Shown here piece by piece: positions 1-64,000 of a stretch of DNA of 64,000 nucleotides; the stretch's first letter is position 1, and each line of letters opens with the position of its first letter. The stretch lies in assembly GCF_900182705.1 (NCBI RefSeq), contig NZ_FXTP01000002.1, positions 434,001-498,000 on the forward strand, written 5' to 3'. The position numbers and the translations under genes are program-made. Source of the stretch: Gracilimonas mengyeensis. GTDB taxonomy: Bacteria; Bacteroidota; Rhodothermia; Balneolales; Balneolaceae. The notes under the pieces are model-generated. The model worked only from the letters and a program-made list of their open reading frames with translations, was not told the origin of the DNA and did no database searches.

Positions 1-1
1 A

Positions 2-958
2 GAAGAGTGGATGGATGCAGTAGCTGAACGCTACCCGGACATGGACTATGTAGAAGTAGTTAATGAGGGCTCTAACGGACACCAGTTACCTGACGGGCAG
101 AGTGGTGATGCCAATTACATTGAGGCACTTGGGGGTACTGGTGAAACCGGCCACGATTGGATTATCGAATCCTTCAGAATGGCTCGTGAGCGTTTCCCCG
201 ATGCAAAACTGATGATTAACGATTACGGGATTGTAGGTAATACCAGCGCCACACGTAATTACATCGATATCATTGAAGACTTACAGGCCGAGGGATTGAT
301 TGATGTGATTGGCGTGCAATCGCATGCTTTCTCAACCAGAGGCTCTGCCAATGGAATGAGAACAACATTAAACATGCTTGCTAACACCGGTTTACCCATA
401 CAATCAACGGAAATGGACATTGATGGCGATCCGGGGGGATCTCAATCTCAATCTGACCAGGCTCAGCTGGAAGATATACAGCGTATCTTCCCGGTATTTT
501 GGGAGCATCCTGCTGTAATGGGAGTGACTCTTTGGGGCTGGCGTCCGGGACTTTGGAGAACGGATCAGGATGCCTTCCTGGTACGTAATAACGGAGATGA
601 ACGTCCTGCCCTGGAATGGTTGCGGAATTATGTAGATAGCGCTGAGGTAGAATTCGCGGTATCTATCGAAGAAGAATTGGCGGGTGACATGCCGGATGAA
701 TTCCAGTTGCGTCAGAACTATCCAAACCCTTTCAACCCGACAACTCAAATTATGTATGATGTGCCGGCTGCATCCGAGGTGTCCCTCAAGGTGTATGATA
801 TTACCGGTCGACTGATTCAAACATTGGTAAGTGGGCGAAAATCTGCTGGAACACATACCGTACAGTTTGACGCAGGTAACTTGTCTTCCGGTGTATATCT
901 GTATCGCCTCGAAACAGGTTCACATGCACAAGTTAAACGGATGATGCTTATCAAGTAG
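2..958 (+). CDS. Endo-1,4-beta-xylanase (GH10), C-terminal part, with type IX sorting domain
   Basis: The gene enters from the left edge, so its 5' end is missing; the reading frame is open from base 2. The protein matches the C-terminal half of a GH10 xylanase, which hydrolyses internal xylan bonds. The VVNE motif carries the acid/base Glu (codon 65-67) and STEMD carries the nucleophile Glu (codon 410-412). The catalytic domain ends near base 640. From about base 700 comes a C-terminal sorting domain of roughly 85 residues with NYPNPFNP and a final VKRMMLIK, typical of type IX secretion cargo in Bacteroidota-like phyla, so the enzyme is probably secreted or cell-surface attached. Followed by a good terminator. 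The next two genes are also glycosidases. Confidence 0.9.
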
Positions 959-1048
959 AAATATTCATCAATATTTCATGCACATATATTATGATGAACA
1001 TAGCATCCATATATGATATTAGCCGCTTAAAGTGGCTGTAAATTATAA

Positions 1049-1085
1049 AAAGCCCGCTTTAAGAGATTAAAGCGGGCTTTCTTTT
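1049..1085 (+). terminator. Rho-independent terminator after the GH10 gene
   Basis: A perfect 12-bp stem (AAAGCCCGCTTT at 1049-1060 and AAAGCGGGCTTT at 1069-1080) with an 8-nt loop, followed by TCTTTT. It ends the GH10 transcript and insulates the GH9 gene. Confidence 0.85.
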
Positions 1086-1114
1086 AAAAGATCTATAAAT
1101 CAGATTTCACAATT

Positions 1115-3628
1115 ATGAAAAGCTTTATACCAGCGTTCAGGATTACAAAGAAAAGTATACCATGGTTGAATATGATTTTCCTTATGGGATTGATTATCGT
1201 CACACCGGTACAAGCTCAGGAGTTTTCGGTCAACAATAAAGAGTATTTTGAGAAGCAAGGGGCCAACGTACTGGTATTTAGCAACTGGTACGATGGCAAT
1301 TTCAGTGATTCGAAAATGAGTGGAATTGAAATCATCCATCACGGGGAACGCACGGCTACCAATGGGGATGTGCGTATCCATCATACCCCTGAACAATGGG
1401 ATGCCATTCCCTCTTTTGTGGAGCGAAATGTGGATGCAGAAAACGGTGTGATAGAAGCGTGGCTTGAATACCCCGATTATGACTTTGAGTATAAAATACG
1501 TGCTGAAGCCAAAGAAGATGGAATTGCGCTGAGTGTACATGTTGATGAGGCCGTGCCTGATGAATTGGAAGGACGTGTAGGATTCAATTTTGAGTTCTTG
1601 CCCCCGGCTTATTTTGAAAAAACGTATTACATGGATCAGCAGACCGGCGTATTTCCCCTGTATCCTACCGGTCCTATGAATATTAATGAACAGGGAGAAA
1701 CAGAACCTACTCCCTTAGTTAAAGGAAAGAAATTAGTACTGGCGCCTAACGATCCCACAAAAAGGGTCACCATTACGTCAGGTATAAGTGAGCTGATGCT
1801 TTTTGATGGCCGCGCTAAAGCCCAGAATGGATGGTTTGTAGTGCGTAGCCTTATTCCCGCGGGTGAAACCGGTAAAGTGGTCGACTGGTTTTTGGAAGTA
1901 AATAACCTGCCAAACTGGATGCGTACGCCGGTAATTACCCATTCGCAAGTAGGTTATCATCCTTCTCAAACCAAACAAGCGGTGATAGAGCTGGATGCCA
2001 ATGATGAACCCCTTGAAAAAGTATCGCTGTTTAAAGTTCAAGCTTCGGGGGATAAGAAGGAAGTGCACGCGGCCACTCCGAAAGAATGGGGCATGTATCA
2101 GCGCTATAACTATTTGCAGTATGATTTTTCTGAGGTTACAGAACCAGGTATTTATGTGATTAAGTATGGGGAGCAGGAAAGCGATCCCTTTCAAATTGGA
2201 GAAAATGTGTTCGAAAAGGCCTGGCATCCAACCTTGGACATCTTTTTTCCGGTACAAATGGACCACATGTTTGTAGAAGAGGCTTACCGCGTGTGGCACG
2301 GAGCTTCTCACCTGGATGATGCCCTGCAGGCACCTGTAAACCACGAACACTTCGATTTATACGCCCAGGGCCCCACAACGGATACCGATTATGAGCCCGG
2401 CGAACATATCCCCGGATTGAATTACGGGGGCTGGTATGATGCAGGCGATTATGACATCCGTACCCAAACCCAATATTACGTAGTACAAAACATGGCGGGT
2501 TTGTGGAATGAGTTTGCCCCGCAACGCGACAATACTACCGTTGAGCACGAAAACAAATACGTGAAAATGCACTCCCCGGACGGCATTCCAGACTTGCAGC
2601 AGCAAATAAAACACGGCACCTTGGCTTTGTTGGCTCAATGGAGAGCAGTTGACCATGCCATTCCCGGAATTGTATCTGCCCATCTTCATCAATACACTCA
2701 TTTGGGGGACGGTGTAACTAAAACGGATGGCTTAATCTATAATCCCGAAATGGATAGCCTGGAAAGTGATGGCACCTACAGCGGGAGATTCGACGATCGC
2801 TGGGCCTTTACGACAGAAACCACAGCCCTGAATTATGGCTCTGCCGCGGCTTTAGCTGCAGCGAGTGTCGCTTTGCAGGGTTATGATGATGAGCTGGCCA
2901 GCGAAGCACTGGAAACAGCTAAGATGGCGTGGAACCGGGAGCAAAACCGTGATGAACCCAAAGATTTTCGTCATGGTAACACCACCGGAGGCAATATTTG
3001 GGGAGAAGAGCTGAAAGCAACAGTAGAATTACTAATTGCCAACGAAGAGCAGAAATACGCGGACAGGGTTAAAGAAATGCTCCCGGAAATTGAGGAACGC
3101 TTTATGTTTACAGCAGCCTTGGCTGTAAGGGCCTATCCTTTTATGGATGATGAATACAAAGCCACAATTGATGAGCTGGTAAGTGAATATTGCGCAAACC
3201 TGAAGCAGTTTGCCGGTGTAAATCCATTTGGTGTACCGATTACGGAAGGAGGCTGGGCCGGCAACGGTACCATTGTAAACTTTGCCCTCAGCAATTACCA
3301 GGTGTATAAGGCTTTTCCAGATCAGCTTGATGAAAATTGTGTGTTTAAAGCTTTGCATTATCTATTTGGCACCCATCCTGACTCCAATATCTCATTTGTG
3401 TCGGGCGTGGGAGCAAAATCCAAGAAAGTAGCTTATGGCATGAACCGGGCCGACTATTCTTTCATTGCCGGGGGTATCGTGCCGGGCGTGCTTATTCTGC
3501 CACCCGATTTTCCTGAAAACAAAGAAAACTGGCCGTTTCTTTGGGGTGAAAACGAATACGTGATTAGCGTAGGGGCCAGCTATATGTATCTGGTACATGC
3601 GGTTAACAAGATGTTGGAGGAGAAATAG
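1115..3628 (+). CDS. Glycoside hydrolase family 9 protein (endoglucanase type) with N-terminal Ig-like domain
   Basis: 837 residues. An N-terminal hydrophobic signal ends in a VQAQ-type cleavage site near residue 35. About 250 residues of beta-rich sequence follow without a clear assignment. An Ig-like domain (from about residue 275, HSQVGYHP) typical of GH9 theme D enzymes comes next, then the (alpha/alpha)6 catalytic domain from about 370. The GH9 DAGD motif lies at residues 442-445, and the C-terminal NEY motif provides the probable catalytic Glu at 814. Family knowledge suggests activity on beta-1,4-glucan such as cellulose or xyloglucan; the exact substrate cannot be read from sequence. 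There is no type IX sorting domain, unlike the gene before it. Confidence 0.85.
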   Translation: MKSFIPAFRITKKSIPWLNMIFLMGLIIVTPVQAQEFSVNNKEYFEKQGANVLVFSNWYDGNFSDSKMSGIEIIHHGERTATNGDVRIHHTPEQWDAIPSFVERNVDAENGVIEAWLEYPDYDFEYKIRAEAKEDGIALSVHVDEAVPDELEGRVGFNFEFLPPAYFEKTYYMDQQTGVFPLYPTGPMNINEQGETEPTPLVKGKKLVLAPNDPTKRVTITSGISELMLFDGRAKAQNGWFVVRSLIPAGETGKVVDWFLEVNNLPNWMRTPVITHSQVGYHPSQTKQAVIELDANDEPLEKVSLFKVQASGDKKEVHAATPKEWGMYQRYNYLQYDFSEVTEPGIYVIKYGEQESDPFQIGENVFEKAWHPTLDIFFPVQMDHMFVEEAYRVWHGASHLDDALQAPVNHEHFDLYAQGPTTDTDYEPGEHIPGLNYGGWYDAGDYDIRTQTQYYVVQNMAGLWNEFAPQRDNTTVEHENKYVKMHSPDGIPDLQQQIKHGTLALLAQWRAVDHAIPGIVSAHLHQYTHLGDGVTKTDGLIYNPEMDSLESDGTYSGRFDDRWAFTTETTALNYGSAAALAAASVALQGYDDELASEALETAKMAWNREQNRDEPKDFRHGNTTGGNIWGEELKATVELLIANEEQKYADRVKEMLPEIEERFMFTAALAVRAYPFMDDEYKATIDELVSEYCANLKQFAGVNPFGVPITEGGWAGNGTIVNFALSNYQVYKAFPDQLDENCVFKALHYLFGTHPDSNISFVSGVGAKSKKVAYGMNRADYSFIAGGIVPGVLILPPDFPENKENWPFLWGENEYVISVGASYMYLVHAVNKMLEEK

Positions 3629-3694
3629 AAGTTGGGTATGTAAATATGCAGAAACATATTGATATTTAAGTGTAGATAAGTGTCGTCTATTTAT

Positions 3695-3733
3695 AACCCT
3701 CCAAGGAGTCAGAACCCTTGGAGGGTTTTCTTT
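3695..3733 (+). terminator. Terminator hairpin of the AACCCTCCAAGG family
   Basis: AACCCTCCAAGG pairs with CCTTGGAGGGTT across an AGTCAGAA-type loop and is followed by TTCTTTT. A near-identical hairpin occurs at 16049-16082 and a relative at 18891-18955, so this is both a terminator and a member of a small repeat family. Confidence 0.75.
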
Positions 3734-3752
3734 TGCAAGATAAAGCCTTGTA

Positions 3753-3820
3753 CAAACCTGTCAGATCTTAAGGCAGTATAGCTGAAATTAGTTCAGTAGC
3801 TCAAAGACCTGACAGGTTTT
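3753..3820. repeat. Inverted repeat around AAACCTGTCAGATCTT
   Basis: Arms at 3754-3769 and 3804-3820 (AAACCTGTCAGATCTT and AAGACCTGACAGGTTT) are near-perfect complements separated by about 34 bases. Paired elements with this core are common intergenic repeats in Bacteroidota-like genomes. No coding content is visible. Confidence 0.6.
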
Positions 3821-3909
3821 TATCTCCTAAAATCAAAAATTCCAAGCCACTTTATTACAAATCCTATATATTCAATTCAATTGATTAATAGTCTTAACCC
3901 AACCTGATC

Positions 3910-5130
3910 ATGAAAAAAATCGCTTTTATAGTACTTGGATTATTTGTTTTTGCTTCCACTTCAACGATGGCCCAGAAATTTGATGGCCTGGCAGAAACGC
4001 CGCCCATGGGATGGAACAGCTGGAACGAGTTTGGCTGTAATGTTGATGAGGACCTCATTAAAGAAACCGCCGACGCTATGGTAGAATCCGGTATGAAAGA
4101 AGCCGGTTACGAATATGTAAACATTGATGATTGTTGGCATGGTGAACGGGACGAAGATGGAAACATCACCGTAGATAAAGAAAAATTTCCCTCTGGGATG
4201 AAAGCACTGGCTGATTATGTACATTCCAAAGGCTTGAAGCTGGGTATTTACTCTGATGCGGGCTACACCACATGTGCGGGCTACCCCGGAAGCAGGGGCT
4301 ATGAATATCAGGATGCACAAACCTATGCTGAATGGGGCATTGATTACCTCAAGTACGACTGGTGCGATACCGAGGGCTTAGCCGCAGAAGGAGCTTATAT
4401 GACGATGAGGGATGCATTGGCAGCTGCAGGAAATCCGGTAGTATTTAGTATTTGTGAATGGGGTACAGCACATCCGTGGGAATGGGCGGATGACGTAGGC
4501 CATGCTTGGAGAATTTCAGGTGACATCTATCCCTGCTTTGATTGTGAGTACAAGCACGAAGGCGGTTGGAGCTCATGGGGCGTCACCAAAATTATTGATA
4601 TGCGCAAGGATCAGGAAATTAGACAGTATTCAGGTCCCGGACACTGGAATGATTACGATATGATGGAAGTGGGCAACGGAATGAAAGCCGGTGAAGACCG
4701 TGCTCATTTTGCAATGTGGGCGATGCTGAATTCACCACTGATTGCCGGTAACGATATCCGTGATATGAGCGATCAAACCCGAAAAATCCTTACTAATGAG
4801 GAAGTGATTGCTGTCAATCAAGATCCGGAAGGCGTTGAAGCATGGCGTTATACGGTGATGGATAGCACCGGAGTTTGGGTAAAGCCACTGGCCGATGGCG
4901 ATATAGCAGTAGCATTCCTGAACCGAAGCCAGGAAGATCATGAGATTAATTTTACGTGGACCAATCACGTATTTGGTGATCCCCATTTTGACTACAGTTT
5001 TGATTTTACCGAGACAGAATATTTAGTGAGAGATTTGTGGTCTGGAAAGAACATTGGTTCAACACAAAAGTCCACAAGGTTTACAGTGCCCGGACATGAT
5101 TTAAACATTTATCGTCTCATAAAGCAATGA
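3910..5130 (+). CDS. Alpha-galactosidase, glycoside hydrolase family 27
   Basis: 406 residues with a signal peptide ending in STMAQ near residue 21, so it is exported. The GH27 signature PPMGWNSWN opens the catalytic barrel. The nucleophile Asp is D150 in LKYDWC and the acid/base is D205 in ISGDIY. Conserved disulfide-type cysteines (FGC, DDC, TTC) are present. A C-terminal beta domain ends in HDLNIYRL. The family removes alpha-1,6-linked galactose, or in some members alpha-N-acetylgalactosamine or beta-arabinopyranose, from side chains of galactomannan and related glycans. With the GH10 and GH9 genes it suggests hemicellulose breakdown. Confidence 0.88.
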   Translation: MKKIAFIVLGLFVFASTSTMAQKFDGLAETPPMGWNSWNEFGCNVDEDLIKETADAMVESGMKEAGYEYVNIDDCWHGERDEDGNITVDKEKFPSGMKALADYVHSKGLKLGIYSDAGYTTCAGYPGSRGYEYQDAQTYAEWGIDYLKYDWCDTEGLAAEGAYMTMRDALAAAGNPVVFSICEWGTAHPWEWADDVGHAWRISGDIYPCFDCEYKHEGGWSSWGVTKIIDMRKDQEIRQYSGPGHWNDYDMMEVGNGMKAGEDRAHFAMWAMLNSPLIAGNDIRDMSDQTRKILTNEEVIAVNQDPEGVEAWRYTVMDSTGVWVKPLADGDIAVAFLNRSQEDHEINFTWTNHVFGDPHFDYSFDFTETEYLVRDLWSGKNIGSTQKSTRFTVPGHDLNIYRLIKQ

Positions 5131-5258
5131 CAACTACTTTAGGAGGAAGTGGGCTGCCTTTGAGTTGAAAGTATATTTACGTACCTTTTGCACGTTTTAG
5201 AAGAGGGGCGTTAGGGCCTCCATTCACTCAAATTAAAGCGAAATTATAGCTCAACTTT

Positions 5259-6491
5259 ATGGATTTATTTGACAAGCTTGAAAACCGGCCAAGTCCGTTG
5301 GGACCTTTTACCTCTGAAGGATACGGGTACTACACGTTCCCAAGACTTGAAGGACCGCTGGGCCCGGAAATGAAATTTAACGGGAAGGACATGGTTGTTT
5401 GGAGTATCAACGACTACCTGGGGATTGGCAGTAACCCGGACATTAAAAAAGTAGATGTTGAAGCTACCGAAAAATACAGCTTGAGCGCCCCCATGGGAGC
5501 CCGCCTTATGACGGGTAATTCTACCGAGCACGAAAAACTGGAAGAAGAACTGGCAGCCTTTGTTCATAAAGAAAAAGCACAATTGTTGAATTACGGCTAC
5601 CAGGGAATCATGAGTACCATTCATGCACTGGTAGATCGCAATGACTTTCTTATTTACGACGAGCTTAGCCATGCATGTATTGTAGATGGCAAGCAGTTGG
5701 CTATGGCGGATAAATCCGTTTTTAAACACAACGATATTGAAAGCTTCAAAAAGCAGCTTTTCCGTGCCGCCGATAAAATGAAGGACAAAGAAAACGGCTC
5801 TATCTTAGTTGTGACGGAAGGTGTTTTCGGGATGACCGGAGACCTTGGTATCCTCAAAGAAATTATTGAACTGAAAAAAGAAGTGCCTTTCCGTTTGTTG
5901 GTAGATGATGCCCACGGTATTGGTACGATGGGAGAAGATGGTTCCGGTACCGGAACGCACTTAGGCGTACAGGATGGCATTGATATTTACTTTGGTACCT
6001 TTGCCAAGTCTTTTGCACTCATTGGAGCCTTTATCGCTTCAGAACCCCGTGTAATTGAGTTTTTGAAGGCGAATTCCAGAAGTCAGGTATTTGCTAAATC
6101 ACTGCCTATGCCTATGGCCGTGACGGCACGTGAGCGCCTGAAGCTCATCAAACAACATCCCGAATGGAGAGAGCAGCTTTGGAATAACACGCTGAAATTA
6201 CGTGAAGGTCTGCGAGAAATAGGCTACACCGTACTGCCATCAGAAAGCCCGGTTACCCCGGTATTGACTAAAGGCAGCACCGATCTCTGCCAGGATATCA
6301 TGCGTAAGCTGCGTGAAGAGCATGGTGTATTTGTAAGTGGTGTGGCTTACCCGGTAGTACCTCGTGGTACGGTATTGATTCGCCTCATTCCAACGGCGGC
6401 CCACACCGATGCCCATATCGAGAAAACATTAAAAGCTTTTGCTGCTATCCAGGATTTTGTGGCAGAAGCGGCCAACAAACTGAGCGCCTGA
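5259..6491 (+). CDS. Alpha-oxoamine synthase family PLP enzyme, possible serine palmitoyltransferase
   Basis: 410 residues, the usual length for alpha-oxoamine synthases, which condense an amino acid with an acyl-CoA and release CO2. The PLP lysine is K250 in GTFAKSF. DDAHGIG provides the Asp and His that position PLP, and ELSHACIVDG the ring-stacking His. The FAKS form and the lack of a mitochondrial-type or BioF-type context fit serine palmitoyltransferase-like or 2-amino-3-ketobutyrate CoA ligase-like members of Bacteroidota, which make sphingolipids or degrade threonine. The choice between these is not settled by sequence. Single gene with its own terminator. Confidence 0.8.
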   Translation: MDLFDKLENRPSPLGPFTSEGYGYYTFPRLEGPLGPEMKFNGKDMVVWSINDYLGIGSNPDIKKVDVEATEKYSLSAPMGARLMTGNSTEHEKLEEELAAFVHKEKAQLLNYGYQGIMSTIHALVDRNDFLIYDELSHACIVDGKQLAMADKSVFKHNDIESFKKQLFRAADKMKDKENGSILVVTEGVFGMTGDLGILKEIIELKKEVPFRLLVDDAHGIGTMGEDGSGTGTHLGVQDGIDIYFGTFAKSFALIGAFIASEPRVIEFLKANSRSQVFAKSLPMPMAVTARERLKLIKQHPEWREQLWNNTLKLREGLREIGYTVLPSESPVTPVLTKGSTDLCQDIMRKLREEHGVFVSGVAYPVVPRGTVLIRLIPTAAHTDAHIEKTLKAFAAIQDFVAEAANKLSA

Positions 6492-6520
6492 TAAACCTGC
6501 TTAGTTTTAGCACTTTATTA

Positions 6521-6550
6521 AAAGCCTGCCTGAGCAATCGGGCAGGCTTT
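6521..6550 (+). terminator. Rho-independent terminator after the oxoamine synthase gene
   Basis: AAAGCCTGCC (6521-6530) pairs with GGCAGGCTTT (6541-6550). It lies 30 bases after the stop codon. The downstream T tract is short. Confidence 0.7.
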
Positions 6551-6598
6551 ACTATTTGAGCCAAAAATGTATTTTGTTAGAGAGGCAAAACTTAGAAA

Positions 6599-6916
6599 AT
6601 GAAACGATCTGAAAATATAAATCAGGAAGTAGTAAATAACATCACCCGCTTTGGGGGTGATTTGGATGAAGAGCGCCCGGTTGATTTCTTCCTCTATTTT
6701 CCAAGTGAATACGCAGCCGTGCAGGTTGAAGTAGAACTCATAAACCTTCGTTTTTACACAGAGGTGCGGTATGATGAGCTTACGGAGGATTGGGGATTGT
6801 TTGCCAATAAGAAAATGAATGTGACAACCGAACGCCTGGAAGATATTGGCAACTGGATGGAGCAACTGGCAAACAAGTATGGCGGACAGTACGACGGCTG
6901 GGGAACCGTGATTTAA
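6599..6916 (+). CDS. RraB-like protein (regulator of ribonuclease E activity B family)
   Basis: 105 residues covering one complete RraB domain: RFGGDLDEERPVDFFLYFP at the start and GGQYDGWGTVI at the end are the family hallmarks. In Enterobacteria RraB binds RNase E and inhibits mRNA decay; the role here is inferred from family only. It is a small acidic cytoplasmic protein with no signal peptide. It stands alone between an oxoamine synthase and a lipoprotein, so context adds nothing. Confidence 0.8.
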   Translation: MKRSENINQEVVNNITRFGGDLDEERPVDFFLYFPSEYAAVQVEVELINLRFYTEVRYDELTEDWGLFANKKMNVTTERLEDIGNWMEQLANKYGGQYDGWGTVI

Positions 6917-7012
6917 GCACCTTTTAAGGCGGTTATAAATACATTTGGGTTGGATTTAGCAAACGTATTTCAGTACTATTCAGTAAACCTAATAACAGAG
7001 AGGAGGTTGATT

Positions 7013-7441
7013 ATGAAATACACAAAACAGCTAATCTTATTAATTTTTGGCACTCTGCTTTTCGTTTCCTGCGACAATCATTTCCCTGGTGAAAGCCGTG
7101 ACTTTAAGATTGGAGAGGAGTTTGACTTGAGAGTAGGGCAACTTGCCGAAACAAACGGTGCATCTATCACCATACAGTTCATGGAAATATTGGAAGACAG
7201 CAGGTGTCCGGCCTCTCTGATGTGTTTCTGGGCCGGAAACGCTAAAGTAAGTATGAAGATTGCTGAAGGAAATAGTGAGCGAATGCTGGAATTGAACACG
7301 CATCCAGATATGAAGCAATCAGAAATCTTTCAGGGATATAAATTGCAGTTGATTGCCTTAAACCCGTACCCCCAAAAACAATATCCATCCATTCCAAAAG
7401 AGGATTATAGAGCTACCTTGCGGGTGGATTTAGTGGATTGA
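7013..7441 (+). CDS. Small lipoprotein of unknown function
   Basis: 142 residues from the ATG at 7013, chosen because AGGAGG lies at 7001-7006 and the signal peptide then begins properly; a longer frame from 6950 would add 21 unlikely residues. A lipobox LLFVSC places the lipidated Cys at residue 20. The mature part contains SRCPASLMCFWAG, a two-cysteine segment seen in several uncharacterised bacterial lipoprotein domains, probably a disulfide, followed by a beta-rich C-terminus ending in a Y-A-T-L-R-V strand. Probably anchored in the periplasm or outer membrane. No function is assigned. Confidence 0.8.
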   Translation: MKYTKQLILLIFGTLLFVSCDNHFPGESRDFKIGEEFDLRVGQLAETNGASITIQFMEILEDSRCPASLMCFWAGNAKVSMKIAEGNSERMLELNTHPDMKQSEIFQGYKLQLIALNPYPQKQYPSIPKEDYRATLRVDLVD

Positions 7442-7543
7442 TCAGGTGAAAAGGTATGTTCGGGCAGTGCGTTATTATTCCTTATATTCGATGTCACGAA
7501 ATTTGAAAAGATATATAAAATAAAAGCTTAGAAACGCTACTGC

Positions 7544-8776
7544 ATGAATATCTACGCCATCATTATTTTGGCAACCATTGCCATTGATTTTATCCTGGAT
7601 ATCACGTCCAACTACCTGAACCTCAAATCTCTGTCTAAAGAACTGCCCCAAGAATTCAAGGATGTATATGATGAGGACACCTATGCTAAATCACAGGAAT
7701 ACACCAAGGTTCGTACTAAATTTGGATTCATAACTGGGGGCTTTAATCTGTTATTAGTACTTGGTTTCTGGTTTTCAGGCGGATTTAACTGGCTTGATCA
7801 AATAGTACGCGCCTGGGGTTTTGGCGAACTGGTGACCGGCTTATTGTATATCGGTGTGCTGCTACTTGCCAAAACGGTTATCACACTGCCATTCAGTATC
7901 TATTCCACATTTGTAATTGAGGAGCGTTTTGGATTCAATAAAACTACCCCAAAAACTTTTGTGATGGATTTGTTGAAGGGCTTTGGGCTAAGTTTGGTGA
8001 TCGGAACACCGCTGCTTGCTGGAATCTTATGGTTTTTTATGTACGCCGGGGAATTTGCCTGGTTGTATGCCTGGGGCGTAGTAACTGCTTTTACCTTGGT
8101 GATGCAATATGTGGCCCCCACCTGGATTATGCCGCTGTTCAATAAATTTACTCCGCTGGAAGAAGGAGAACTGCGGACGGCTATTGAAAACTATACCGAT
8201 AAAGTAGACTTTTCGATTACAGGATTATTTGTTATTGACGGCTCCAGGCGTTCGAGTAAATCCAATGCCTTTTTTACCGGTTTTGGCAAAAACAAGCGGG
8301 TAGCCCTATACGATACCTTAATTGAAAATCACACCAATAATGAACTGGTGGCAGTATTGGCGCATGAAATTGGTCATTACAAAAAAAAGCATATCATCAA
8401 AGGGATGATAACAAGTGTGGCTCAGACTGGTGTGATGTTCTTCCTGTTGTCGATATTTTTAAATGCGGAAGGCTTGTTTGATGCATTTTATATGGAGCAG
8501 ATGTCGGTATATGCAGGGCTTATTTTCTTCGGGATGTTGTATGCTCCCATTGATATGATTCTCTCTGTATTCATGCAGGTTCTGTCAAGAAAACATGAAT
8601 TTGAGGCCGATGCTTTTGCAGCTCAAACTACAGGCCAGCCAGAGGATATGGTGTCTACGCTGAAGAAACTTTCCAAGGATAACTTGTCGAACCTGACACC
8701 ACATTGGTTTTACGTGTGGCTTAATTACTCTCATCCGCCGGTACTGGAACGCATCAGGGAAATAAGAAATCAATAG
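7544..8776 (+). CDS. M48 family zinc metalloprotease, CAAX prenyl protease 1 (Ste24) homologue
   Basis: 410 residues with an N-terminal membrane domain typical of Ste24 (several hydrophobic segments over residues 1-200 and again near 310-340). The zinc site HEIGH is at residues 274-278 and the third ligand Glu lies in EFEADAFA. The C-terminal HPP motif (YSHPPVLERI) is conserved in the family. Eukaryotic members process prenylated proteins; bacterial ones are inner-membrane proteases involved in membrane protein quality control. The gene converges on the histidine kinase gene with only 14 bases between stop codons. Confidence 0.88.
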   Translation: MNIYAIIILATIAIDFILDITSNYLNLKSLSKELPQEFKDVYDEDTYAKSQEYTKVRTKFGFITGGFNLLLVLGFWFSGGFNWLDQIVRAWGFGELVTGLLYIGVLLLAKTVITLPFSIYSTFVIEERFGFNKTTPKTFVMDLLKGFGLSLVIGTPLLAGILWFFMYAGEFAWLYAWGVVTAFTLVMQYVAPTWIMPLFNKFTPLEEGELRTAIENYTDKVDFSITGLFVIDGSRRSSKSNAFFTGFGKNKRVALYDTLIENHTNNELVAVLAHEIGHYKKKHIIKGMITSVAQTGVMFFLLSIFLNAEGLFDAFYMEQMSVYAGLIFFGMLYAPIDMILSVFMQVLSRKHEFEADAFAAQTTGQPEDMVSTLKKLSKDNLSNLTPHWFYVWLNYSHPPVLERIREIRNQ

Positions 8777-8790
8777 GGAAGCATGGTCTC

Positions 8791-10086
8791 TTAAGTCATA
8801 ATGCTTTCGTTGATCTCAGCGATAGGAAAGGATAGCTCAAATACCGTTCCGGGCTGCTCTTTTCTGGATTGATATTTATAGTCAGCTTCCAATTGTTGTG
8901 TTAGGCTTTCTATCAACTCAAGCCCCAAAGAAGCTTCGCTTATTTCGTCTTTTTCCTGTGAAATACCATGACCATTATCGGTAATTTGTAGGGACAGGTA
9001 GTTATTTTTTTGCTGTAGCCGGATACTGATCTTACCCGTCTCTTTCCTTGTAAAAGCATGCTTCATTGCGTTGGTGATTACTTCATTAAGAATCAGGCTG
9101 CAGGGCAGAGCTTGATTGATATTCAGCTGAACGGATTCCAGTTCAAATTCAATAGAAACATTGGTATTGGTTTCCATTGTATCCTGAACGGTTTGTACCA
9201 GTTTTCTGAGGCCTTCATCAAAAGACAGATTTGAGAAGCTATGAGATTGGTACAGTAGTTCGTGGACATTAGCCATGGATTTAATACGCAATGTGCTGTC
9301 CAGTAATTTCTTCTGTACTTCTTCATCAGGCTCTTTGAAGGATTGCATCTGAAGCATTCCTGATATTACCGCCATGTTATTTTTCACACGGTGATGAATT
9401 TCAGCCAACATCGTTTCTTTTTCTTCAAGTGAACGTTCCAGCTGTTCCTGATGCGTTATAAGATGCTTCCTGAGGTCTTTCTGAGATTCAATAGTGCGCT
9501 GCAGGCCACTGAATAACATCGGCATAAAAATGACGGCAACTACACTCAACAAAATGGAATTGGCTGAAATAGCTATCCATGAGGCTACCTGATAACTATC
9601 ACGTAAAGGATATTCGGCTATATTGTAATGGATCAACATACCCTGCAAAGCACAAATCGCCACATTAATAACGATAGTGAACACGCCGGCCCTGGTGGGT
9701 AAAATCAGCATAGCAAATACGGTGGCGCCAAACAGGTAAGTGAGCCCTGCTCCATGTTCTCCCATGTAGAATATCAAAATAGTTGCGGCAGCATATACAA
9801 GAGCTACAAACAAATACTTGCGTGTAGTTATGCTGAAACCACTGTAAAGTGATACTAAGGAAATGGCAATAGCAATGCAGGTGTAGGCTATGCTAAGCGA
9901 CTGTAAATCAAGTGCATAAACAATCAGTAGGGAAGGTACCAACACTAACAGTGATAAAGGCAAAAGGTAAATGATAATCGTAGCGAAAAGTTTATTACGC
10001 CAGTAGTCTAGTCCATCGCTGGGGTTAAAAGAACCCAGACAATTTTTACGGACTGTTAGTTTATATTTTTTCCAGGGATTTTGCAT
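8791..10086 (-). CDS. Membrane sensor histidine kinase, HisKA_2 type
   Basis: 431 residues. About six hydrophobic segments occupy residues 35-195, a coiled segment follows (200-225), then the phosphoacceptor box EIHHRVKNN near residue 230, diagnostic of the HisKA_2/HWE-related class. A HATPase_c domain completes the protein, with the N box NEVITNAMKHAF and G boxes DNGHG and GLELIESL. There is no periplasmic sensor domain of note, so the signal may be sensed in the membrane. No response regulator gene adjoins it, so it is an orphan kinase here. A perfect 19-bp palindrome lies in its upstream region (10151-10169). Confidence 0.85.
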   Translation of the reverse strand: MQNPWKKYKLTVRKNCLGSFNPSDGLDYWRNKLFATIIIYLLPLSLLVLVPSLLIVYALDLQSLSIAYTCIAIAISLVSLYSGFSITTRKYLFVALVYAAATILIFYMGEHGAGLTYLFGATVFAMLILPTRAGVFTIVINVAICALQGMLIHYNIAEYPLRDSYQVASWIAISANSILLSVVAVIFMPMLFSGLQRTIESQKDLRKHLITHQEQLERSLEEKETMLAEIHHRVKNNMAVISGMLQMQSFKEPDEEVQKKLLDSTLRIKSMANVHELLYQSHSFSNLSFDEGLRKLVQTVQDTMETNTNVSIEFELESVQLNINQALPCSLILNEVITNAMKHAFTRKETGKISIRLQQKNNYLSLQITDNGHGISQEKDEISEASLGLELIESLTQQLEADYKYQSRKEQPGTVFELSFPIAEINESIMT

Positions 10087-10150
10087 AGTCGCCTCTATCT
10101 GAAAGTATCTGATGCCAAAATAATTCGACTTTTCTTAAAATTTTTAATTC

Positions 10151-10169
10151 CCACTAAACTATTTAGTGG
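10151..10169. promoter_or_regulatory. Perfect 19-bp palindrome in a divergent intergenic region
   Basis: CCACTAAA-CTA-TTTAGTGG lies 65 bases upstream of the histidine kinase start and 189 bases upstream of the cystathionine-type enzyme. It lacks a U tract and sits between divergent genes, so an operator is more likely than a terminator. The binding protein is unknown. Confidence 0.4.
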
Positions 10170-10357
10170 AGTGGCCAATGACAAAAAGGATCTGTAGTAA
10201 TATGATCAACCTTCATGAGCACAAATATGGCATCTAATTGCCAACTATATTTAAAGAGATCAGACAAAATCATTTGAAGAATGGAACGTCATTTTACATG
10301 GATACACTGTATTTTAAGCCCACTCACTCAACGAAAATTAATTAGTTAAAATCGATT

Positions 10358-11497
10358 ATGTCCTCACTACCAACTAAGAATATTGAAACCATTGCAATTC
10401 ATGGAAGCATGAAGCAGGAGCCCGGTGAAAACGAACCTTTAGTTCCGGGTATTGAGCTTTCCACCATCTATGAGCATCGAAAAGAGGGGCAGCAGGATGG
10501 CGACTGGAAGTACACCCGGATTTCTAATCCAAACCGCGTACAACTGGAAAATGTGCTAAAGGATCTGGAAGGAGGAGATGCGTGTGCAGCTTTTTCCTCA
10601 GGGATCGCAGCTATCTCTTCTGTATTTCAAACGCTGGAAGCAGGCAGTCATTTGCTGTTACCTGAAGATGTATATTTTGGAACCCGCAAGCTGGTTTGGG
10701 AGTTTGCGGAACGATGGAACCTGGAAGCAGACTTTATCGATATGACCGATCTGGAGGTTATTAAGTCTTCCATCAAGGAAAACACCAAAATGCTTTGGTT
10801 GGAAACACCCTCCAATCCCCGCCTATTGATTACTGACGTGGTGGAAGTAAGTAAATTGGCCCATAAAAATGGCGCTATTGCTGCAGTGGATAGCACGTGG
10901 CCAACCCCCTACAACATGCGTCCCTTAGAGCTTGGAGCAGATATAGTTGTACATTCTACCACCAAATACCTGGGTGGACACAGCGATATTTTGGGCGGTG
11001 CGGTAATCACAAAAGAGAATAATGAGCTGTTCGAGAAAATACGAACCATTCAGGTGATACAGGGGGCTGCTCCCTCTCCACAGGACTGCTGGCTGCTGAG
11101 TCGCAGTATCCGCTCGTTTCCATATCGCATGCGGGCTCACAACGAAAACGCCCGTAAAGTGGCCGATTTCCTGGTTAATCACCCCAAAATTATGAAAGTA
11201 TATTATCCCGGATTGGAATCTCATCCCGGCCATGAAATTGCAAAAGAGCAGATGAAGGATTTTGGCGGCATGATTTCCTTCCTGATTGATGGTACCAAAG
11301 AAGATGCCATCGCTGTTGCCTCTTCTTCAAAAGTAATTACAGCAGCTACCAGTTTGGGAGGCATTGAAAGCATTTGGGAACATCGAAAATCATCAGAAGG
11401 CGAAGAATCTAAAACCCCGGATAACCTCATTCGCCTGAGTGTAGGCCTGGAACACCCCGATGATCTCATCGCAGATATAGAACAGGCGTTGGGATAA
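10358..11497 (+). CDS. Trans-sulfuration family PLP enzyme (cystathionine gamma-synthase/lyase type)
   Basis: 379 residues, the usual length for the Cys/Met metabolism PLP family. The PLP lysine is K203 in HSTTKYLGGHSD. Other family features are YTRISNPNR (substrate phosphate loop), CAAFSSGIAAIS, and LETPSNPRLLITD with the PLP-ring Asp near AAVDSTW. Members catalyse cystathionine gamma-synthase, cystathionine gamma-lyase, O-acylhomoserine sulfhydrylase or methionine gamma-lyase reactions; the exact one cannot be fixed from sequence. It stands alone, with neither a homoserine acyltransferase nor cystathionine beta-synthase beside it. Confidence 0.85.
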   Translation: MSSLPTKNIETIAIHGSMKQEPGENEPLVPGIELSTIYEHRKEGQQDGDWKYTRISNPNRVQLENVLKDLEGGDACAAFSSGIAAISSVFQTLEAGSHLLLPEDVYFGTRKLVWEFAERWNLEADFIDMTDLEVIKSSIKENTKMLWLETPSNPRLLITDVVEVSKLAHKNGAIAAVDSTWPTPYNMRPLELGADIVVHSTTKYLGGHSDILGGAVITKENNELFEKIRTIQVIQGAAPSPQDCWLLSRSIRSFPYRMRAHNENARKVADFLVNHPKIMKVYYPGLESHPGHEIAKEQMKDFGGMISFLIDGTKEDAIAVASSSKVITAATSLGGIESIWEHRKSSEGEESKTPDNLIRLSVGLEHPDDLIADIEQALG

Positions 11498-11787
11498 AAA
11501 TTTTGTGATAAGCACTCATTGCAATTTACCCCTTAAGTAATATCTCCTTTTAGAGTATCAACGGAGCTTCCCCCGACAAGCCTGTCGGGGGATTGAGGGG
11601 TGGGTTAGATGGTGGATTCGAGTGATTAACTTAATTCAGCTTCTCTCCCAATTGGGCATGTGATTCTTTTCGTCAGAAAATATATTAACAACCTGTCGCA
11701 GGCGTCCCGCTTGTGACATCCGTTGTGCAGGGAAAGAATTAAATTTTATCTCACTCTTGATTCTGGGAAATTCATGTCGTACCATTA
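11498..11787. other. Intergenic region between the PLP enzyme and arsR
   Basis: About 290 bases with no supported gene. It contains a hairpin, TCCCCCGACA-AGCC-TGTCGGGGGA at 11569-11592, which may terminate the upstream gene although no U tract follows. The rest is the arsR promoter region. Confidence 0.5.
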
Positions 11788-11810
11788 ATCGTATAATTAC
11801 GATATACGAT
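11788..11810. promoter_or_regulatory. Probable ArsR operator
   Basis: ATCGTATA (11788-11795) and TATACGAT (11803-11810) form a perfect inverted repeat with a 7-base spacer, extended outward as TTA...TTA. It ends one base before the arsR start codon, so the bound repressor would cover the ribosome site and probably the promoter. Autorepression released by As(III) is the family norm. Confidence 0.65.
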
Positions 11811-11811
11811 T

Positions 11812-12144
11812 ATGGCAATTACAAAAGCACAATTATTTAACGACAAACAGGTGAAGGCCGCAGAATTTGCCAAGGCACTGGCGCATCCCGCGCGGATCGC
11901 CATCCTGGAAATCCTGGCACGGCGCAACACCTGTATTTGCGGAGATATCACCGAGGAACTGCCGCTGGCGCAATCTACCGTATCACAGCATTTAAAAGCG
12001 TTGAAATCGGCCGGTATCATCAAAGGCGAAGTAGAAGGCGTACGTACCTGCTACTGCCTGGATGAGGAAAACCTGGAAGAGCTGAAAGCGGTGATGGGGA
12101 CGTTGTTTACGAATCTATCAACCCAAAACCCAAGCTGCTGCTGA
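11812..12144 (+). CDS. arsR: ArsR/SmtB-family arsenic-responsive repressor
   Basis: 110 residues, a winged-helix repressor. [13 protein letters not shown] begins the DNA-binding domain and [16 protein letters not shown] is the recognition helix. The As(III) site of classical ArsR proteins (CVCDL) appears as TCICGDI with C41 and C43. The protein also ends in PSCC, a vicinal cysteine pair at 109-110 that could add a third thiol ligand. It heads the arsenic cluster. No recognisable Shine-Dalgarno sequence precedes the ATG because the operator palindrome fills that space, so translation may be leaderless or weak. Confidence 0.9.
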
Positions 12145-12145
12145 A

Positions 12146-12256
12146 CTGTGATTCATGTGATATGGATGTTGTGCTGTGATGGATTTTTAGACTAAGGTAT
12201 TAGGAAGAACATCATCATAGTAAATCAAAAAAATCATCCTAATTATCACAGTTAGA
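12146..12256. repeat. Imperfect hairpin repeat of the TGTGAT/ATCACA type
   Basis: Directly after arsR, a left arm rich in TGTGAT, GTGAT and GATG pairs loosely with a right arm rich in CATCATCAT and ATCACAG. It resembles the better-conserved arms at 12426-12521 and 13709-13825. Repeats of this design are widespread between genes in Bacteroidota-like genomes. No gene is visible here. Confidence 0.5.
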
Positions 12257-12289
12257 CAGAAGCTTAAGTGAGAGCCATATCGATTTTCA

Positions 12290-12525
12290 AATCCCAAAGG
12301 GATGAAATGAGAATAGCCCCCGACTTTAGTCGGGGAAAAACGAAACCATTAGAAAAAACCTCCGCCCGGATGGTATAGATGGCTCATTGGCGATCGGAGG
12401 TTGGGCAATAATGTTTAACTGTGATGATGGTGATAAAGATGATGTACCGTGATGAATTTGATGGGTTTGATTACGAAGAATCATCACAGCGCATCACAAG
12501 AATCACGTCCATCACAGTCAAAACC
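12290..12525. repeat. 236-bp intergenic repeat, copy 1 (upstream of arsM)
   Basis: Order of parts: an ATCCC-aaa-GGGAT palindrome, GCCCCCGACT-TTAGTCGGGG hairpin, a CCTCCG...CGGAGG stem with GGTTGGGCA, then a long imperfect hairpin with 37-base arms starting CTGTGATG and ending CATCACAG. The same parts in the same order occur at 13594-13828. The copies flank arsM. Between 12257 and 12573 nothing else is seen. Confidence 0.8.
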
Positions 12526-12573
12526 GGTACTTGGTAAAGGAAGGTAAATTTGAATTAATCTTAGAAAGGAAAC

Positions 12574-13482
12574 ATGGAAACGAAAAAGAAATCTGCTGAA
12601 GAACTCAAAGAAACCGTTCGCAAAAAATATGCTGAAATAAGTGAGCAGGGTAAGGATTACAATGCCCGTTCCTGCTGTGGAGCCGGAGGAGAGTCTACCA
12701 AAGTGTACAACATAATGACCGATGACTATGGCGAAGTAGAAGGCTACAATGCCGATGCAGACCTCGGGCTTGGTTGCGGTCTGCCTACCCAGTTTGCCAA
12801 AATAAAAAAGGGTGATTATGTGATTGATTTAGGCTCCGGGGCCGGCAACGATTGCTTTGTAGCTCGCCACGAAACCGGCGCCGAAGGCAAAGTGCTGGGC
12901 ATTGATTTTACCGAATCGATGATTGCCAAAGCACGTAAAAATGCAGACAAGCTGGGCTTCAATAATGTGGAATTTCGTTACGGCGATATTGAAGACATGC
13001 CTGTGTCCGACGATGTAGCTGACGTGGTGGTGAGTAACTGCGTGCTGAACCTGGTACCGGATAAACCAAAGGTTTTCTCGGAAATTTTTCGGGTGTTAAA
13101 GCCGGGTGGTCATTTTAGCATTTCCGATATCGTGCTGGAAGGAGAGTTGCCTGAAGCCTTACGCGAAGATGCCGAGATGTATGCCGGATGCGTGGCAGGA
13201 GCCATTCAGAAAGAAGTGTACCTGGATCATATTAAAGAAGCAGGTTTCGAAAACATCACCATCCAAAAGGAAAAGCCTATTGAGATCCCTGAAGACATTC
13301 TGTCTAAGTATTTGGATGAGGATGAGATTGCTGGTTTTAATGAAGGCGGACCGGGAATCTATAGCATCACCGTATTTGCACAGAAGGCCGGTGGTGAGGA
13401 GAAGTCGTCATCCCAAAAAGAAATGGTGACCATGCTGGGCGGGCAGGCTAATGCATGCGAGCCGGGCTCGGGGTGTTGCTAA
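12574..13482 (+). CDS. arsM: Arsenite S-adenosylmethionine methyltransferase
   Basis: 302 residues. It methylates As(III) with S-adenosylmethionine to volatile or less reactive methylarsenicals. SAM-binding motif I is [12 protein letters not shown]. Cysteines expected for As(III) coordination are present: C34/C35 in RSCCG, C156 in SNCVLN and C206 in AGCVAGA. The last two match the conserved pair of characterised ArsM enzymes. The protein ends with GSGCC, a vicinal cysteine pair outside the catalytic core. A GAAAGGAAAC ribosome site precedes the ATG. It sits between arsR and the reductase gene, flanked on both sides by the same 236-bp repeat. Confidence 0.92.
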
Positions 13483-13593
13483 ATCGATCACTGATTGCAC
13501 TGATTCCACTGATTGTGGGATTGCACGGATTATTATGAAGTGTTGGCGTTTTCCATGTAGTTTCAAAATCTGAAGTGTGGTAATGACTAAAAG

Positions 13594-13828
13594 AATCCCG
13601 AAGGGATGTAATATGAATAGCCCCCGACTTCAGTCGGGGGTAGAATGGTGCCCCAAAGTAAACCACCGCCCGCATGGGATGGATGGCTCGTTGGTGATCG
13701 GAGGTTGGGCAAAATGTTAACTGTGATAATTGTGATAAAGATGATATACCGTGATAAATCTCATGGAGCCTAAATGTATAGAATCATCATAGCGCATCAC
13801 AAACATCACACCCATCACTGTTAAAACC
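13594..13828. repeat. 236-bp intergenic repeat, copy 2 (downstream of arsM)
   Basis: Same modules and order as 12290-12525: AATCCC-gaa-GGGAT, GCCCCCGACTTCAGTCGGGGG, CCACCGCCC...GATCGGAGGTTGGGC, then TTAACTGTGAT...CATCACTGTTAA arms. Upstream, 13488-13540 has short repeats of CACTGATT. No gene is supported in 13483-13852. Confidence 0.8.
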
Positions 13829-13852
13829 TGAAATAAATAAGTAGAACACTGT

Positions 13853-14467
13853 ATGTACCCAAAACTGAAAACTTACATAAACGAAATAGAATCAACATTC
13901 GATTCTATTCCATCTTCACGACGCGAAGAACTTGAAGAAGTGGCGACCTACATCAAATCCAAAAAGGAACAAGGGGAAACGGCGCAGCTTAACTTTATTT
14001 GCACGCATAACAGTCGCCGGAGTCATTTGGCGCAAATATGGACGGCCACGGCCGCACATGTTTACGGCCTGAATGATTTAGAAAGCTATTCAGGCGGAAC
14101 GGAGGCCACGGCTTTCAACCCACGTGCAGTGGCGGCGCTGGAGCGGGCGGGTTTTGAGGTGGAAAATCCTGGCGGAGAAAACCCGGGGTATAAAGTGCGA
14201 TGTAGCGAAAATGAAGCCCCGATGGTGTGCTTCTCCAAAAAGTTCGACCATCCCATCAACCCGAAAAAACAGTTTGCAGCTATAATGACCTGCTCGGATG
14301 CCGACGAAAACTGTCCGTTTGTGCCCGGAGCTGAATTTCGAAAGCCTGTAACCTACCGGGATCCAAAGGAATCGGATGGGACGGCGCAGGAAGCGGAAAC
14401 CTATGACGAGCGTTGCCGGCAGATTGCGGCAGAGATGTTTTATATGATTCGACAAGCAGCACAGTAA
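13853..14467 (+). CDS. Arsenate reductase, low-molecular-weight phosphatase fold with thioredoxin-type cysteines
   Basis: 204 residues. The fold signature CX5R is C50-THNSR-R56, the phosphate/arsenate loop of LMW protein tyrosine phosphatases. Two further cysteines in TCSDADENCP (C147 and C154) are seven residues apart, as are the C82/C89 redox pair of thioredoxin-linked ArsC. All three catalytic cysteines of that class are thus present, so As(V) to As(III) reduction is likely. It differs from classic 130-residue ArsC in carrying about 45 extra N-terminal residues. Annotators often call such proteins protein-tyrosine-phosphatase; the arsenic context favours arsenate reductase. Confidence 0.82.
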   Translation: MYPKLKTYINEIESTFDSIPSSRREELEEVATYIKSKKEQGETAQLNFICTHNSRRSHLAQIWTATAAHVYGLNDLESYSGGTEATAFNPRAVAALERAGFEVENPGGENPGYKVRCSENEAPMVCFSKKFDHPINPKKQFAAIMTCSDADENCPFVPGAEFRKPVTYRDPKESDGTAQEAETYDERCRQIAAEMFYMIRQAAQ

Positions 14468-14487
14468 CACAAAAAAATTTACATCTA

Positions 14488-14508
14488 TTAATCGCAAAAA
14501 TACGATAA
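14488..14508. promoter_or_regulatory. Second possible ArsR box, upstream of the DUF6428 gene
   Basis: TTAATCG-caaaaata-CGATAA style inverted repeat resembling the outer half-sites of the arsR operator (TTAATCGTATA...TATACGATTA). Like that site it ends immediately before a start codon. It could allow separate As(III) induction of the last two genes. Low confidence because the arms are short. Confidence 0.4.
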
Positions 14509-14509
14509 A

Positions 14510-14956
14510 ATGAATACCTCAACTTTTATACACACGCTTATATCAAACAGTAACAAGGAGCTCTATTTCACCCTGCCTGATGGATCGAGAATTGCGGGTG
14601 ACTTACACATCACGGAGATTCAAAATCACCAGGTGGACTCGGTGGATTGTGGTGGCAACATGCACGCTTACCAGGAAACCGTGGTGCAGTTGTGGATTAA
14701 TGAACGCAGCGGTAAAACGGCTGAGTGGACCACCGACAAGGCTATAAAAATCATTGACATTGTAGGAAAGAAGATTGAATATATTGATGATGCTGAACTG
14801 TTTATCGAGTTTGGAGATTCGGCTCACCCTACCATGAAATATTCGGTGAAGGAAGTAGAAGCCGATACCGGCGTGGTGAACATCCACCTAAACGTTAAAC
14901 CGACGGTTTGCAAGCCCAGCTTAACACAAACAACCAAAGCGGGGGCCTGCTGTTAA
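14510..14956 (+). CDS. DUF6428-family protein of arsenic clusters, function unknown
   Basis: 148 residues. The pattern MNTSTFIHTL...LPDGSRIAGDLHITEI, VDCGG, TVVQLW and a C-terminal NVKPTVCKP matches small proteins found beside ArsR, ArsC and Acr3 in Bacteroidota; the domain name is recalled, not searched. Cytoplasmic, with no signal peptide. It ends in KAGACC, a vicinal cysteine pair on a flexible tail that could bind As(III). It lies one base before acr3, so the two are co-translated or nearly so. A role as an arsenite carrier to the pump is conceivable but not shown. Confidence 0.7.
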   Translation: MNTSTFIHTLISNSNKELYFTLPDGSRIAGDLHITEIQNHQVDSVDCGGNMHAYQETVVQLWINERSGKTAEWTTDKAIKIIDIVGKKIEYIDDAELFIEFGDSAHPTMKYSVKEVEADTGVVNIHLNVKPTVCKPSLTQTTKAGACC

Positions 14957-14957
14957 G

Positions 14958-15995
14958 ATGGCAAACTCAGAAAAGCGTATGGATTTCTTCGAGCGCTTCC
15001 TCACTGTGTGGGTTTTGCTCTGTATTGCAATAGGAATTGGCGTAGGCTGGCTGGCCGGCGACTCTATACAAGTTATCAGTGATTGGGAAATTTACCGTGT
15101 TAATATTCCGGTGGCTATATTGATTTGGCTGATGATTTATCCAATGATGTTGCAGGTCGATTTCGCCTCGCTCAAAGAAATCGGGAAATCCCCGAAAGGC
15201 GTAGTGTGGACAGTGATCATCAACTGGGCCATTAAGCCATTTACCATGGCGTTTTTTGCATGGATCTTTTTTGACAAGCTGTATGCGGCCTGGTTAAGTC
15301 CGGAGCTGGCAGACCAATACATTGCCGGCGCTATTTTGCTTGGGGCAGCGCCTTGTACGGCCATGGTATTTGTGTGGTCGTACCTATCGGATGGCGACCC
15401 CAATTACACGCTGGTGCAGGTATCAGTGAATGATATCCTGATTCTAATTCTATTCATTCCTATTGTGGGATTGCTGTTGGGCATCACCGATATCAGTATT
15501 CCATGGGAAACGCTGGCGGCTTCTGTTATCGTATTTGTGGTGATCCCGTTGGTAGCCGGCTATCTGACGCACAAAATTGCGATCAGCCGCAAAGGGAAGG
15601 AGTGGTACACCGGTACCTTTCTGCCCAGATTTAAACCGCTATCTGTTTCAGCATTATTGGTTACGCTGGTGCTGCTTTTTGCGTATCAAGGTGAACGCAT
15701 TATCGCGCAACCTGTAGATATTTTGTTGATTGCTGTGCCCCTGCTCATCCAAACCTATTTTATTTTTGTGATTGCGTGGTATGGCGGTAAATGGATCGGG
15801 CTACCTTATCAGGTATGCGCTCCGGGATCCATGATTGGGGCCAGTAATTTCTTTGAGCTGGCCGTAGCCGTGGCCATCGCTTTATTTGGGCTGCAATCGG
15901 GTGCCGCTTTGGTAACGGTAGTAGGCGTTTTGATTGAGGTGCCAGTGATGCTCTCACTGGTTCGCTTTGCAAATAGGAGTCGGGCGGGTTATTGA
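14958..15995 (+). CDS. acr3: Arsenite efflux permease, ACR3 family
   Basis: 345 residues with about ten hydrophobic segments. FFERFLTVWVLLCIAIG is the typical first helix. GAAPCTAMVFVW contains C133, equivalent to the transport-essential cysteine of ACR3 proteins, and the later APGSMIGASNFFELAVA block is also family-specific. It exports As(III) from the cytoplasm using the proton motive force. It is the last gene of the cluster, one base after the DUF6428 gene, and is followed by a terminator. There is no arsA or arsD. Confidence 0.93.
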   Translation: MANSEKRMDFFERFLTVWVLLCIAIGIGVGWLAGDSIQVISDWEIYRVNIPVAILIWLMIYPMMLQVDFASLKEIGKSPKGVVWTVIINWAIKPFTMAFFAWIFFDKLYAAWLSPELADQYIAGAILLGAAPCTAMVFVWSYLSDGDPNYTLVQVSVNDILILILFIPIVGLLLGITDISIPWETLAASVIVFVVIPLVAGYLTHKIAISRKGKEWYTGTFLPRFKPLSVSALLVTLVLLFAYQGERIIAQPVDILLIAVPLLIQTYFIFVIAWYGGKWIGLPYQVCAPGSMIGASNFFELAVAVAIALFGLQSGAALVTVVGVLIEVPVMLSLVRFANRSRAGY

Positions 15996-16048
15996 GGAAA
16001 AGAAGGAGTCGGAAATTCAGTACTTAGGATTCATAAGCTGGTCATGAA

Positions 16049-16082
16049 AACCCTCCAGGGGTTCAGAACCCTGGGAGGGTTT
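16049..16082 (+). terminator. Terminator hairpin after acr3, AACCCTCC family
   Basis: AACCCTCCAGGG pairs with CCCTGGGAGGGTT across GTTCAGAA. Nearly the same hairpin ends the GH9 transcript at 3695. A second hairpin, AGGACGGATA-AATC-TATCCGTCCT, lies at 16143-16166. Confidence 0.7.
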
Positions 16083-16239
16083 ATAACAGCAAATGGTTTA
16101 CCCAACCATAATGCTATTACTCTGTTCTACCTGTTATAAACAAGGACGGATAAATCTATCCGTCCTACGTTTTATAGCGCTCTGCATCAGAACGAAAAAC
16201 GGGATTCACAAATTGGCCCAACAAATAATCAATCAACCA

Positions 16240-17397
16240 TTAACCCTCCATCATTCGCCAGGCCGACATCCCACCTTTGAGATTGAGCAGGTTTTGGGTG
16301 TCAAATTTTTGCCGGAGGATTTCAATGGCTTTGGAGCTTCTGACACCGGTTTCACAGTAAAGAATAACGTTGTCCTCATTGAAAATTTTTGGGAGTGTAT
16401 CTGTGTCTATCAGCTTTTGCAACGGAAACAATTCTCCGCCAATGTTAAAGCTTTGATGTTCTTCAACAGTCCGCACATCAACCAAAACTACATCTTCCTG
16501 TTGCTGCATTAAATCCTGTAGTTTTTCTGCACTTATTTCCGATATATCTGTTCCGCTATCTCGTTCTTTCTGTTCATTGATTTCTGCCAGGGCAGTCAGT
16601 CTTTTCTGTACTAGTTCTTTATCCACCGTTTTCTTTTCTGGGTTGATGGGAATCTGCATCTTGGTGACATCCATATTCAGGGCATCTACCACCAGCATAC
16701 TACCGCTAAGCACTTCCCCAATCCCGGTAATGATTTTTATCATTTCCATAGCTTGCATAGAGCCTACTATTCCGGGCAAAGCCCCCATCACCCCGGCTTG
16801 GGCACAATTGGGAATAAATCCCTGTTCGGGCACATTCGGAAAGAAATCGCGGTATTCAGGTCCGCGGAGGCCCTTTTCATCTACATAATTAAACACGGAA
16901 ACCTGTCCTTCAAACTGGTAGATGGAACCAAAAACAAGGGGAATATCCAGGATCAGGCAGGCATCATTGACCACATATTTGGTGAGAAAATTGTCGGATC
17001 CTTCGGCCACTAAATCATAAGAATCAAAAAGCGATACGGCATTATTTGGGGTGATTTTGGTGTCGTGTACATCAATTTTTATATGAGGATTGATCGCTCT
17101 TAAACGCTCTCCGGTGACCTCAGCCTTTTGTTTTCCAACATCGGTTTCGGCATAAAGTACTTGCCGTTGCAGGTTGCTGGTTTCTACTTTATCAAAATCG
17201 AAAATACCAATGGTTCCCACACCGGCTGCGGCGAGATATTGTAATAATGGCGCCCCCAGTCCGCCTGCACCAACCACGGCCACCTTGGCTTGTTTTAGTT
17301 TCTTTTGGCCTTCAACGCCCAAAGAAGGTAAGGCGATCTGACGGGCATATCGATCCTGTTCCTCTGTACTGAATTTGGTATTATCGGGGCTGAACAT
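16240..17397 (-). CDS. moeB: Molybdopterin-synthase adenylyltransferase with rhodanese domain (MoeB/MoeZ type)
   Basis: 385 residues. The N-terminal E1-like domain has RYARQIALPSLG, the ATP loop GAGGLG and TSNLQRQ. It adenylates the C-terminal glycine of MoaD (here the gene at 33952). A C-terminal rhodanese domain (from about 275) has VDVRTVEEH and the sulfur-carrying loop CETGVRS. The two CxxC pairs that bind zinc in classical MoeB are absent: the first appears as EYRDFF and the second as EKKTVD. It may alternatively serve ThiS. It diverges from mog by 75 bases. Confidence 0.85.
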   Translation of the reverse strand: MFSPDNTKFSTEEQDRYARQIALPSLGVEGQKKLKQAKVAVVGAGGLGAPLLQYLAAAGVGTIGIFDFDKVETSNLQRQVLYAETDVGKQKAEVTGERLRAINPHIKIDVHDTKITPNNAVSLFDSYDLVAEGSDNFLTKYVVNDACLILDIPLVFGSIYQFEGQVSVFNYVDEKGLRGPEYRDFFPNVPEQGFIPNCAQAGVMGALPGIVGSMQAMEMIKIITGIGEVLSGSMLVVDALNMDVTKMQIPINPEKKTVDKELVQKRLTALAEINEQKERDSGTDISEISAEKLQDLMQQQEDVVLVDVRTVEEHQSFNIGGELFPLQKLIDTDTLPKIFNEDNVILYCETGVRSSKAIEILRQKFDTQNLLNLKGGMSAWRMMEG

Positions 17398-17472
17398 TAG
17401 TTATTGGTGTAACGATGGTTAATTGGAATCAAATGATTATTCATTACAAAAAATATCAAAAAGCATAATTCT

Positions 17473-18003
17473 ATGGCAGATTTAATACGAATTGGAATTA
17501 TTACCTCCTCTGACCGGGCCAGTGAAGGCGTGTATGATGATCGCTCCGGACCCGCAATAAAAGAATATTTTAGTGAACGGCTACAAAATTCTTTGGAATG
17601 GAAATACAAAGTAATTCCGGATGAATATGAGATGCTTACCAAAACTATGATTGACATGTGCGATGAAGGATGCTCGTTAATTTGTACAACCGGCGGAACC
17701 GGGCCTGCAAAGCGAGACATCACCCCGGAAGCCACCGAATATGTGTGCGAAAAAATGTTGCCCGGCTTTGGGGAAGTCATGCGTAAAGAATCACTTCAAT
17801 ATGTACCTACGGCTATTTTATCCCGCCAAACAGCCGGTATTCGGGATAATACGCTCATCATAAATCTGCCCGGCAAACCCAAAGCCATTGCCGAATGCCT
17901 GGACGCCGTCATTGATGCCATCCCGTATTGCATCGATTTAGTGGGTGGACCACAACTGGAATTTAGCTCCGAATTTGACCCGGCCTTCAGGCCCAAAAAG
18001 TAA
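17473..18003 (+). CDS. mog: Molybdopterin adenylyltransferase
   Basis: 176 residues, one MoaB/Mog domain. It activates molybdopterin with ATP before molybdate insertion by MoeA. The active-site signature TTGGTGP..RDITPEAT is intact, as are GVYDDRSGP and the C-terminal NLPGKPKA. It is divergent from moeB. A second Mog-like domain exists in the MoaC fusion at 42545-43438, but that one is degenerate, so this is probably the working enzyme. Confidence 0.9.
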   Translation: MADLIRIGIITSSDRASEGVYDDRSGPAIKEYFSERLQNSLEWKYKVIPDEYEMLTKTMIDMCDEGCSLICTTGGTGPAKRDITPEATEYVCEKMLPGFGEVMRKESLQYVPTAILSRQTAGIRDNTLIINLPGKPKAIAECLDAVIDAIPYCIDLVGGPQLEFSSEFDPAFRPKK

Positions 18004-18210
18004 TCCGGTTTCACAAGGCGTAATATTCAACAGCCGGTTAAAGTTGAAATCAACAAGTATTCATATAAACTATATATAATGTCGGTTTAATTTTGATATT
18101 GCATTAATAATTTAGACATTAGTCAATATATTCAAAATAAAATTAAATATAAGGGTGTGTTTGAAGACGAGCTCTTTAAAGTTTTAAGGTTAAACCGGAT
18201 TGTACATAAC

Positions 18211-18888
18211 ATGAGTAACTATATGGAAATGTTTCCGATTTATCTGCGGCGTTTGGATGAACAGACGACCGTTTTGATCGGGGGAGATGAGGAGGCGGAA
18301 GGGAAGGTACATCAGCTGCTGGACAGAAATGCAAAGTTGACGGTTATCAGCCCATATCTAACCGAGAAAATGCACCACTGGGCAAAAGAAGATCGATTTC
18401 ACTGGATTCCGCGTCAATATCAACCTGGCGATTTGGAAGGAGCTTTTATGGCTATTGTGGCTGAGTACAAAGGGGATGTGAATGAACAGGTGTACCATGA
18501 AGCCATGGAACGGAAAATATTGGTGAATGTGATGGATGACCTGCCGCATGCTAATTTTGCTTTTGGATCTATCGTAAGGCGTGGTCCGCTTACTATTTCG
18601 ATTTCAACCAGTGGGGCGGCTCCGGCGCTATCGGTACGGTTGCGGCAGCGTTTTGAGAAAGAGTTTGGCCCTGAATACGGCTATTTCCTTGAGTTTATGC
18701 AGAAGTTGAGGGCTCCAATGTCAAAGCATCACTATGAATTTGCCACCCGTAAAAAGCTGTGGTACGAACTGATAGATTCGGAGGTGCTTACGTTATTTCA
18801 ACAGGGAAAGGAAGAAGAGGCGCATGCAAAAACGGCTGAAATTTTAGGAAAGGAAGTCGTAATGGATGCTCTTTCTCATCATCCCTGA
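18211..18888 (+). CDS. Precorrin-2 dehydrogenase / sirohydrochlorin ferrochelatase (Met8/CysG N-terminal type)
   Basis: About 225 residues from the ATG at 18211; a GTG-initiated form from 18157 would add 18 residues lacking family likeness. The first residues MFPIYLRRLDEQTTVLIGG and the later ISISTSGAAPALS, with the SGxxP loop, are hallmarks of bacterial siroheme synthase N-domains. It oxidises precorrin-2 with NAD+ and usually inserts iron to give siroheme, needed by NirB at 28071. Its partners are hemD (19045) and cobA (30959). No strong ribosome site is visible at either start. Confidence 0.85.
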   Translation: MSNYMEMFPIYLRRLDEQTTVLIGGDEEAEGKVHQLLDRNAKLTVISPYLTEKMHHWAKEDRFHWIPRQYQPGDLEGAFMAIVAEYKGDVNEQVYHEAMERKILVNVMDDLPHANFAFGSIVRRGPLTISISTSGAAPALSVRLRQRFEKEFGPEYGYFLEFMQKLRAPMSKHHYEFATRKKLWYELIDSEVLTLFQQGKEEEAHAKTAEILGKEVVMDALSHHP

Positions 18889-18890
18889 AA

Positions 18891-18955
18891 AACCTCCAAA
18901 GTTTTCAACATTTTGTTTGAGTTCGATATGTAAGGTTAAAAACCTTGGAGGTTTA
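18891..18955. repeat. Inverted repeat AACCTCCAA...TTGGAGGTT
   Basis: Nine-base perfect arms (18891-18899 and 18944-18952) separated by about 44 bases, with AAAG/CCTT extending the pairing imperfectly. A relative of the hairpins at 3695 and 16049. It may terminate the upstream siroheme gene. Confidence 0.5.
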
Positions 18956-19044
18956 AATACTCAAACATGTCTGACTATCTAAATTGAAATCAGAATTTTA
19001 TCTTAAAGAAGATTCAGTAATTTTCTTCATAAAACAGTTGCACA

Positions 19045-19872
19045 ATGGGTTCAACAGAAACACTTAGCAAAAGCACAGCACTAACTTTTGAAAGTCGCAT
19101 GGCTGATACCACGGTAAAGCTGCTTCGCCGGCAGGGAGTGGAGGCCCTCAGCGCGCCGTCTATGCAGGAGGTGCCCCTGGAGAATCATTCCGAAGTATTT
19201 ACTTTTGCCGATCAGTTGTTTGCCGGAGAGATTGACATTTTGCTATGTATGACCGGCGTTGGCACCGATATGTTGGTAAAAACCATGAAAACCCGGTATA
19301 AATGGGAGCAAATTCATGCATCACTCTCCGATATTATCGTGGTATCCCGCGGCCCCAAACCTGCCAAAGTGCTTCGTGATCTTGATATTCCCATCAATAT
19401 AAAAGTACCCGAACCCAATACTTGGAAAGAACTTCTGGAAACGCTGGACAAAAGCCCGGAAACAGCAGATTTAAAAGGTAAGAAGGTAGCCATACAGGAA
19501 TATGGAGAAACCAACGAGCAATTAAATGAGGAGCTGAAGAAGCGGGGAGCAGAACTGGTGCACACCTCTATCTATCGCTGGGCCCTGCCAGATGACCTGG
19601 AACCACTGAAAGAGGGAATCCAGTATATTGTAGACGGAAAAGTTGATGCTGCGCTATTCACCAGTAAAACCCAGGTGCATCATGTAATGAAAGTGGCGGA
19701 TAGCATGGATGTAAAAGAAAGCTTTCTGGAAGCCTTGAAAAAGGTTACCGTAGCCTCCATCGGGCCGGTGTGCTCTAAGGGATTAGAAACATATGGCATC
19801 GAAGTAGATTTTGAACCGTCCCGCCCCAAACTGGCGATTTTTGTAAACGAATTAGCCGATGAATTGGCTTAA
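19045..19872 (+). CDS. hemD: Uroporphyrinogen-III synthase
   Basis: 275 residues with the two-lobed HemD pattern: FESRMADTTVKLLRRQG opens lobe 1, DILLCMTGVGTDMLV is the lobe-1 core, and the C-terminal part has LFTSKTQVHHVMKVA and VASIGPVCSKGLETYGIEVDFEP. HemD proteins are poorly conserved, so the call rests on these motifs and on context. It closes and inverts ring D of hydroxymethylbilane to give uroporphyrinogen III, the substrate of CobA. It lies between the precorrin-2 dehydrogenase and the nitrate reduction genes. Its last codons are inside a repeat copied at 20436. Confidence 0.82.
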   Translation: MGSTETLSKSTALTFESRMADTTVKLLRRQGVEALSAPSMQEVPLENHSEVFTFADQLFAGEIDILLCMTGVGTDMLVKTMKTRYKWEQIHASLSDIIVVSRGPKPAKVLRDLDIPINIKVPEPNTWKELLETLDKSPETADLKGKKVAIQEYGETNEQLNEELKKRGAELVHTSIYRWALPDDLEPLKEGIQYIVDGKVDAALFTSKTQVHHVMKVADSMDVKESFLEALKKVTVASIGPVCSKGLETYGIEVDFEPSRPKLAIFVNELADELA

Positions 19873-19993
19873 TTCACCTCTGCTTGTCCAACAATTCAAT
19901 CGGTATAGAAGTCTAAGACTTCTCAGTTTCATGTTACCTGCCATGTCTACCGTACTCAGGGCTTTCATTTTTCAGTTACAAACTGAAAAGATC
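19858..19993. repeat. 136-bp direct repeat, copy 1 (overlaps the end of hemD)
   Basis: Begins in the last five codons of hemD and contains two hairpins, AGAAGTC-TAA-GACTTCT and TTTTCAGTT-ACA-AACTGAAAA. The copy at 20436-20573 has the same hairpins and linking sequence with scattered substitutions. Confidence 0.8.
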
Positions 19994-20435
19994 TTTGAAA
20001 AGTGAACTACGTGGACGGATAGATTGATCCGTCCATGCTTACATAATGGTAATTTAGGTGGTTACTACCTGGTCGGGCAAATCTGCCCGACCTACGAGGA
20101 TGTTTTCCCGATATGAAAAGGCAGGTGGCAGTCACAGCTGGTAACCCATGAAACAATCTTAACTCACCTCAACCAATTCATAAAAATCCCGTCAGGGATG
20201 CCCGAATGTAGCCACGGGATTTATCCCGCGGTAGCGGAATCCCCGAAGTTCCAAGTCTCGTAGGGACGACCCGGCATTGCCTGTAAAATGAAAATTGAGG
20301 CATCAAATAATTTATGCGGGTCATCCCTCTGGGATTAGTAATGTGATCGTATTTTCTATCCCGGAATGAATTCCGGGGCTACATTCGGCCGTCCCTACGG
20401 GGACTGGTATAATACGAATACCCGTATTTGTGTCC
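19994..20435. other. Gene-free palindrome-rich stretch
   Basis: No supported gene. Hairpins include TGGACGGATA...ATCCGTCCA near 20012-20035, GGTCGGGCA-AATC-TGCCCGACC near 20073-20094, ATCCCGTCAGGGAT, and CCCGGAAT-GA-ATTCCGGG near 20360. The layout resembles REP-like arrays mobilised by TnpA-REP proteins elsewhere; no such transposase is in the window. Confidence 0.6.
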
Positions 20436-20573
20436 GAATGAATTAGCCTAAATTCACCCATGCATGTCAAACAATTCAATCGGTATAGAAGTCTAAGACT
20501 TCTCAGGTTCATGTTACCTGCCATGTTTATCGTACTCAGGGCTTCCGCTTTTCAGTTATAAACTGAAAAGATC
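20436..20573. repeat. 136-bp direct repeat, copy 2
   Basis: Matches 19858-19993, including GAATTAGCC resembling the last codons of hemD, then CAACAATTCAATCGGTATAG and both hairpins. It ends 37 bases before the stop codon of the rubredoxin protein gene on the other strand. Confidence 0.8.
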
Positions 20574-20609
20574 GTGGTGGGAGCAGTGAACGGGGTTACC
20601 TTTATCTCA

Positions 20610-22076
20610 TCAAACCATCGTTTCCGGAAGCCCGATTTCTATTTCCTCAAAAGCTGATTTTGGGGTGTCACAAAGCAGGCAGGTGTAGCTATCCGGTAAA
20701 TCGGCAAAAGGTGTTCCTTCGGGGATTTTTGCCTCAGGCTCTCCGTAATGCGGATGGTAAATAGTCATACAGTTCGGGCACTGTCCGCCTTTGATGGTTT
20801 CTGGCGTGGGCTCCTCTTCTTCCCAAATCCGGTCTTCTTCATCTTTATAAGCTTCCGTGTAATAACTTTGGCTCAATTCCATCAGTGTGTTGGGGAGATC
20901 TTTCCGGTGCAAATATTTGGCGTAAGGAATATACGTTTCTTCATTCGGATTGAAGTTTTTACTGTAATACACATGATATTGATAACGAAGCACATACTTC
21001 CCGAAAAAAGTAATTTCCGGGTGCATGATAATCACCACCGACGTAAACAAATTAACGGGCCGTTCTTTAATGGAAAAAGTTAAGCCGTAGGTGCTGATGT
21101 CATTTTGATCAAACTCACTCACCAGGTATCGCTTCAGCTTCAGCGCATGCTCATTCAAAACCGGTAAGTGCCAGTTCAGCTCCAGGGAAGAGTGGCGAAG
21201 GTTGATGCCGTTACTGCCGCACAATGCTTCCCATTTTGCCCGATCCTCCCCGGAAATATCCTTAACAATAAACGACTTCCACGGGGTAAGGATGATTTTA
21301 CCAATATTGGTTTTAATGCAAAGTTCACAGACTTTTTCCAGAAACGAGATGGTGTACCGGTTGTTCCGCCAGTACAGCCCCAGCCAATATTTGTTGCCAC
21401 TCATTTTGTGCCATCCTTCATAATATGGTGATGGCTCAGCAGGTAATTCCAGCTCTTGGTCAATGGTGCGGTTATTGGCTTCTGTTTGTGGGTTGATAAG
21501 GTCAAAAACCTCATGAGCTTTAGCTGTATCCGGGGCTTTTGTGTCAAAATAAAAAGCCTCAATTTTAGCGGATATTTTCCCGATATCCTGGCTGTAAATA
21601 AGCACCGGCCAGCGTTGTAGATTGCTCTCAGGGTTAAATTTTAAAAATAGGTACCAGTAATCTTCATGTGGAGAAGCTACAAAATTGAGTTGGCCGTTGA
21701 ACAAGGGTACCAGGCTTTGCTTAGGATCGGTGATATTGATTTTCAGCCGGGGACGGTAATCAAAGGTGTCCAGCACGTTGTAATAGGTACCAGCGGTAAC
21801 CCAGGGTGTGGTTGGTACAATATCAACGGCCACAAAAGAAGTAACAATATTTTGGTACCGCTGCCCGCTCCACTCATAATGGGTACCAATGGCACCAAAC
21901 TCTTCATCCAGTGAAAGCTGGTCTACCTCGCTGCCGACAAACATAATATCCTGGCGGGAGCCAAAGTGTACGGTATCATTTCCCAAATCCCGGGCAATGC
22001 CCACAATTTTTTGCAGATCACGGGGAGAGAGCAATCCGCCGGGCGTAAAGGCACGTATGAGATCGTTTTTGTTCAT
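20610..22076 (-). CDS. Rubredoxin-domain protein with nitrite/sulfite-reductase-like half domains
   Basis: 488 residues. The N-terminus (MNKNDLIRAFTPGGLLSPRD...DTVHFGSRQDIMF) resembles the ferredoxin-like half domain of nitrite/sulfite reductases, and a second such segment seems to start near residue 220 (KYWLGLYWRNNRYTI...GKIILTPWKSF). No C-x5-C plus C-x3-C siroheme/Fe4S4 motif is present, so it is probably not a reductase. The last 60 residues form a rubredoxin domain with CPNC and CLLC. Cytoplasmic. Between hemD and the fused nitrate reductase gene, same strand as the latter, it may pass electrons to nitrate or nitrite reduction (inference). Confidence 0.75.
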   Translation of the reverse strand: MNKNDLIRAFTPGGLLSPRDLQKIVGIARDLGNDTVHFGSRQDIMFVGSEVDQLSLDEEFGAIGTHYEWSGQRYQNIVTSFVAVDIVPTTPWVTAGTYYNVLDTFDYRPRLKINITDPKQSLVPLFNGQLNFVASPHEDYWYLFLKFNPESNLQRWPVLIYSQDIGKISAKIEAFYFDTKAPDTAKAHEVFDLINPQTEANNRTIDQELELPAEPSPYYEGWHKMSGNKYWLGLYWRNNRYTISFLEKVCELCIKTNIGKIILTPWKSFIVKDISGEDRAKWEALCGSNGINLRHSSLELNWHLPVLNEHALKLKRYLVSEFDQNDISTYGLTFSIKERPVNLFTSVVIIMHPEITFFGKYVLRYQYHVYYSKNFNPNEETYIPYAKYLHRKDLPNTLMELSQSYYTEAYKDEEDRIWEEEEPTPETIKGGQCPNCMTIYHPHYGEPEAKIPEGTPFADLPDSYTCLLCDTPKSAFEEIEIGLPETMV

Positions 22077-22204
22077 AGGATTCGGTTATTGGTAATTTTA
22101 AAATGATTATGCCGTATGCGACACTTAGGTACTTTTAGCTACCATATTTTTCTCACAGATGTTGCAGAGTACGTCACAGAGTCTCACAGAATTAATTTGG
22201 ATTT

Positions 22205-22250
22205 ACTGCTAACTGCTAACTGCTAACTGTTTACTGTTTACTGTTCACTG
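22205..22250. repeat. Tandem 7-bp repeat at the 3' end of the nitrate reductase gene
   Basis: Three units of ACTGCTA, two of ACTGTTT, then ACTGTTC and ACTG, without gaps. On the minus strand the last codons and stop of the nitrate reductase gene lie inside the array. Confidence 0.85.
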
Positions 22251-25200
22251 ACCAACTGTTCACCATCAAACTGTTCCAGCAAGGTTTTTACTTCGGGTTT
22301 ACAGCTTCCGCAACCGGTGCCGGCCCCGGTTTGCTGGCACAGTTTACCAAAGTCATGGCAACCTGCCTCCATGGCTTCCCGAATGTTGCCGTCGCCCACG
22401 TTATTACAAGAACAAATCAGCTTTCCTTTCATCGGGGGCATGGCCTGACCGGATCGTAGCAGTTCTTTCCTGCGGTCAGACAGTTCCATCTCACTGTCAA
22501 TCAGTTTACGGAAATCATTGAATTCGGCTTTATCTCCCATAAGAATGGCACCGACCAGCTTATCCTGGTAAACGATACATTTTTTGTAGAAAAGCTGGGA
22601 CTGGTCCAATAGCACGATTTCTTCATAATCAGGATCATTTTCGGGAGCTTCACTGATGCCCAGGGAGCAGAGATCAAGCCCTGGAAATTTCAGAATATTC
22701 ATAGAAAGAGAGCCGGCATAATGGCTGGAAAGATCCCCGGAAATATATCCCGCGGCTATTTCAGCTTGCTGTTCGGCAGCGGCCGTTATTCCATTCATCG
22801 TGCCTTCAAATTCAGCGATTTCCCCAATAGCGTAGATGTCCGGATCGCTGGTTTGCAGGTGCTCATTTACCACCACTCCGCGCTTACAAGTCAAGCCGGC
22901 CTCAGATGCCAGGCCGATATTGGGACGGGTACCAATTGCATACACCACGGCTTTGCAATCAAGGAACTTTCCGCTTTTAAGGCTCGCTTTTATTTTTTCT
23001 CCAGATTGAGATAAATGCTCGATCTCGTCATTAAACATCACATTTATACCGCACTCTTGGACGTGCCGATACAGCAAATCGCTGGCCATTTGGTCCAGTT
23101 GGCGCTCCATCAATCGCGGGTTTCGGTGCACCAGGGTAACTTCCATATCAGCCTGGCAGAGCGAGGCGCACATTTCGAGTCCCAGCAGCCCACCGCCTAC
23201 AATCACTACATGGCCTTCATTTTGGGTGTATTCCTGGAGACGGTCAGCATCGGAACGTTGGCGAATGGTAAACACCCCGGGTAATTCCGGGATATCTTTA
23301 GGGAAGTTTGCCCGGCTGCCGGTGGCAAGGATAAGTTGGTCGTAGCTGTGTTTCTTGCCGTTGGAGTCAATAACGGTTTTATCTTCTCGGGAAATGGATT
23401 CTACACTCACTTCTTTATGCAGGGTGAGATCAAGCTCCTCCAGGTATCCGGTTTTCATTTTTTGGAGCTGTTCCCAGTCCAGTTCTCCACTGATGTAATC
23501 CGGCAGCAGCACGCGGTTATAAAAGGGATGTTCTTCTTTGGAAAACACCTCGATTTCATCTTCCGTATTCAACTCCCGGTACCGGTTCACAAACTGATAG
23601 GCTGCAGCTCCGGCCCCCACTACTAAAATCTTCTCTTTGGCCTTGCTGAATTTCGAAATTTCTACCGTGGAGTACTTGAAATCAGGTTCCTTCGAAACCG
23701 GATCTACACGGCTGCTTGTTAAATTGTTAGCACGCGGAAAATCTTTTTTGAGGATTTTGCCCCAGTGCATGGGAATGAATACCACGCCGGGTTTGATGTT
23801 TTTAGAAAGTGTAGCTTGAACCCGTACCCGGCCCCGGTCATTGGTTATTTCTACGACATCGCCATCCGTAATCTTCCGGTTTTGTGCATCCTGGGGATGA
23901 ATTTCCACATAAGGTTGAGGGATATGTTGATTCAGCCGGTTTACTTTGCCGGTGCGGGTACGGGTATGCCATTGGTCACGGATTCGGCCGGTGGTGAGTA
24001 CCAGTGGTTTGTCTTCTCCTTCCCGTTCCGGCTGTGCAGTTTTTTGGGTGTGAATTTGAGCCCGCCGATTGGGCGTATAAAACTGTTTGTCTGTAAATAA
24101 ACGCGGGGTGTCATTTTCGGCATTTTTCGGAAAAGGCCACTGCACGGTGCCGTTTTGTTTCAGGTATTCATAGCTAAGGCCGGTGATGTCAATATTCGTG
24201 CCCCCGGTCATCATGCAATGCTCGTCAAATATGTCGGAGGCGGAGTCAAAATCAAAGCCGTGATAGCCCATTTTACGGGCAAAGCGGCAGAGGATTTCTG
24301 CGTCAGGCAAAGCCTCGCCGGGCGCATCCACTACTTTATTGAGATAGCTGATGCGGCGCTCCGAGTTGGTCATGGTGCCTTCTTTTTCCAGGTAACCAGC
24401 GGCCGGAAGCACCAGGTCGGCATAATCCACCGTCTCCGAGCGTTTGGAGATATCCTGAACGATCACAAATTTAGCCTTCTCCAGGGCTTCATCCACCAAG
24501 GCTGAATTTGGAAGGCTGACCACCGGGTTGGTACAAATAATCCAGATGGCTTTCATATCCCCATTGCGCAGGGCTTCAAACATTTGAGTAGCCGTATAGC
24601 CGGGTTCGGCGGGGATAGAATCTACGCCCCAGCGTTTAGCCACTTCTTTTCGATGCTCGGCATTGCCAAGGTCCCGATGGGAGGAAAGCAAGCTGGCCAT
24701 GCCGCCGACTTCGCGTCCGCCCATGGCGTTGGGCTGGCCGGTGAGAGAAAAGGGACCTGATCCGGGTTTGCCTACCTGCCCGGTAATCAGCGAAAGGTTA
24801 ATAAGCGCCAGGTTTTTGTCGGTACCGTCAACGCTTTGGTTCAATCCCATTGCCCACATGGTGATAAACCCGTTAGCATCGCCAATCCATTGCGCGGCCT
24901 GTTTGATTTCGGATACCTCTAACCCGCAAATGGAAGCAGATTCCTCAAGTGGTTTTTCCATCACCTGTTCACGAAAATCGCCAAAGCCATCCGTATGTTC
25001 TTGTATAAACTCTTTGTCAATACGCCCGTTTTCAATCAGGCAGCGTGCAATGGCGTGGTACAGCGTAATGTCGGTCCCCGGATTCAGTTGCAGGTGAAGG
25101 TCAGCAAGGGCGCAGGATTTAGTCTCACGAGGATCAGCGACAATGATCTTTACATCCGGATGTTTCTCTTTATGCGCCTCAATACGGCGAAAGAGAATGG

Positions 25201-25750
25201 GATGGCACCATGCCGGGTTAGCCCCGGTAATAAAAAAACAGTTGGCCAGTTCGATATCCTCGTAGCTGATGGGCACAGAATCCTCGCCCAAAGATTTTTT
25301 GTAGCCTGCCACGGCCGAGCTCATACACAGGCGGGAATTCGTATCAATATTGTTGGTACCAATAAAGCCTTTGGCCAGTTTGTTAACGGTATAATATTCT
25401 TCGGTGAGGCATTGCCCGGAGACATAGAAACCCACCGAATCGGGGCCGTGCTTGTCGATGAAGGTGCGGAACACAGCTGAGGCCCGGTCCAGCGCCGTAT
25501 CCCAGGTAACGCGTCGGCGGGGCTGATGGCGCGCCCAGCGCATGGATGGGTAAAGCAGGCGGTCGGACTTATCTGATACGGTGTAGTGAAGGTTCATCCC
25601 TTTGGAGCAAAGCATGCCGCGGTTTACGGGGTGGTTTTCATCACCGGTGACTTTAATCTGCCCTTTAGAATTTTTCTCCACAACCACACCACATCCCACT
25701 CCGCAGTAGGAACAGGTGGATTTAAATGTTTCGATACCGGCTTGGTTCAT
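22238..25750 (-). CDS. Assimilatory nitrate reductase fused to FAD/NAD(P)H reductase and [2Fe-2S] domains
   Basis: 1170 residues. Residues 1-700 are a molybdopterin oxidoreductase of the NasA/NarB type: the Fe4S4 cysteines are C13, C16, C20 and C48, NSRLCMSS holds the molybdenum-ligand Cys, and TGRIRDQWHTRTRTGKV is the cofactor-binding region near the end. From about 715 a pyridine-nucleotide disulfide oxidoreductase domain follows (LVVGAGAAAYQF, LATGSR, VVIVGGGLLGLE, VYAIGTRPN). The last 60 residues are a BFD-like [2Fe-2S] domain with CSC and CGSC. A single chain could thus take electrons from NAD(P)H to nitrate. No signal peptide, so cytoplasmic. Confidence 0.88.
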   Translation of the reverse strand: MNQAGIETFKSTCSYCGVGCGVVVEKNSKGQIKVTGDENHPVNRGMLCSKGMNLHYTVSDKSDRLLYPSMRWARHQPRRRVTWDTALDRASAVFRTFIDKHGPDSVGFYVSGQCLTEEYYTVNKLAKGFIGTNNIDTNSRLCMSSAVAGYKKSLGEDSVPISYEDIELANCFFITGANPAWCHPILFRRIEAHKEKHPDVKIIVADPRETKSCALADLHLQLNPGTDITLYHAIARCLIENGRIDKEFIQEHTDGFGDFREQVMEKPLEESASICGLEVSEIKQAAQWIGDANGFITMWAMGLNQSVDGTDKNLALINLSLITGQVGKPGSGPFSLTGQPNAMGGREVGGMASLLSSHRDLGNAEHRKEVAKRWGVDSIPAEPGYTATQMFEALRNGDMKAIWIICTNPVVSLPNSALVDEALEKAKFVIVQDISKRSETVDYADLVLPAAGYLEKEGTMTNSERRISYLNKVVDAPGEALPDAEILCRFARKMGYHGFDFDSASDIFDEHCMMTGGTNIDITGLSYEYLKQNGTVQWPFPKNAENDTPRLFTDKQFYTPNRRAQIHTQKTAQPEREGEDKPLVLTTGRIRDQWHTRTRTGKVNRLNQHIPQPYVEIHPQDAQNRKITDGDVVEITNDRGRVRVQATLSKNIKPGVVFIPMHWGKILKKDFPRANNLTSSRVDPVSKEPDFKYSTVEISKFSKAKEKILVVGAGAAAYQFVNRYRELNTEDEIEVFSKEEHPFYNRVLLPDYISGELDWEQLQKMKTGYLEELDLTLHKEVSVESISREDKTVIDSNGKKHSYDQLILATGSRANFPKDIPELPGVFTIRQRSDADRLQEYTQNEGHVVIVGGGLLGLEMCASLCQADMEVTLVHRNPRLMERQLDQMASDLLYRHVQECGINVMFNDEIEHLSQSGEKIKASLKSGKFLDCKAVVYAIGTRPNIGLASEAGLTCKRGVVVNEHLQTSDPDIYAIGEIAEFEGTMNGITAAAEQQAEIAAGYISGDLSSHYAGSLSMNILKFPGLDLCSLGISEAPENDPDYEEIVLLDQSQLFYKKCIVYQDKLVGAILMGDKAEFNDFRKLIDSEMELSDRRKELLRSGQAMPPMKGKLICSCNNVGDGNIREAMEAGCHDFGKLCQQTGAGTGCGSCKPEVKTLLEQFDGEQLVSEQ

Positions 25751-26032
25751 ATCTGGGTTCGGGTTGATGAGTATCGTGGTGAAAAATTACGATAATGCGA
25801 ATCTTGTACTATTGGAGTCTTCCTCTCCTGGGAGAGGAAACAAAGGTGAGGGTTTTGGTAACATTGATCTATATCGAAACAGGAAATTATTTTGGTTGCC
25901 TTAATAACCCTCCCCTTAATCCCCTCCCAAGAGGGGAAGTTCGTTGGTTGAGTTGCTTTTCTTATTAATAGAGCCATTTTCCGAATCTGCCTGGTTTTTC
26001 TTATTTGATAAATTTCTTTCCTGGCAAACCCA
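25751..26032. repeat. Intergenic REP-like sequence between narK and the nitrate reductase gene
   Basis: Contains CCTCTCCTGGGAGAGG near 25821-25837 and paired AGGTGAGGGTT and AACCCTCCCCTTAATCCCCTCCC...GAGGGG blocks, a common Bacteroidota spacer pattern. The start region of the nitrate reductase gene lies at the left end. No gene is seen. Confidence 0.45.
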
Positions 26033-27397
26033 TCAATCCGCATAGGCAGGTTCTAACTCGCCATCTGTTTCATTCATAGCTACTTCCAGCTCATGGCGGG
26101 CTTCCTTTTCATCCCCCATAGAAAAACGGATAGTGAACGCGAGGAAAGAGACTACCGTTACCACGCAGCCAATTAAGAATAAGGCATCAGGATAGCTTAT
26201 AGATTCATACTTGAAGAGGAAACCAGCCATCACCGCCCCGGCATTACCACCGGCGCCCACAATGCCTGAGACTGCTCCTACCGCTTTTCGGTTGATGAAA
26301 GGAACGACAGAAAAGGTGGCTCCTTCGGCCATTTGTACGCACAGGCTAAAGAAAATCATAGTGCCTATTGCGAGGCCAAGCGTTCCCATACTTGCAAAAA
26401 GCATCAGGGCTAATCCTTCCAGCAACAGCATCACAAAAAGAAATTTAACCCGACCTGAAAGACCGTATTTGATGCCGAACTTATCCCCAAAATACCCGCC
26501 CATAGAACGGGCAAAAAGGTTCATCAGGCCAAATGATCCGGCAATCAAACCTGCTGTTTTTAAATCCAGGGAAAAGTAATCGTAATAATAAATGGCGGCG
26601 ATGTTATTAATAGTGAGCTCAATGCCGAAACTTGCCCCGTAAATCACAAATAAGCTCCATACGCGGTAATCTTTCATAACATCTTTAAGGGAAACATCGG
26701 CCTCATCTTCTTCCTCGCCTTCAAATTCAGCCACACTATCCACTTCTAAATCGGAAAAATTACCCTCAAGGGTGTCGGTGGTGAAATTGTAGTAGAGTAT
26801 ACCTAAGCCAATCATCGCAACGCCGGGCACTACCATAGCCCATCGCCAGGCTGCGCCATCTTCAAATCCTAAAAACACAAAGCCGGCAAAAATAAGCGGC
26901 ATGATAACTTGCGTGGCTCCTCCGCCCATGTTGCCCCAGCCGGCGGTGGTGGCATTGGCGGTACCCACCACATTATCGGCAAACATAACGGAAGTGTGGT
27001 ATTGGGTGATTACAAAAGAAGCTCCAATCACGCCAATCATTAAACGGAAGAGCAAAAAGCTTTCGTAGCTGTTGCTGAGCCCAACGCCAATTACGGGCAG
27101 GGAGCCTACAATCAGCAGGGTGGTGTAGGTGAGGCGCGGACCGAATTTATCACAAAAGCGCCCGATAAAAATGCGCGCAATAACCGTGATGGCTACCGAC
27201 GCGATAATTGTATTTCCGATTTGGGATTGGGTGAGGTTTAGCTCTTCGCGGATGACGGCCATTAGTGGCGCAACGCCGAACCAGCCAAAGAAACACAGGA
27301 AAAATGAGATCCATGACAGGTGAAAGGTGCGCATGTGCGGCGCAGCAAAACTAAATAGATTGATGCGGGTTGCTTTATTGGTATCGTTTGTTTTCAT
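26033..27397 (-). CDS. narK: Nitrate/nitrite transporter, MFS family (NarK/NasA type)
   Basis: 454 residues with about twelve hydrophobic segments. The nitrate signature TTAGWGNMGGGATQVIMP after helix 5 and FIGRFCDKFGPRLTY (the loop 2-3 MFS motif) identify the family. A second nitrate signature lies in SGIVGAGGNAGAVMAGFLF. An acidic cytoplasmic loop of about 30 residues (EFEGEEEDEADVS) separates the two halves. It imports nitrate for the fused reductase and may export nitrite. It is transcribed with nirD and nirB upstream and the nitrate reductase gene downstream. Confidence 0.92.
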   Translation of the reverse strand: MKTNDTNKATRINLFSFAAPHMRTFHLSWISFFLCFFGWFGVAPLMAVIREELNLTQSQIGNTIIASVAITVIARIFIGRFCDKFGPRLTYTTLLIVGSLPVIGVGLSNSYESFLLFRLMIGVIGASFVITQYHTSVMFADNVVGTANATTAGWGNMGGGATQVIMPLIFAGFVFLGFEDGAAWRWAMVVPGVAMIGLGILYYNFTTDTLEGNFSDLEVDSVAEFEGEEEDEADVSLKDVMKDYRVWSLFVIYGASFGIELTINNIAAIYYYDYFSLDLKTAGLIAGSFGLMNLFARSMGGYFGDKFGIKYGLSGRVKFLFVMLLLEGLALMLFASMGTLGLAIGTMIFFSLCVQMAEGATFSVVPFINRKAVGAVSGIVGAGGNAGAVMAGFLFKYESISYPDALFLIGCVVTVVSFLAFTIRFSMGDEKEARHELEVAMNETDGELEPAYAD

Positions 27398-27632
27398 CGC
27401 TACAGTGGTGGTTTAGAAGGATACTTCATTATTTGGCATATGCACATGAAAGCGGGAGAGCAGGGTTGCCGATGTAGTTGCTGTTTTCAGCTAAGAAAAG
27501 TCAGGCAAATGGCCTGCTTCGTTCTTATGAAGTGACAACTGTATAGACTTCTTCTGCAAGACCGTTACAGGTTTTTGAAAGCTCTCTCGTGCTTTCGTAA
27601 AAGTGCAGTGATTGGAGAAGTGGAGGAGGGTA
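27398..27632 (-). promoter_or_regulatory. nirD-narK spacer with leader-like hairpins
   Basis: On the minus strand the 235-base spacer contains GAAAGC...GCTTTC and, further on, CAGGC-CATTT-GCCTG followed by ACTTTTCTT, a weak terminator-like hairpin. It could attenuate narK or stabilise mRNA ends. No known nitrate riboswitch or ANTAR-type hairpin pair is recognised with confidence. Confidence 0.3.
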
Positions 27633-27980
27633 TCAGCTAAGGCCGATATACACGTATCCGTCCTCTACTTTTACCGGGTAGGTGGTTACTGCTTCTTCTT
27701 CGCCGTTGATATTTTCGCCAGATTGAAGAGAGAATGCTTTTTTATGAAAAGGACAAGCCACTTTAGGCTCATTTTCCGATTCACCGATCATGCCCCGGGC
27801 TAATGCCATTTCCTTTTTGTGGGGACACATATTTTGGCAGGCGTACCATTCGCCACGGCGGGAAAAGTTGAACACCGCAATCTGTTGATCCTTGTATTTT
27901 ACGCACGCTCCCCCGTTTTTAGGGAAATCTTCAACCTTAGCGGCCTTAAACCACTGGTTGACGTTTTGAGTTGTTTGCAT
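27633..27980 (-). CDS. nirD: Nitrite reductase small subunit, Rieske-type
   Basis: 115 residues forming one Rieske [2Fe-2S] fold. The ligand pairs are in NMCPHKK and CPFHKK (CxH and CxxH). Typical NirD proteins often lack some ligands, but here all four are present, so the cluster may be real. It pairs with NirB in cytoplasmic NAD(P)H-dependent nitrite reduction to ammonium. It lies 90 bases downstream of nirB in the same orientation, consistent with a nirB-nirD-narK transcript. Confidence 0.88.
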   Translation of the reverse strand: MQTTQNVNQWFKAAKVEDFPKNGGACVKYKDQQIAVFNFSRRGEWYACQNMCPHKKEMALARGMIGESENEPKVACPFHKKAFSLQSGENINGEEEAVTTYPVKVEDGYVYIGLS

Positions 27981-28070
27981 GGTTTAGATGAGTAGTAGTT
28001 TTGGAGTTGTAAGTTGAGTGAGTTGAGTGTGTGTGAGTGAACTTCGATGAGGGGTACTTAGCCCCGTTAA

Positions 28071-30617
28071 CTACTTAGAGTCTTTTTCCCAACCAGCAGG
28101 GGCGGGAACTTTTTGTTCGCGATAATCTTTGAATTTCAAGCTTGGATCGGCGTCTTCGGAATTCACGAAATGAGTGAACCGTTTGCGGAGTTCAGGATCG
28201 TTAACCACTTCCGTCCATTCGCAGGCGTATACATTGATGAGTTGTTGCATTTCCTGTTCCAGTTCTTCCCCAATACCAAGAGAATCTTCTACTACCACTT
28301 TTTTGAGGTAGTCCAGTCCGCCGTCCATTTTGTTGAGCCAGGTGGAGGTACGGTTCAGGTGCTCCGCTGTTTTGATGTAAAACATCAGGAAGCGATCCAG
28401 GTATTTGATGAGTGTTTCTTCGTCCAGGTCGGTAGCCAGCAATCGGGCATGTTGTGGATTCGTGCCGCCGTTGCCGCACACGAACAGGTTCCAGCCTTCT
28501 TCGGTGGCAATGATGCCAAAATCCTTGGCCTGGGCTTCCGCGCATTCGCGTACGCATCCTGAAACACCGCCTTTTAATTTATGTGGAGCCCGCAACCCGC
28601 GATATCGTTCTTCAATTTCAATAGCAAAGGAAACGGATTCGTGCAGACCGTACCGGCACCAGGTAGAGCCCACGCAGCTTTTTACGGTGCGCAGTGCTTT
28701 TCCGTAGGCATGACCACTCTCAAAACCAGCCTCAATTAATTCTTCCCAAATATTAGGAAGTTGGTCTACCCGGGCGCCCATCATGTTGATGCGCTGTCCA
28801 CCGGTAATTTTGGTGTACAGGCCATATTTTTTAGCCAGTTGGCCGATAGTAATTAGTTTGTCCGGGGTAATTTCGCCACCGGGTACGCGCGGGATCACGG
28901 AATAGGTTCCGCCACGCTGAATGTTAGCCAGGAACCGGTCGTTGGTATCCTGGATGGTGTCACGATCTTTCAGCACATGTTCATTAAAGGCGCTGGCCAA
29001 CAGAGAGGCTACGGCAGGTTTACATTTTTCGCAGCCGTTGCCGGTTCCATGTTCATCCAGCAGCTCATCATAGGTGTGAATTTCTTTTACTTTGATGAGA
29101 TCGTAAAGCTCCTGCCGGGTGTAGTCAAAATGTTCACAAATTACTTTGCGGACTTCTTTACCCCTTGCCTTCATGGACTGGGTAATCAGGTCATCCAGCA
29201 TAGGAACACAACCGCTGCAGCCGGTTCCGGCTTTGGTGCATCCCTTAATGCTGTCAATATCTTCCATTCCTTCTTCTTCAATCAGAGAGCAAATTTCCCC
29301 CTTGGTTACACTCTCGCAAGAGCAGATGATGGAGTCGTCGGGAAAGTCGTATACTTTTTGTCCGGCACCGGTTTCTCCGTCACGTTCTCCGATAATCAAA
29401 TCAATAGGATCGGGGGGGAGAGAAAAACCGTTCTTAGCAATTTGGAGCAGCATGTTGTAATCGTCTGCGTCTCCAACCAACATCCCGCCTAACAGCCGTT
29501 TGCCGTCTTCCGAGATATTAATCCGTTTGTACACGCCCTTGGCTTTGTTATCAATGATGACCTTTTTGCTGTTCTCTTCTGTTTCGCCAAAAGCATCCCC
29601 AAAACTGGCTACATCAACGCCTACCAGTTTTAGTTTGGTAGACATATCAAACTCGGTGAATTCTTCGTCACCCCCCGTTAGGTTTTCTACCACTACATCG
29701 GCCATTTCGTAGCCTGGTGCCACCAAGCCGTAAATCATACCACGGTGCAGGGCGGATTCGCCAATGGCAAAAATATTTGGATCGTTGGTTTCCATGCGGT
29801 CATTCACCACAATACCGCCGCGTTCGCCTACTTCAAGATCGGCTTTTTTTGCTAATTCATCGCGCGGACGTATTCCTGCAGATATGATGACCATGTCGGC
29901 ATCCAGGCGTTCGCCATCTGCAAAATCGAGGTACTCCGGTGTGCCGTTACCGGCAATTTGTTTGGTGTTTTTGTTGAGCAGGATTTCCAGATTAAAATCT
30001 TCGAGCGCAGATTTAAGGGCCTGGGCACCAATTTCATCCAGTTGGCGGGGCATCAGCCGGGGCGCAAATTCTATTACACTGGTTTCAAGGCCCAAATCCA
30101 TGGCTGATTTAGCTGCCTCAAGCCCCAGCAAGCCACCGCCTATGACGGCTGCTTTGCTGGCTTTTTTAGCGTAATTGGTGATGGCATCGAGGTCTTCGAT
30201 GGTTCGGTAGACAAACACGCCCTTTTTCTCAACGCCTGGAATGGGGGGCACAAAGGCGCTGGAGCCGGTGGCCAGTATTAGCTTATCATACGAAACGGTT
30301 CGGCCTTTTTGTGAAGTAACCGTTTGATTGTCACGATCCAGTTCGGTAATTAATTCACCGGTGTGCAGTTCAATACCGTTTTCTTTGTACCACTCAATTG
30401 GGGCCAGCTGCAAATCTTCCTCACTGGAGTCTTCAAAGTAGGCACTCAGGTGAACGCGATCGTAGGCAGGCCGCGTTTCCTCGCCAAAAATGGTGATCCT
30501 AAAATCCCCTTTATCATTCTTTTTGAGGAGCTTTTCACAAAACTTATAGCCCACCATCCCATTACCTACAATTACAATGTGTTTCTTTTGAGAGTCAGAA
30601 ACTGTGTTGGAAGTCAT
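28071..30617 (-). CDS. nirB: NAD(P)H nitrite reductase, large subunit
   Basis: 848 residues, normal NirB length. Domains in order: FAD/NAD(P)H oxidoreductase (VIVGNGMVGYKF, LATGSSAFVPPIPG, AAVIGGGLLGLEAAKS), a first BFD-like [2Fe-2S] domain (CSCESVTKGEIC...GTGCSGC), a second one (GNGCEKCKP), then the ferredoxin-like and siroheme-Fe4S4 domains. The siroheme cluster cysteines are in SCVGSTWC (C-x5-C) and GCVRECAEAQ (C-x3-C). It reduces nitrite to ammonium with six electrons. Siroheme comes from the cobA, hemD and dehydrogenase genes in the same cluster. First gene of the nirB-nirD-narK group and divergent from cobA. Confidence 0.93.
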   Translation of the reverse strand: MTSNTVSDSQKKHIVIVGNGMVGYKFCEKLLKKNDKGDFRITIFGEETRPAYDRVHLSAYFEDSSEEDLQLAPIEWYKENGIELHTGELITELDRDNQTVTSQKGRTVSYDKLILATGSSAFVPPIPGVEKKGVFVYRTIEDLDAITNYAKKASKAAVIGGGLLGLEAAKSAMDLGLETSVIEFAPRLMPRQLDEIGAQALKSALEDFNLEILLNKNTKQIAGNGTPEYLDFADGERLDADMVIISAGIRPRDELAKKADLEVGERGGIVVNDRMETNDPNIFAIGESALHRGMIYGLVAPGYEMADVVVENLTGGDEEFTEFDMSTKLKLVGVDVASFGDAFGETEENSKKVIIDNKAKGVYKRINISEDGKRLLGGMLVGDADDYNMLLQIAKNGFSLPPDPIDLIIGERDGETGAGQKVYDFPDDSIICSCESVTKGEICSLIEEEGMEDIDSIKGCTKAGTGCSGCVPMLDDLITQSMKARGKEVRKVICEHFDYTRQELYDLIKVKEIHTYDELLDEHGTGNGCEKCKPAVASLLASAFNEHVLKDRDTIQDTNDRFLANIQRGGTYSVIPRVPGGEITPDKLITIGQLAKKYGLYTKITGGQRINMMGARVDQLPNIWEELIEAGFESGHAYGKALRTVKSCVGSTWCRYGLHESVSFAIEIEERYRGLRAPHKLKGGVSGCVRECAEAQAKDFGIIATEEGWNLFVCGNGGTNPQHARLLATDLDEETLIKYLDRFLMFYIKTAEHLNRTSTWLNKMDGGLDYLKKVVVEDSLGIGEELEQEMQQLINVYACEWTEVVNDPELRKRFTHFVNSEDADPSLKFKDYREQKVPAPAGWEKDSK

Positions 30618-30958
30618 ACCGATATTTTATTTTTGTTTTTACAACCCTTCCCCTAATGTGTTGTTTATCGTAGAAATAAGGAAGAAATTGAAATTAAATA
30701 TTTTAGTTTTATATCTCTAAATACTTAATTAAAGAATGTAAAAAATTCGTTTCGCTTCATATATTAACCCCTTTGAAAGTACTTATCAACCTAAAAATAA
30801 AAATTAATACTGTGCTAATTTTGAATTATTTAAACCCTTTAATATTGAATGGTTAATTAATATCGAATAAATTTTATTTTTGCCTTATTATTTCTATAAA
30901 TTGTTACGCGAGAGAATCTTTCCAAGGATTTTGAACACTAACACAGCCATTTGTAACC
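30618..30958. other. AT-rich divergent promoter region between nirB and cobA
   Basis: About 340 bases of strongly AT-rich sequence with no gene. It separates two divergently transcribed genes of one pathway (nirB needs siroheme, cobA makes its precursor), so shared control is plausible. No regulator-binding palindrome stands out. One promoter candidate for cobA is listed separately. Confidence 0.6.
30853..30882 (+). promoter_or_regulatory. Possible cobA promoter of the Bacteroidota type
   Basis: TATTTTTG at 30875-30882 fits the TAnnTTTG -7 element, and TTA at 30853-30855 lies 19 bases upstream where TTG is expected. It is 76 bases before the cobA start. Confidence 0.4.
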
Positions 30959-31807
30959 ATGCAATCCAAAAAGGGAAAACTTGTTTTAGTAGGTGCAGGG
31001 CCCGGCGATCCGGATTTGATAAGCCTGAAAGGGGTAAAAAAATTGTCTGAGGCCGATGTTGTTTTATACGATACGCTCTCTCATCCTGATTTACTGGATC
31101 ATGCTCCACCTGAGGCAGAACGTATTTATGTGGGCAAGAAGCCGGGCTCATGTAAAAACAGTCAGGATGAGATTAACAGCCTGATTGTGGAGAAGGCTTA
31201 TCAGGGACATGTGGTGGTACGCTTGAAAGGCGGTGATCCGTTTATTTTTGGTCGTGGCCACGAAGAGCTGGATTATGCACGCGATCACGGCATACCCGTA
31301 GATGTGGTGCCCGGTATTTCCAGTTGTACATCGGTGGGCGAGCTGCAGAGCATTCCCCTGACAAAGCGATGCGTGAATGAAAGCTTTTGGGTGACTACGG
31401 GGGTAACCCGCAATGGGAGTGTTTCAGAGGATATCAGGATGGCTGCCCAGACAAATGCTACCATCGTGATTTTGATGGGCATGCGAAACCTCCCAAAAAT
31501 CGTCAATATTTTTAAATCTTATAATCGGAAGAGCCTTCCCGTAGCGGTCATCCAGAAGGGCTCCCTGCCGGAAGAGAAAATTGCGCTGGGAACCATTGGT
31601 ACTATTGTAGAAGAAGTGAACAAACATGGTTTGACCAATCCTGCCCTTATCCTGATTGGAGAAGTGGTGAAGCTACATCCGGCTTATCATTCAGCACAAA
31701 AGCCCCGGTATTTTGTAGGAAAAAGAGGGATGTATAAAAAGGTACGTCACCGTTTCAGTGAATTTTCTGAATACTTGAAAACCGGAATTACAGCTCTTAG
31801 TTATTAG
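30959..31807 (+). CDS. cobA: Uroporphyrinogen-III C-methyltransferase
   Basis: 282 residues of the SUMT family. VGAGPGDPDLISLKG begins the enzyme, and RLKGGDPFIFGRGHEE and VVPGISS are SAM- and substrate-binding motifs. It methylates uroporphyrinogen III at C2 and C7 to precorrin-2. It is stand-alone, without the CysG dehydrogenase domain, which is encoded separately at 18211. The C-terminus (about 30 residues, YFVGKRGMYKKVRHRF) is a short basic extension. It is the only siroheme gene next to nirB, whose product depends on it. Confidence 0.92.
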   Translation: MQSKKGKLVLVGAGPGDPDLISLKGVKKLSEADVVLYDTLSHPDLLDHAPPEAERIYVGKKPGSCKNSQDEINSLIVEKAYQGHVVVRLKGGDPFIFGRGHEELDYARDHGIPVDVVPGISSCTSVGELQSIPLTKRCVNESFWVTTGVTRNGSVSEDIRMAAQTNATIVILMGMRNLPKIVNIFKSYNRKSLPVAVIQKGSLPEEKIALGTIGTIVEEVNKHGLTNPALILIGEVVKLHPAYHSAQKPRYFVGKRGMYKKVRHRFSEFSEYLKTGITALSY

Positions 31808-31954
31808 ATCTAAGTTATTGCCTTTATTTATAGTTCAATGGGTTTGATGGCAGGATTTTTCCATCTCCTTTTTTATGAAATGAAAAGATGAAAGGATTGC
31901 TTCAGTACGTGCCAAAAGGGATACTATCAAGGCAAATTGCAGGAAGTCCGGGGA

Positions 31955-32446
31955 TCAAATTACTGCTTTCTCCACAACAATCCGGTCTCCCTTTTTGATT
32001 ATACCACCTTCCAATATCTGTGCGCGTAATCCGGCTTTATGCACCAGCGGCTTCATAATTTTTTTGCCGGTTAGTTTTTCCAGATGCCGGCAGGGCTCGC
32101 AGAGTTCTATGCCTTTGACTTTCACTTTACCCACAAAAAACGTTTGACCTGTAAGGTTGTTCAGATGAACTCCTTTTGTTACCAGGTTGCGCCGCAGATC
32201 GCCAGGCTGAACAGTGCCGTAGCGTCCGTCTTTGTTCAGTATTTCTACAGATTCAAACTCTACCAAAGTCAGTTCTTTTTTCGGACGACGTTTTTCTTCC
32301 GGTGTACTTAGTTGTTTAGAGTAGTAGCGGTCGCCCTTCAGCCCGATTCCGGCTACGGCTTCTATATCTTCCACTTCCGTGATTTTACCGCCCTCGTCCC
32401 GACTGATAAAAATGCCGGCAACTTTCCCTTCTTTCTCTGTAATCAC
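31955..32446 (-). CDS. MOSC domain protein
   Basis: 163 residues. GIGLKGDRYY, ELTLVEFESVE, PGDLRRNLVTKGVHLN and the conserved cysteine segment LCEPCRHLEK are MOSC signatures. MOSC domains occur in molybdenum cofactor sulfurase and in YiiM/YcbX-type molybdoenzymes that reduce N-hydroxylated compounds. The nearby moa genes fit a cofactor-binding role, but whether it is an enzyme or a carrier is open. Convergent with cobA. Confidence 0.8.
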   Translation of the reverse strand: MITEKEGKVAGIFISRDEGGKITEVEDIEAVAGIGLKGDRYYSKQLSTPEEKRRPKKELTLVEFESVEILNKDGRYGTVQPGDLRRNLVTKGVHLNNLTGQTFFVGKVKVKGIELCEPCRHLEKLTGKKIMKPLVHKAGLRAQILEGGIIKKGDRIVVEKAVI

Positions 32447-32613
32447 ATTTAAATAATCAGGTTAAACAGGTTCATGAATAATGTAATTAATATAGTATTC
32501 GCTCCGGAAAAGCTGTAATTAATTTTATGGTCGCTCTGCAATCATGAGAGATTTTTATTTTGAGGTGTTATATCCTATGCATGTGGCAGAATTGTTGAAG
32601 CACAAATATCGTA

Positions 32614-32795
32614 TAATCGTCGGACCACTCCCTGCTTAGTTGCACGGCTTGCTTTATGGAGCTGTACAAGTGAGGCAAACGGTTGTTTCTTTGTCAGTGG
32701 TCGGACGAGTTTATTGCTCTTTTGTCCCATACTTCGTCCGACGACTCCAGTTCGTCTGACGATTAAATCTTGCAGAAATGCTTTTTTGGCCTAAA
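32614..32795 (-). repeat. ~180-bp structured repeat, copy C (reverse orientation)
   Basis: Reverse complement of the unit at 39889-40078 with scattered changes. It shares AATCGTC.GACGA, CTGGAGTCGTCGGACGA, CTCGTCCGACCACT and AGTGGTC.G.CGATT in the same order and spacing. The rest of 32447-32844 shows no gene. Confidence 0.8.
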
Positions 32796-32844
32796 ATATT
32801 CGTAGCACCTCAAAATAAAAACCTGCCGCAATCATTTAAGTCGA

Positions 32845-33594
32845 TTAAAATAAATACTGTGCCAGCATTTTAATTCCAGCTATCAACAACACGATGGCGA
32901 GCAGGTATTGAATGAAAAAAGGTTTTACGGATTTTACCCCGGTTCGTGATCCGATATAGCCACCAACCACTACCGGGATCGTAAAGTATAGAGCTGTTGA
33001 CCATAATATCGCGGTCGAAAATGCGTGCCCCATAATTCCGCTTATTGAGTTTACCAAAATAAAAAGCGCACTTACAGCAGCAATCTTTTTCAATTTCCCC
33101 CAGCCTAAAAATAGCATGAAGGGAGTGAGGAAAATACCCCCGCCAACACCAATCAATCCCGACAGGAAACCAATGCCCAGTCCTGCAATCAAAGCTGCCG
33201 GAATATAGACCGGCTTTTCCTGTTCAATTTTGATCTTTTTCACCGTTCGGATTAGTATGGTAGCCGACATCAAAAGCAGAACAATGCCTACGATAATGAA
33301 AAACAGGCTTGCTTCAACTGTAATGTATCCGCCCAGGAAGGCAGCGGGAATGGAGGTGATGGCAAAAGGCCAGAAGAGCGTCCATTCAAAATGTCCGCGG
33401 CTCCCGTAATTGTACATTGCGATGGAAGAAACCAGGATATTCAGGATGAGCACCACCGAAACCATTTGTGGGGAAAAGAAACCGGTAAGCGTCAAAATAG
33501 CAATATATCCGGATGCACCGCCGTGGCCTACCGAACCATAAATAAATGCAACTACAAAAAATAACAGCAACAGGTAAAGAGGAAATTCAAGCAA
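32845..33594 (-). CDS. TauE/SafE-family transporter (probable sulfite or organosulfonate exporter)
   Basis: 249 residues, seven to eight hydrophobic segments, with the duplicated family motif: GSVGHGGASGY in the first half and GLIGVGGGIFLTPFML in the second. Family members (TSUP) export anions such as sulfite, sulfoacetate or thiosulfate. In this setting nitrite or another oxyanion cannot be excluded, but nothing in the sequence decides it. It diverges from moaD and lies next to one repeat copy. Confidence 0.82.
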   Translation of the reverse strand: MLEFPLYLLLLFFVVAFIYGSVGHGGASGYIAILTLTGFFSPQMVSVVLILNILVSSIAMYNYGSRGHFEWTLFWPFAITSIPAAFLGGYITVEASLFFIIVGIVLLLMSATILIRTVKKIKIEQEKPVYIPAALIAGLGIGFLSGLIGVGGGIFLTPFMLFLGWGKLKKIAAVSALFILVNSISGIMGHAFSTAILWSTALYFTIPVVVGGYIGSRTGVKSVKPFFIQYLLAIVLLIAGIKMLAQYLF

Positions 33595-33951
33595 GAGAGA
33601 GTATTATTTTTAGGAATACGGTTATTGATGATTTCTTTGATTACCGAGAGAGCAATCGGGAGGATTGTTTTAGCATTGCGGAAGTTAGATCATTCAGTTG
33701 CATAATCAATAGAGTGCTTCTGTTCCTTTAGGGGAAACGTAGAAATACTTCTTGTAGGTTAACTGCTACGGTTGCAAAAAGCACTAAGAGCTTTTTTAAT
33801 ATCTGAGGCTAATGATCACCTTAGCTCTCCTAAAATAATAAGCGGAAGTTTTACCGTACAAGCTAAACTTATGGATGAGCTTTATAAAACCATTAGATTA
33901 AAGTACTTTGCGAGCCCGGTATTTAAAACACGAATAAATAAGTATCGAACC
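33595..33951. other. Divergent intergenic region between the TSUP gene and moaD
   Basis: An open frame from 33772 continues into moaD, but its first 60 codons have no MoaD likeness and MoaD proteins are about 80 residues long, so this part is taken as noncoding. No clear hairpin or operator is seen. Confidence 0.5.
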
Positions 33952-34203
33952 ATGAATAGTAGTATTTCCATGAAGTATTTTAGTGTGATTGCAGAGATCA
34001 CAGGCAAAAAAGAAGAGATGTTATCTTTTGAAGAAGAGATGGACTTACACCGATTACTGGAGATGCTTACCGAAAAATATCCTGGTCTGCAAGAATACAT
34101 ACCTTATATACGGACGGCGGTAAATCAGCAGTACGAGTCGCTTGATTATACCCTGTCTGGAGATGAAGAAATTGCATTGATTACTCCGGTTTCGGGAGGT
34201 TGA
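33952..34203 (+). CDS. moaD: Molybdopterin synthase sulfur carrier subunit
   Basis: 83 residues from the ATG at 33952; the ATG at 33970 (MKYFSVIAEITG) is an equally reasonable start. Beta-grasp fold of the ThiS/MoaD type, ending in PVSGG. The terminal Gly-Gly is adenylated by MoeB and then thiocarboxylated. Its stop codon is followed one base later by the moaA GTG start, so translation is coupled. First gene of moaD-moaA-moaE. Confidence 0.85.
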   Translation: MNSSISMKYFSVIAEITGKKEEMLSFEEEMDLHRLLEMLTEKYPGLQEYIPYIRTAVNQQYESLDYTLSGDEEIALITPVSGG

Positions 34204-34204
34204 G

Positions 34205-35179
34205 GTGTCACAAGAAATTCTTAAAGATTCATTTGGCCGGGTTCACAACTATCTCCGCATCTCCATCACTGAAGTGTGCAATCTTCGGTGCACCTACTGC
34301 ATGCCGGAAGAGGGCTTTCCCATTTCACCCGAAGACCGCCTTCCTTCTGTGGACGAGTTGATGCAGATCGTATCTGTTTTCCAGGAAATGGGGGTGGATA
34401 AAATTCGTATTACCGGCGGAGAGCCGCTGGCTAATAAACAACTGCCTGAAATTTTGGACCGATTGGTGGAACTTGGGTTTGAGAATTTGAATATCACAAC
34501 CAATGGCATTCTGTTGGATCGGTATATCGATAAATTCCTGGAAGTGGGCTTGCGCTCCATCAATGTAAGCCTGGATACGCTGGACTCGGATAAGTACGCT
34601 AAAGTCACCCGCCGTGACCGTTTTGAAAAAGTGATGCAAAATATTTCAAAAGGCATGGAGGCAGGACTAAGGATCAAGATCAATGCGGTGATGCTGAAGG
34701 ATTTCAGCGAAGAAGAAATTTACCCCATGCTGGAATGGTCAAAAACAACACCGGTACACGTACGCTTTATTGAGTTTATGCCGTTTAACGGTAACAAATG
34801 GGAGGTGGAAAAACTGATTACCTACCAGGATGTACTGGATGAGGCTCAAAAATATTTTCAAATTGAAAAGCTGGAAGATCCCAAACATTCCACTTCCAAG
34901 AGTTTCAGAGTGAAGGGAGGCAAAGGAACTTTTGCGGTTATCAGTTCCATGACGGAGCCTTTTTGCGGAACCTGCAACCGTCTGCGCCTCACTGCAGATG
35001 GCAAGCTGAAAAACTGCCTTTTTTCAAATCAGGAAGCTGATTTGTTAACGGCCCTGCGCAAAGGTCACAACCTAAAAGAATTGATTCGCTTGAGTGTCCG
35101 CTCCAAAAAAGAGGCGCACGCCGGCATGGAAAACCTGCCCGACATGGAAAATCGAAGCATGATTGCCATTGGGGGGTAA
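34205..35179 (+). CDS. moaA: GTP 3',8-cyclase
   Basis: 324 residues starting at GTG. The radical-SAM cluster cysteines are C25, C29 and C32 in CNLRCTYC. The C-terminal Fe4S4 cluster cysteines are in FCGTCNRLR and NCLFS. The GG tail (MIAIGG) needed for activity is present. It converts GTP to 3',8-cyclo-GTP, the first committed step of molybdopterin synthesis, together with MoaC (here the N-terminal half of the 42545 fusion). Sits between moaD and moaE with spacing of one base on each side. Confidence 0.93.
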   Translation: MSQEILKDSFGRVHNYLRISITEVCNLRCTYCMPEEGFPISPEDRLPSVDELMQIVSVFQEMGVDKIRITGGEPLANKQLPEILDRLVELGFENLNITTNGILLDRYIDKFLEVGLRSINVSLDTLDSDKYAKVTRRDRFEKVMQNISKGMEAGLRIKINAVMLKDFSEEEIYPMLEWSKTTPVHVRFIEFMPFNGNKWEVEKLITYQDVLDEAQKYFQIEKLEDPKHSTSKSFRVKGGKGTFAVISSMTEPFCGTCNRLRLTADGKLKNCLFSNQEADLLTALRKGHNLKELIRLSVRSKKEAHAGMENLPDMENRSMIAIGG

Positions 35180-35180
35180 C

Positions 35181-35639
35181 ATGAAAACGGAAGCTGACAA
35201 CAAGCTATTTGTTCATATTCAGGAAGAGCTCATCGATCCCAAACAAGGGGACGAGTTTGTCCGTCATCCGGCGGCAGGGGCCATCAATGTATTTGTGGGA
35301 ACTACCCGCAATCACCATGAAGGAGAAACCGTGCTGGACTTGTATTATGATTGTTATGTGGACATGGCGGTTAAAGAACTAAGAAAAATTGGCCTCGATG
35401 TGGTTAATACATTTGAACTGGAAAAAGCCTGGATTGTCCATCGGATCGGCAGGGTTCCTATCGGCGAAGCTTCCATCGTAGTGGCGGTAAGTGCTGCCCA
35501 CCGTAAGCAGGTATTTGAAGCTACCGCAGAAATCATGAACCGCATTAAGAAAGATGTGCCTATCTGGAAAAAAGAAACCTTTGAAGATAAAACGGTTTGG
35601 AAAGAGGAAAAATTGGTGAAGGGAAATAGTGAAAAGTGA
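35181..35639 (+). CDS. moaE: Molybdopterin synthase catalytic subunit
   Basis: 152 residues from the ATG at 35181, one base after the moaA stop; a TTG-initiated form from 35163 is less likely. AGAINVFVGTTRNHHEG and YYDCYVDMA open the MoaE fold; HRIGRVPIGEASIVVAVSAAHR contains conserved basic residues; VPIWKKE holds the catalytic lysine. With thiocarboxylated MoaD it inserts the dithiolene sulfurs into cyclic pyranopterin monophosphate. Confidence 0.92.
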   Translation: MKTEADNKLFVHIQEELIDPKQGDEFVRHPAAGAINVFVGTTRNHHEGETVLDLYYDCYVDMAVKELRKIGLDVVNTFELEKAWIVHRIGRVPIGEASIVVAVSAAHRKQVFEATAEIMNRIKKDVPIWKKETFEDKTVWKEEKLVKGNSEK

Positions 35640-35755
35640 AATGGGTTGGGGTTTTTCTACTTAATGCGTTTAACGGTTTGGAGTAGGATGAAACCGTCCG
35701 ATGGCAGATTTAAGTGAAAAAAAGTGGTTGCTAAAAAATCTATACCAACGTTTGG

Positions 35756-35925
35756 TCATTGCGAGGGCTGCAGCGATAGCACAGCCCGTGGCAATCTCTT
35801 GAATCATAGCAACTCCCTCCATAACGTCTCGTTGTTGAATATCCCAAGTGGTGTCAGAGAGATTGCTTCGTCGTATTGCATCCCAATTCTAGCTTAGTCA
35901 TCATAATCTCCTCGCAAAGACGGTG
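35756..35925. repeat. TCATTGCGAG...CTCGCAAAGACG repeat
   Basis: The outer ends TCATTGCGAG (35756) and CTCGCAAAGACG (about 35911) are complementary in part, and the interior has GTGGCAATCTC and GAGATTGCTTCGTCG. This layout matches a family of chromosomal repeats known by sight from many Bacteroidota and Chlorobi genomes. The surrounding 35640-36009 has no supported gene. Confidence 0.7.
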
Positions 35926-36009
35926 TTTTTTACGTGATAAGAGTGGTTTTCAAAAACTCGCTCAACGCTCGGTATGCCGATCACAGAACTGCCAAGCAGT
36001 AAATGCGTT

Positions 36010-36267
36010 CTACTTATTATCACTATCCAAGACCTTCCGGCTTTTTAAATCCCTGAATACGGCTACTATATATAGACCCATTCCAAAAATCATAACAGGC
36101 ATTCCCAAAAATACGCCGATTCCTACGCTCCAAGCCTTGAAGCCAACGATCAAAAAGAGGAGCACAAATAACATCCCTGTTATAGTACAAAGAATGGCAG
36201 TTCGTACTAATTTGTCTATTTCCTGTGAATCATTTTCGTCTGATATGTTCTGTTCTGATCTATTCAT
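36010..36267 (-). CDS. Small two-helix membrane protein, function unknown
   Basis: 85 residues. A hydrophilic N-terminus of about 22 residues is followed by two hydrophobic segments (about 25-45 and 50-70) and a basic C-terminus. It overlaps the cytochrome gene by 8 bases, so it is the third gene of the napA operon and may be a small accessory or assembly subunit of the membrane complex. No family is recognised. Confidence 0.65.
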   Translation of the reverse strand: MNRSEQNISDENDSQEIDKLVRTAILCTITGMLFVLLFLIVGFKAWSVGIGVFLGMPVMIFGMGLYIVAVFRDLKSRKVLDSDNK

Positions 36268-37213
36268 CTAAGGCCTCCACCAGGCTATTAAGTTCTTCAG
36301 GTCCAATCTTCCTCATTGCTGAGGTGCTTCGTTGTTCTATTTCTTGCTGATCGGTGCTGGCAACCCGTTCTTTTGGAGTTGGATGTGCAGGGCCATGGCA
36401 AGAGGTACAGCTTACCTCATCGGCACGAAGCTTGGAGGATAGCGCACGATGACTTTTCACTTGCTGGAAAGCATTTGTTCCTGCATGGCAGGAGGTGCAG
36501 TTCATATTGGGATAGCTTCCGGAGTAGGAAATGGGCTCGTCCCAGGTGCCGGTTACAAAGAGCAGCCAGTGACGGAAACCATCGCGTTTGCCCTCAAATG
36601 TGCCGTGTGCGCCATAAGTGGTATGGCAAGTATAGCATTGGTATTTCGGAATCCACTTGTTTTTGTAATGACGGGCAGCAAGCGTTGTACTTTCAGCATC
36701 AAATAGATCATCCACAAACGGATCCATCACGTGACAGGATCCGCAGGATTGTACGGATTTAGTGGTTTCAAGCACCGTGGCACTGGTCCCCAGTCCAACA
36801 ATCATAGGGAGTACAAAAAGGCTGATGATCAGTAAAATTCGATAATTCATAGGGTTGATACGGTCGCGGTAAATAAATTCGATCAGCAGCAGAATCACGA
36901 TGGCGACAACAATAGCTACAATTCCGGCCCACCTCATAATTTCCCCGATGGTCATTCCCTTTTCAGCCGTTGAAGCAATCGGTTTTTCTGTTTGGGCATT
37001 TTGCATAATATTGGCATAGGTGCCACCATCAAGGGTTGTTTTTGCTTCGGATCTCTCAAAGCTTTCTGTATCAACCTTGTGAACGGTTTCAAAAGAGGCC
37101 GTACTACCGGGAGTATCTTCCAAATGATAAATTCCTGTTAAGGCTAAGGCAGTGCCAGATACGATCAGAAGAATCAGGCAGGATAAAAGCAGTGTTGGAT
37201 TGAATTTTTTCAT
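36260..37213 (-). CDS. Membrane-anchored tetraheme c-type cytochrome (NapC/NirT-like)
   Basis: 317 residues with four CxxCH heme sites: SCGSCH, QCYTCH, NCTSCH and SCTSCH. One hydrophobic segment starts at the N-terminus, followed by about 55 polar residues, then two more hydrophobic segments between about 85 and 150. The hemes therefore lie outside the cytoplasmic membrane. HYKNKWIPKYQCYTCHTTYG is typical of NapC/NirT and NrfH-like quinol dehydrogenases. It lies 21 bases after napA and should feed it electrons from quinol. The extra segments differ from the single anchor of classical NapC. Confidence 0.82.
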   Translation of the reverse strand: MKKFNPTLLLSCLILLIVSGTALALTGIYHLEDTPGSTASFETVHKVDTESFERSEAKTTLDGGTYANIMQNAQTEKPIASTAEKGMTIGEIMRWAGIVAIVVAIVILLLIEFIYRDRINPMNYRILLIISLFVLPMIVGLGTSATVLETTKSVQSCGSCHVMDPFVDDLFDAESTTLAARHYKNKWIPKYQCYTCHTTYGAHGTFEGKRDGFRHWLLFVTGTWDEPISYSGSYPNMNCTSCHAGTNAFQQVKSHRALSSKLRADEVSCTSCHGPAHPTPKERVASTDQQEIEQRSTSAMRKIGPEELNSLVEALDE

Positions 37214-37234
37214 AGGGTACAGGTTAGAATATTC

Positions 37235-39559
37235 TCAGGCTTTTTCTATGGAAACCGCACATCGTTTATAATCCGGCTGGCGCGAAAAGGGGTCAACCGC
37301 ATCGCTTGTAACTTTATTGACCAGGTGTTTGGCTGAGTGGAAAGTGGCAAATACAAGCCCCTCGCGGATATCGTCAGTGATGCGGGTTACAAATTCGGCA
37401 TCTCCTCTGCGGCTGGCAACGCGGACGTCATCTCCATCCTGAAGCCCGTAGCGCGCTGCATCGGCCGGATGTACTTCAAGAAAATCTGTTTTAATATTCT
37501 TCAGATCATCCACACGCCGGGTAATCGTTTCCGTATGCCAGTGTTCCAATACGCGGCCGGTAGTAAGCAGCAGGGGGAATTTTTCATTTTGGTTTTCATA
37601 AGGCTCGCCCTGTTCGTGCAGGTAAATTAAAGCCCGTCCATCCGGTCGGCCATAAAAATCAAGGCGGGCATCTTCATCTTTGACCAGGGGATCCTCGCCG
37701 GGAACGTATCTTCGGCAGGTTCCGGGATGATCTTCATCCGGGCAGGGCCATAAAATTCCGGGCTGATTTTTCAGGCGTTCATAGGTAATGCCTTCAAAAT
37801 TATAGGTGGAATGGGCTGAAATTTTTCGCCATTCTTCCCAGATATCGGCCTGCGTGCGATTGGGAAATAAATCGCCGTGGCCAAGCCGGTCGGCCAGGTC
37901 TATGATGATATCAAAATCGCTGCGAGCTTCACCTTTTGGCTCCACCAGGTTTGGCACATAGTGGTACCGGCGCTCTGATTGGCTGAACACCCCGCCTTTT
38001 TCCGCCCACATGGCTGCGGGCAGAACCACATCCGCATATTTTGTTGTTTCCGTGGGGTGAAACGCATCAGCCACAACCACAAAGGCATTTTCCATCGCAT
38101 CACGATAGGGGAGGATGTTGGGCAGCGACTGGATCGGGTTGGTCGACATAATCAGCGCACATTCCACATCCCCGCTGTTCATCGCCTGGAATAGTGAAAT
38201 GGCATGGTGGCCCGGGTTAGGACTGATGGTTCCTTCGGGTACATTCCACAGCTCTTCCATTTCTTTGCGGTGTTTGGGATTAGCCACCAATCGTCCGTTT
38301 GGCAAGGCGTGGGCCAGTGATCCGGTATCGCGCACACCGCCGCCGGCATTGGGCTGACCCGTGAGTGAAAATGGCGTGGCGCCCGGGCGGCCAATCTGAC
38401 CGGTGAGCAGATGCATAGCCATCACCAGGCGGTTGGCTGCTGTTCCCTGTATCTGCTGGTTGAGCCCCATCGTCCAAAACGACATGGTTGCAGGAGAGTT
38501 TCCAAACCTGAAAGCTGCCTCACGGATCTGTTCTGCAGAAATTCCGCAAACAGAAGCAGCCCGTTCAGGGGTATATTTTTCAAGATGACTGCGAAACTGT
38601 TCTTCAGTAATTGAATTGCTGCCCGACTGAAATGACAGGTAGTCTTCAATCATTTCCAGATCAACCAACCCGCGGCGGTAAAACTCGTAGATCATGGAGT
38701 TGTAGAGAGCTACATCCGTACCCGGTTTTATTTGCAGGAAGAGATCGGCATGTTCAGCCGTACGGGTTTTCCGCGGATCAACAACAATCAAAAATGTGTC
38801 CGGGTTAGACCTTTTCCGGTCCTGTAAACGCTCCCATACAATTGGATGGCATTCGGCCATGTTTGATCCGGTAACAAAAAAGCAGTCGGCATGATCGGTG
38901 TCCTCGTAACAGCCCATCGGCTCATCTTTCCCAAATACGGAAGTGTAGCCCACGGCGGCCGACGCCATACAGAGCCGGGGATTTCCATCGACATTATTGG
39001 TACCAATTCCGGCCTTGAATAGCTTATTTGCACTGTAGCTCTCTTCGGTAAATAGCTGGCCACTGCCGTAAAAAGCTACGCTGTCGGGCCCGCTGTTTTG
39101 GATGGATTGACTGAACCGGGAGGCGATCAGCTCCATAGCCTCTTCCCAGGATGCCCGCTCCAGCTCACCGTTTTTGCGAATCATGGGGTAGAGCGCCCGG
39201 TCTTCAACGTATAGAATTTCCCGGTTCAGAATTCCTTTGATACAGAGGCGGCCACGGTTATGGGCCGCTGGATCACCCTTCACATCTACAACTTTACCAT
39301 CCGACATACCAATTTTTATTCCGCATCCCGTACCACAAAACCGGCAGACACCCTGATGCCAGCTATCCACATCAATAACAGGCTGGCGCTCCCAAAGTTC
39401 TCCGCACCCACTCATCAGCGAACCGGTAAACACACCTGCAGCCGATAGAGATGCGATACGCATAAAGTCCCGCCGGCTTAGTCCATCATATTTATCAGAG
39501 GCGGTATCAGGCGATGTTGGGTGTTCTTTATTTCTGTTTATTCCATCTTTTTTGGACAT
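37235..39559 (-). CDS. napA: Periplasmic molybdopterin nitrate reductase, NapA-like
   Basis: 774 residues. A twin-arginine signal, SRRDFMRIASL (R29-R30), directs folded export. LMSGC (Cys52) resembles a lipobox, so the enzyme may be a Tat lipoprotein. Fe4S4 cysteines are C72, C75, C79 and one near 107 (GRLCIKG). NPRLCMASA contains the molybdenum-ligand Cys and TGRVLEHWHTETITRRV is the C-terminal cofactor site, both typical of NapA/NasA. No NapB, NapD, NapG or NapH gene lies alongside. Nitrate is the best substrate guess from motifs and context. Confidence 0.85.
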   Translation of the reverse strand: MSKKDGINRNKEHPTSPDTASDKYDGLSRRDFMRIASLSAAGVFTGSLMSGCGELWERQPVIDVDSWHQGVCRFCGTGCGIKIGMSDGKVVDVKGDPAAHNRGRLCIKGILNREILYVEDRALYPMIRKNGELERASWEEAMELIASRFSQSIQNSGPDSVAFYGSGQLFTEESYSANKLFKAGIGTNNVDGNPRLCMASAAVGYTSVFGKDEPMGCYEDTDHADCFFVTGSNMAECHPIVWERLQDRKRSNPDTFLIVVDPRKTRTAEHADLFLQIKPGTDVALYNSMIYEFYRRGLVDLEMIEDYLSFQSGSNSITEEQFRSHLEKYTPERAASVCGISAEQIREAAFRFGNSPATMSFWTMGLNQQIQGTAANRLVMAMHLLTGQIGRPGATPFSLTGQPNAGGGVRDTGSLAHALPNGRLVANPKHRKEMEELWNVPEGTISPNPGHHAISLFQAMNSGDVECALIMSTNPIQSLPNILPYRDAMENAFVVVADAFHPTETTKYADVVLPAAMWAEKGGVFSQSERRYHYVPNLVEPKGEARSDFDIIIDLADRLGHGDLFPNRTQADIWEEWRKISAHSTYNFEGITYERLKNQPGILWPCPDEDHPGTCRRYVPGEDPLVKDEDARLDFYGRPDGRALIYLHEQGEPYENQNEKFPLLLTTGRVLEHWHTETITRRVDDLKNIKTDFLEVHPADAARYGLQDGDDVRVASRRGDAEFVTRITDDIREGLVFATFHSAKHLVNKVTSDAVDPFSRQPDYKRCAVSIEKA

Positions 39560-39717
39560 ACTGTATCGTAAAATTTTATAAAAATATACTGATGGAGTAT
39601 ACTTCCTGAAATATATTCAATCAAATAAAATCATTATTTATAATGAATATACGGTCGGTCAGTCAAGTTGATTATTTGTTGTATCGTGCGGTCAGCAGTA
39701 ACATTCTTCCCGCATTC
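39560..39717. other. napA upstream region
   Basis: About 160 bases before napA on the minus strand with no gene. The full 684-base spacer to moeA is otherwise filled by two tandem repeat copies (next entries) and about 165 bases of moeA upstream sequence. Confidence 0.5.
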
Positions 39718-39870
39718 AATTGTCGGACGAACTGTAGTTGTCAGACAAAGAACGGTTGTTTGGAAAAACCTAGAATTCGTCCGACCACTGAAATGGAACC
39801 AACCATTTGACCAAGCTTCAAATGTGCCATTTGGAAGGCCGGGTGCCCAAGCAAGAAGTGGTCTGCCGAA
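39718..39870 (+). repeat. ~180-bp structured repeat, copy A
   Basis: Starts ATTGTCGGACGAACTGTAG and ends AGTGGTCTGCCGA. It is the most diverged of the three copies and is in direct tandem with copy B. Shared blocks are TTCGTCCGACCACTGAA, AGGCCGGGT and CAAGCAAGAAGTGGTCTGCC. Confidence 0.75.
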
Positions 39871-39888
39871 TGGAAGGCCCGAAAGTTG

Positions 39889-40078
39889 CTAGGCCAAAAA
39901 AACTATTCTCGCCAAGATTCAATCGTCTGACGAGCTGGAGTCGTCGGACGAAGTACGGAGCTTAAAAAAAGGAACACACAAACTCGTCCGACCACTGCAA
40001 GGGAATCAGCTGTTTGATAAATCTTTAAATGCGCCATACAGTAGGCCGGGTAAACAAGCAAGAAGTGGTCTGCCGATT
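39889..40078 (+). repeat. ~180-bp structured repeat, copy B
   Basis: Internal complementarity: TCGTCTGACGA and TCGTCGGACGA are each palindromes, GTCGGACGA pairs perfectly with a later TCGTCCGAC, GACCACT pairs with AGTGGTC, and the ends AATCG and CGATT pair. A foldable unit rather than a protein-coding one: no frame of useful length is open in any of the three copies. Confidence 0.8.
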
Positions 40079-40243
40079 GTAAAAGTCATTGGAGGCACAG
40101 GCACCAGTCTTTTAACATGAAAACCCTTCAAGGCATTTTGGATAATATTATCCGAGCAGAAAAAGTGTATTATTCTTTCATCCCATCAAAACCATTCGTT
40201 TTTTTAGACTAACTTTAAAACCGATAAATCTGATTTTTAGTAA

Positions 40244-41452
40244 ATGTCCGAATCCAGCGCGACCGATTATCTTACTGTACATGAAGCCCTTCACCGAATT
40301 GATAAATACACGGAAACCGGTATTAACTCAGAAACTATCCCGGCCAGACAATCCGTAGGACGAGTGCTATCCCAAGATGTAGCTGCCCAACGCGATATTC
40401 CCGAAACCGATAATTCTGCCATGGATGGGTTTTTGTTTTTGAAAAATGACCTGGAAAACGGGCTTCGAAGTTTTGAATTGATAGGGGAAATTAAGCCGGA
40501 AGATGATGGGGCTTCTTCTCCGGAATCCGGGCGGTGCAAACGGATTATGACGGGGGCGCAGGTCCCAGAGGACGAGGTTTTTGTGATCCCGGTTGAGCTG
40601 ACAACCACAACGGGTTCAACCGTTGAAGTGAAGGATATTCCAAAAAGGAATCCCATCCGGAAAAAAGGCGAAGGATATCAAAAAGGGAAAACAATGCTGG
40701 CCAAGAACAAGGAAATCCGTCCGTATGAAATTGGGCTGCTTATTGAATCCGGAAACAAAGCCTGCCGGGTAAAAAAAAGCATCAGAATGGCTATTCAGGT
40801 CACGGGCTCGGAAGTAGATGAAGATATGAACACCAACGGACCGGTACTCTCCGGTTTGATGGAAACCTGGCCGGGGGTGGAGATTGAAACACACCCCGTG
40901 CTGCCGGATGATTTTGATAAAGTTGTTGATCGCATGAAAGAACTGTCCGGCTCTGCAGATGTGGTTTGTACTACGGGCGGAATTTCTAAGGGAGCGCGGG
41001 ATTTCATTCTGCCAGCCATGAAAGAGCTCGGCGCCGAAATCATCATCAGGAACATTCAACAGAAACCCGGCAAGCCGATAACCTTCACAAAACTAAATGG
41101 AACTCTTTTTTTTCACCTTCCTGGAAATCCTATATCGGCCACTTTTTGTGCGGAGATGTATGTGCGTCGCGTGGTAAGGAACATGTTAGAACTTCCCCAT
41201 TTAAATCTGAAAGCTGTCGCAGCCAATTCCCTCGAAAATCACCGTGAAGAGAAAACGCTGTTTGCCCCGGGTAAGCTATTTTTGGATAAAAATCAGCGCC
41301 TCTCGGTTCGCAGCAAGGGTGTGATGAGATCGCATCTGCTGCAACTGTACCGGGATAACGATGTCTATCTTCGTCTGGAGCCGGGCACACGTTACGGCAA
41401 AGGTGATTTAATCGAAGTAATTCCCTTCTCCACAGGAATCGATCTATCATGA
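40244..41452 (+). CDS. moeA: Molybdopterin molybdotransferase
   Basis: 402 residues. GRVLSQDVAAQRDIPETDNSAMDGF is the MoeA N-terminal signature, with the active-site Asp in SAMDG. The Mog-like domain has CTTGGISKGARDF and FFHLPGNPISA. It inserts molybdate into adenylated molybdopterin made by Mog (17473). It overlaps the mobA start by four bases (ATGA), so the two are translationally coupled. Transcribed away from napA. Confidence 0.92.
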   Translation: MSESSATDYLTVHEALHRIDKYTETGINSETIPARQSVGRVLSQDVAAQRDIPETDNSAMDGFLFLKNDLENGLRSFELIGEIKPEDDGASSPESGRCKRIMTGAQVPEDEVFVIPVELTTTTGSTVEVKDIPKRNPIRKKGEGYQKGKTMLAKNKEIRPYEIGLLIESGNKACRVKKSIRMAIQVTGSEVDEDMNTNGPVLSGLMETWPGVEIETHPVLPDDFDKVVDRMKELSGSADVVCTTGGISKGARDFILPAMKELGAEIIIRNIQQKPGKPITFTKLNGTLFFHLPGNPISATFCAEMYVRRVVRNMLELPHLNLKAVAANSLENHREEKTLFAPGKLFLDKNQRLSVRSKGVMRSHLLQLYRDNDVYLRLEPGTRYGKGDLIEVIPFSTGIDLS

Positions 41453-41997
41453 AAAATCGTACGCTCTATATTTTATGCGGCGGAGAATCCCGGCGGATGG
41501 GACAGGATAAAGCCCTTCTTCAGATTCAGGGAAAATCCTTTCTTGAGCATATCATCGAAAGGACGCTTCCCATTTTCGATTCCGTTACGCTTTTAACTGG
41601 CGGTCGCTCGCTATCCACAGATATACGCCAAATACCTGATGCCATGCCGGATGTAGGCCCGCTGGGAGGAATATTGGCCGCACTGCACGATACCCAAGCT
41701 GATAGCATCGCTTTGTTACCGGTAGACCTTCCCCTCATTTCTGATGAAAGCTTACACACGTTAAATGCTCCCATTGATAAAAATTTAGATGCCCGGTTGG
41801 CTCAAAGCACCGACCGTATTCAACCCTTATGTGGGATATATCATATCAGAATTACCGGAAAGCTTGAGCAATACCTGCAATCAGGAAACCGGGCGGTCAT
41901 GGGATTTATGGAAGAAATTAACTGCGGATATTTTTCAGTTTCAGAAGAAGAAATCAGGAATATCAATACCCCGGAGGAGTATCGGAAGTTTATTTAG
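41449..41997 (+). CDS. mobA: Molybdenum cofactor guanylyltransferase
   Basis: 182 residues. LCGGESRRMGQDKALL is the nucleotide-binding start of the MobA family. LPVDLPLIS provides the metal-binding Asp and QPLCGIYH is conserved near the C-terminus. It attaches GMP to molybdenum cofactor, giving the bis-MGD form used by NapA- and NasA-type enzymes, which matches the two such enzymes encoded here. Coupled to moeA by a 4-base overlap. Confidence 0.9.
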   Translation: MKNRTLYILCGGESRRMGQDKALLQIQGKSFLEHIIERTLPIFDSVTLLTGGRSLSTDIRQIPDAMPDVGPLGGILAALHDTQADSIALLPVDLPLISDESLHTLNAPIDKNLDARLAQSTDRIQPLCGIYHIRITGKLEQYLQSGNRAVMGFMEEINCGYFSVSEEEIRNINTPEEYRKFI

Positions 41998-42040
41998 AGT
42001 CTATAATTTTCGCAAAATATTGATTTAAGGACCGTGCTTG

Positions 42041-42360
42041 CATAAAACTCTCACCAAGCTGGTTTTGTAAATTGACGCCGATAGGTGTCTAACCATTCTG
42101 GTTACAGAATGAAATAGCCCTGAGCCAAAGCTCAGGGTATAAAAGGGGAATATGAAAACCCCGAATGGGGTTAAACCATCGAAATTATGGGTTCATATAC
42201 ACAAATTATTTTGAAGAGTAATTTAACGGAAGGGGCTTTTGGTTGAACCCCTTTCGGGGTTGATACCTCTTAAATCTACAACTCCAGGTGTTACCTGGAG
42301 CTATTTTCATCATGTAACCATGATGATTTGAACGCCATTCGGCGTAATGTTTTTTGAGGT
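42041..42360. repeat. Palindrome array downstream of mobA
   Basis: Gene-free. Successive hairpins include GCCGATAGGTGT, AACCATTCTGGTT, CCCTGAGCC-AAA-GCTCAGGG, AACCCCGAATGGGGTT, AACCCCTTTCGGGGTT, CTCCAGGTGTTACCTGGAG, TCATGTAACCATGA and CGCCATTCGGCG. Such arrays of short palindromes are REP-like and lie at the convergent ends of mobA and moaC-mog. The rest of 41998-42544 shows no gene. Confidence 0.7.
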
Positions 42361-42544
42361 CCAGGTGCTTGATGCGCCATCGAAAAAATAAACGGCAAAC
42401 AAATCCTCAAACACTAAAAATAGATCGTAAACAGGAATAGGTCCTCCCTTGAGGGAGGTGCCAGATTTTGATTTATCAAAATACGCGGAGGGTGTTAGCG
42501 CCAAGGTCCCAAAGCGTTAAAATAACGGCTACTTACTCAAATAC

Positions 42545-43438
42545 TCACCGACCAATCATTTTAAAAAGATGCAATACGCCGGGAAACAAGGCATGTAAAC
42601 TTTCTTCGGCCCCGCTGCTGCTACCGGGCAACGAAATGATCAAGCTGTCACCCTTTAAGCCTGCTACTTGGTTGGAAAGCATGGCAAAAGGCGTGCGTTG
42701 AAATCCGTATTGTCGCATCGCTTCTCCAATGCCGGGCAATAATTTATCGACTTTTTGGCGAACAATATCGGGCACTAAATCACTTTTCTGGGCCCCGCTT
42801 GATCCGGTTAACAGGATTAGATCTACCGAGCCCGAAAGCCGGTCAAGAGTAGCTTCGATATCTTCTTTCTGCTCCGCCAGTAACTCTTCTTCTGAAAGGG
42901 TAATGGATTTATCTTCTAAAAACTCCCGGATAATCTCTGCGGAGTGATTAGGGCGATTTCCATCTTTTTTGGCGGTAGAAACAGTAAGTAATGCAGCGGT
43001 AATCGGACGGTCAAAATGGTCTCTGTGATCAGATTTCCCACCGTTCTTTTCTTCCAGTCTGATGTCGCCAAGGGTGATATCCTCTTGCAGCGGTTTAAGC
43101 ATGTCGTAGGCATTTAGCAGAGCCCCGTTAACGGCTACCATCACTTCCATTTCCAGCCCGGTTTTCCAAACGGTCCGTGCTTCAGCTGTAAACTTTAGTG
43201 CATCAGGTAAGATTTCCATGCTGATGTCTACCCAGTCTAAGGGGAGCGTATGGCTGAATACCATCCAGTCAGGGGTGCGTTTAGCGGTTAATATGCCCGC
43301 GCTTCTGGCAACGGATGCTACATCGCCTTTGGGCACCGTTTTTTGTTTTACCCGTTCCAGCGTCTGTTCATCCAGAAAAATTTTACCGCTGGCCCGGGCG
43401 TATCGCAATGTGGTGTTTTTATGATGTATGTCTATCAT
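42545..43438 (-). CDS. MoaC fused to a degenerate MoaB/Mog domain
   Basis: 297 residues. Residues 1-145 are MoaC (cyclic pyranopterin monophosphate synthase): KGDVASVARSAGILTAKRT, FSHTLPL (normally CHPLPL), EMEVMVAV and EEKNGGKSDH, with the key lysines kept. This is the only MoaC in the window and the needed partner of MoaA. Residues 150-297 follow the Mog fold, ending in LPGIGEAMR...SLPGSSSG, but the catalytic TTGGTG..RD motif reads LLTGSSGAQKSD. The domain may be structural or altered in function, while a normal Mog exists at 17473. Convergent with mobA. Confidence 0.87.
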   Translation of the reverse strand: MIDIHHKNTTLRYARASGKIFLDEQTLERVKQKTVPKGDVASVARSAGILTAKRTPDWMVFSHTLPLDWVDISMEILPDALKFTAEARTVWKTGLEMEVMVAVNGALLNAYDMLKPLQEDITLGDIRLEEKNGGKSDHRDHFDRPITAALLTVSTAKKDGNRPNHSAEIIREFLEDKSITLSEEELLAEQKEDIEATLDRLSGSVDLILLTGSSGAQKSDLVPDIVRQKVDKLLPGIGEAMRQYGFQRTPFAMLSNQVAGLKGDSLIISLPGSSSGAEESLHALFPGVLHLFKMIGR

Positions 43439-43670
43439 GAGAACAATTGTACTGAGTGAATGAGTGGCTAAAGTATAGGAACTACGAACTACAAATTAGA
43501 ATAATAAATGACCGCTTGAAAAGATGATGATTTGCTTGGCTGAGATAAATTTATAATCCCAAAATCGACCTCTTAACGTTCCTTTAAAATCGTTACATTT
43601 CAGCCCTTTGAAAAGAACCATTTGGCGCGGTTTCCTGTTATGTGGCCAAAACCAATAAATTGCATTTTAT

Positions 43671-44360
43671 ATGAGTGAAAAAGTAAGATCCATGTTCGCA
43701 GACATTGCGGACGATTACGATCGAATTAACAGCGTACTTTCCTTTGGAGTCCATCATGCCTGGCGCAAAAAAGCCGTCTTGGAAAGTGGTGCCATTGAAG
43801 GAGATCATGTGCTGGATTGCGCTACCGGAACCGGTGACCTGGCCATTGAGTTCAAGAAAACCGTTGGGGATAGCGGTTACGTAATGGGCACCGATTTTTG
43901 TGCGCCCATGATTGAGCCCGCTCCTGCAAAAGCTGAAGAAGCCGGCCTCAAAATCGATTTCGAAGTAGCCGATGCAATGGATTTGCCCTATGAAGAAGAC
44001 ACCTTCGACATAGCAAGTATCGCATTTGGAATAAGAAATGTGGATGAGCCTGTGACAGCCTTAAAGGAAATGGCTCGCGTGGTAAAACCCGGGGGACGGG
44101 TAGTAGTGCTGGAATTTGGCCAGCCCAAGGGATTGATGAAATTTCCGTATGAATTATACAGCCAGCATATTATGCCGGCTATTGGCGGATGGCTCAGCGG
44201 GAACAGGGAAGCTTATACTTATTTGCCCCGGACCAGTGCCGAATTTCCTGCCGGCGACCGCTTTCTCAAACTGATGGGTGACGCCAAGTCTTTCAGTAAT
44301 CGAAGAGCTGTAAAGCTAACGGGCGGAATTGCCTACGTATATGTAGGTGTGGTTCAATAA
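43671..44360 (+). CDS. menG: Demethylmenaquinone methyltransferase (UbiE/MenG)
   Basis: 229 residues. MFADIADDYDRINSVLSFG and the family signature FGIRNVDEPVTALKEMARVVKPGG are diagnostic, and LDCATGTGDLA is the SAM site. It performs the last methylation in menaquinone synthesis. Bacteria of this group generally use menaquinone only, so menG is preferred over ubiE. It is 104 bases upstream of fabZ in the same orientation. Confidence 0.9.
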   Translation: MSEKVRSMFADIADDYDRINSVLSFGVHHAWRKKAVLESGAIEGDHVLDCATGTGDLAIEFKKTVGDSGYVMGTDFCAPMIEPAPAKAEEAGLKIDFEVADAMDLPYEEDTFDIASIAFGIRNVDEPVTALKEMARVVKPGGRVVVLEFGQPKGLMKFPYELYSQHIMPAIGGWLSGNREAYTYLPRTSAEFPAGDRFLKLMGDAKSFSNRRAVKLTGGIAYVYVGVVQ

Positions 44361-44464
44361 TATTATATTATGGCCTGTTGCAAAATTTAAAAGCATCAGC
44401 CAGCTAATAACAGTATCCTTCAGGGATAGAAGTTGCCAATAGGCATATACCAAAACACATATTC

Positions 44465-44902
44465 ATGAATATAGAAGAGATAAAAAAAGTAATACCGCAC
44501 CGGTATCCGTTTTTATTGGTTGATCGTGTGGTAGAATTAGAAGAAAAACGTATTAAAGCGCTCAAAAATGTGACCGGGAATGAAGAGTTTTTCAACGGTC
44601 ACTTTCCGGGGCAACCTATCATGCCCGGGGTTCTGCAGGTAGAAGCTATGGCACAGGCCGGAGCCATTATGTTGATGACCCAGCATGTGGATGATCCCCA
44701 AAAGACCTTGATGGTTTTCAGCGGGATCAATAAATGCAAATTTCGGCGACAAGTAGTTCCCGGCGATCAGCTTATCCTGGAAGTAGAGCTGGGCTCTCAA
44801 CGACGAAATTTTGTCACCATGCATGGTACGGCTTCTGTAGATGGTAAAGTGGCTTGCGAACTGGAGGCTTCTGCTGCTCTGGTTCCACGGGAGCAGGTAT
44901 GA
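44465..44902 (+). CDS. fabZ: 3-hydroxyacyl-ACP dehydratase
   Basis: 145 residues with the hot-dog fold motif. [13 protein letters not shown] and [23 protein letters not shown] contain the active-site His and Glu. It dehydrates beta-hydroxyacyl-ACP in fatty acid elongation. It is free-standing, not fused to LpxC as in many Bacteroidota. Its stop overlaps the panB start (ATGA). Confidence 0.94.
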
Positions 44903-45729
44903 GCACTCAAAAAAAATCTGAAAAGCCTGCAAAAATAACCACCCAAACCGTGGTGGATATGAAACAGCGCGGAGAGAAAATCTCTATGCTCACGGCTTAT
45001 GATTATACCATGGCCCAAATAATTGACCAGGCCGGGATCGAAATCATTTTAGTAGGGGATTCTGCCAGCAACGTGATGGCGGGCCATGACACCACCGTCC
45101 CCATGACGCTCGACCACATGATTTATCATGCCTCGTGTGTGGTACGCGGAGTGGACCGGGCCCTTGTGATTGCTGACCTGCCCTTCATGAGTTACCAAGT
45201 CACTACCAAAGAGGCACTTATTAGTGCCGGCCGTATGATGAAAGAAGCCGGGGCCCATGCTGTAAAACTGGAAGGTGGTAAACCCATCGTAGAAACGGTA
45301 AAACGCATTGTAGAAGCTGGCATTCCGGTGATGGGGCACCTGGGATTGACTCCCCAAAGCATTTATAAATTCGGAACGTATAAAGTGCGCGCTACCGAAG
45401 AGCAGGAGGCGGAAGATTTGATTCAGGATGCTAAACTGTTGGAAGAAGCCGGATGTTTCTCTATAGTTCTGGAAAAGATCCCCGCACAATTGGCAGCTCG
45501 GGTTTCCGAAGAATTATCTATTCCAACGATTGGCATCGGGGCCGGACCAGAGTGCGACGGACAGGTTCTGGTACTTCACGACATGTTGGGGCTCAATAAA
45601 GAGTTTAACCCTCGCTTTTTGCGGCGATATGCTGATTTGAATTCGGTAATGACCGAAGCGGTTCAGCATTACATCAAAGATGTTAAAGACAAAGATTTTC
45701 CAAATAAAGACGAGCAGTACGGCGGATGA
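44899..45729 (+). CDS. panB: 3-methyl-2-oxobutanoate hydroxymethyltransferase
   Basis: 276 residues from the ATG at 44899, which overlaps the fabZ stop by four bases; a longer frame from 44854 reads into fabZ and is discarded. [37 protein letters not shown] (magnesium site), VKLEGG and PTIGIGAG are family hallmarks. It makes ketopantoate for pantothenate and coenzyme A synthesis. Coupled by ATGA overlap to surE. Confidence 0.94.
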
Positions 45730-46499
45730 GTGAATTAGAAGAGCGACCTTTTATTTTAGTTTCTAATGATGATGGTATTTTTTCTCCGGGTATCAAAGCC
45801 CTGGCTGAAGTAGCAGCCGAATTCGGGGATGTGTATATCGTAGCCCCTGACAAGGAGCAAAGTGCGGTAGGCCACTCCATCACTATTCAAGTGCCACTTC
45901 GGGCCAGTAAATTTACCGTAGCAGAAAAGTTTGATGGCGAAGCGGTAAATGGCACGCCTGCGGATTGTGTGAAGCTGGCTCACGGACAGTTGCTGGATCG
46001 TAAGCCTGATTTGGTGGTGAGCGGAATCAATCACGGAAGCAATGCGGGTATCAACATCATGTATTCCGGGACGGTGAGTGCGGCTACCGAGGGAACCATT
46101 TTGGGCTATCCTTCCATTGCCGTTAGCTGTACCGAATACAGCGAGGAAGCCAACCTTAGAGGCTGCCAGGAAGCGGCCCGCCGGGTTATAAAATTTGTAT
46201 TGAAGAACGGGCTTCCCAAAGGAGTTACCCTGAATGTAAACGCTCCGGCCGGAGAATTTACCGGTCTCAAATGGACCCGTCAGGCTGACAGCCGTTATGT
46301 GGAGGAATACGAAAGCCGCACCGATCCTTTCAACCGTGCTTATTATTGGCTCACCGGTAAATTCGAGCTACTGGATGAGGGCAAAGATTCTGACATCCAT
46401 GTGCTTAATCAGGGCTATGCGTCTGTTACGCCTATTCAATACGATCTAACCGCTTACGATCTCTTGGGAGATGTAGAAGACATCAGTCTGGACGATTAG
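45726..46499 (+). CDS. surE: 5'/3'-nucleotidase SurE
   Basis: 257 residues. [14 protein letters not shown] gives the two metal-binding Asp residues (NDDG). [21 protein letters not shown] and [10 protein letters not shown] are the family's other active-site blocks. It dephosphorylates nucleoside monophosphates and is linked to stationary-phase survival. Last gene of the overlapping fabZ-panB-surE group. Confidence 0.94.
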
Positions 46500-47161
46500 G
46501 GTTTTTGATTGATGATTGTTGATTTGAGATTTCCTCAAATCTTTTATCCACCTCTCCCATCTGACGGCTGTCAAAAGGCAACGTAATATTAATCCTGCAA
46601 AGGGCCGTCTGATGGATGGCATTAGGGATCCATTTTCTATTCTTATAAAATACTTGCCAATTGTAGCAGTAAACACTGTTCAAAAATGGCTCAAAAGAGT
46701 TTTTTCTCCCCCAGCCTGCTCCGAGTATTCGCAGGGGGAAGATTAAGGAAAGGAGTTTGCTGTTACAGCATCTCAGCTCCGCATTCAGATCCCCCTGCAA
46801 ATGAGCAAGCTCATTTCCGGTCCCTCTTCAAAGAGGGAATTTCTCCTTTAAGATCCGGGATGTAATTTTTGCTTTTAAGTCTGATAACCGCCCACAGGTT
46901 CTTTTCAAGAATTCTCCCTTTGAAGGAAGACCGTTTGAAAGCCTTGGCTTTTAAACAGAGGGATGTGAGATGCCTGAATAGGTCTCATAGATTAAAGCCT
47001 CACTAATTTTACTTTTAATCTATGAAGCCCAAAAGTTTCAGAAAAGAAACAGTTCGACAGAGTTATCCCTGCGAAAGCAGGGAGCTAAATGTTGAGTTGA
47101 AGTCGGCAGTTGATGTTTAAAAGCCATGAGATTCCGGGCATGCGCCGCGGAATGACCAATT
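46500..47161. other. Gene-free stretch between surE and the GH95 gene
   Basis: About 660 bases at the convergent ends of two genes. Open frames here are short and overlap without a family match. GCCGTCTGAT and CTGACGGC near 46555-46615 form a small inverted pair like the one at 49780-49805. A hairpin ATTCCG...CGGAAT lies near 47131-47155. Nothing else is recognised. Confidence 0.5.
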
Positions 47162-49654
47162 TTATAGTTTGGACTCCCCAACCTTCCCATAAATCACATA
47201 CTCTTCCCCAGCTTCGGTTTCCAGATCGTAGGTGTACACTTTTTCCAGGTCCAGATCTAAAAGTTCGGCATCTTCACTGATAAGGGGTTCTTTCACCTCA
47301 GGATTTTGATAGAAAGGATTTGGGTTTTCGCCGCTTGCTTCTACCAGTCCTTCGCCCTCAAGGGGAACGTACGAACGAATCCGGCTCACTCCGCCCAGGT
47401 CTGATTTAAGCCACAGGGTTACCAGTCTGTCATTCTTCCAGTCGATATCCACCTCAAAGCCGCCCCGGGCACGCAGGCCTTTTACGTAGCCATCCGGCCA
47501 GGCAGAGGGCAGGGCTGGGAGAATATGCAATGCTTCATCATGACTCTGCACCAGCATTTCTGCGATACCGGCCGTGCAACCAAAATTGCCGTCAATTTGA
47601 AAGGGAGGGTGTGCGTCAAAGAGATTCGGGTAGGTGCCACCTTTCTCGCTGCCGTCGGGGAGCCGGGAAGGACTAAGCTGATCGGTAATTAGTTTATAAG
47701 CATGGTCGCCATCCAACATACGTGCCCAGAAGTTTACCTTCCAGCCCATCGACCAACCGGTGGAAGGATCGCCGCGATGCAATAACGTTTGCTTGGCAGC
47801 CGCAAATAACTCAGGTGTTCGGTAAGGTGAAATCTGGTTGGAAGGATGGAAACCATACAAATGAGAAATATGGCGATGCTGGTCTTCCGGGTCATCCCAG
47901 TCTTTCATCCATTCTTGCAGTTGTCCGTGTTGTCCAATTTGCATCGGTGGGATCTTTTCCTTCATAGCATTGATCTCTTCAATGAAAGCCGGATCATCGC
48001 CCACTAACTCACCAATAATAGCCGTACGCGTAAACAGATCGAAGATCAGCTGATTGTCCATGGTAGCCCCGGCTGTAATAGCGGGCGTCTCCCCACTGGG
48101 TAGCTGATATCGGTTTTCAGGGGATACGGATGGCGAAACCACCATCCAGTCGGTGTCCAGGTAGGGCTGAAGTTCATCCAGAAAATATTGGGATGCCGAT
48201 TTGAAGATAGGATACTCTTGTTTGATAAAGGCAGTGTCGCCGGTAAACAGAAAATGCTCATACATCTGTTGACTCAGCCATACGCCACCCATGGGCCACA
48301 TGCCCCAGGAACCCATGCCATCAATGGGATCGGTGGCTCTCCAAATGTCGGTGTTATGATGTGTCACCCAGCCATCGGCATCGTAGGTTTGGCGTGCACT
48401 TTGCTGACCGGTTTGGGCGATGCCCCGTACCATCTCAAACAGCGGTTCATGGAGTTCACTCAGGTTGGTGAGCTCCGACGGCCAGTAATTCATTTCCGCA
48501 TTGATGTTGATGGTGTACTTACTATCCCAGGGCGGAAACATTTGGTTGTTCCAGATGCCTTGCAGTGTTGGGGGCTGTCCGCCCGGTTGAGAAGAAGAAA
48601 TCAGCAGATATCTTCCAAACTGAAAGTAGAGGGCTGCCAGTTGGGGATCATTGGCCGAGGCAAAGTTCTCTACGCGGACATCGGTGGTTTTTTGGCTGGC
48701 TTCGGTATCGCCCAGGTATAAATCAACCCGGTTAAAATACTGCTGGTAGAAATCGATATGAGATTGCTTTATGGCCTCATAATCTTTGCCCAAAGAAGCC
48801 TCCAGTTTTGAAGTAGCTACTTTATCGGGATCACCGCTGATGTCATCAAAACTCTTGAAATTGGTACCAATAGAAATGAACAGGGTGAGCTCATCTGCGT
48901 CTGTCACGCTAATTACGGTGTCGTTCGCAGTGATTTCTCCACCTTCGGTTTCAGCTTTCATGATGCTAGTGAATTCAACCCGGCCGGTTTTGCCTTCGTG
49001 GTCGCTGGTTTTTCCTTTAACGGTGATTTGATCTCCTTCAAAAGTCGTTTCGTGCTGCTGAGGGCTATCAAAAGAAAAAGAACCAGTAATCTGCCCCGGT
49101 TCGCTGGCCGTCATCTTCATCACAATAACATCATCCGTAAAAGAAGAAAAAATCTCGCGGGTAAAAGTAACCCCGTCAACCGTGTAAGAAGTGGTGGCGA
49201 TGGCCTTTTCGATATCCAGCGAGCGCTTGTAATCGGAGTAATTTTCGTGGCCCGGAAAATCAATAAATAAACCACCCACCGGCTGGTACGGCATGCCCTG
49301 GTTTGAAGAAGATATGTGTTCATCGGCATAGGCTTGTGCTTCGGCATATTTCTCTTCATTCAATAGCTCTCGGAGTACCGGAATAGCTTCACCTACTTGC
49401 GGGCTGATGTTGTTCCCAGGCTCCCCTGCCCAAACGGTTTCTTCGTTGAGTTGCAGTTCCTCCCGCCCGGGCTGGCCGAATACCATCACTCCTAAACGTC
49501 CGTTTCCTACAGGCAGGGCCTCTACCCATTCTTCTGCTGGCTCATCGTACCACAAGCTCATGGTTTGATCCATGGAGGGCGGTTGGGGTGAATGGTTGCA
49601 GGCTGCTAAAAAGATCAGGGAAGAGAGGAGTAAGGGCCAGCGTAAATAATTCAT
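47162..49654 (-). CDS. GH95 glycoside hydrolase lipoprotein (alpha-L-fucosidase or alpha-L-galactosidase)
   Basis: 830 residues, normal for GH95. A lipobox IFLAAC puts the lipidated cysteine at residue 19, so it is surface- or periplasm-anchored. [21 protein letters not shown] opens the N-terminal GH95 domain. [13 protein letters not shown] holds the conserved Asn-containing active-site segment, and [18 protein letters not shown] lies near the end of the catalytic domain. Family members remove alpha-1,2-L-fucose, or L-galactose in some plant xyloglucan enzymes. It stands alone, away from the glycosidases at 1-5 kb. Confidence 0.88.
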
Positions 49655-49664
49655 AAAGTGTATT

Positions 49665-49713
49665 GATTATGTTTAGTAAGCTGCTGTTTTACTTAAGGTA
49701 AGTAAACATAATC
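49665..49713. promoter_or_regulatory. 11-bp inverted repeat upstream of the GH95 gene
   Basis: GATTATGTTTA (49665-49675) and TAAACATAATC (49703-49713) are perfect complements 27 bases apart, with further partial pairing inside (TAAG/CTTA). It begins 11 bases upstream of the GH95 start on the minus strand. It could be an operator or a leader hairpin in the mRNA. Confidence 0.4.
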
Positions 49714-50231
49714 AAATTGGGAACCAGCCCTTTGTAACTAATCCGTTAGATGGATTTTGATATGGTTTTGTATGAATATCAGTCTGACGGCTACAAGCCC
49801 GTCTGACCGTTGGTGGGGATGTAACCAAGAAGGTTTTAGCAAGGCTTCTGATTAAAAGATTCTATGCCGAATGTAGTTTGGTTCAGGGTAGGGTGAGTTT
49901 ATTGGTCCCAATCATGGGTTTCCCTAATGGGATGCCCATGGTAAAAACCTTGGACTTTTAGTGCAGCACATTAGTATTTCGAAGAAATCTAAAGACTAAA
50001 ATAATGGGGTCATTCAGAGGGTACTCCCGAAGAACCTTAGCCAGAAAATGATTACCAACAGGCCAAAGATATTGATCTAAGAGTCACTGGAAAAAATGAT
50101 TCAGAGAATTAGCTGGATAGGCTCCGCAAAATGAAAGATCCTTCGAAAGTATTCTCAGGAAGACCGTGTGCATGGGATGTAGGGACTTTCAGTCCCCCTG
50201 CACTTTCAGGTTAGGGTGAGTTTATTGAACA
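49714..50231. other. Gene-free stretch between the GH95 and serpin genes
   Basis: About 520 bases upstream of the GH95 gene. CAGTCTGACGGC-TACAA-GCCCGTCTGACCG near 49772-49803 is a hairpin. Nothing else is recognised; no reading frame of useful length is open. Confidence 0.5.
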
Positions 50232-50281
50232 CAAAAAAACCACAAAGCCATCAGCCTGAAAATAGCTGACGGACTTTGTGG
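50232..50281 (-). terminator. Rho-independent terminator of the serpin gene
   Basis: On the minus strand CCACAAAGTCCGTCAGC pairs with GCTGATGGCTTTGTGG with one bulge and a G-U pair, and is followed by a run of seven T. It begins 20 bases after the serpin stop codon. Confidence 0.85.
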
Positions 50282-50301
50282 CTTTCATAACGGCTCTCTC
50301 T

Positions 50302-51561
50302 TTAACCAGCCGGATGACTAACTTTGCCCATAAATACCACGGTACCACTCTGTTGCTCGCGGATAAGGAATATGAACGGTCTGTTAGCATTAAATGAGGG
50401 GGGCATAGAGGTAAGTTCCATTCCTATGGAAGTTACAGCAGCAGCCTCCGTTCCTTCTTCGTCTACCGTTACAAACGTTTTGTGTTTTACCTGACTGATA
50501 AAAAGTCCACCATTGGGATTGATGCCCCGAAAATCAGCTTCATTTGGATTGAAGGCGACTTCCATGCCCAAGGACTTAAGCACTTCATTCATTGTCAGTT
50601 CGTATTCAATTTCAAACTTGGGCAGGTTAACTACGGTCTGTCGGTATGCAATATTGTCCAGCCATGTATTAAAATTTTCCTGACTTAGCTGATCGGCAAT
50701 AAAGGTTTCGATTTTGGTATCCGGGTCGGCGGGCATCATCAGGCTCATGGTGTACAGGCTGTCTCCGTAGGGCAGGTCAATCATGCGTACCTCATCAGAA
50801 AAGTACGTGTTAAAAGCACCATCCTGTCGCATCATATCTACGTTGATTTCAGACCCATTCTCGAGGTAAAAAGGACGGGATTTTGTGTCTTCCTTATCAA
50901 AAGTGTGGGTCCAGTCGCCTTTAAAATAAATGGCGTTGATGAGGTACATGACCATGCTGGGAGGGATGCGATCGATAATGGTTTCAATAAGTCCGTTGGT
51001 ATTATCCTCCACCCAATTGTTTATCGTGTCTACTGAGGAAGGATCGTCAAAGTCGAGTTCCTGTGCCTCGGCATCAAAATAGGTTTCCAGTTTATCCAGG
51101 AAGTCCGCATTAACCTCAAATTCCTGCCGGTTCCAAACCGAGTTGGCAATTTGCATTTGCACGGATGGGTCGGCGGTAATCAGGCGTTCAATCAAAAAAC
51201 GGTATCCCTCGTTAATCTCTTCTATATCCATGCCGTGGAAGGCGAGGGTCTGACGCATCTGCTCTTGCGTTTCACCTTGAGCTCCGTTCATAGTCATCCC
51301 CAGGGCAACTGAAAGACTGAGTGGGGAAATGAAAATGTTGTCGGCAACGGTATCGTGCTCAACGGTGCTTTTAAAAACATCAAAGCTAAATGAATGGCCG
51401 CTTTCTACCAGTTGCTTTTCTGCTTGGGTAAGCTCGGCGGGCAGTTCAATGCCCCGACCGGGTTCTTGCCCGTTAGGTCCACTTATATCATTTGAACAAG
51501 AAGTGCTAAATAGTATGAAGAAAATAAATAGAAATGTGAGTAGATAATTTGGCTTCATCAT
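50302..51561 (-). CDS. Serpin-family serine protease inhibitor, lipoprotein
   Basis: 419 residues from the ATG at 51561 (the tandem ATG at 51558 is equally good; an upstream start at 51597 adds 12 residues before the signal). The lipobox FSTSC places the lipid on Cys22. NIFISPLSLSVALGMTMNGAQGET is the serpin N-terminal shutter region, and the C-terminal NRPFIFLIREQQSGTVVFMGKV is the serpin signature. The hinge EGTEAAAVTS fits an inhibitory serpin with small residues. Counting from the hinge Gly as P15, the bond is predicted at Thr-Ser (P1-P1'). The target protease is unknown. Confidence 0.9.
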   Translation of the reverse strand: MMKPNYLLTFLFIFFILFSTSCSNDISGPNGQEPGRGIELPAELTQAEKQLVESGHSFSFDVFKSTVEHDTVADNIFISPLSLSVALGMTMNGAQGETQEQMRQTLAFHGMDIEEINEGYRFLIERLITADPSVQMQIANSVWNRQEFEVNADFLDKLETYFDAEAQELDFDDPSSVDTINNWVEDNTNGLIETIIDRIPPSMVMYLINAIYFKGDWTHTFDKEDTKSRPFYLENGSEINVDMMRQDGAFNTYFSDEVRMIDLPYGDSLYTMSLMMPADPDTKIETFIADQLSQENFNTWLDNIAYRQTVVNLPKFEIEYELTMNEVLKSLGMEVAFNPNEADFRGINPNGGLFISQVKHKTFVTVDEEGTEAAAVTSIGMELTSMPPSFNANRPFIFLIREQQSGTVVFMGKVSHPAG

Positions 51562-51783
51562 ATTTTTTAGAGTATCGGGAAGGGCAAAAGAATTCATGAC
51601 GGTATGATTTAAAGGATTTTATAGCCCAGGATTTGTTAACCAGTACGCAGCCTTTGGGTTAAACGCTACATCTTTTTTTACTGAATTTTATAATGATAGG
51701 TGAAGGCAATATTCGTATCCTCTTATGGATATTTTACTATCTTAAGAATGCTGATAAGAGATTTGTAATTGCAACAACTTAAT

Positions 51784-52542
51784 ATGCTCACGAAAAGAAT
51801 TATTCCCTGTCTGGACATCAAGAATGGGAGAACCGTTAAAGGCGTAAACTTTGAAGGCCTGCGAGATGCGGGCGATCCAGTTGAACTGGCTAAACGTTAC
51901 AGTGAAGAAGGAGCCGATGAATTGGTATTTCTGGACATCACGGCCACATTGGAGAAAAGAAAAACGCTGGTAGAGCTGGTGAAACGCATTGCCAGGGAGA
52001 TCAATATCCCTTTTACGGTAGGCGGGGGCATTAAAACTGTTGATGAAATAGAGGAACTGTTGAAGGCGGGCGCTGATAAAGTTTCGCTGAATAGCAGTAT
52101 TGTCAAAGATCCCGCACTGATCAGCCGTGCTTCTGATGCCTTTGGTGCACAGGCTATCGTTGCAGCCGTTGATGCCAAAAGGAATGAGGGAAGCTGGAAC
52201 GTTTATATAAAGGGTGGGACTGAAGACACCGGTTTGGATGCCCTGGAATGGATGCAGGAAACAGAAAAGCGCGGAGCCGGAGAGATTTTACTCACAAGTA
52301 TGGACCGGGACGGCACCAAAGCGGGCTTCGATATTGAGTTGCTGAGTAAAGTAAACCAGTTGGTAACTATTCCTGTGATAGCCAGCGGTGGGGCAGGTAC
52401 AGTCAAACATTGCATTGATGCTGTTAAAGAAGCGAATGCTGATGCCGTGCTAGCGGCAAGTATCTTTCATTTCAGAGAAATTGAGATCAGTGATCTTAAG
52501 GAAGAGATGCTGCAAGCCGGTATTGAAGTCCGCCCGGTTTGA
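51784..52542 (+). CDS. hisF: Imidazole glycerol phosphate synthase, cyclase subunit
   Basis: 252 residues from the ATG at 51784; a TTG form from 51769 is unlikely. [20 protein letters not shown] contains the first catalytic Asp, and [13 protein letters not shown] the second. [10 protein letters not shown] and VIASGGAGT are the phosphate-binding loops. It forms the imidazole ring of histidine with HisH, which is not in the window. hisE follows only after 1.3 kb of noncoding DNA. Confidence 0.94.
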
Positions 52543-52936
52543 GGCCTTATACATCCAGGGTATTTAGGCTTAAAAAGTGCCCGCCCCTTTTAAGGCAACT
52601 CAAGTATCTTGGAATAAAAAGCCAATACAAAACTGAAAATGTGAGAGAGAAGGCTTGTATAAGAATGTAATTTATTTAGTCAATATTAAAAATAAACTTA
52701 ATAATTTAAGTTATTATCTTAAATTTTAATTAATAATTAAAATTTTTAAGTTTTGCTGGTTTCTCACACAAATCTCTCTGAATAATTATAGAATCCCCGA
52801 TTTAAGCTGATCTTTTCGAGGGATTTTCCTGAACTTAATAAATTTATTTTTCCTTTAACCTTAATTATTTAGGCTGATTTGTCAAAATTATTGTAAGCGC
52901 TTTTTTGATCTCTCAAGGATAATATTTCTTTATATA
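52543..52936. other. AT-rich gene-free stretch upstream of the candidate RNA
   Basis: About 390 bases of very AT-rich sequence without a supported gene. A TAATATTT element at 52920-52927 lies about 10 bases before the RNA's first paired base, and TTGTAA at 52891 is an imperfectly spaced -35-like hexamer. These may be its promoter. Confidence 0.4.
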
Positions 52937-53307
52937 GGGTGAGTGGCTGAGTTGGTTAGAGGTTAAATCAGCTTTTAAATAACTTTAAAAAACGATTTTT
53001 GAGTTGTGGGTGATTTGACAAACACCAAAAAAATGTGCTATTTGAGCACAGAACGAAGGCACATATGCAATAGTTGGAGTCAGGTAGCTCCTAAAAAATT
53101 TAAGTTTAGCGAATTAGGGAATACAGCTTTTAAAATGTCATGGAATCAAAGGCAGACTCATTTTATAAGATGTTGACTGCATTTTAAAGGCGCTTAAATA
53201 TTTCCCGAGTCTATTAAATATGCACATTGCCCAGTTTTTTAAACAATTTTGAAGCTCCCGTGAACGAATAACTCACTCTCACTCACACATCATGGTAGCG
53301 CTCAAGG
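52937..53307 (+). ncRNA. Candidate structured noncoding RNA of unknown class
   Basis: About 350 nt (52937-53287) whose ends pair like a tRNA acceptor: GGGTGAG at 52937-52943 with CTCACTC at 53278-53284, followed by ACA. Next to it TGAGTT (52948-52953) pairs with AACTCA (53270-53275). The 5' part TGGCTGAGTTGGTTAGAGG looks like a tRNA D arm. Internal hairpins include GGTG...CACC, TGTGC-TATTTGA-GCACA and GGAG...CTCC. A strong terminator follows. It lacks the GATTCGAC and tag codons of tmRNA, the GAGGAAAGTCC core of RNase P RNA, and the length of 6S RNA. No protein frame is open across it. Confidence 0.5.
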
Positions 53308-53337
53308 GGCCAAAGCAATGATTGCTTTGGCCTTTTA
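53308..53337 (+). terminator. Rho-independent terminator after the candidate RNA
   Basis: GGCCAAAGCAAT (53308-53319) pairs with ATTGCTTTGGCC (53321-53332), followed by TTTT. The stem is perfect over 12 bp. As hisF ends 770 bases upstream and has no frame between, the hairpin most likely ends an untranslated transcript. Confidence 0.8.
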
Positions 53338-53340
53338 TTA

Positions 53341-53880
53341 TTTAAGGAAAATAGACAGATCTAAAGGGGGGGGACAGTAAACTGGTAGTGCTCTCTAAAA
53401 GTGAAGGCAAGTAAGCCAAGTATTCATTAAGAAAACATCAGTTCGATATAAAACTGGTCATTGCTGTAGATAGAGAGAACAAGCTTCTCCCCAAAAGTGG
53501 ACACGTTGGTAGCGTTGAACGAAGCTTGGGCACCCAATCCCCAATAGGCCACCTATTCGCCCAACCCTCGACAAACATTTATGACTCAATACGCTACAAG
53601 CCTCGGGTTCTTTATGGCTGACAAGCTACCCAGAATTGCACCCGCTTAGGCGGTTTTACCCTGGGCTATTCATATTGGACCCTTTCAGGGTCTTTCTAAC
53701 CAAATTTTGTTACCCAATTACCTGACCACTACAGCGATGAGTAGTCCATTTTTCGTCGTTCCTATATTGAACTCACGCTAAGAATGATTCAGCATATTAA
53801 ATTTTGGTTTAAAGATTGTATGGCTGAGATAAAATGGAGAACTTCACGCCCTTAAAATTATTGATAATAACATTTAGCCC
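53341..53880. other. Gene-free stretch with REP-like palindromes between the RNA candidate and hisE
   Basis: Contains a long G run at 53367-53373 and, near 53635-53700, a REP-like block (ACCCTGGGCTATTCATATTG then GGACCCTTTCAGGGTCT) of a kind common in Bacteroidota spacers. On the minus strand 53552-53427 a 41-codon frame ends in a plausible protein C-terminus, but it has no clear start or family. Confidence 0.5.
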
Positions 53881-54219
53881 ATGGCAGATATTAAAACCCT
53901 GACACAAAAGGACTACGATTTTTTAATTGAACTGGAAACCTTGCTTTATGAGCGTAAAGAGGAAATGCCCAAAGGTTCTTATACTACCAGTATGTATAAG
54001 AAAGGACTGGATAAGATTGCTCAGAAAGTAGGAGAGGAAGCAGTTGAAACCGTGATTGCTTCCAAAAATGAAAAGAATAAGGAAACGATTAACGAAGCTG
54101 CCGACTTAATCTTCCACCTGATGCTGTTGCTGGCAGAAAAAGAAATCCCCCTCCACAAAGTGATCAAGAAACTCCGTAAGCGACATAATAAAGGTAATCA
54201 CAAACACATCGGAGAATAG
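53881..54219 (+). CDS. hisE: Phosphoribosyl-ATP pyrophosphatase
   Basis: 112 residues, the all-alpha MazG-like HisE fold. Conserved blocks are KGLDKIAQKVGEEAVETVIA with the metal-binding Glu residues and NEAADLIFHLMLLL with the Asp. Many bacteria carry it as a HisI-HisE fusion; here it is separate. It hydrolyses phosphoribosyl-ATP in step two of histidine synthesis. Separated from hisF by the RNA candidate region. Confidence 0.92.
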   Translation: MADIKTLTQKDYDFLIELETLLYERKEEMPKGSYTTSMYKKGLDKIAQKVGEEAVETVIASKNEKNKETINEAADLIFHLMLLLAEKEIPLHKVIKKLRKRHNKGNHKHIGE

Positions 54220-54301
54220 AATATTTGTGAACGGTTAATAGTTATTAGTACGATACCCTTCCAACCGATTAATAAAAGTATAAATAACTATTAACCGCAT
54301 T

Positions 54302-54331
54302 TTAACAGCTCCCGCCTTCTTTGTATCTTTA
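54302..54331 (+). promoter_or_regulatory. Possible lepA promoter
   Basis: TTA (54302-54304), exactly 19 bases, then TATCTTTA (54324-54331), close to the Bacteroidota TTG-N19-TAnnTTTG promoter. It lies 33 bases before the lepA start. Confidence 0.35.
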
Positions 54332-54363
54332 TTTCTTAAAGTGAGACGCACCCAATATCCCCT

Positions 54364-56181
54364 ATGAACAACAATATTCGAAATTTTTGCATCATTGCCC
54401 ACATTGACCATGGCAAATCAACCCTGGCCGATCGTCTGCTGCAGCTTACCGGCGCTATTAGCGAGCGCGAAATGCAGGAACAGATTTTGGACGATATGGA
54501 CCTTGAAAGAGAGCGGGGTATCACGATTAAAAGTCATGCCATACGCATGGACTACAAGCGCCCCAATGGTGAGAAATATATTTTCAACCTGATTGATACT
54601 CCCGGCCACGTAGATTTTGCCTACGAGGTATCCCGTGCATTAAAGGCTTGTGAAGGGGCCCTATTGGTGGTTGATGCCGCTCAGGGCATCGAAGCTCAAA
54701 CGATCTCCAACCTCTATCAAGCTATCGACCAGAACCTGGAAATCATTCCGGTGCTCAATAAAATTGACCTGCCTGGGGCCGACCCTGAAGGCATTGGTCA
54801 GCAGATTGTAGACCTTATCGGTTGTGATTACGAAGAGATTTTACATGTATCCGGTAAAACAGGTGAGGGAGTAGATAAACTTCTGGAAGCCATTGTCGAA
54901 CGCGTTCCCGGCCCCAAACGGGAAGAAGACAACCCCTTGCGTGCGCTCATTTTCGATTCCATCTTTAACACGTACCGCGGTTCGGTAGCGTATGTTCGGG
55001 TGATGGAAGGCGTGCTCCGTAAGGGCGACCTGTTTAAGTTCATGGCCAATAAAAAGGAATACAACGCTGAGGAAATTGGCTACCTCAAGATGAAAAAAGA
55101 ACCCACGGATGAATTGCACGCCGGTGAAGTGGGCTATGTAATTGGCAGTGTAAAATCACTGCAGGATGTCCGTGTAGGTGATACCATTACCAAGGTAGAT
55201 AATCCAGCGGACAAGCCCATTCCGGGCTACCAGGAAGCCAAACCTATGGTATTTAGTGGACTCTTTCCCACCGATGCCGATGACTTTGAAGATTTGCGTG
55301 GCGCACTAGAGAAACTACAGTTGAACGATGCTTCCCTTACGTATGAACCAGAGACCTCCAAAGCCCTTGGGTTTGGATTTCGTGCTGGTTTCCTGGGGCT
55401 GCTGCATATGGAAATTGTTCAGGAACGCCTTGATCGTGAATTCGACATCGATATTATCACTACCGTGCCCAACGTGGAGTACGAGGTGGAAGTAGACCGG
55501 GACGGCAAAGATAACAAACGCATTGAGGTGGATAACCCGAGCCAGATGCCAGATCAGGGGGACATCGCGGCTATTTACGAGCCCTATATAAAAGCCAGTA
55601 TCATTTCCCCGGCTGACTACATTGGTCCCATCATGAAGTTATGCCAGGAACGGCGAGGTATTTACGTGAATCAGCATTTTATGCAAAATAATCGCGTGGA
55701 AATTACGTATGAACTGCCGATGGCCGAAGTGGTATTTGATTTCTATGACCGGTTGAAATCCGGAACGCGCGGATATGCTTCGCTGGATTATGAATTTATT
55801 GAATACCGTAAAGGTGATTTGGTACGTTTGGATATTTTACTGAACGGCGATCAGGTGGATGCTCTCTCAAGTATCACCCACCGGGACAAAGCCTATTATC
55901 TGGGCCGCAAAGTTTGTGCAAAATTAAAGGAACTTATTCCACAACAACAGTTTGAAGTAGCCGTACAGGCTGCCATCGGAAACCGGGTGATTGCCCGCGA
56001 TACCGTGCGCGCCATGCGTAAAGATGTAACCGCCAAATGTTACGGTGGTGATATCTCGCGAAAGCGCAAGCTGCTTGAGAAACAAAAGGAAGGAAAAAAA
56101 CGAATGAAACAGGTTGGTACGGTAGAAATACCACAGGAAGCATTCCTGGCCGTACTGTCTATGGACGAAGAGGACCGATAG
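54364..56181 (+). CDS. lepA: Elongation factor 4 (ribosome back-translocase)
   Basis: 605 residues, full length. G1 [10 protein letters not shown]2/G3 RERGITIKS and [12 protein letters not shown]4 NKIDLPGA, then EF-G-like domains II, III and V and the LepA-specific C-terminal domain ending in [20 protein letters not shown]. It binds the ribosome and assists stalled or misassembled complexes. Start chosen at [20 protein letters not shown], normal for the family. A gene for an exported protein and lepB follow directly. Confidence 0.96.
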
Positions 56182-56184
56182 TTT

Positions 56185-56772
56185 ATGATGAAGAAAGTAG
56201 CATTCTTTTTTGTGTTTATGCTGATGCTTGCCCAAACCACATCGGTGCAGGCACAGTTTGAAGAACCGGAAATAAAAAAAGTTAGCAATGAAGAGCGCGC
56301 TGAATTTCAGCAACGTTTCTCAGATATCAAATGGACGGGACAAGGCTTTCGATACAACGAGCTGGACCGTATGCCATCCATCGAAATACGAGCGGTTTTA
56401 CAAGGCGCTTACGGTGACCCCACTCAGACCGTAGAAGATATCATCAAAAAAGATGGCTATCTCCGGGACGGAAAATCCATACAGTTTGAATACTGGTTTA
56501 TCGTAGATGGAGAAATTCCGATGATGATCCTTGACCTCGAAGGCCCCTTCGAAAACGGCCTGGTTTATGTGGGGGCCAGTCGCTACGTGGATATGATGCC
56601 GGCTGTAAAGCGCACCCTTACCAAAGAGCTTCGAAATGCATCCCCAAAAGAATACGCCGATTACTTCTTCTCTCCGGAAAGAGATCAGTGGTACAAAGTG
56701 TCGTATCAGGCTGGTGAATACAAGAAGGAAGAAATTGACCAACCGGATCATATCAAAAAATTAATTAACTAA
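56185..56772 (+). CDS. Exported protein of unknown function between lepA and lepB
   Basis: 195 residues. A signal peptide of about 24 residues ends in VQAQF. The mature part has no recognised domain. It starts three bases after the lepA stop and ends 11 bases before lepB, so it is co-transcribed with both. The sequence is rich in charged residues, with segments such as KWTGQGFRYNELDRMPSIEI and QFEYWFIVDGEIPMMILDLE. As the gene between a translation factor and signal peptidase, it might concern secretion, but nothing in it proves this. Confidence 0.75.
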   Translation: MMKKVAFFFVFMLMLAQTTSVQAQFEEPEIKKVSNEERAEFQQRFSDIKWTGQGFRYNELDRMPSIEIRAVLQGAYGDPTQTVEDIIKKDGYLRDGKSIQFEYWFIVDGEIPMMILDLEGPFENGLVYVGASRYVDMMPAVKRTLTKELRNASPKEYADYFFSPERDQWYKVSYQAGEYKKEEIDQPDHIKKLIN

Positions 56773-56783
56773 TACTGCAGATA

Positions 56784-57887
56784 TTGGAAGAGCAAAACAA
56801 CAACGAGAGCCAGGAAAAGAGCTCCTATTGGCAAAAAAAGAAGGCAAAAAAGGCGGAAGAAAATAAGAAAGCAAAATCCTGGCTGAGGGAATGGATTGAT
56901 GCCATTGTGTTTGCTTTTATAGCGGCGGCAATTTTACGTGCATTTCTGTTTGGGTCATATAAAATTCCGACTCCTTCGATGGAAAAAACATTGCTTACCG
57001 GGGATTTACTTATTGTATCCAATGTCACTTATGGTGCCCGGACCCCAATGGGCCTCTGCGTACCTTTCTTCCAGGGATGGTGTGTGCCCGGGGTAACATT
57101 ACCTTATACACGCTTACCTGGTTTCAGAGATATTGAACGCAATGATATTTTTGTATTCAACGTGCCATGGGAAGTGAAGCCCATCAACCAAAAAACCAAT
57201 TATATAAAACGGGCGGTCGCGGTTCCCGGCGATACTATTTCTATTGAGGATAAATACCTGTACATCAACGGAGAGCGGGAAGAGTCGCACGAAGGTGTGC
57301 AGCGTTTTTACGTGGTTAAGATGGCGGATCGTGTACGGTTGAGTAATGCCAAAATGGAATCGGTGGGCGGCGAACTTATTGGCTACATAAACCAAAGTAC
57401 CTATGTAGTGAATTTGACCGAAGATGTGGCTGAAACGGTAGGCAACTGGGCCGAGGTAGACACCATGTATCTTAACGTGACACCCGAAAACCAGGTGGAT
57501 CGCAATTATACCCAAAGTGAAGGCTCATTTTCCATGGCATTCAGTAATCCTGATCATATGCGAGAAATCGTGGTACCTTTTAAAGGACAGGAAATCACCC
57601 TCACCGATGACAACTGGTACATCTACAAGGATGTGATTGAGCGCTACGAACGCAATGAACTTCGCCGTGAAGGGGATACCATTTATATCAATGGGGAACA
57701 GACCAACACGTACACCATTCAACAAGACTACTATTTTGGGATGGGAGACAACCGCGATAACAGTATGGATTCCCGTTTCTGGGGCTTTGTTCCCAAAAAC
57801 CACGTGATAGGAAAAGCCTCTATAGTTTGGTTCTCTACCGACAATTTTGTGCCTCGCTTCGAGCGTATATTTACCCTTATTGAATAA
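56784..57887 (+). CDS. lepB: Signal peptidase I
   Basis: 367 residues starting at TTG; no in-frame ATG exists before the active site. A lysine-rich N-terminus (residues 15-30) leads into one membrane anchor (WIDAIVFAFIAAAILRAFLF). The catalytic Ser is in IPTPSMEKTL and the general-base Lys in NYIKRAVAVPGD. The C-terminal box is GMGDNRDNSMDSRFWGFV. Roughly 150 residues between these boxes form a large insertion typical of Bacteroidota signal peptidases. It cleaves Sec and Tat signal peptides outside the membrane. Confidence 0.92.
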   Translation: MEEQNNNESQEKSSYWQKKKAKKAEENKKAKSWLREWIDAIVFAFIAAAILRAFLFGSYKIPTPSMEKTLLTGDLLIVSNVTYGARTPMGLCVPFFQGWCVPGVTLPYTRLPGFRDIERNDIFVFNVPWEVKPINQKTNYIKRAVAVPGDTISIEDKYLYINGEREESHEGVQRFYVVKMADRVRLSNAKMESVGGELIGYINQSTYVVNLTEDVAETVGNWAEVDTMYLNVTPENQVDRNYTQSEGSFSMAFSNPDHMREIVVPFKGQEITLTDDNWYIYKDVIERYERNELRREGDTIYINGEQTNTYTIQQDYYFGMGDNRDNSMDSRFWGFVPKNHVIGKASIVWFSTDNFVPRFERIFTLIE

Positions 57888-58049
57888 CTTCAGGATAGAT
57901 TTCAGACAGGTATAACCCTATGATTTAGTTTTGGATTTTCATAAGACTGAGAAATCATCCAAAACAAAAAATAATTAGCTGTAAGATGGAACATTAACAG
58001 CAGTTAACTTATTTTATTTATAGAGTTATTCACTAAAAAAGGAGTCTCT

Positions 58050-59030
58050 ATGAATGTTGAGCGAGTGTTAATACCTACCGACCTGTCTGATGAAGCAAAC
58101 GCCGCACTTGAATCGGCCGATTTATTCATCGAAAACTTCGATTGTACGGTTGACCTGATGCACGTCATCCCTTTGTCGAAATATCTGGGAGATAGTTTTG
58201 ACAAGCTCGGGATTCCTTTAAGTATTGATAAAGATGTGTATCCCAAATTGATAGAAAACCAGCGTAAAGAGCTGAGTGCTTTCGCCAATAAACACATCAA
58301 GAAAAAAGAAAAACGCGGCGAGTATATCGTTACGATTGACCGCAAGCCTTCCGATTCTATCCTCAGCCAAATAGAAAAAGGAAAGTATGACTTGGTGATG
58401 ATGAGTGCCAAAGGCGGGCATTATTCCGACTTTTTCCACGGCAGTGCCACCGATAAGATCATCCGCCGTTCCAAAACACCCGTACTTACCTTATCCAAGA
58501 AAATGAAGGCGGAGAAAGTTAATAAGATCCTGGTGCCTTGTGATTTTTCCGATCATTCCCTGGCTGCCATCCCCATGGCTTTTGATATTGCCAGAAAATT
58601 TGGTGCTTCTCTGGAAATTCTAAATGTGATAGAGCTGTATGCCGCCGATGTGCACGGGATCGAGCCTGTAAGTATAGGTGTGGATAATTCAGCTGTATAT
58701 GGCGGACTTAAAAGTCGTTTGAAGAAATTCTTTGGCAAGTATGAGGATCACGACTTTAGCATTGAAGATGGTGAAGGTGAATTCGAAGATGTACTGGTTC
58801 ACAAAGAAAACGGGACAACTTCTTCGGTGAATTTCAAAACCGTGATTCTGAAATCTGTTGCTGCTCATCATGAAATTATTGATTACGCCAACGACAATGC
58901 CGATTTGGTAGTGATGAGCACCCATGGACGAACGGGTTTATCACGTATGTTGCTGGGTTCTACTACAGAGCAAGTGATACAGCACCTCGAGAAACCTCAA
59001 ATCACTATTAAACCCGAGTTGAAGAAGTAA
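58050..59030 (+). CDS. Tandem-domain universal stress protein
   Basis: 326 residues made of two UspA domains (about 1-150 and 155-326). Domain 2 ends with STHGRTGLSRMLLGSTTEQVIQ, close to the ATP-binding motif of ATP-type Usp proteins. Domain 1 has MSAKGGHYSDFFHGSATDKII, near-canonical. Cytoplasmic. It is a paralogue of the next gene (for example NVERVLIPTDLSDEANAALE against KTKHILVPTDFSDASIEGLK), with a 178-base gap, so it arose by duplication. Confidence 0.9.
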   Translation: MNVERVLIPTDLSDEANAALESADLFIENFDCTVDLMHVIPLSKYLGDSFDKLGIPLSIDKDVYPKLIENQRKELSAFANKHIKKKEKRGEYIVTIDRKPSDSILSQIEKGKYDLVMMSAKGGHYSDFFHGSATDKIIRRSKTPVLTLSKKMKAEKVNKILVPCDFSDHSLAAIPMAFDIARKFGASLEILNVIELYAADVHGIEPVSIGVDNSAVYGGLKSRLKKFFGKYEDHDFSIEDGEGEFEDVLVHKENGTTSSVNFKTVILKSVAAHHEIIDYANDNADLVVMSTHGRTGLSRMLLGSTTEQVIQHLEKPQITIKPELKK

Positions 59031-59208
59031 GAGATCCGGGTTTTAGTGGATTCTGATAGATCATTACGGCAGTGTTTGCTGCTGAAGTGGAAGGTTGTAT
59101 CTTCTGTAATTCAAAGTAAAGCAGTAGGTTACAGGGGTTATATTCTTCACGTAAAATTCACAGAATTTTCACAAATTATAGTAACAACTAATTACAGAGG
59201 AGGTTGTT

Positions 59209-60204
59209 ATGAAAACCAAGCACATCTTAGTTCCTACCGATTTTTCTGATGCGTCCATTGAGGGGTTAAAAATGGCGGCACATTTCGTTGAGTTGTATGA
59301 CAGTTGCGTGGATTTGATGCATGTGATTCCACTCATGAGTTATTACGATGAAAGCATGGAGCACTTGGGCGTTCCTTTTGATATGGAAAACGATTTGTAT
59401 CCAAAAGTTTTGAAAAGTGCCAATGAGAAGCTTCATGAAATCGCGGCCAGGCATCTGCCTAAAGAGCACTGTGGCAAGCTGGTTAATAAAGTAGGCCGTA
59501 AAACCTCCCGGGTAATCACAGATGAGGCCAACAGGGGACATTACGACCTTATCATAATGAGTAATAAGGGCAGTCATCAAACCAAAGATGTACGTAGCGG
59601 TGTTACTGAGCAAGTGATTCGGTATTCGGAAATTCCGGTATTAAGTATCAATACTGCTTTTCATGAAAAAGAGATCAATAATATCCTGGTTCCTGTAGAT
59701 GGTTCGGATGAATCAGCAGCCCCGTTGGTTCAGGCTTATGACCTGGCTAAAACCTTTAGTGCCGATCTCACGCTGATGCATATCATTGAGCCCTACACGC
59801 TGGGCATGGAAGTGTTGCCAATGGTAGTGGAGGATGACGATACAGTCTATGAGTCTTTGATCACAAGCATCAGCACCTATTTCGATGAGCATCCCAAACT
59901 GGGATTCCATATCAAACGAGGTAAAGAAGCTTACACGGATCAGTTGGTTCATGAAAAAGACGGAATGGTGGAAGCCGTAACGCTTAAAAGCGAGGTTAAA
60001 AAAGGCTTCTCAGCCCACACCGAAATTGTGGATTATGCCGAAGAACATGCCGATCTGGTAGTAATGAGTACCCATGGACGAACAGGTATCGCACGGGTTC
60101 TGTTGGGCTCAACTACGGGTATTGTAGCTCAACACCTGAAAAAACCACTGCTTACTATGCGCCCAAACGTGAAGTTTACCGAAGAAGCTCCAACATCTGA
60201 TTAG
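59209..60204 (+). CDS. Tandem-domain universal stress protein, paralogue of the preceding gene
   Basis: 331 residues, two UspA domains. An AGAGGAGG ribosome site precedes the ATG. Domain 2 has STHGRTGIARVLLGSTTG, an intact ATP loop; domain 1 has SNKGSHQTKDVRSGVTEQVI, in which the final Gly-Ser is replaced by Gly-Val, so only domain 2 may bind ATP. The 59031-59208 gap contains no gene. Probably acts in stress or stationary-phase survival, as for the family. Confidence 0.9.
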   Translation: MKTKHILVPTDFSDASIEGLKMAAHFVELYDSCVDLMHVIPLMSYYDESMEHLGVPFDMENDLYPKVLKSANEKLHEIAARHLPKEHCGKLVNKVGRKTSRVITDEANRGHYDLIIMSNKGSHQTKDVRSGVTEQVIRYSEIPVLSINTAFHEKEINNILVPVDGSDESAAPLVQAYDLAKTFSADLTLMHIIEPYTLGMEVLPMVVEDDDTVYESLITSISTYFDEHPKLGFHIKRGKEAYTDQLVHEKDGMVEAVTLKSEVKKGFSAHTEIVDYAEEHADLVVMSTHGRTGIARVLLGSTTGIVAQHLKKPLLTMRPNVKFTEEAPTSD

Positions 60205-60445
60205 CAGCTCCCAATCATTATCAGAGAAAGCCTTATCTGATTATATCCATATTGATTGGATACCAATAGAATCCACTATCGAAAGACTGCTTTTAAGAGT
60301 AGGTAAGCTTAGTGTATCTATTGATTGAATGGATTTATAAAAAATGTTTTCAAATAGTTTCTAAACCTTGTAACTTTGCCTCCCTTTTAGAACAACCGAA
60401 CATTCAAAGTTCAATATTCGATGTTCAGTGTTCAATATTCTAAGA

Positions 60446-60519
60446 GGACCCGTAGCTCAGTTGGTTAGAGCAGTCGACTCATAATCGATTGGTCGCAGGT
60501 TCAAGTCCTGCCGGGTCCA
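60446..60519 (+). tRNA. tRNA with CAT anticodon (elongator Met, or Ile2 with lysidine)
   Basis: Full cloverleaf in 74 nt: acceptor GGACCCG/CGGGTCC, D arm GCTC-AGTTGGTTA-GAGC, anticodon arm GTCGA-CTCATAA-TCGAT (anticodon at 60480-60482), variable loop TGGTC, T arm GCAGG-TTCAAGT-CCTGC, discriminator A. CCA is not fully encoded. The first acceptor pair is G-C, which excludes initiator tRNA. Met and Ile2 cannot be told apart by eye. Confidence 0.93.
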
Positions 60520-60522
60520 CAG

Positions 60523-60560
60523 AAAGCCCAGTTAAGTCATTGATTTAACTGGGCTTTTTT
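60523..60560 (+). terminator. Rho-independent terminator after the tRNA
   Basis: AAAGCCCAGTTAA (60523-60535) pairs with TTAACTGGGCTTT (60545-60557) and is followed by a T run. It ends the tRNA transcript. Confidence 0.85.
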
Positions 60561-61088
60561 ATTTGTGGTACAAACATAGGTCCAAACAAAATGCAGCCCT
60601 GTTTTGTTAAAAGTTTTTTAGGGCGGGCAGGTTTTGTGCGTTAGTTAGCCGTTTAAGCGGAATATTTCTGTAAGCTCACCTTTCAATAAAAGACAAAAAC
60701 AGTGCTCTGCTGATAATAGTCGCAGGACATTTAATCATTCTTTCCCGGCCCTGACTGTTTGTGCCATTATGAGCCGATTTGCCCATTTCTGAAAGCAGTT
60801 GATTAGTGATAACAGATAAAATCTCCCTGAAGGATTGCTACCAGTAAGCACCCTTTATTTTTCTCAATCTGACAATGAATTATTCAGAACGGCCTCAAAC
60901 GAATCCTTTGAGACAGACTGGGTTGATTGAACTTAATCAGGTGAGTAAAACTAATATGATAAAATGAGGGTGACACAATCTGTCACGCATTAGGCCTACA
61001 TTTATAAACAGATTGAAGGAGTAATTCTATTATCGTGAGATATAATCAGCTTTTGAAATGCTTAAGAGTTAAATATGAATAAGTATTT
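60561..61088. other. Gene-free stretch downstream of the tRNA
   Basis: About 530 bases. Right after the terminator comes GGTACAAAC-ATA-GGTCCAAAC, a direct repeat with one mismatch, which is a possible integrase arm site, but no integrase gene is in the window. A weak AT-rich promoter region precedes the next gene. No frame of useful length is supported. Confidence 0.45.
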
Positions 61089-61961
61089 ATGCTTAGGAAG
61101 TATCTACCGATAATAGGACTAATTGCTAAAAAACATATAGTGCATCAAATGACATTAAAAGCCTATCTACACAAAAATCTTGATGAGATAAAAAACTATG
61201 AACAACATGGATTTTCCTGGGGCAAATATGAGCGGGATGAATTACTCGAGATAGAGGATTTTAGGCAATTACTCACGTCTTTAGGCCCAAATAGAAAACT
61301 TAATCGGGATGATGTTATTAGTGCATTTCGAGATCAAGATCTGTACAGAGGCTTTGTATTAACCATGATGTGGGGCGGCATTAATGCCACCAGACCTTCT
61401 GTAAAAGGAGACACTACTACTACCCATTTTTATAAGGCTCTCAGTGTGGGAAAGGTAGAAATCACCAAAATTATTGAGGGAGTACGAAAGGATATTCTTT
61501 CCAACCGCTTAGGTGAAGCGTATCACGCTATGGCAAGTAGTGAAAGACATATACCTGGAGTTGGAGAGTCCTACTTCACCAAGTTATTCTATTTCTTGGG
61601 AGAAGCTGAAAATGTTTCTCCCCTGCCTCTCATATTTGATAAATGGACAAAATTGATTCACGCTAACCTTTTAGTGGAAGAAGATGGGATTGAGGAGCTA
61701 CGAACATTTTATTCTGATTCCGTCATCAAAAAGAAATTTTTAGCCGATAAGGTTGGTCTTGCATATACAAGGTCCAACTTAAGAGAAGAAGCTTACATTG
61801 ATTATGTGAACAGAATGAATCAATTGGCCTCTGACTTAAATATACATACAGGAAAACTGGAAGGGTACTTATTTGGGTTTCCTCTTCGAGGAGAACTAAG
61901 TAAAACAGAAGCAAACCCACGAGTGTGGGTTCATAATCATTTAAAAAAATCTTTACTATGA
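61089..61961 (+). CDS. Protein with 8-oxoguanine DNA glycosylase (OGG)-like fold
   Basis: 290 residues; an alternative start at 61149 gives 270. The centre of the protein, ERHIPGVGESYFTKLFYFLG followed by LPLIFDKWTKLIHANLL, resembles the PGxGxSFxTKxLYF and LILDxWT pattern of OGG-fold proteins found in accessory and defence regions. This is a motif-level judgement. If true, it may recognise modified DNA bases. AT-rich and unlike its upstream neighbours. It overlaps the next gene by four bases (ATGA), suggesting co-translation. Confidence 0.5.
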   Translation: MLRKYLPIIGLIAKKHIVHQMTLKAYLHKNLDEIKNYEQHGFSWGKYERDELLEIEDFRQLLTSLGPNRKLNRDDVISAFRDQDLYRGFVLTMMWGGINATRPSVKGDTTTTHFYKALSVGKVEITKIIEGVRKDILSNRLGEAYHAMASSERHIPGVGESYFTKLFYFLGEAENVSPLPLIFDKWTKLIHANLLVEEDGIEELRTFYSDSVIKKKFLADKVGLAYTRSNLREEAYIDYVNRMNQLASDLNIHTGKLEGYLFGFPLRGELSKTEANPRVWVHNHLKKSLL

Positions 61962-62404
61962 TCATCCACATCGACCTTGATGGTGTCATCGCCGATTTTG
62001 ATAAAGCTCGTAACGCTCATCCGCTGAGCAAGCAAAGCCCATACAAAGGACGGCCGGATAAACTTCCGGGAATCTATAAAGATTTGGAGCCTATCCCAGG
62101 AAGTATCGAAGCAGTAAAAAAGTTATTGGATGACCAGCGCTTTGAGGTGTTTATTCTTTCCTCGGCGCCATGGGATAACCCGGATGCCTGGACACATAAA
62201 AGACTGTGGGTGGAAAAGTATTTCGGAAAGGCGATGCGGAACAAGCTCATCCTCACCAAGCGGAAAGACTTGGTTATTGGGGATTATCTGATTGATGACC
62301 TGCCGTGGAATGGGGCCAAAGAGTTTAAAGGAACCTGGATTCACTTCGGCAGCGACGCCTTCCCGGATTGGGAAGCCATATTACAAAAGCTGGAGAACCC
62401 ATGA
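61958..62404 (+). CDS. 5'(3')-deoxyribonucleotidase-like HAD phosphatase (NT5C family)
   Basis: 148 residues. MIIHIDLDGVIADF is the HAD nucleophile motif DxDGV; EVFILSSAPWDN is motif II; KRKDLVIGDYLIDDLPWNG carries the acidic motif IV (DYLIDD). It fits the 5'-nucleotidase, deoxy (pyrimidine), type C family, which dephosphorylates deoxynucleoside monophosphates, although other small substrates are possible. It is linked by ATGA overlaps on both sides to genes of unknown function. Confidence 0.8.
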   Translation: MIIHIDLDGVIADFDKARNAHPLSKQSPYKGRPDKLPGIYKDLEPIPGSIEAVKKLLDDQRFEVFILSSAPWDNPDAWTHKRLWVEKYFGKAMRNKLILTKRKDLVIGDYLIDDLPWNGAKEFKGTWIHFGSDAFPDWEAILQKLENP

Positions 62405-62835
62405 GCATTCATAAGCGCTACCTGAGGAAATTTGGATATAGTATCACCAAGAATAGGATTATAGAGCTGCTTGACGGGTATGCGTTGGACTCAAAGGAAA
62501 AAACCAAACAGGTGCGAGTGCCCCGGTCTGACTGGAGCGATTTTGAATTTGTGGTTCGCGTGGATTCGGACTTTGTGATCGCCTCTTCTTCAGAAAATGA
62601 TGACGTCGTAGACGCAGAATTAATCCGTAAAGAAGACGGCCTCAACTTTACGGTGATCAAAGAAATTACCCCGGAAACACACCCGTGGATTGCAGAAACA
62701 ATTCCTAAGGGATCAGAACTCGAGTATACCGATAAACCACACTATGGTACTATAAACAGGTATGATGGGCTGGCGTTGGATGTGGACGGAACGCCCACTC
62801 AAGTCAACTATGACTTCATCACGGTCAAGAAATAG
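62401..62835 (+). CDS. Hypothetical protein
   Basis: 144 residues from the ATG at 62401, which overlaps the preceding stop by four bases; a longer frame from 62368 is not favoured. No domain is recognised. It is acidic and hydrophilic, with no signal or membrane segment. Features include HKRYLRKFGYSITKNRIIEL at the start and LALDVDGTPTQVNYDFITVK at the end. Translational coupling to the HAD phosphatase suggests a joint function. Confidence 0.7.
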   Translation: MSIHKRYLRKFGYSITKNRIIELLDGYALDSKEKTKQVRVPRSDWSDFEFVVRVDSDFVIASSSENDDVVDAELIRKEDGLNFTVIKEITPETHPWIAETIPKGSELEYTDKPHYGTINRYDGLALDVDGTPTQVNYDFITVKK

Positions 62836-62856
62836 AAATCTAACTTCGGAGTACAA

Positions 62857-63246
62857 ATGCAACCTACCTCTTATCTGACTAAATCCAAGTTTACGCATTG
62901 TTTGGAATGTCCTGCCAAGCTGTACTACCCCGGCGGAGCAGAAATTCCTTATTCGCGGGATAATTCTATTTCACTGAACCTCACCAACGGCTTCCCTGCC
63001 GACTTTCTAAAGTTAAATATCATATGCACGTTCAATACAAAGTTAGATGATATTGACCCGGCTTTACTTCGGGAAGGTCGCCTCAAGGGGATCCATAAGT
63101 TTGAAAAGCTAAGCATCCCTCAGGCGGAAAAGCTGGCGGATCATCTGGGAAAAGAAATCAAAATTAACCAACCCATGACGCTGGCGGAAGTTTGTAATGC
63201 AGGTAATATGCAACGGAAGGTGGCGGTGAATGGGATTGGGTTTTAA
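62857..63246 (+). pseudogene. Chimeric remnant: DUF2779-like N-terminus joined to an AAA ATPase C-terminus
   Basis: 129 residues in one open frame. Residues 1-32 (YLTKSKFTHCLECPAKLYYPGG) resemble the opening of large DUF2779/RecB-like nuclease-family proteins that usually run several hundred residues. From about residue 40, LNLTNGFPADFL, LNIICTFNTKLDDIDPALLREGRL and INQPMTLAEV match the last 90 residues of an AAA+ ATPase, where DPALLREGR corresponds to the arginine-finger region. Neither part can work alone. The frame across the join is kept, which suggests an in-frame deletion between two genes. It could still be transcribed. Confidence 0.65.
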
Positions 63247-63258
63247 ACTATTAAAATT

Positions 63259-64000
63259 ATGCATGTATTTAGAATTCATATAAGACCTAAAGGTGGTAAC
63301 ACCAATATGAAAAATACATTTGACTATTGTCTTAGGGAAAACTTATTAGGGGTAGGTTGGAGAGTCCCTGGTTTACAATCAACAAAAAACTGGAATGATT
63401 ACTACAAAGAGGCTATAAAAACTCATGGTAAAGTAAACGTATGTAAATACATAAATAAATGGGTTGAAGAATATGATTTAGTTTGGACTAGAGATCAGAA
63501 TGGGAAGTACTACTTAGCAAAAGTAGAATCGGGCTGGGAATATTTAAATACTAAAGAAGCAAAAGATAAGGATATTGATATTGCTAATGTTTTTCGGTGT
63601 GAGAACATTTTACCAGTAGAGATAGATGAAGTCCCAGGCAAGGTTATTGCAAGTTTTCGTGCAAAAAGGTCCATTCAAAAAGTAACAGGCTTCCAGACTC
63701 TTGAATATTCTAAGTTTCTTTGGAATAAATTGTCTGGCAAAGATACTTATGACATTAACAGTACAAAGATAAAGGATGTTTTTTCAATGTTAGACGATGA
63801 AGAAACTGAAGACTTGATCTTTCTATATCTCCAAACTAAGGATTGGTTTATAGTTCCAAACTCTCGCAAAGGTGATACTATGAAATATGAATTTTACTTA
63901 ATTAGTAAGATTGATCACAGTAAAGCTTTGGTACAGGTAAAAACGGGAAACTCAATCTTAAACAGAGAAGAATATTTAGATCTAGACAACCAACATTTGG
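63259..64000 (+). CDS. Unknown protein, runs off the right edge
   Basis: The frame is open from the ATG at 63259 to the window end (at least 247 residues), so the gene is incomplete. No family is recognised. AT-rich codon use, with AGA and ATA codons, differs from the core genes. Near the end LISKIDHSKALVQVKTGNS resembles the final strand and helix of PD-(D/E)XK nucleases (a Q-V-K-T-G core), but one motif is insufficient. Comes 12 bases after the chimeric remnant in the same orientation. Confidence 0.7.
   Translation, partial: MHVFRIHIRPKGGNTNMKNTFDYCLRENLLGVGWRVPGLQSTKNWNDYYKEAIKTHGKVNVCKYINKWVEEYDLVWTRDQNGKYYLAKVESGWEYLNTKEAKDKDIDIANVFRCENILPVEIDEVPGKVIASFRAKRSIQKVTGFQTLEYSKFLWNKLSGKDTYDINSTKIKDVFSMLDDEETEDLIFLYLQTKDWFIVPNSRKGDTMKYEFYLISKIDHSKALVQVKTGNSILNREEYLDLDNQHL

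What the first reader, a model, noticed from the sequence alone, without database searches (positions are those of the whole stretch)
60446..64000. tRNA-adjacent accessory segment with DNA-damage or nucleotide-linked genes
Seen: directly after the tRNA come an OGG-fold-like gene, a deoxynucleotidase and an unknown gene, each overlapping the next by ATGA, then a chimeric remnant and an AT-rich unknown gene. Base composition and gene content differ from the core. Inference: the right end of the window enters a genomic island integrated near the tRNA, and the OGG-HAD-unknown trio is a possible functional unit handling modified bases or nucleotides, perhaps in defence.
Basis: partly seen in the sequence, partly recalled or inferred. 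Interest (0 to 1): 0.6.

Follow-up and report, generated by a model that had tools for sequence, protein, structure and literature searches.

The report
Mosaic phage-defence island after tRNA gene
Just after a tRNA gene this bacterium carries a patchwork of virus-defence genes; the three overlapping genes that looked like one unit have different origins, and one of them belongs to a little-studied family of possible DNA-repair-like enzymes that keeps turning up beside other virus-defence genes.

Summary
The AT-rich gene is PADLOC candidate PDC-S02. Past the window the stretch continues as a defence island of about 14 kb: Type I HsdM/HsdS/HsdR, PDC-M66A/B, a phosphatase and a Fic protein.

The trio is not a unit. 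None of 12 other OGG loci has an NT5C HAD, and none of 28 HAD loci has an OGG gene, within the stretches fetched. Third-position GC splits them (OGG z -5.3, HAD +2.5). What recurs is HAD with gene 3 and with DUF2779, a predicted exonuclease. The chimera is the DUF2779 N-terminus fused to the C-terminus of an AAA ATPase that adjoins a HAD and a Type I system in a same-genus relative.

Tyrosine integrases sit right after this tRNA in two relatives, but here there is neither integrase nor repeated tRNA end.

Most interesting: OGG-like genes lie near known or candidate defence genes in 8 of 12 loci and keep an invariant Lys-Asp pair: candidate anti-phage DNA glycosylases, untested.

The parts
60446..60520 (+). 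tRNA-Met (CAT), a variable-site boundary; follows the conserved pair of universal-stress-protein genes
   Evidence: ARAGORN; site compared in relatives
60523..60557 (.). inverted repeat with T-run right after the tRNA, terminator-like
   Evidence: self-match on the opposite strand (91%); sequence
61089..61961 (+). OGG-like protein, PF21790 (290 aa; start perhaps 61149); invariant Lys165 and Asp184; AT-rich
   Evidence: Pfam; alignment A7; composition
61958..62404 (+). HAD-fold 5'(3')-deoxyribonucleotidase-like protein (NT5C, PF06941), 148 aa; overlaps OGG by ATGA
   Evidence: alignment A1; PDB relatives
62401..62835 (+). gene 3, 144 aa, unknown family; C-terminal half weakly SH3-like; homologues next to HAD in 3 other loci and 5 kb away in a fourth
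62857..63246 (+). chimeric remnant: first ~35-40 codons = N-terminus of a DUF2779 protein, rest (homologous DNA 62973-63246) = C-terminus of an AAA ATPase; lacks the rest of both
63259..64000 (+). PDC-S02 phage-defence candidate (gene continues to 64161 outside the window), GC 0.316
   Evidence: PADLOC (E 1e-84 over 296 of 299 profile positions); composition

Best explanation
The right end of the window enters a defence island of about 14 kb (60.5-74.6 kb in window coordinates extended past the end) next to a tRNA-Met that is an integration hot spot in the genus. The island is a patchwork of modules with different histories around a Type I restriction-modification system. (a) The OGG-like gene is a separate module: a member of a sporadic family that sits beside unrelated defence systems. 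Most likely it is a DNA glycosylase (Lys/Asp chemistry) that removes a modified or damaged base from incoming phage DNA, leaving abasic sites; this last step is inferred. (b) HAD and gene 3 are a second module that elsewhere lies with a DUF2779 protein (PD-(D/E)XK plus DEDD exonuclease domains, as described in PMC3985635). Most likely HAD strips phosphate from deoxynucleoside monophosphates, perhaps those released by that nuclease, so that a phage cannot recycle them; inferred. Here the nuclease gene has been destroyed: only its start survives, fused by a deletion to the end of an AAA ATPase, so the pathway is probably incomplete. (c) PDC-S02 and HsdMSR form a third module. The ATGA overlap of OGG with HAD is therefore a junction between modules, perhaps co-transcribed, and not evidence of a conserved trio.
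For: Island contents. Sporadic site in relatives and hot-spot integrases. Trio not recurring: 0 of 12 OGG loci with an NT5C HAD or gene 3, 0 of 28 HAD loci with OGG. HAD with DUF2779: 8 of the 14 HAD loci that have long flanks, from overlapping by 8 bases (L117) to 3.4 kb away (L128); HAD with gene 3: 4 of 28 loci, in L065 with the same start-stop overlap. HAD is 80-81% identical to a copy in another genus (G042) that lies 200 kb from its tRNA-Met, whereas the core USP neighbour is 59%. Composition split. Chimera parts: (AAA 78 of 96 residues identical; DUF2779 19 of 41). Same AAA-HAD-HsdM-HsdS-S02-HsdR neighbourhood in G061. OGG beside defence genes in 8 of 12 other loci. Lys165/Asp184 invariant in 11 of 11, 19 apart in the window protein, like K249/D268 of human OGG1 (numbers from passages of PMC9638937 and PMC13160076).
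Against: No enzymatic activity is shown for any of these proteins. Sequence profiles of OGG-like proteins do not match solved glycosylases or the genus's own Nth/MutY (hhalign probability 0.2 or less), so the OGG fold rests on Pfam's label and the Lys/Asp pair. 4 of 12 OGG loci showed no defence enzyme (L122, L171, L175, and L177 which has only a WYL regulator). The neighbours scanned against PADLOC were partly hand-picked, and 2 of 10 control proteins also gave PADLOC matches at E <= 1e-3 through shared domains. Island ends are inferred from synteny breaks, not from repeats.
Confidence: 0.62

Rival explanations
1. The OGG-HAD-gene 3 trio is a genuine three-gene system handling modified bases or nucleotides: OGG excises a base, HAD cleans up the nucleotide pool, gene 3 senses or regulates. 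The translational overlaps reflect coupled expression.
For: Two 4-base overlaps in one direction; all three families lie in defence-like neighbourhoods.
Against: 0 of 12 OGG loci have HAD or gene 3 and 0 of 28 HAD loci have OGG; GC3 differs by about 8 core standard deviations between OGG and HAD.
Confidence: 0.08
2. The OGG-like protein is an ordinary DNA-repair enzyme carried along by chance, and the HAD is household nucleotide metabolism; the defence setting is hitch-hiking.
For: 4 of 12 OGG loci lack defence enzymes in the stretches examined; HAD relatives in genus g6 sit in conserved, non-defence surroundings; HAD homologues are common in large phages (84 of 50,697 phage records).
Against: OGG is rare (3 of 394 phylum genomes over cut-off; 2 of 244 in the class; 8 of 300 in the order of G002), unlike a housekeeping repair gene, and it lies inside or overlapping defence operons (between HsdS and TmtA in L123; overlapping PDC-S26 by 17 bases in L173 and L174).
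Confidence: 0.22
3. The segment is a classical tRNA-targeted integrative element whose integrase and distal attachment repeat lie elsewhere or have been lost.
For: 88%-identical tyrosine recombinases follow the same tRNA in G089 and G394; contents after this tRNA differ between relatives.
Against: No recombinase match on the contig and no tRNA 3'-end copy in 46.7 kb. On the right the island abuts a core FAD dehydrogenase gene that lies elsewhere in the genus (for example G394 at 182 kb, with the tRNA site at 2168 kb), which suggests rearrangement rather than clean insertion. No repeat was found in G394 or G089 either, in the stretches held.
Confidence: 0.3

Closest known systems
Brig1 and Brig3, anti-phage DNA glycosylases (PMC11078745, passages read; PMC13160076, abstract and passages read)
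   Same: A small glycosylase-like gene standing in varied defence islands, expected to remove a modified base from phage DNA
   Different: Brig1 models as a uracil-DNA glycosylase fold and Brig3 is its homologue; the window protein matches only PF21790 (OGG-like) in Pfam. No activity shown here
8-oxoguanine DNA glycosylases hOGG1 and AGOG (PMC9638937, passages read)
   Same: Pfam label PF21790 'OGG-like'; an invariant Lys and Asp, 19 apart in the window protein, as K249/D268 of hOGG1
   Different: No detectable sequence-profile similarity to solved glycosylases or to Nth/MutY; shorter, sporadic, defence-island setting
NT5C 5'(3')-deoxyribonucleotidases, cellular and phage-borne
   Same: PF06941 over cut-off; PDB relatives are deoxyribonucleotidases; Vibrio phage homologues at 45-47%
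   Different: Lies in a defence island with gene 3 and a DUF2779 remnant
DUF2779 (PF11074) PD-(D/E)XK/DEDD putative exonucleases (PMC3985635, passages read)
   Same: Intact copies next to the same HAD subfamily in other genomes
   Different: Only an N-terminal fragment is left in the window
Type I restriction-modification islands with embedded accessory genes
   Same: HsdM, HsdS and HsdR with PDC-S02, PDC-M66A/B and Fic between or beside them
   Different: OGG, HAD and gene 3 are not in PADLOC-DB 2.0.0

Membership tests
Anti-phage defence island | Several known or candidate defence genes clustered | tested here: met
   PDC-S02, Type I HsdM/S, PDC-M66A/B and SoFic by PADLOC, HsdR by Pfam
tRNA-integrated genomic island | Site variable between close relatives | tested here: met
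   No shared ORF after the tRNA/USP in 8 relatives
tRNA-integrated genomic island | Integrase next to the tRNA | tested here: not met
   8 PF00589 matches in the genome, none on contig C2
tRNA-integrated genomic island | Direct repeat of the tRNA 3' end at the far end | tested here: not met
   None in 46.7 kb to the contig end
OGG-like (PF21790) | Match above Pfam's gathering score | tested here: met
   85.5 bits against 27
HhH-GPD glycosylases (OGG/AGOG) | Catalytic Lys/Asp pair | tested here: met
   K165 and D184 invariant in 11 of 11; spacing 15-19
HhH-GPD glycosylases (OGG/AGOG) | Profile similarity to HhH-GPD enzymes | tested here: not met
   hhalign against Nth/MutY alignments, probability 0.2 or less (only Nth- and MutY-type proteins were available); PDB hmmsearch negative
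HhH-GPD glycosylases (OGG/AGOG) | Glycosylase fold | tested here: inconclusive
   Single-sequence AlphaFold2 model with mean pLDDT 35, unusable
Brig DNA glycosylases | Uracil-DNA-glycosylase-type fold | tested here: not met
   Only PF21790 matches at E <= 1 in Pfam; fold not modelled
NT5C deoxyribonucleotidase | Family match and HAD acidic residues | tested here: met
   PF06941 63.1 bits against 24.8; D6, D8, K103, D109, D113 and D114 among the invariant columns (their roles recalled)
OGG-HAD-gene 3 system | The three genes recur together | tested here: not met
   0 of 12 OGG loci and 0 of 28 HAD loci

The most novel reading that the evidence does not exclude
PF21790 OGG-like proteins are a second, structurally unrelated class of anti-phage DNA glycosylases beside the uracil-DNA-glycosylase-type Brig proteins. 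They use an OGG1-like Lys/Asp pair to excise modified bases from phage genomes and are plugged as single-gene modules into Type I, BREX, Druantia-like, TmtA and abortive-infection islands. In this island the glycosylase has just been fused, through an ATGA overlap, to a HAD/gene 3 module whose partner nuclease was lost.
Probability: 0.33. Interest if true: 0.68.

Novelty: new variant of a known kind. Interest (0 to 1): 0.42.

Why it matters
If OGG-like proteins are defence glycosylases, base excision as an anti-phage strategy arose more than once, and PF21790 becomes a short list of testable candidates with a predicted catalytic lysine. The HAD/gene 3/DUF2779 association, seen here partly decayed, suggests a nuclease plus deoxynucleotidase module. 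More generally the locus shows how a tidy-looking operon with ATGA overlaps can be a recent junction of unrelated modules.

Tried and rejected
Trio as a unit: rejected. Integrase and repeated tRNA end for this island: sought, not found. The 568-base gap after the tRNA: no coding remnant found with the relatives' proteins. OGG in phages and in viral contigs: none. OGG in plasmids: one Vibrio record only; the G002 OGG found none. OGG structure: unusable model, not searched further. Gene 3: three-sequence model, mean pLDDT 59.6; Foldseek best E 0.34, mostly SH3 domains, so only a hint. OGG against solved structures and against Nth/MutY profiles: negative. PHROGs gave nothing for OGG or gene 3. 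Papers: PF21790 found none; OGG-like with phage-defence words had no listed paper with 'OGG-like'; deoxyribonucleotidase with phage-defence words had no listed paper with 'deoxyribonucleotidase'. So I found no paper naming this family in defence, in this library and with these searches only. Dropped rows: G154 (L124) and G795, below PF21790's cut-off, are not among the 12 OGG loci; L177 (broken, with a stop) is counted as a locus but left out of the residue alignment; L197 was found after the alignment and is not in it. The HAD loci used are 28 of those fetched: 14 with long flanks and 14 with only 1.5 kb flanks, for which absence of a neighbour means little; L068 (same place as L128), L078 and L080/L082/L083 are represented by other or longer stretches of the same places where held. 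In one search the binomial figure rests on an assumed two DUF2779 genes per 3 Mb, and the Fisher figure on a placeholder control; neither is used as evidence.
Full report
What is there. The window is G000:C2:434001-498000 of an unnamed 4.67 Mb draft genome. tRNA-Met(CAT) lies at 60446-60520, followed by a terminator-like inverted repeat and 568 non-coding bases in all. Then come five ORFs on the + strand: OGG-like 61089-61961 (PF21790), HAD 61958-62404 (NT5C, PF06941), gene 3 at 62401-62835, an ORF at 62857-63246 and an AT-rich gene from 63259. OGG/HAD and HAD/gene 3 overlap by 4 bases each.

What follows the window. I read the contig to its end. Next come the rest of PDC-S02 (to 64161 in window numbering; PADLOC E 1e-84), HsdM, HsdS, a HipA_2 kinase-like protein (PDC-M66A), a DUF3037-like protein (PDC-M66B), a dual-specificity phosphatase, a Fic protein (SoFic) and HsdR, ending near 74.55 kb. 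After a 513-base gap comes an FAD/NAD dehydrogenase that is a core gene: 17 of 19 relatives searched have a match, but in the same genus it lies elsewhere, for example at 182 kb on G394's contig C1 while the tRNA site is at 2168 kb. So the segment is a defence island of about 14 kb between a conserved left side and a break of gene order on the right.

The site in relatives. The two universal-stress-protein genes before the tRNA are conserved (66-71% for the nearer one in the 9 same-genus genomes). The tRNA-Met is found with them in 5 of those 9 (in three it is turned round) and in G042 and G092 of other genera. What follows differs each time: none of the ORFs of 80 aa or more in the 107 kb of own sequence matches any ORF after the tRNA (or after the USP gene where no tRNA is near) in 8 relatives. 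In G089 and G394 a tyrosine recombinase (88% identical to each other) starts about 225 bases after the tRNA. That makes the tRNA an integration hot spot. But this genome's contig has no tyrosine recombinase, and no piece of the tRNA of 12 bases or more recurs in the 46.7 kb to the contig end. Integration at the tRNA is plausible history, not shown.

Is the trio real? I tested recurrence from both sides. OGG: by single protein 1 of 394 phylum genomes (itself); by family, 3 of 394 over cut-off, 8 of 300 in the order of G002, 2 of 244 in the class, one plasmid, no phage, no viral contig. I examined 12 other OGG loci, among them one broken copy; two matches below cut-off were left out. None has an NT5C HAD or gene 3. 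HAD: 28 other loci, 14 with long flanks; none has OGG. Base composition agrees: OGG GC3 0.320 (z -5.3 against 40 window ORFs), HAD 0.557 (+2.5), gene 3 0.524 (+1.4), chimera 0.492 (+0.4), PDC-S02 0.282 (-6.5). The ATGA overlap between OGG and HAD is a junction of two modules.

What HAD and gene 3 belong to. The nearest HAD (80-81%) is in G042, another genus, where it overlaps a gene 3 homologue (23% overall) in the same manner and lies 0.8 kb after a DUF2779 gene, far from that genome's tRNA-Met. DUF2779 is found within the fetched stretch in 8 of 14 long-flank HAD loci: overlapping HAD by 8 bases in L117, divergent and adjacent in L114 and L115, nearby in L065, L113, L120, L125 and L128. PMC3985635 (passages read) places DUF2779 among presumed 3'-5' exonucleases with a PD-(D/E)XK-like DUF83 domain. 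Gene 3 homologues adjoin HAD in L065, L116 and L120 and lie 5 kb away in L118. L116 and L120 share their surroundings, so they are not independent. In G423 a more distant HAD (41%) is followed by DUF2779; in G061 and G159 distant HADs (about 42% and 40%) lie just before restriction-modification genes.

The chimera. Residues 6-45 of the 129-aa ORF match the N-terminus of the G042 DUF2779 protein (19 of 41 identical; the conserved YLTKS motif start), and residues 36-129 match the C-terminus of a 355-aa AAA ATPase of G061 (78 of 96 identical; DNA 79% over 274 bases, window 62973-63246). In G061 that ATPase directly precedes a HAD, then HsdM, HsdS, a PDC-S02 relative (34%) and HsdR. So the island once held a DUF2779 gene and an AAA gene; a deletion joined their ends and the exonuclease part is gone.

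OGG family and defence. Neighbours of the 12 other OGG loci: L123, inside a Type I operon between HsdS and TmtA, with HsdR after it; L178, between TmtA and a DruF/DruL-like gene; L173 and L174 (91% alike neighbours), overlapping a PDC-S26 nuclease by 17 bases; L172, next to AbiEii and a MazG-like gene; L176, next to AbiH and PDC-S26; L087, 83 bases after an AbaSI/PvuRts1I-like modification-dependent nuclease on a Vibrio plasmid; L197, 5.7 kb before BrxA-BrxB-BrxC. L177 (broken OGG) has a WYL regulator only; L122, L171 and L175 have none that I could see. That is 8 of 12. Caveats: neighbours were partly chosen by eye before scanning, and 2 of 10 control proteins near core genes also gave PADLOC matches at E <= 1e-3, apparently by shared domains. 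Across 11 aligned family members that are 19-33% identical to the window protein, the invariant residues include K165, D184, W95, G96 and E258; the Lys-Asp spacing is 19 in the window protein (15-19 in all). Human OGG1's pair is K249/D268 (passages of PMC9638937 and PMC13160076), the same spacing. Against this, no profile similarity to solved glycosylases or Nth/MutY was found, and the single-sequence model is useless.

Mechanism. Shown: gene order, families, conservation, chimera, mosaic composition. Inferred: OGG excises a modified or damaged base from phage DNA and leaves abasic sites, as Brig1 and Brig3 do with a different fold (PMC11078745 and PMC13160076, passages read); HAD hydrolyses deoxynucleotides, perhaps the products of the lost DUF2779 nuclease; gene 3 is an accessory with a possible SH3-like part (weak). 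I give the mosaic-island account 0.62 and the defence-glycosylase reading of OGG 0.33.

Novelty. A defence island with a Type I system is a known kind. The OGG-like module is not in PADLOC-DB 2.0.0, and no paper in the held library names PF21790 or, in the listings, OGG-like proteins in defence. That search does not prove absence.

Noticed in passing
Past the window, L009-L011 joined numbering 23184-45386 (about 79-101 kb in extended window numbering): A run of genes that read like a contractile injection system (sheath-, tube-, baseplate- and spike-like proteins by eye; no family search done) follows the island after the core FAD dehydrogenase.
   Followed up: no
62401-62835 and L065:8557-8970: Adjacent overlapping genes diverge very unequally between G000 and G042: HAD 80% but gene 3 only 23% identical. 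Gene 3 is either evolving fast or has been swapped under a conserved HAD.
   Followed up: partly
L054, L056, L057, L058, L059, L061 around tRNA-Met: The tRNA-Met at this site lies in opposite orientation in three relatives and has different 3' halves (for example L056 and L057 against L054 and L059), with a mismatched acceptor stem in L057, as expected if elements replaced its 3' end.
   Followed up: partly
L061:7004-8634: In G042 a HipB/HipA-like pair (by eye) lies about 3 kb after the same tRNA-Met; another accessory content at this site.
   Followed up: no
L126:7458-16303: G061 carries AAA ATPase, HAD, two unknowns, HsdM, HsdS, an unknown, PDC-S02-like and HsdR in one run on another contig, a likely relative of this island's ancestor at a different site.
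   Followed up: partly
L177:9258-10499: An OGG-like gene broken by a stop, with a WYL regulator beside it: the family decays in some genomes.
   Followed up: no
viral contigs; phage records: NT5C-type HADs at 44-48% identity are common in large phages, so the HAD module may itself have come from a phage.
   Followed up: no
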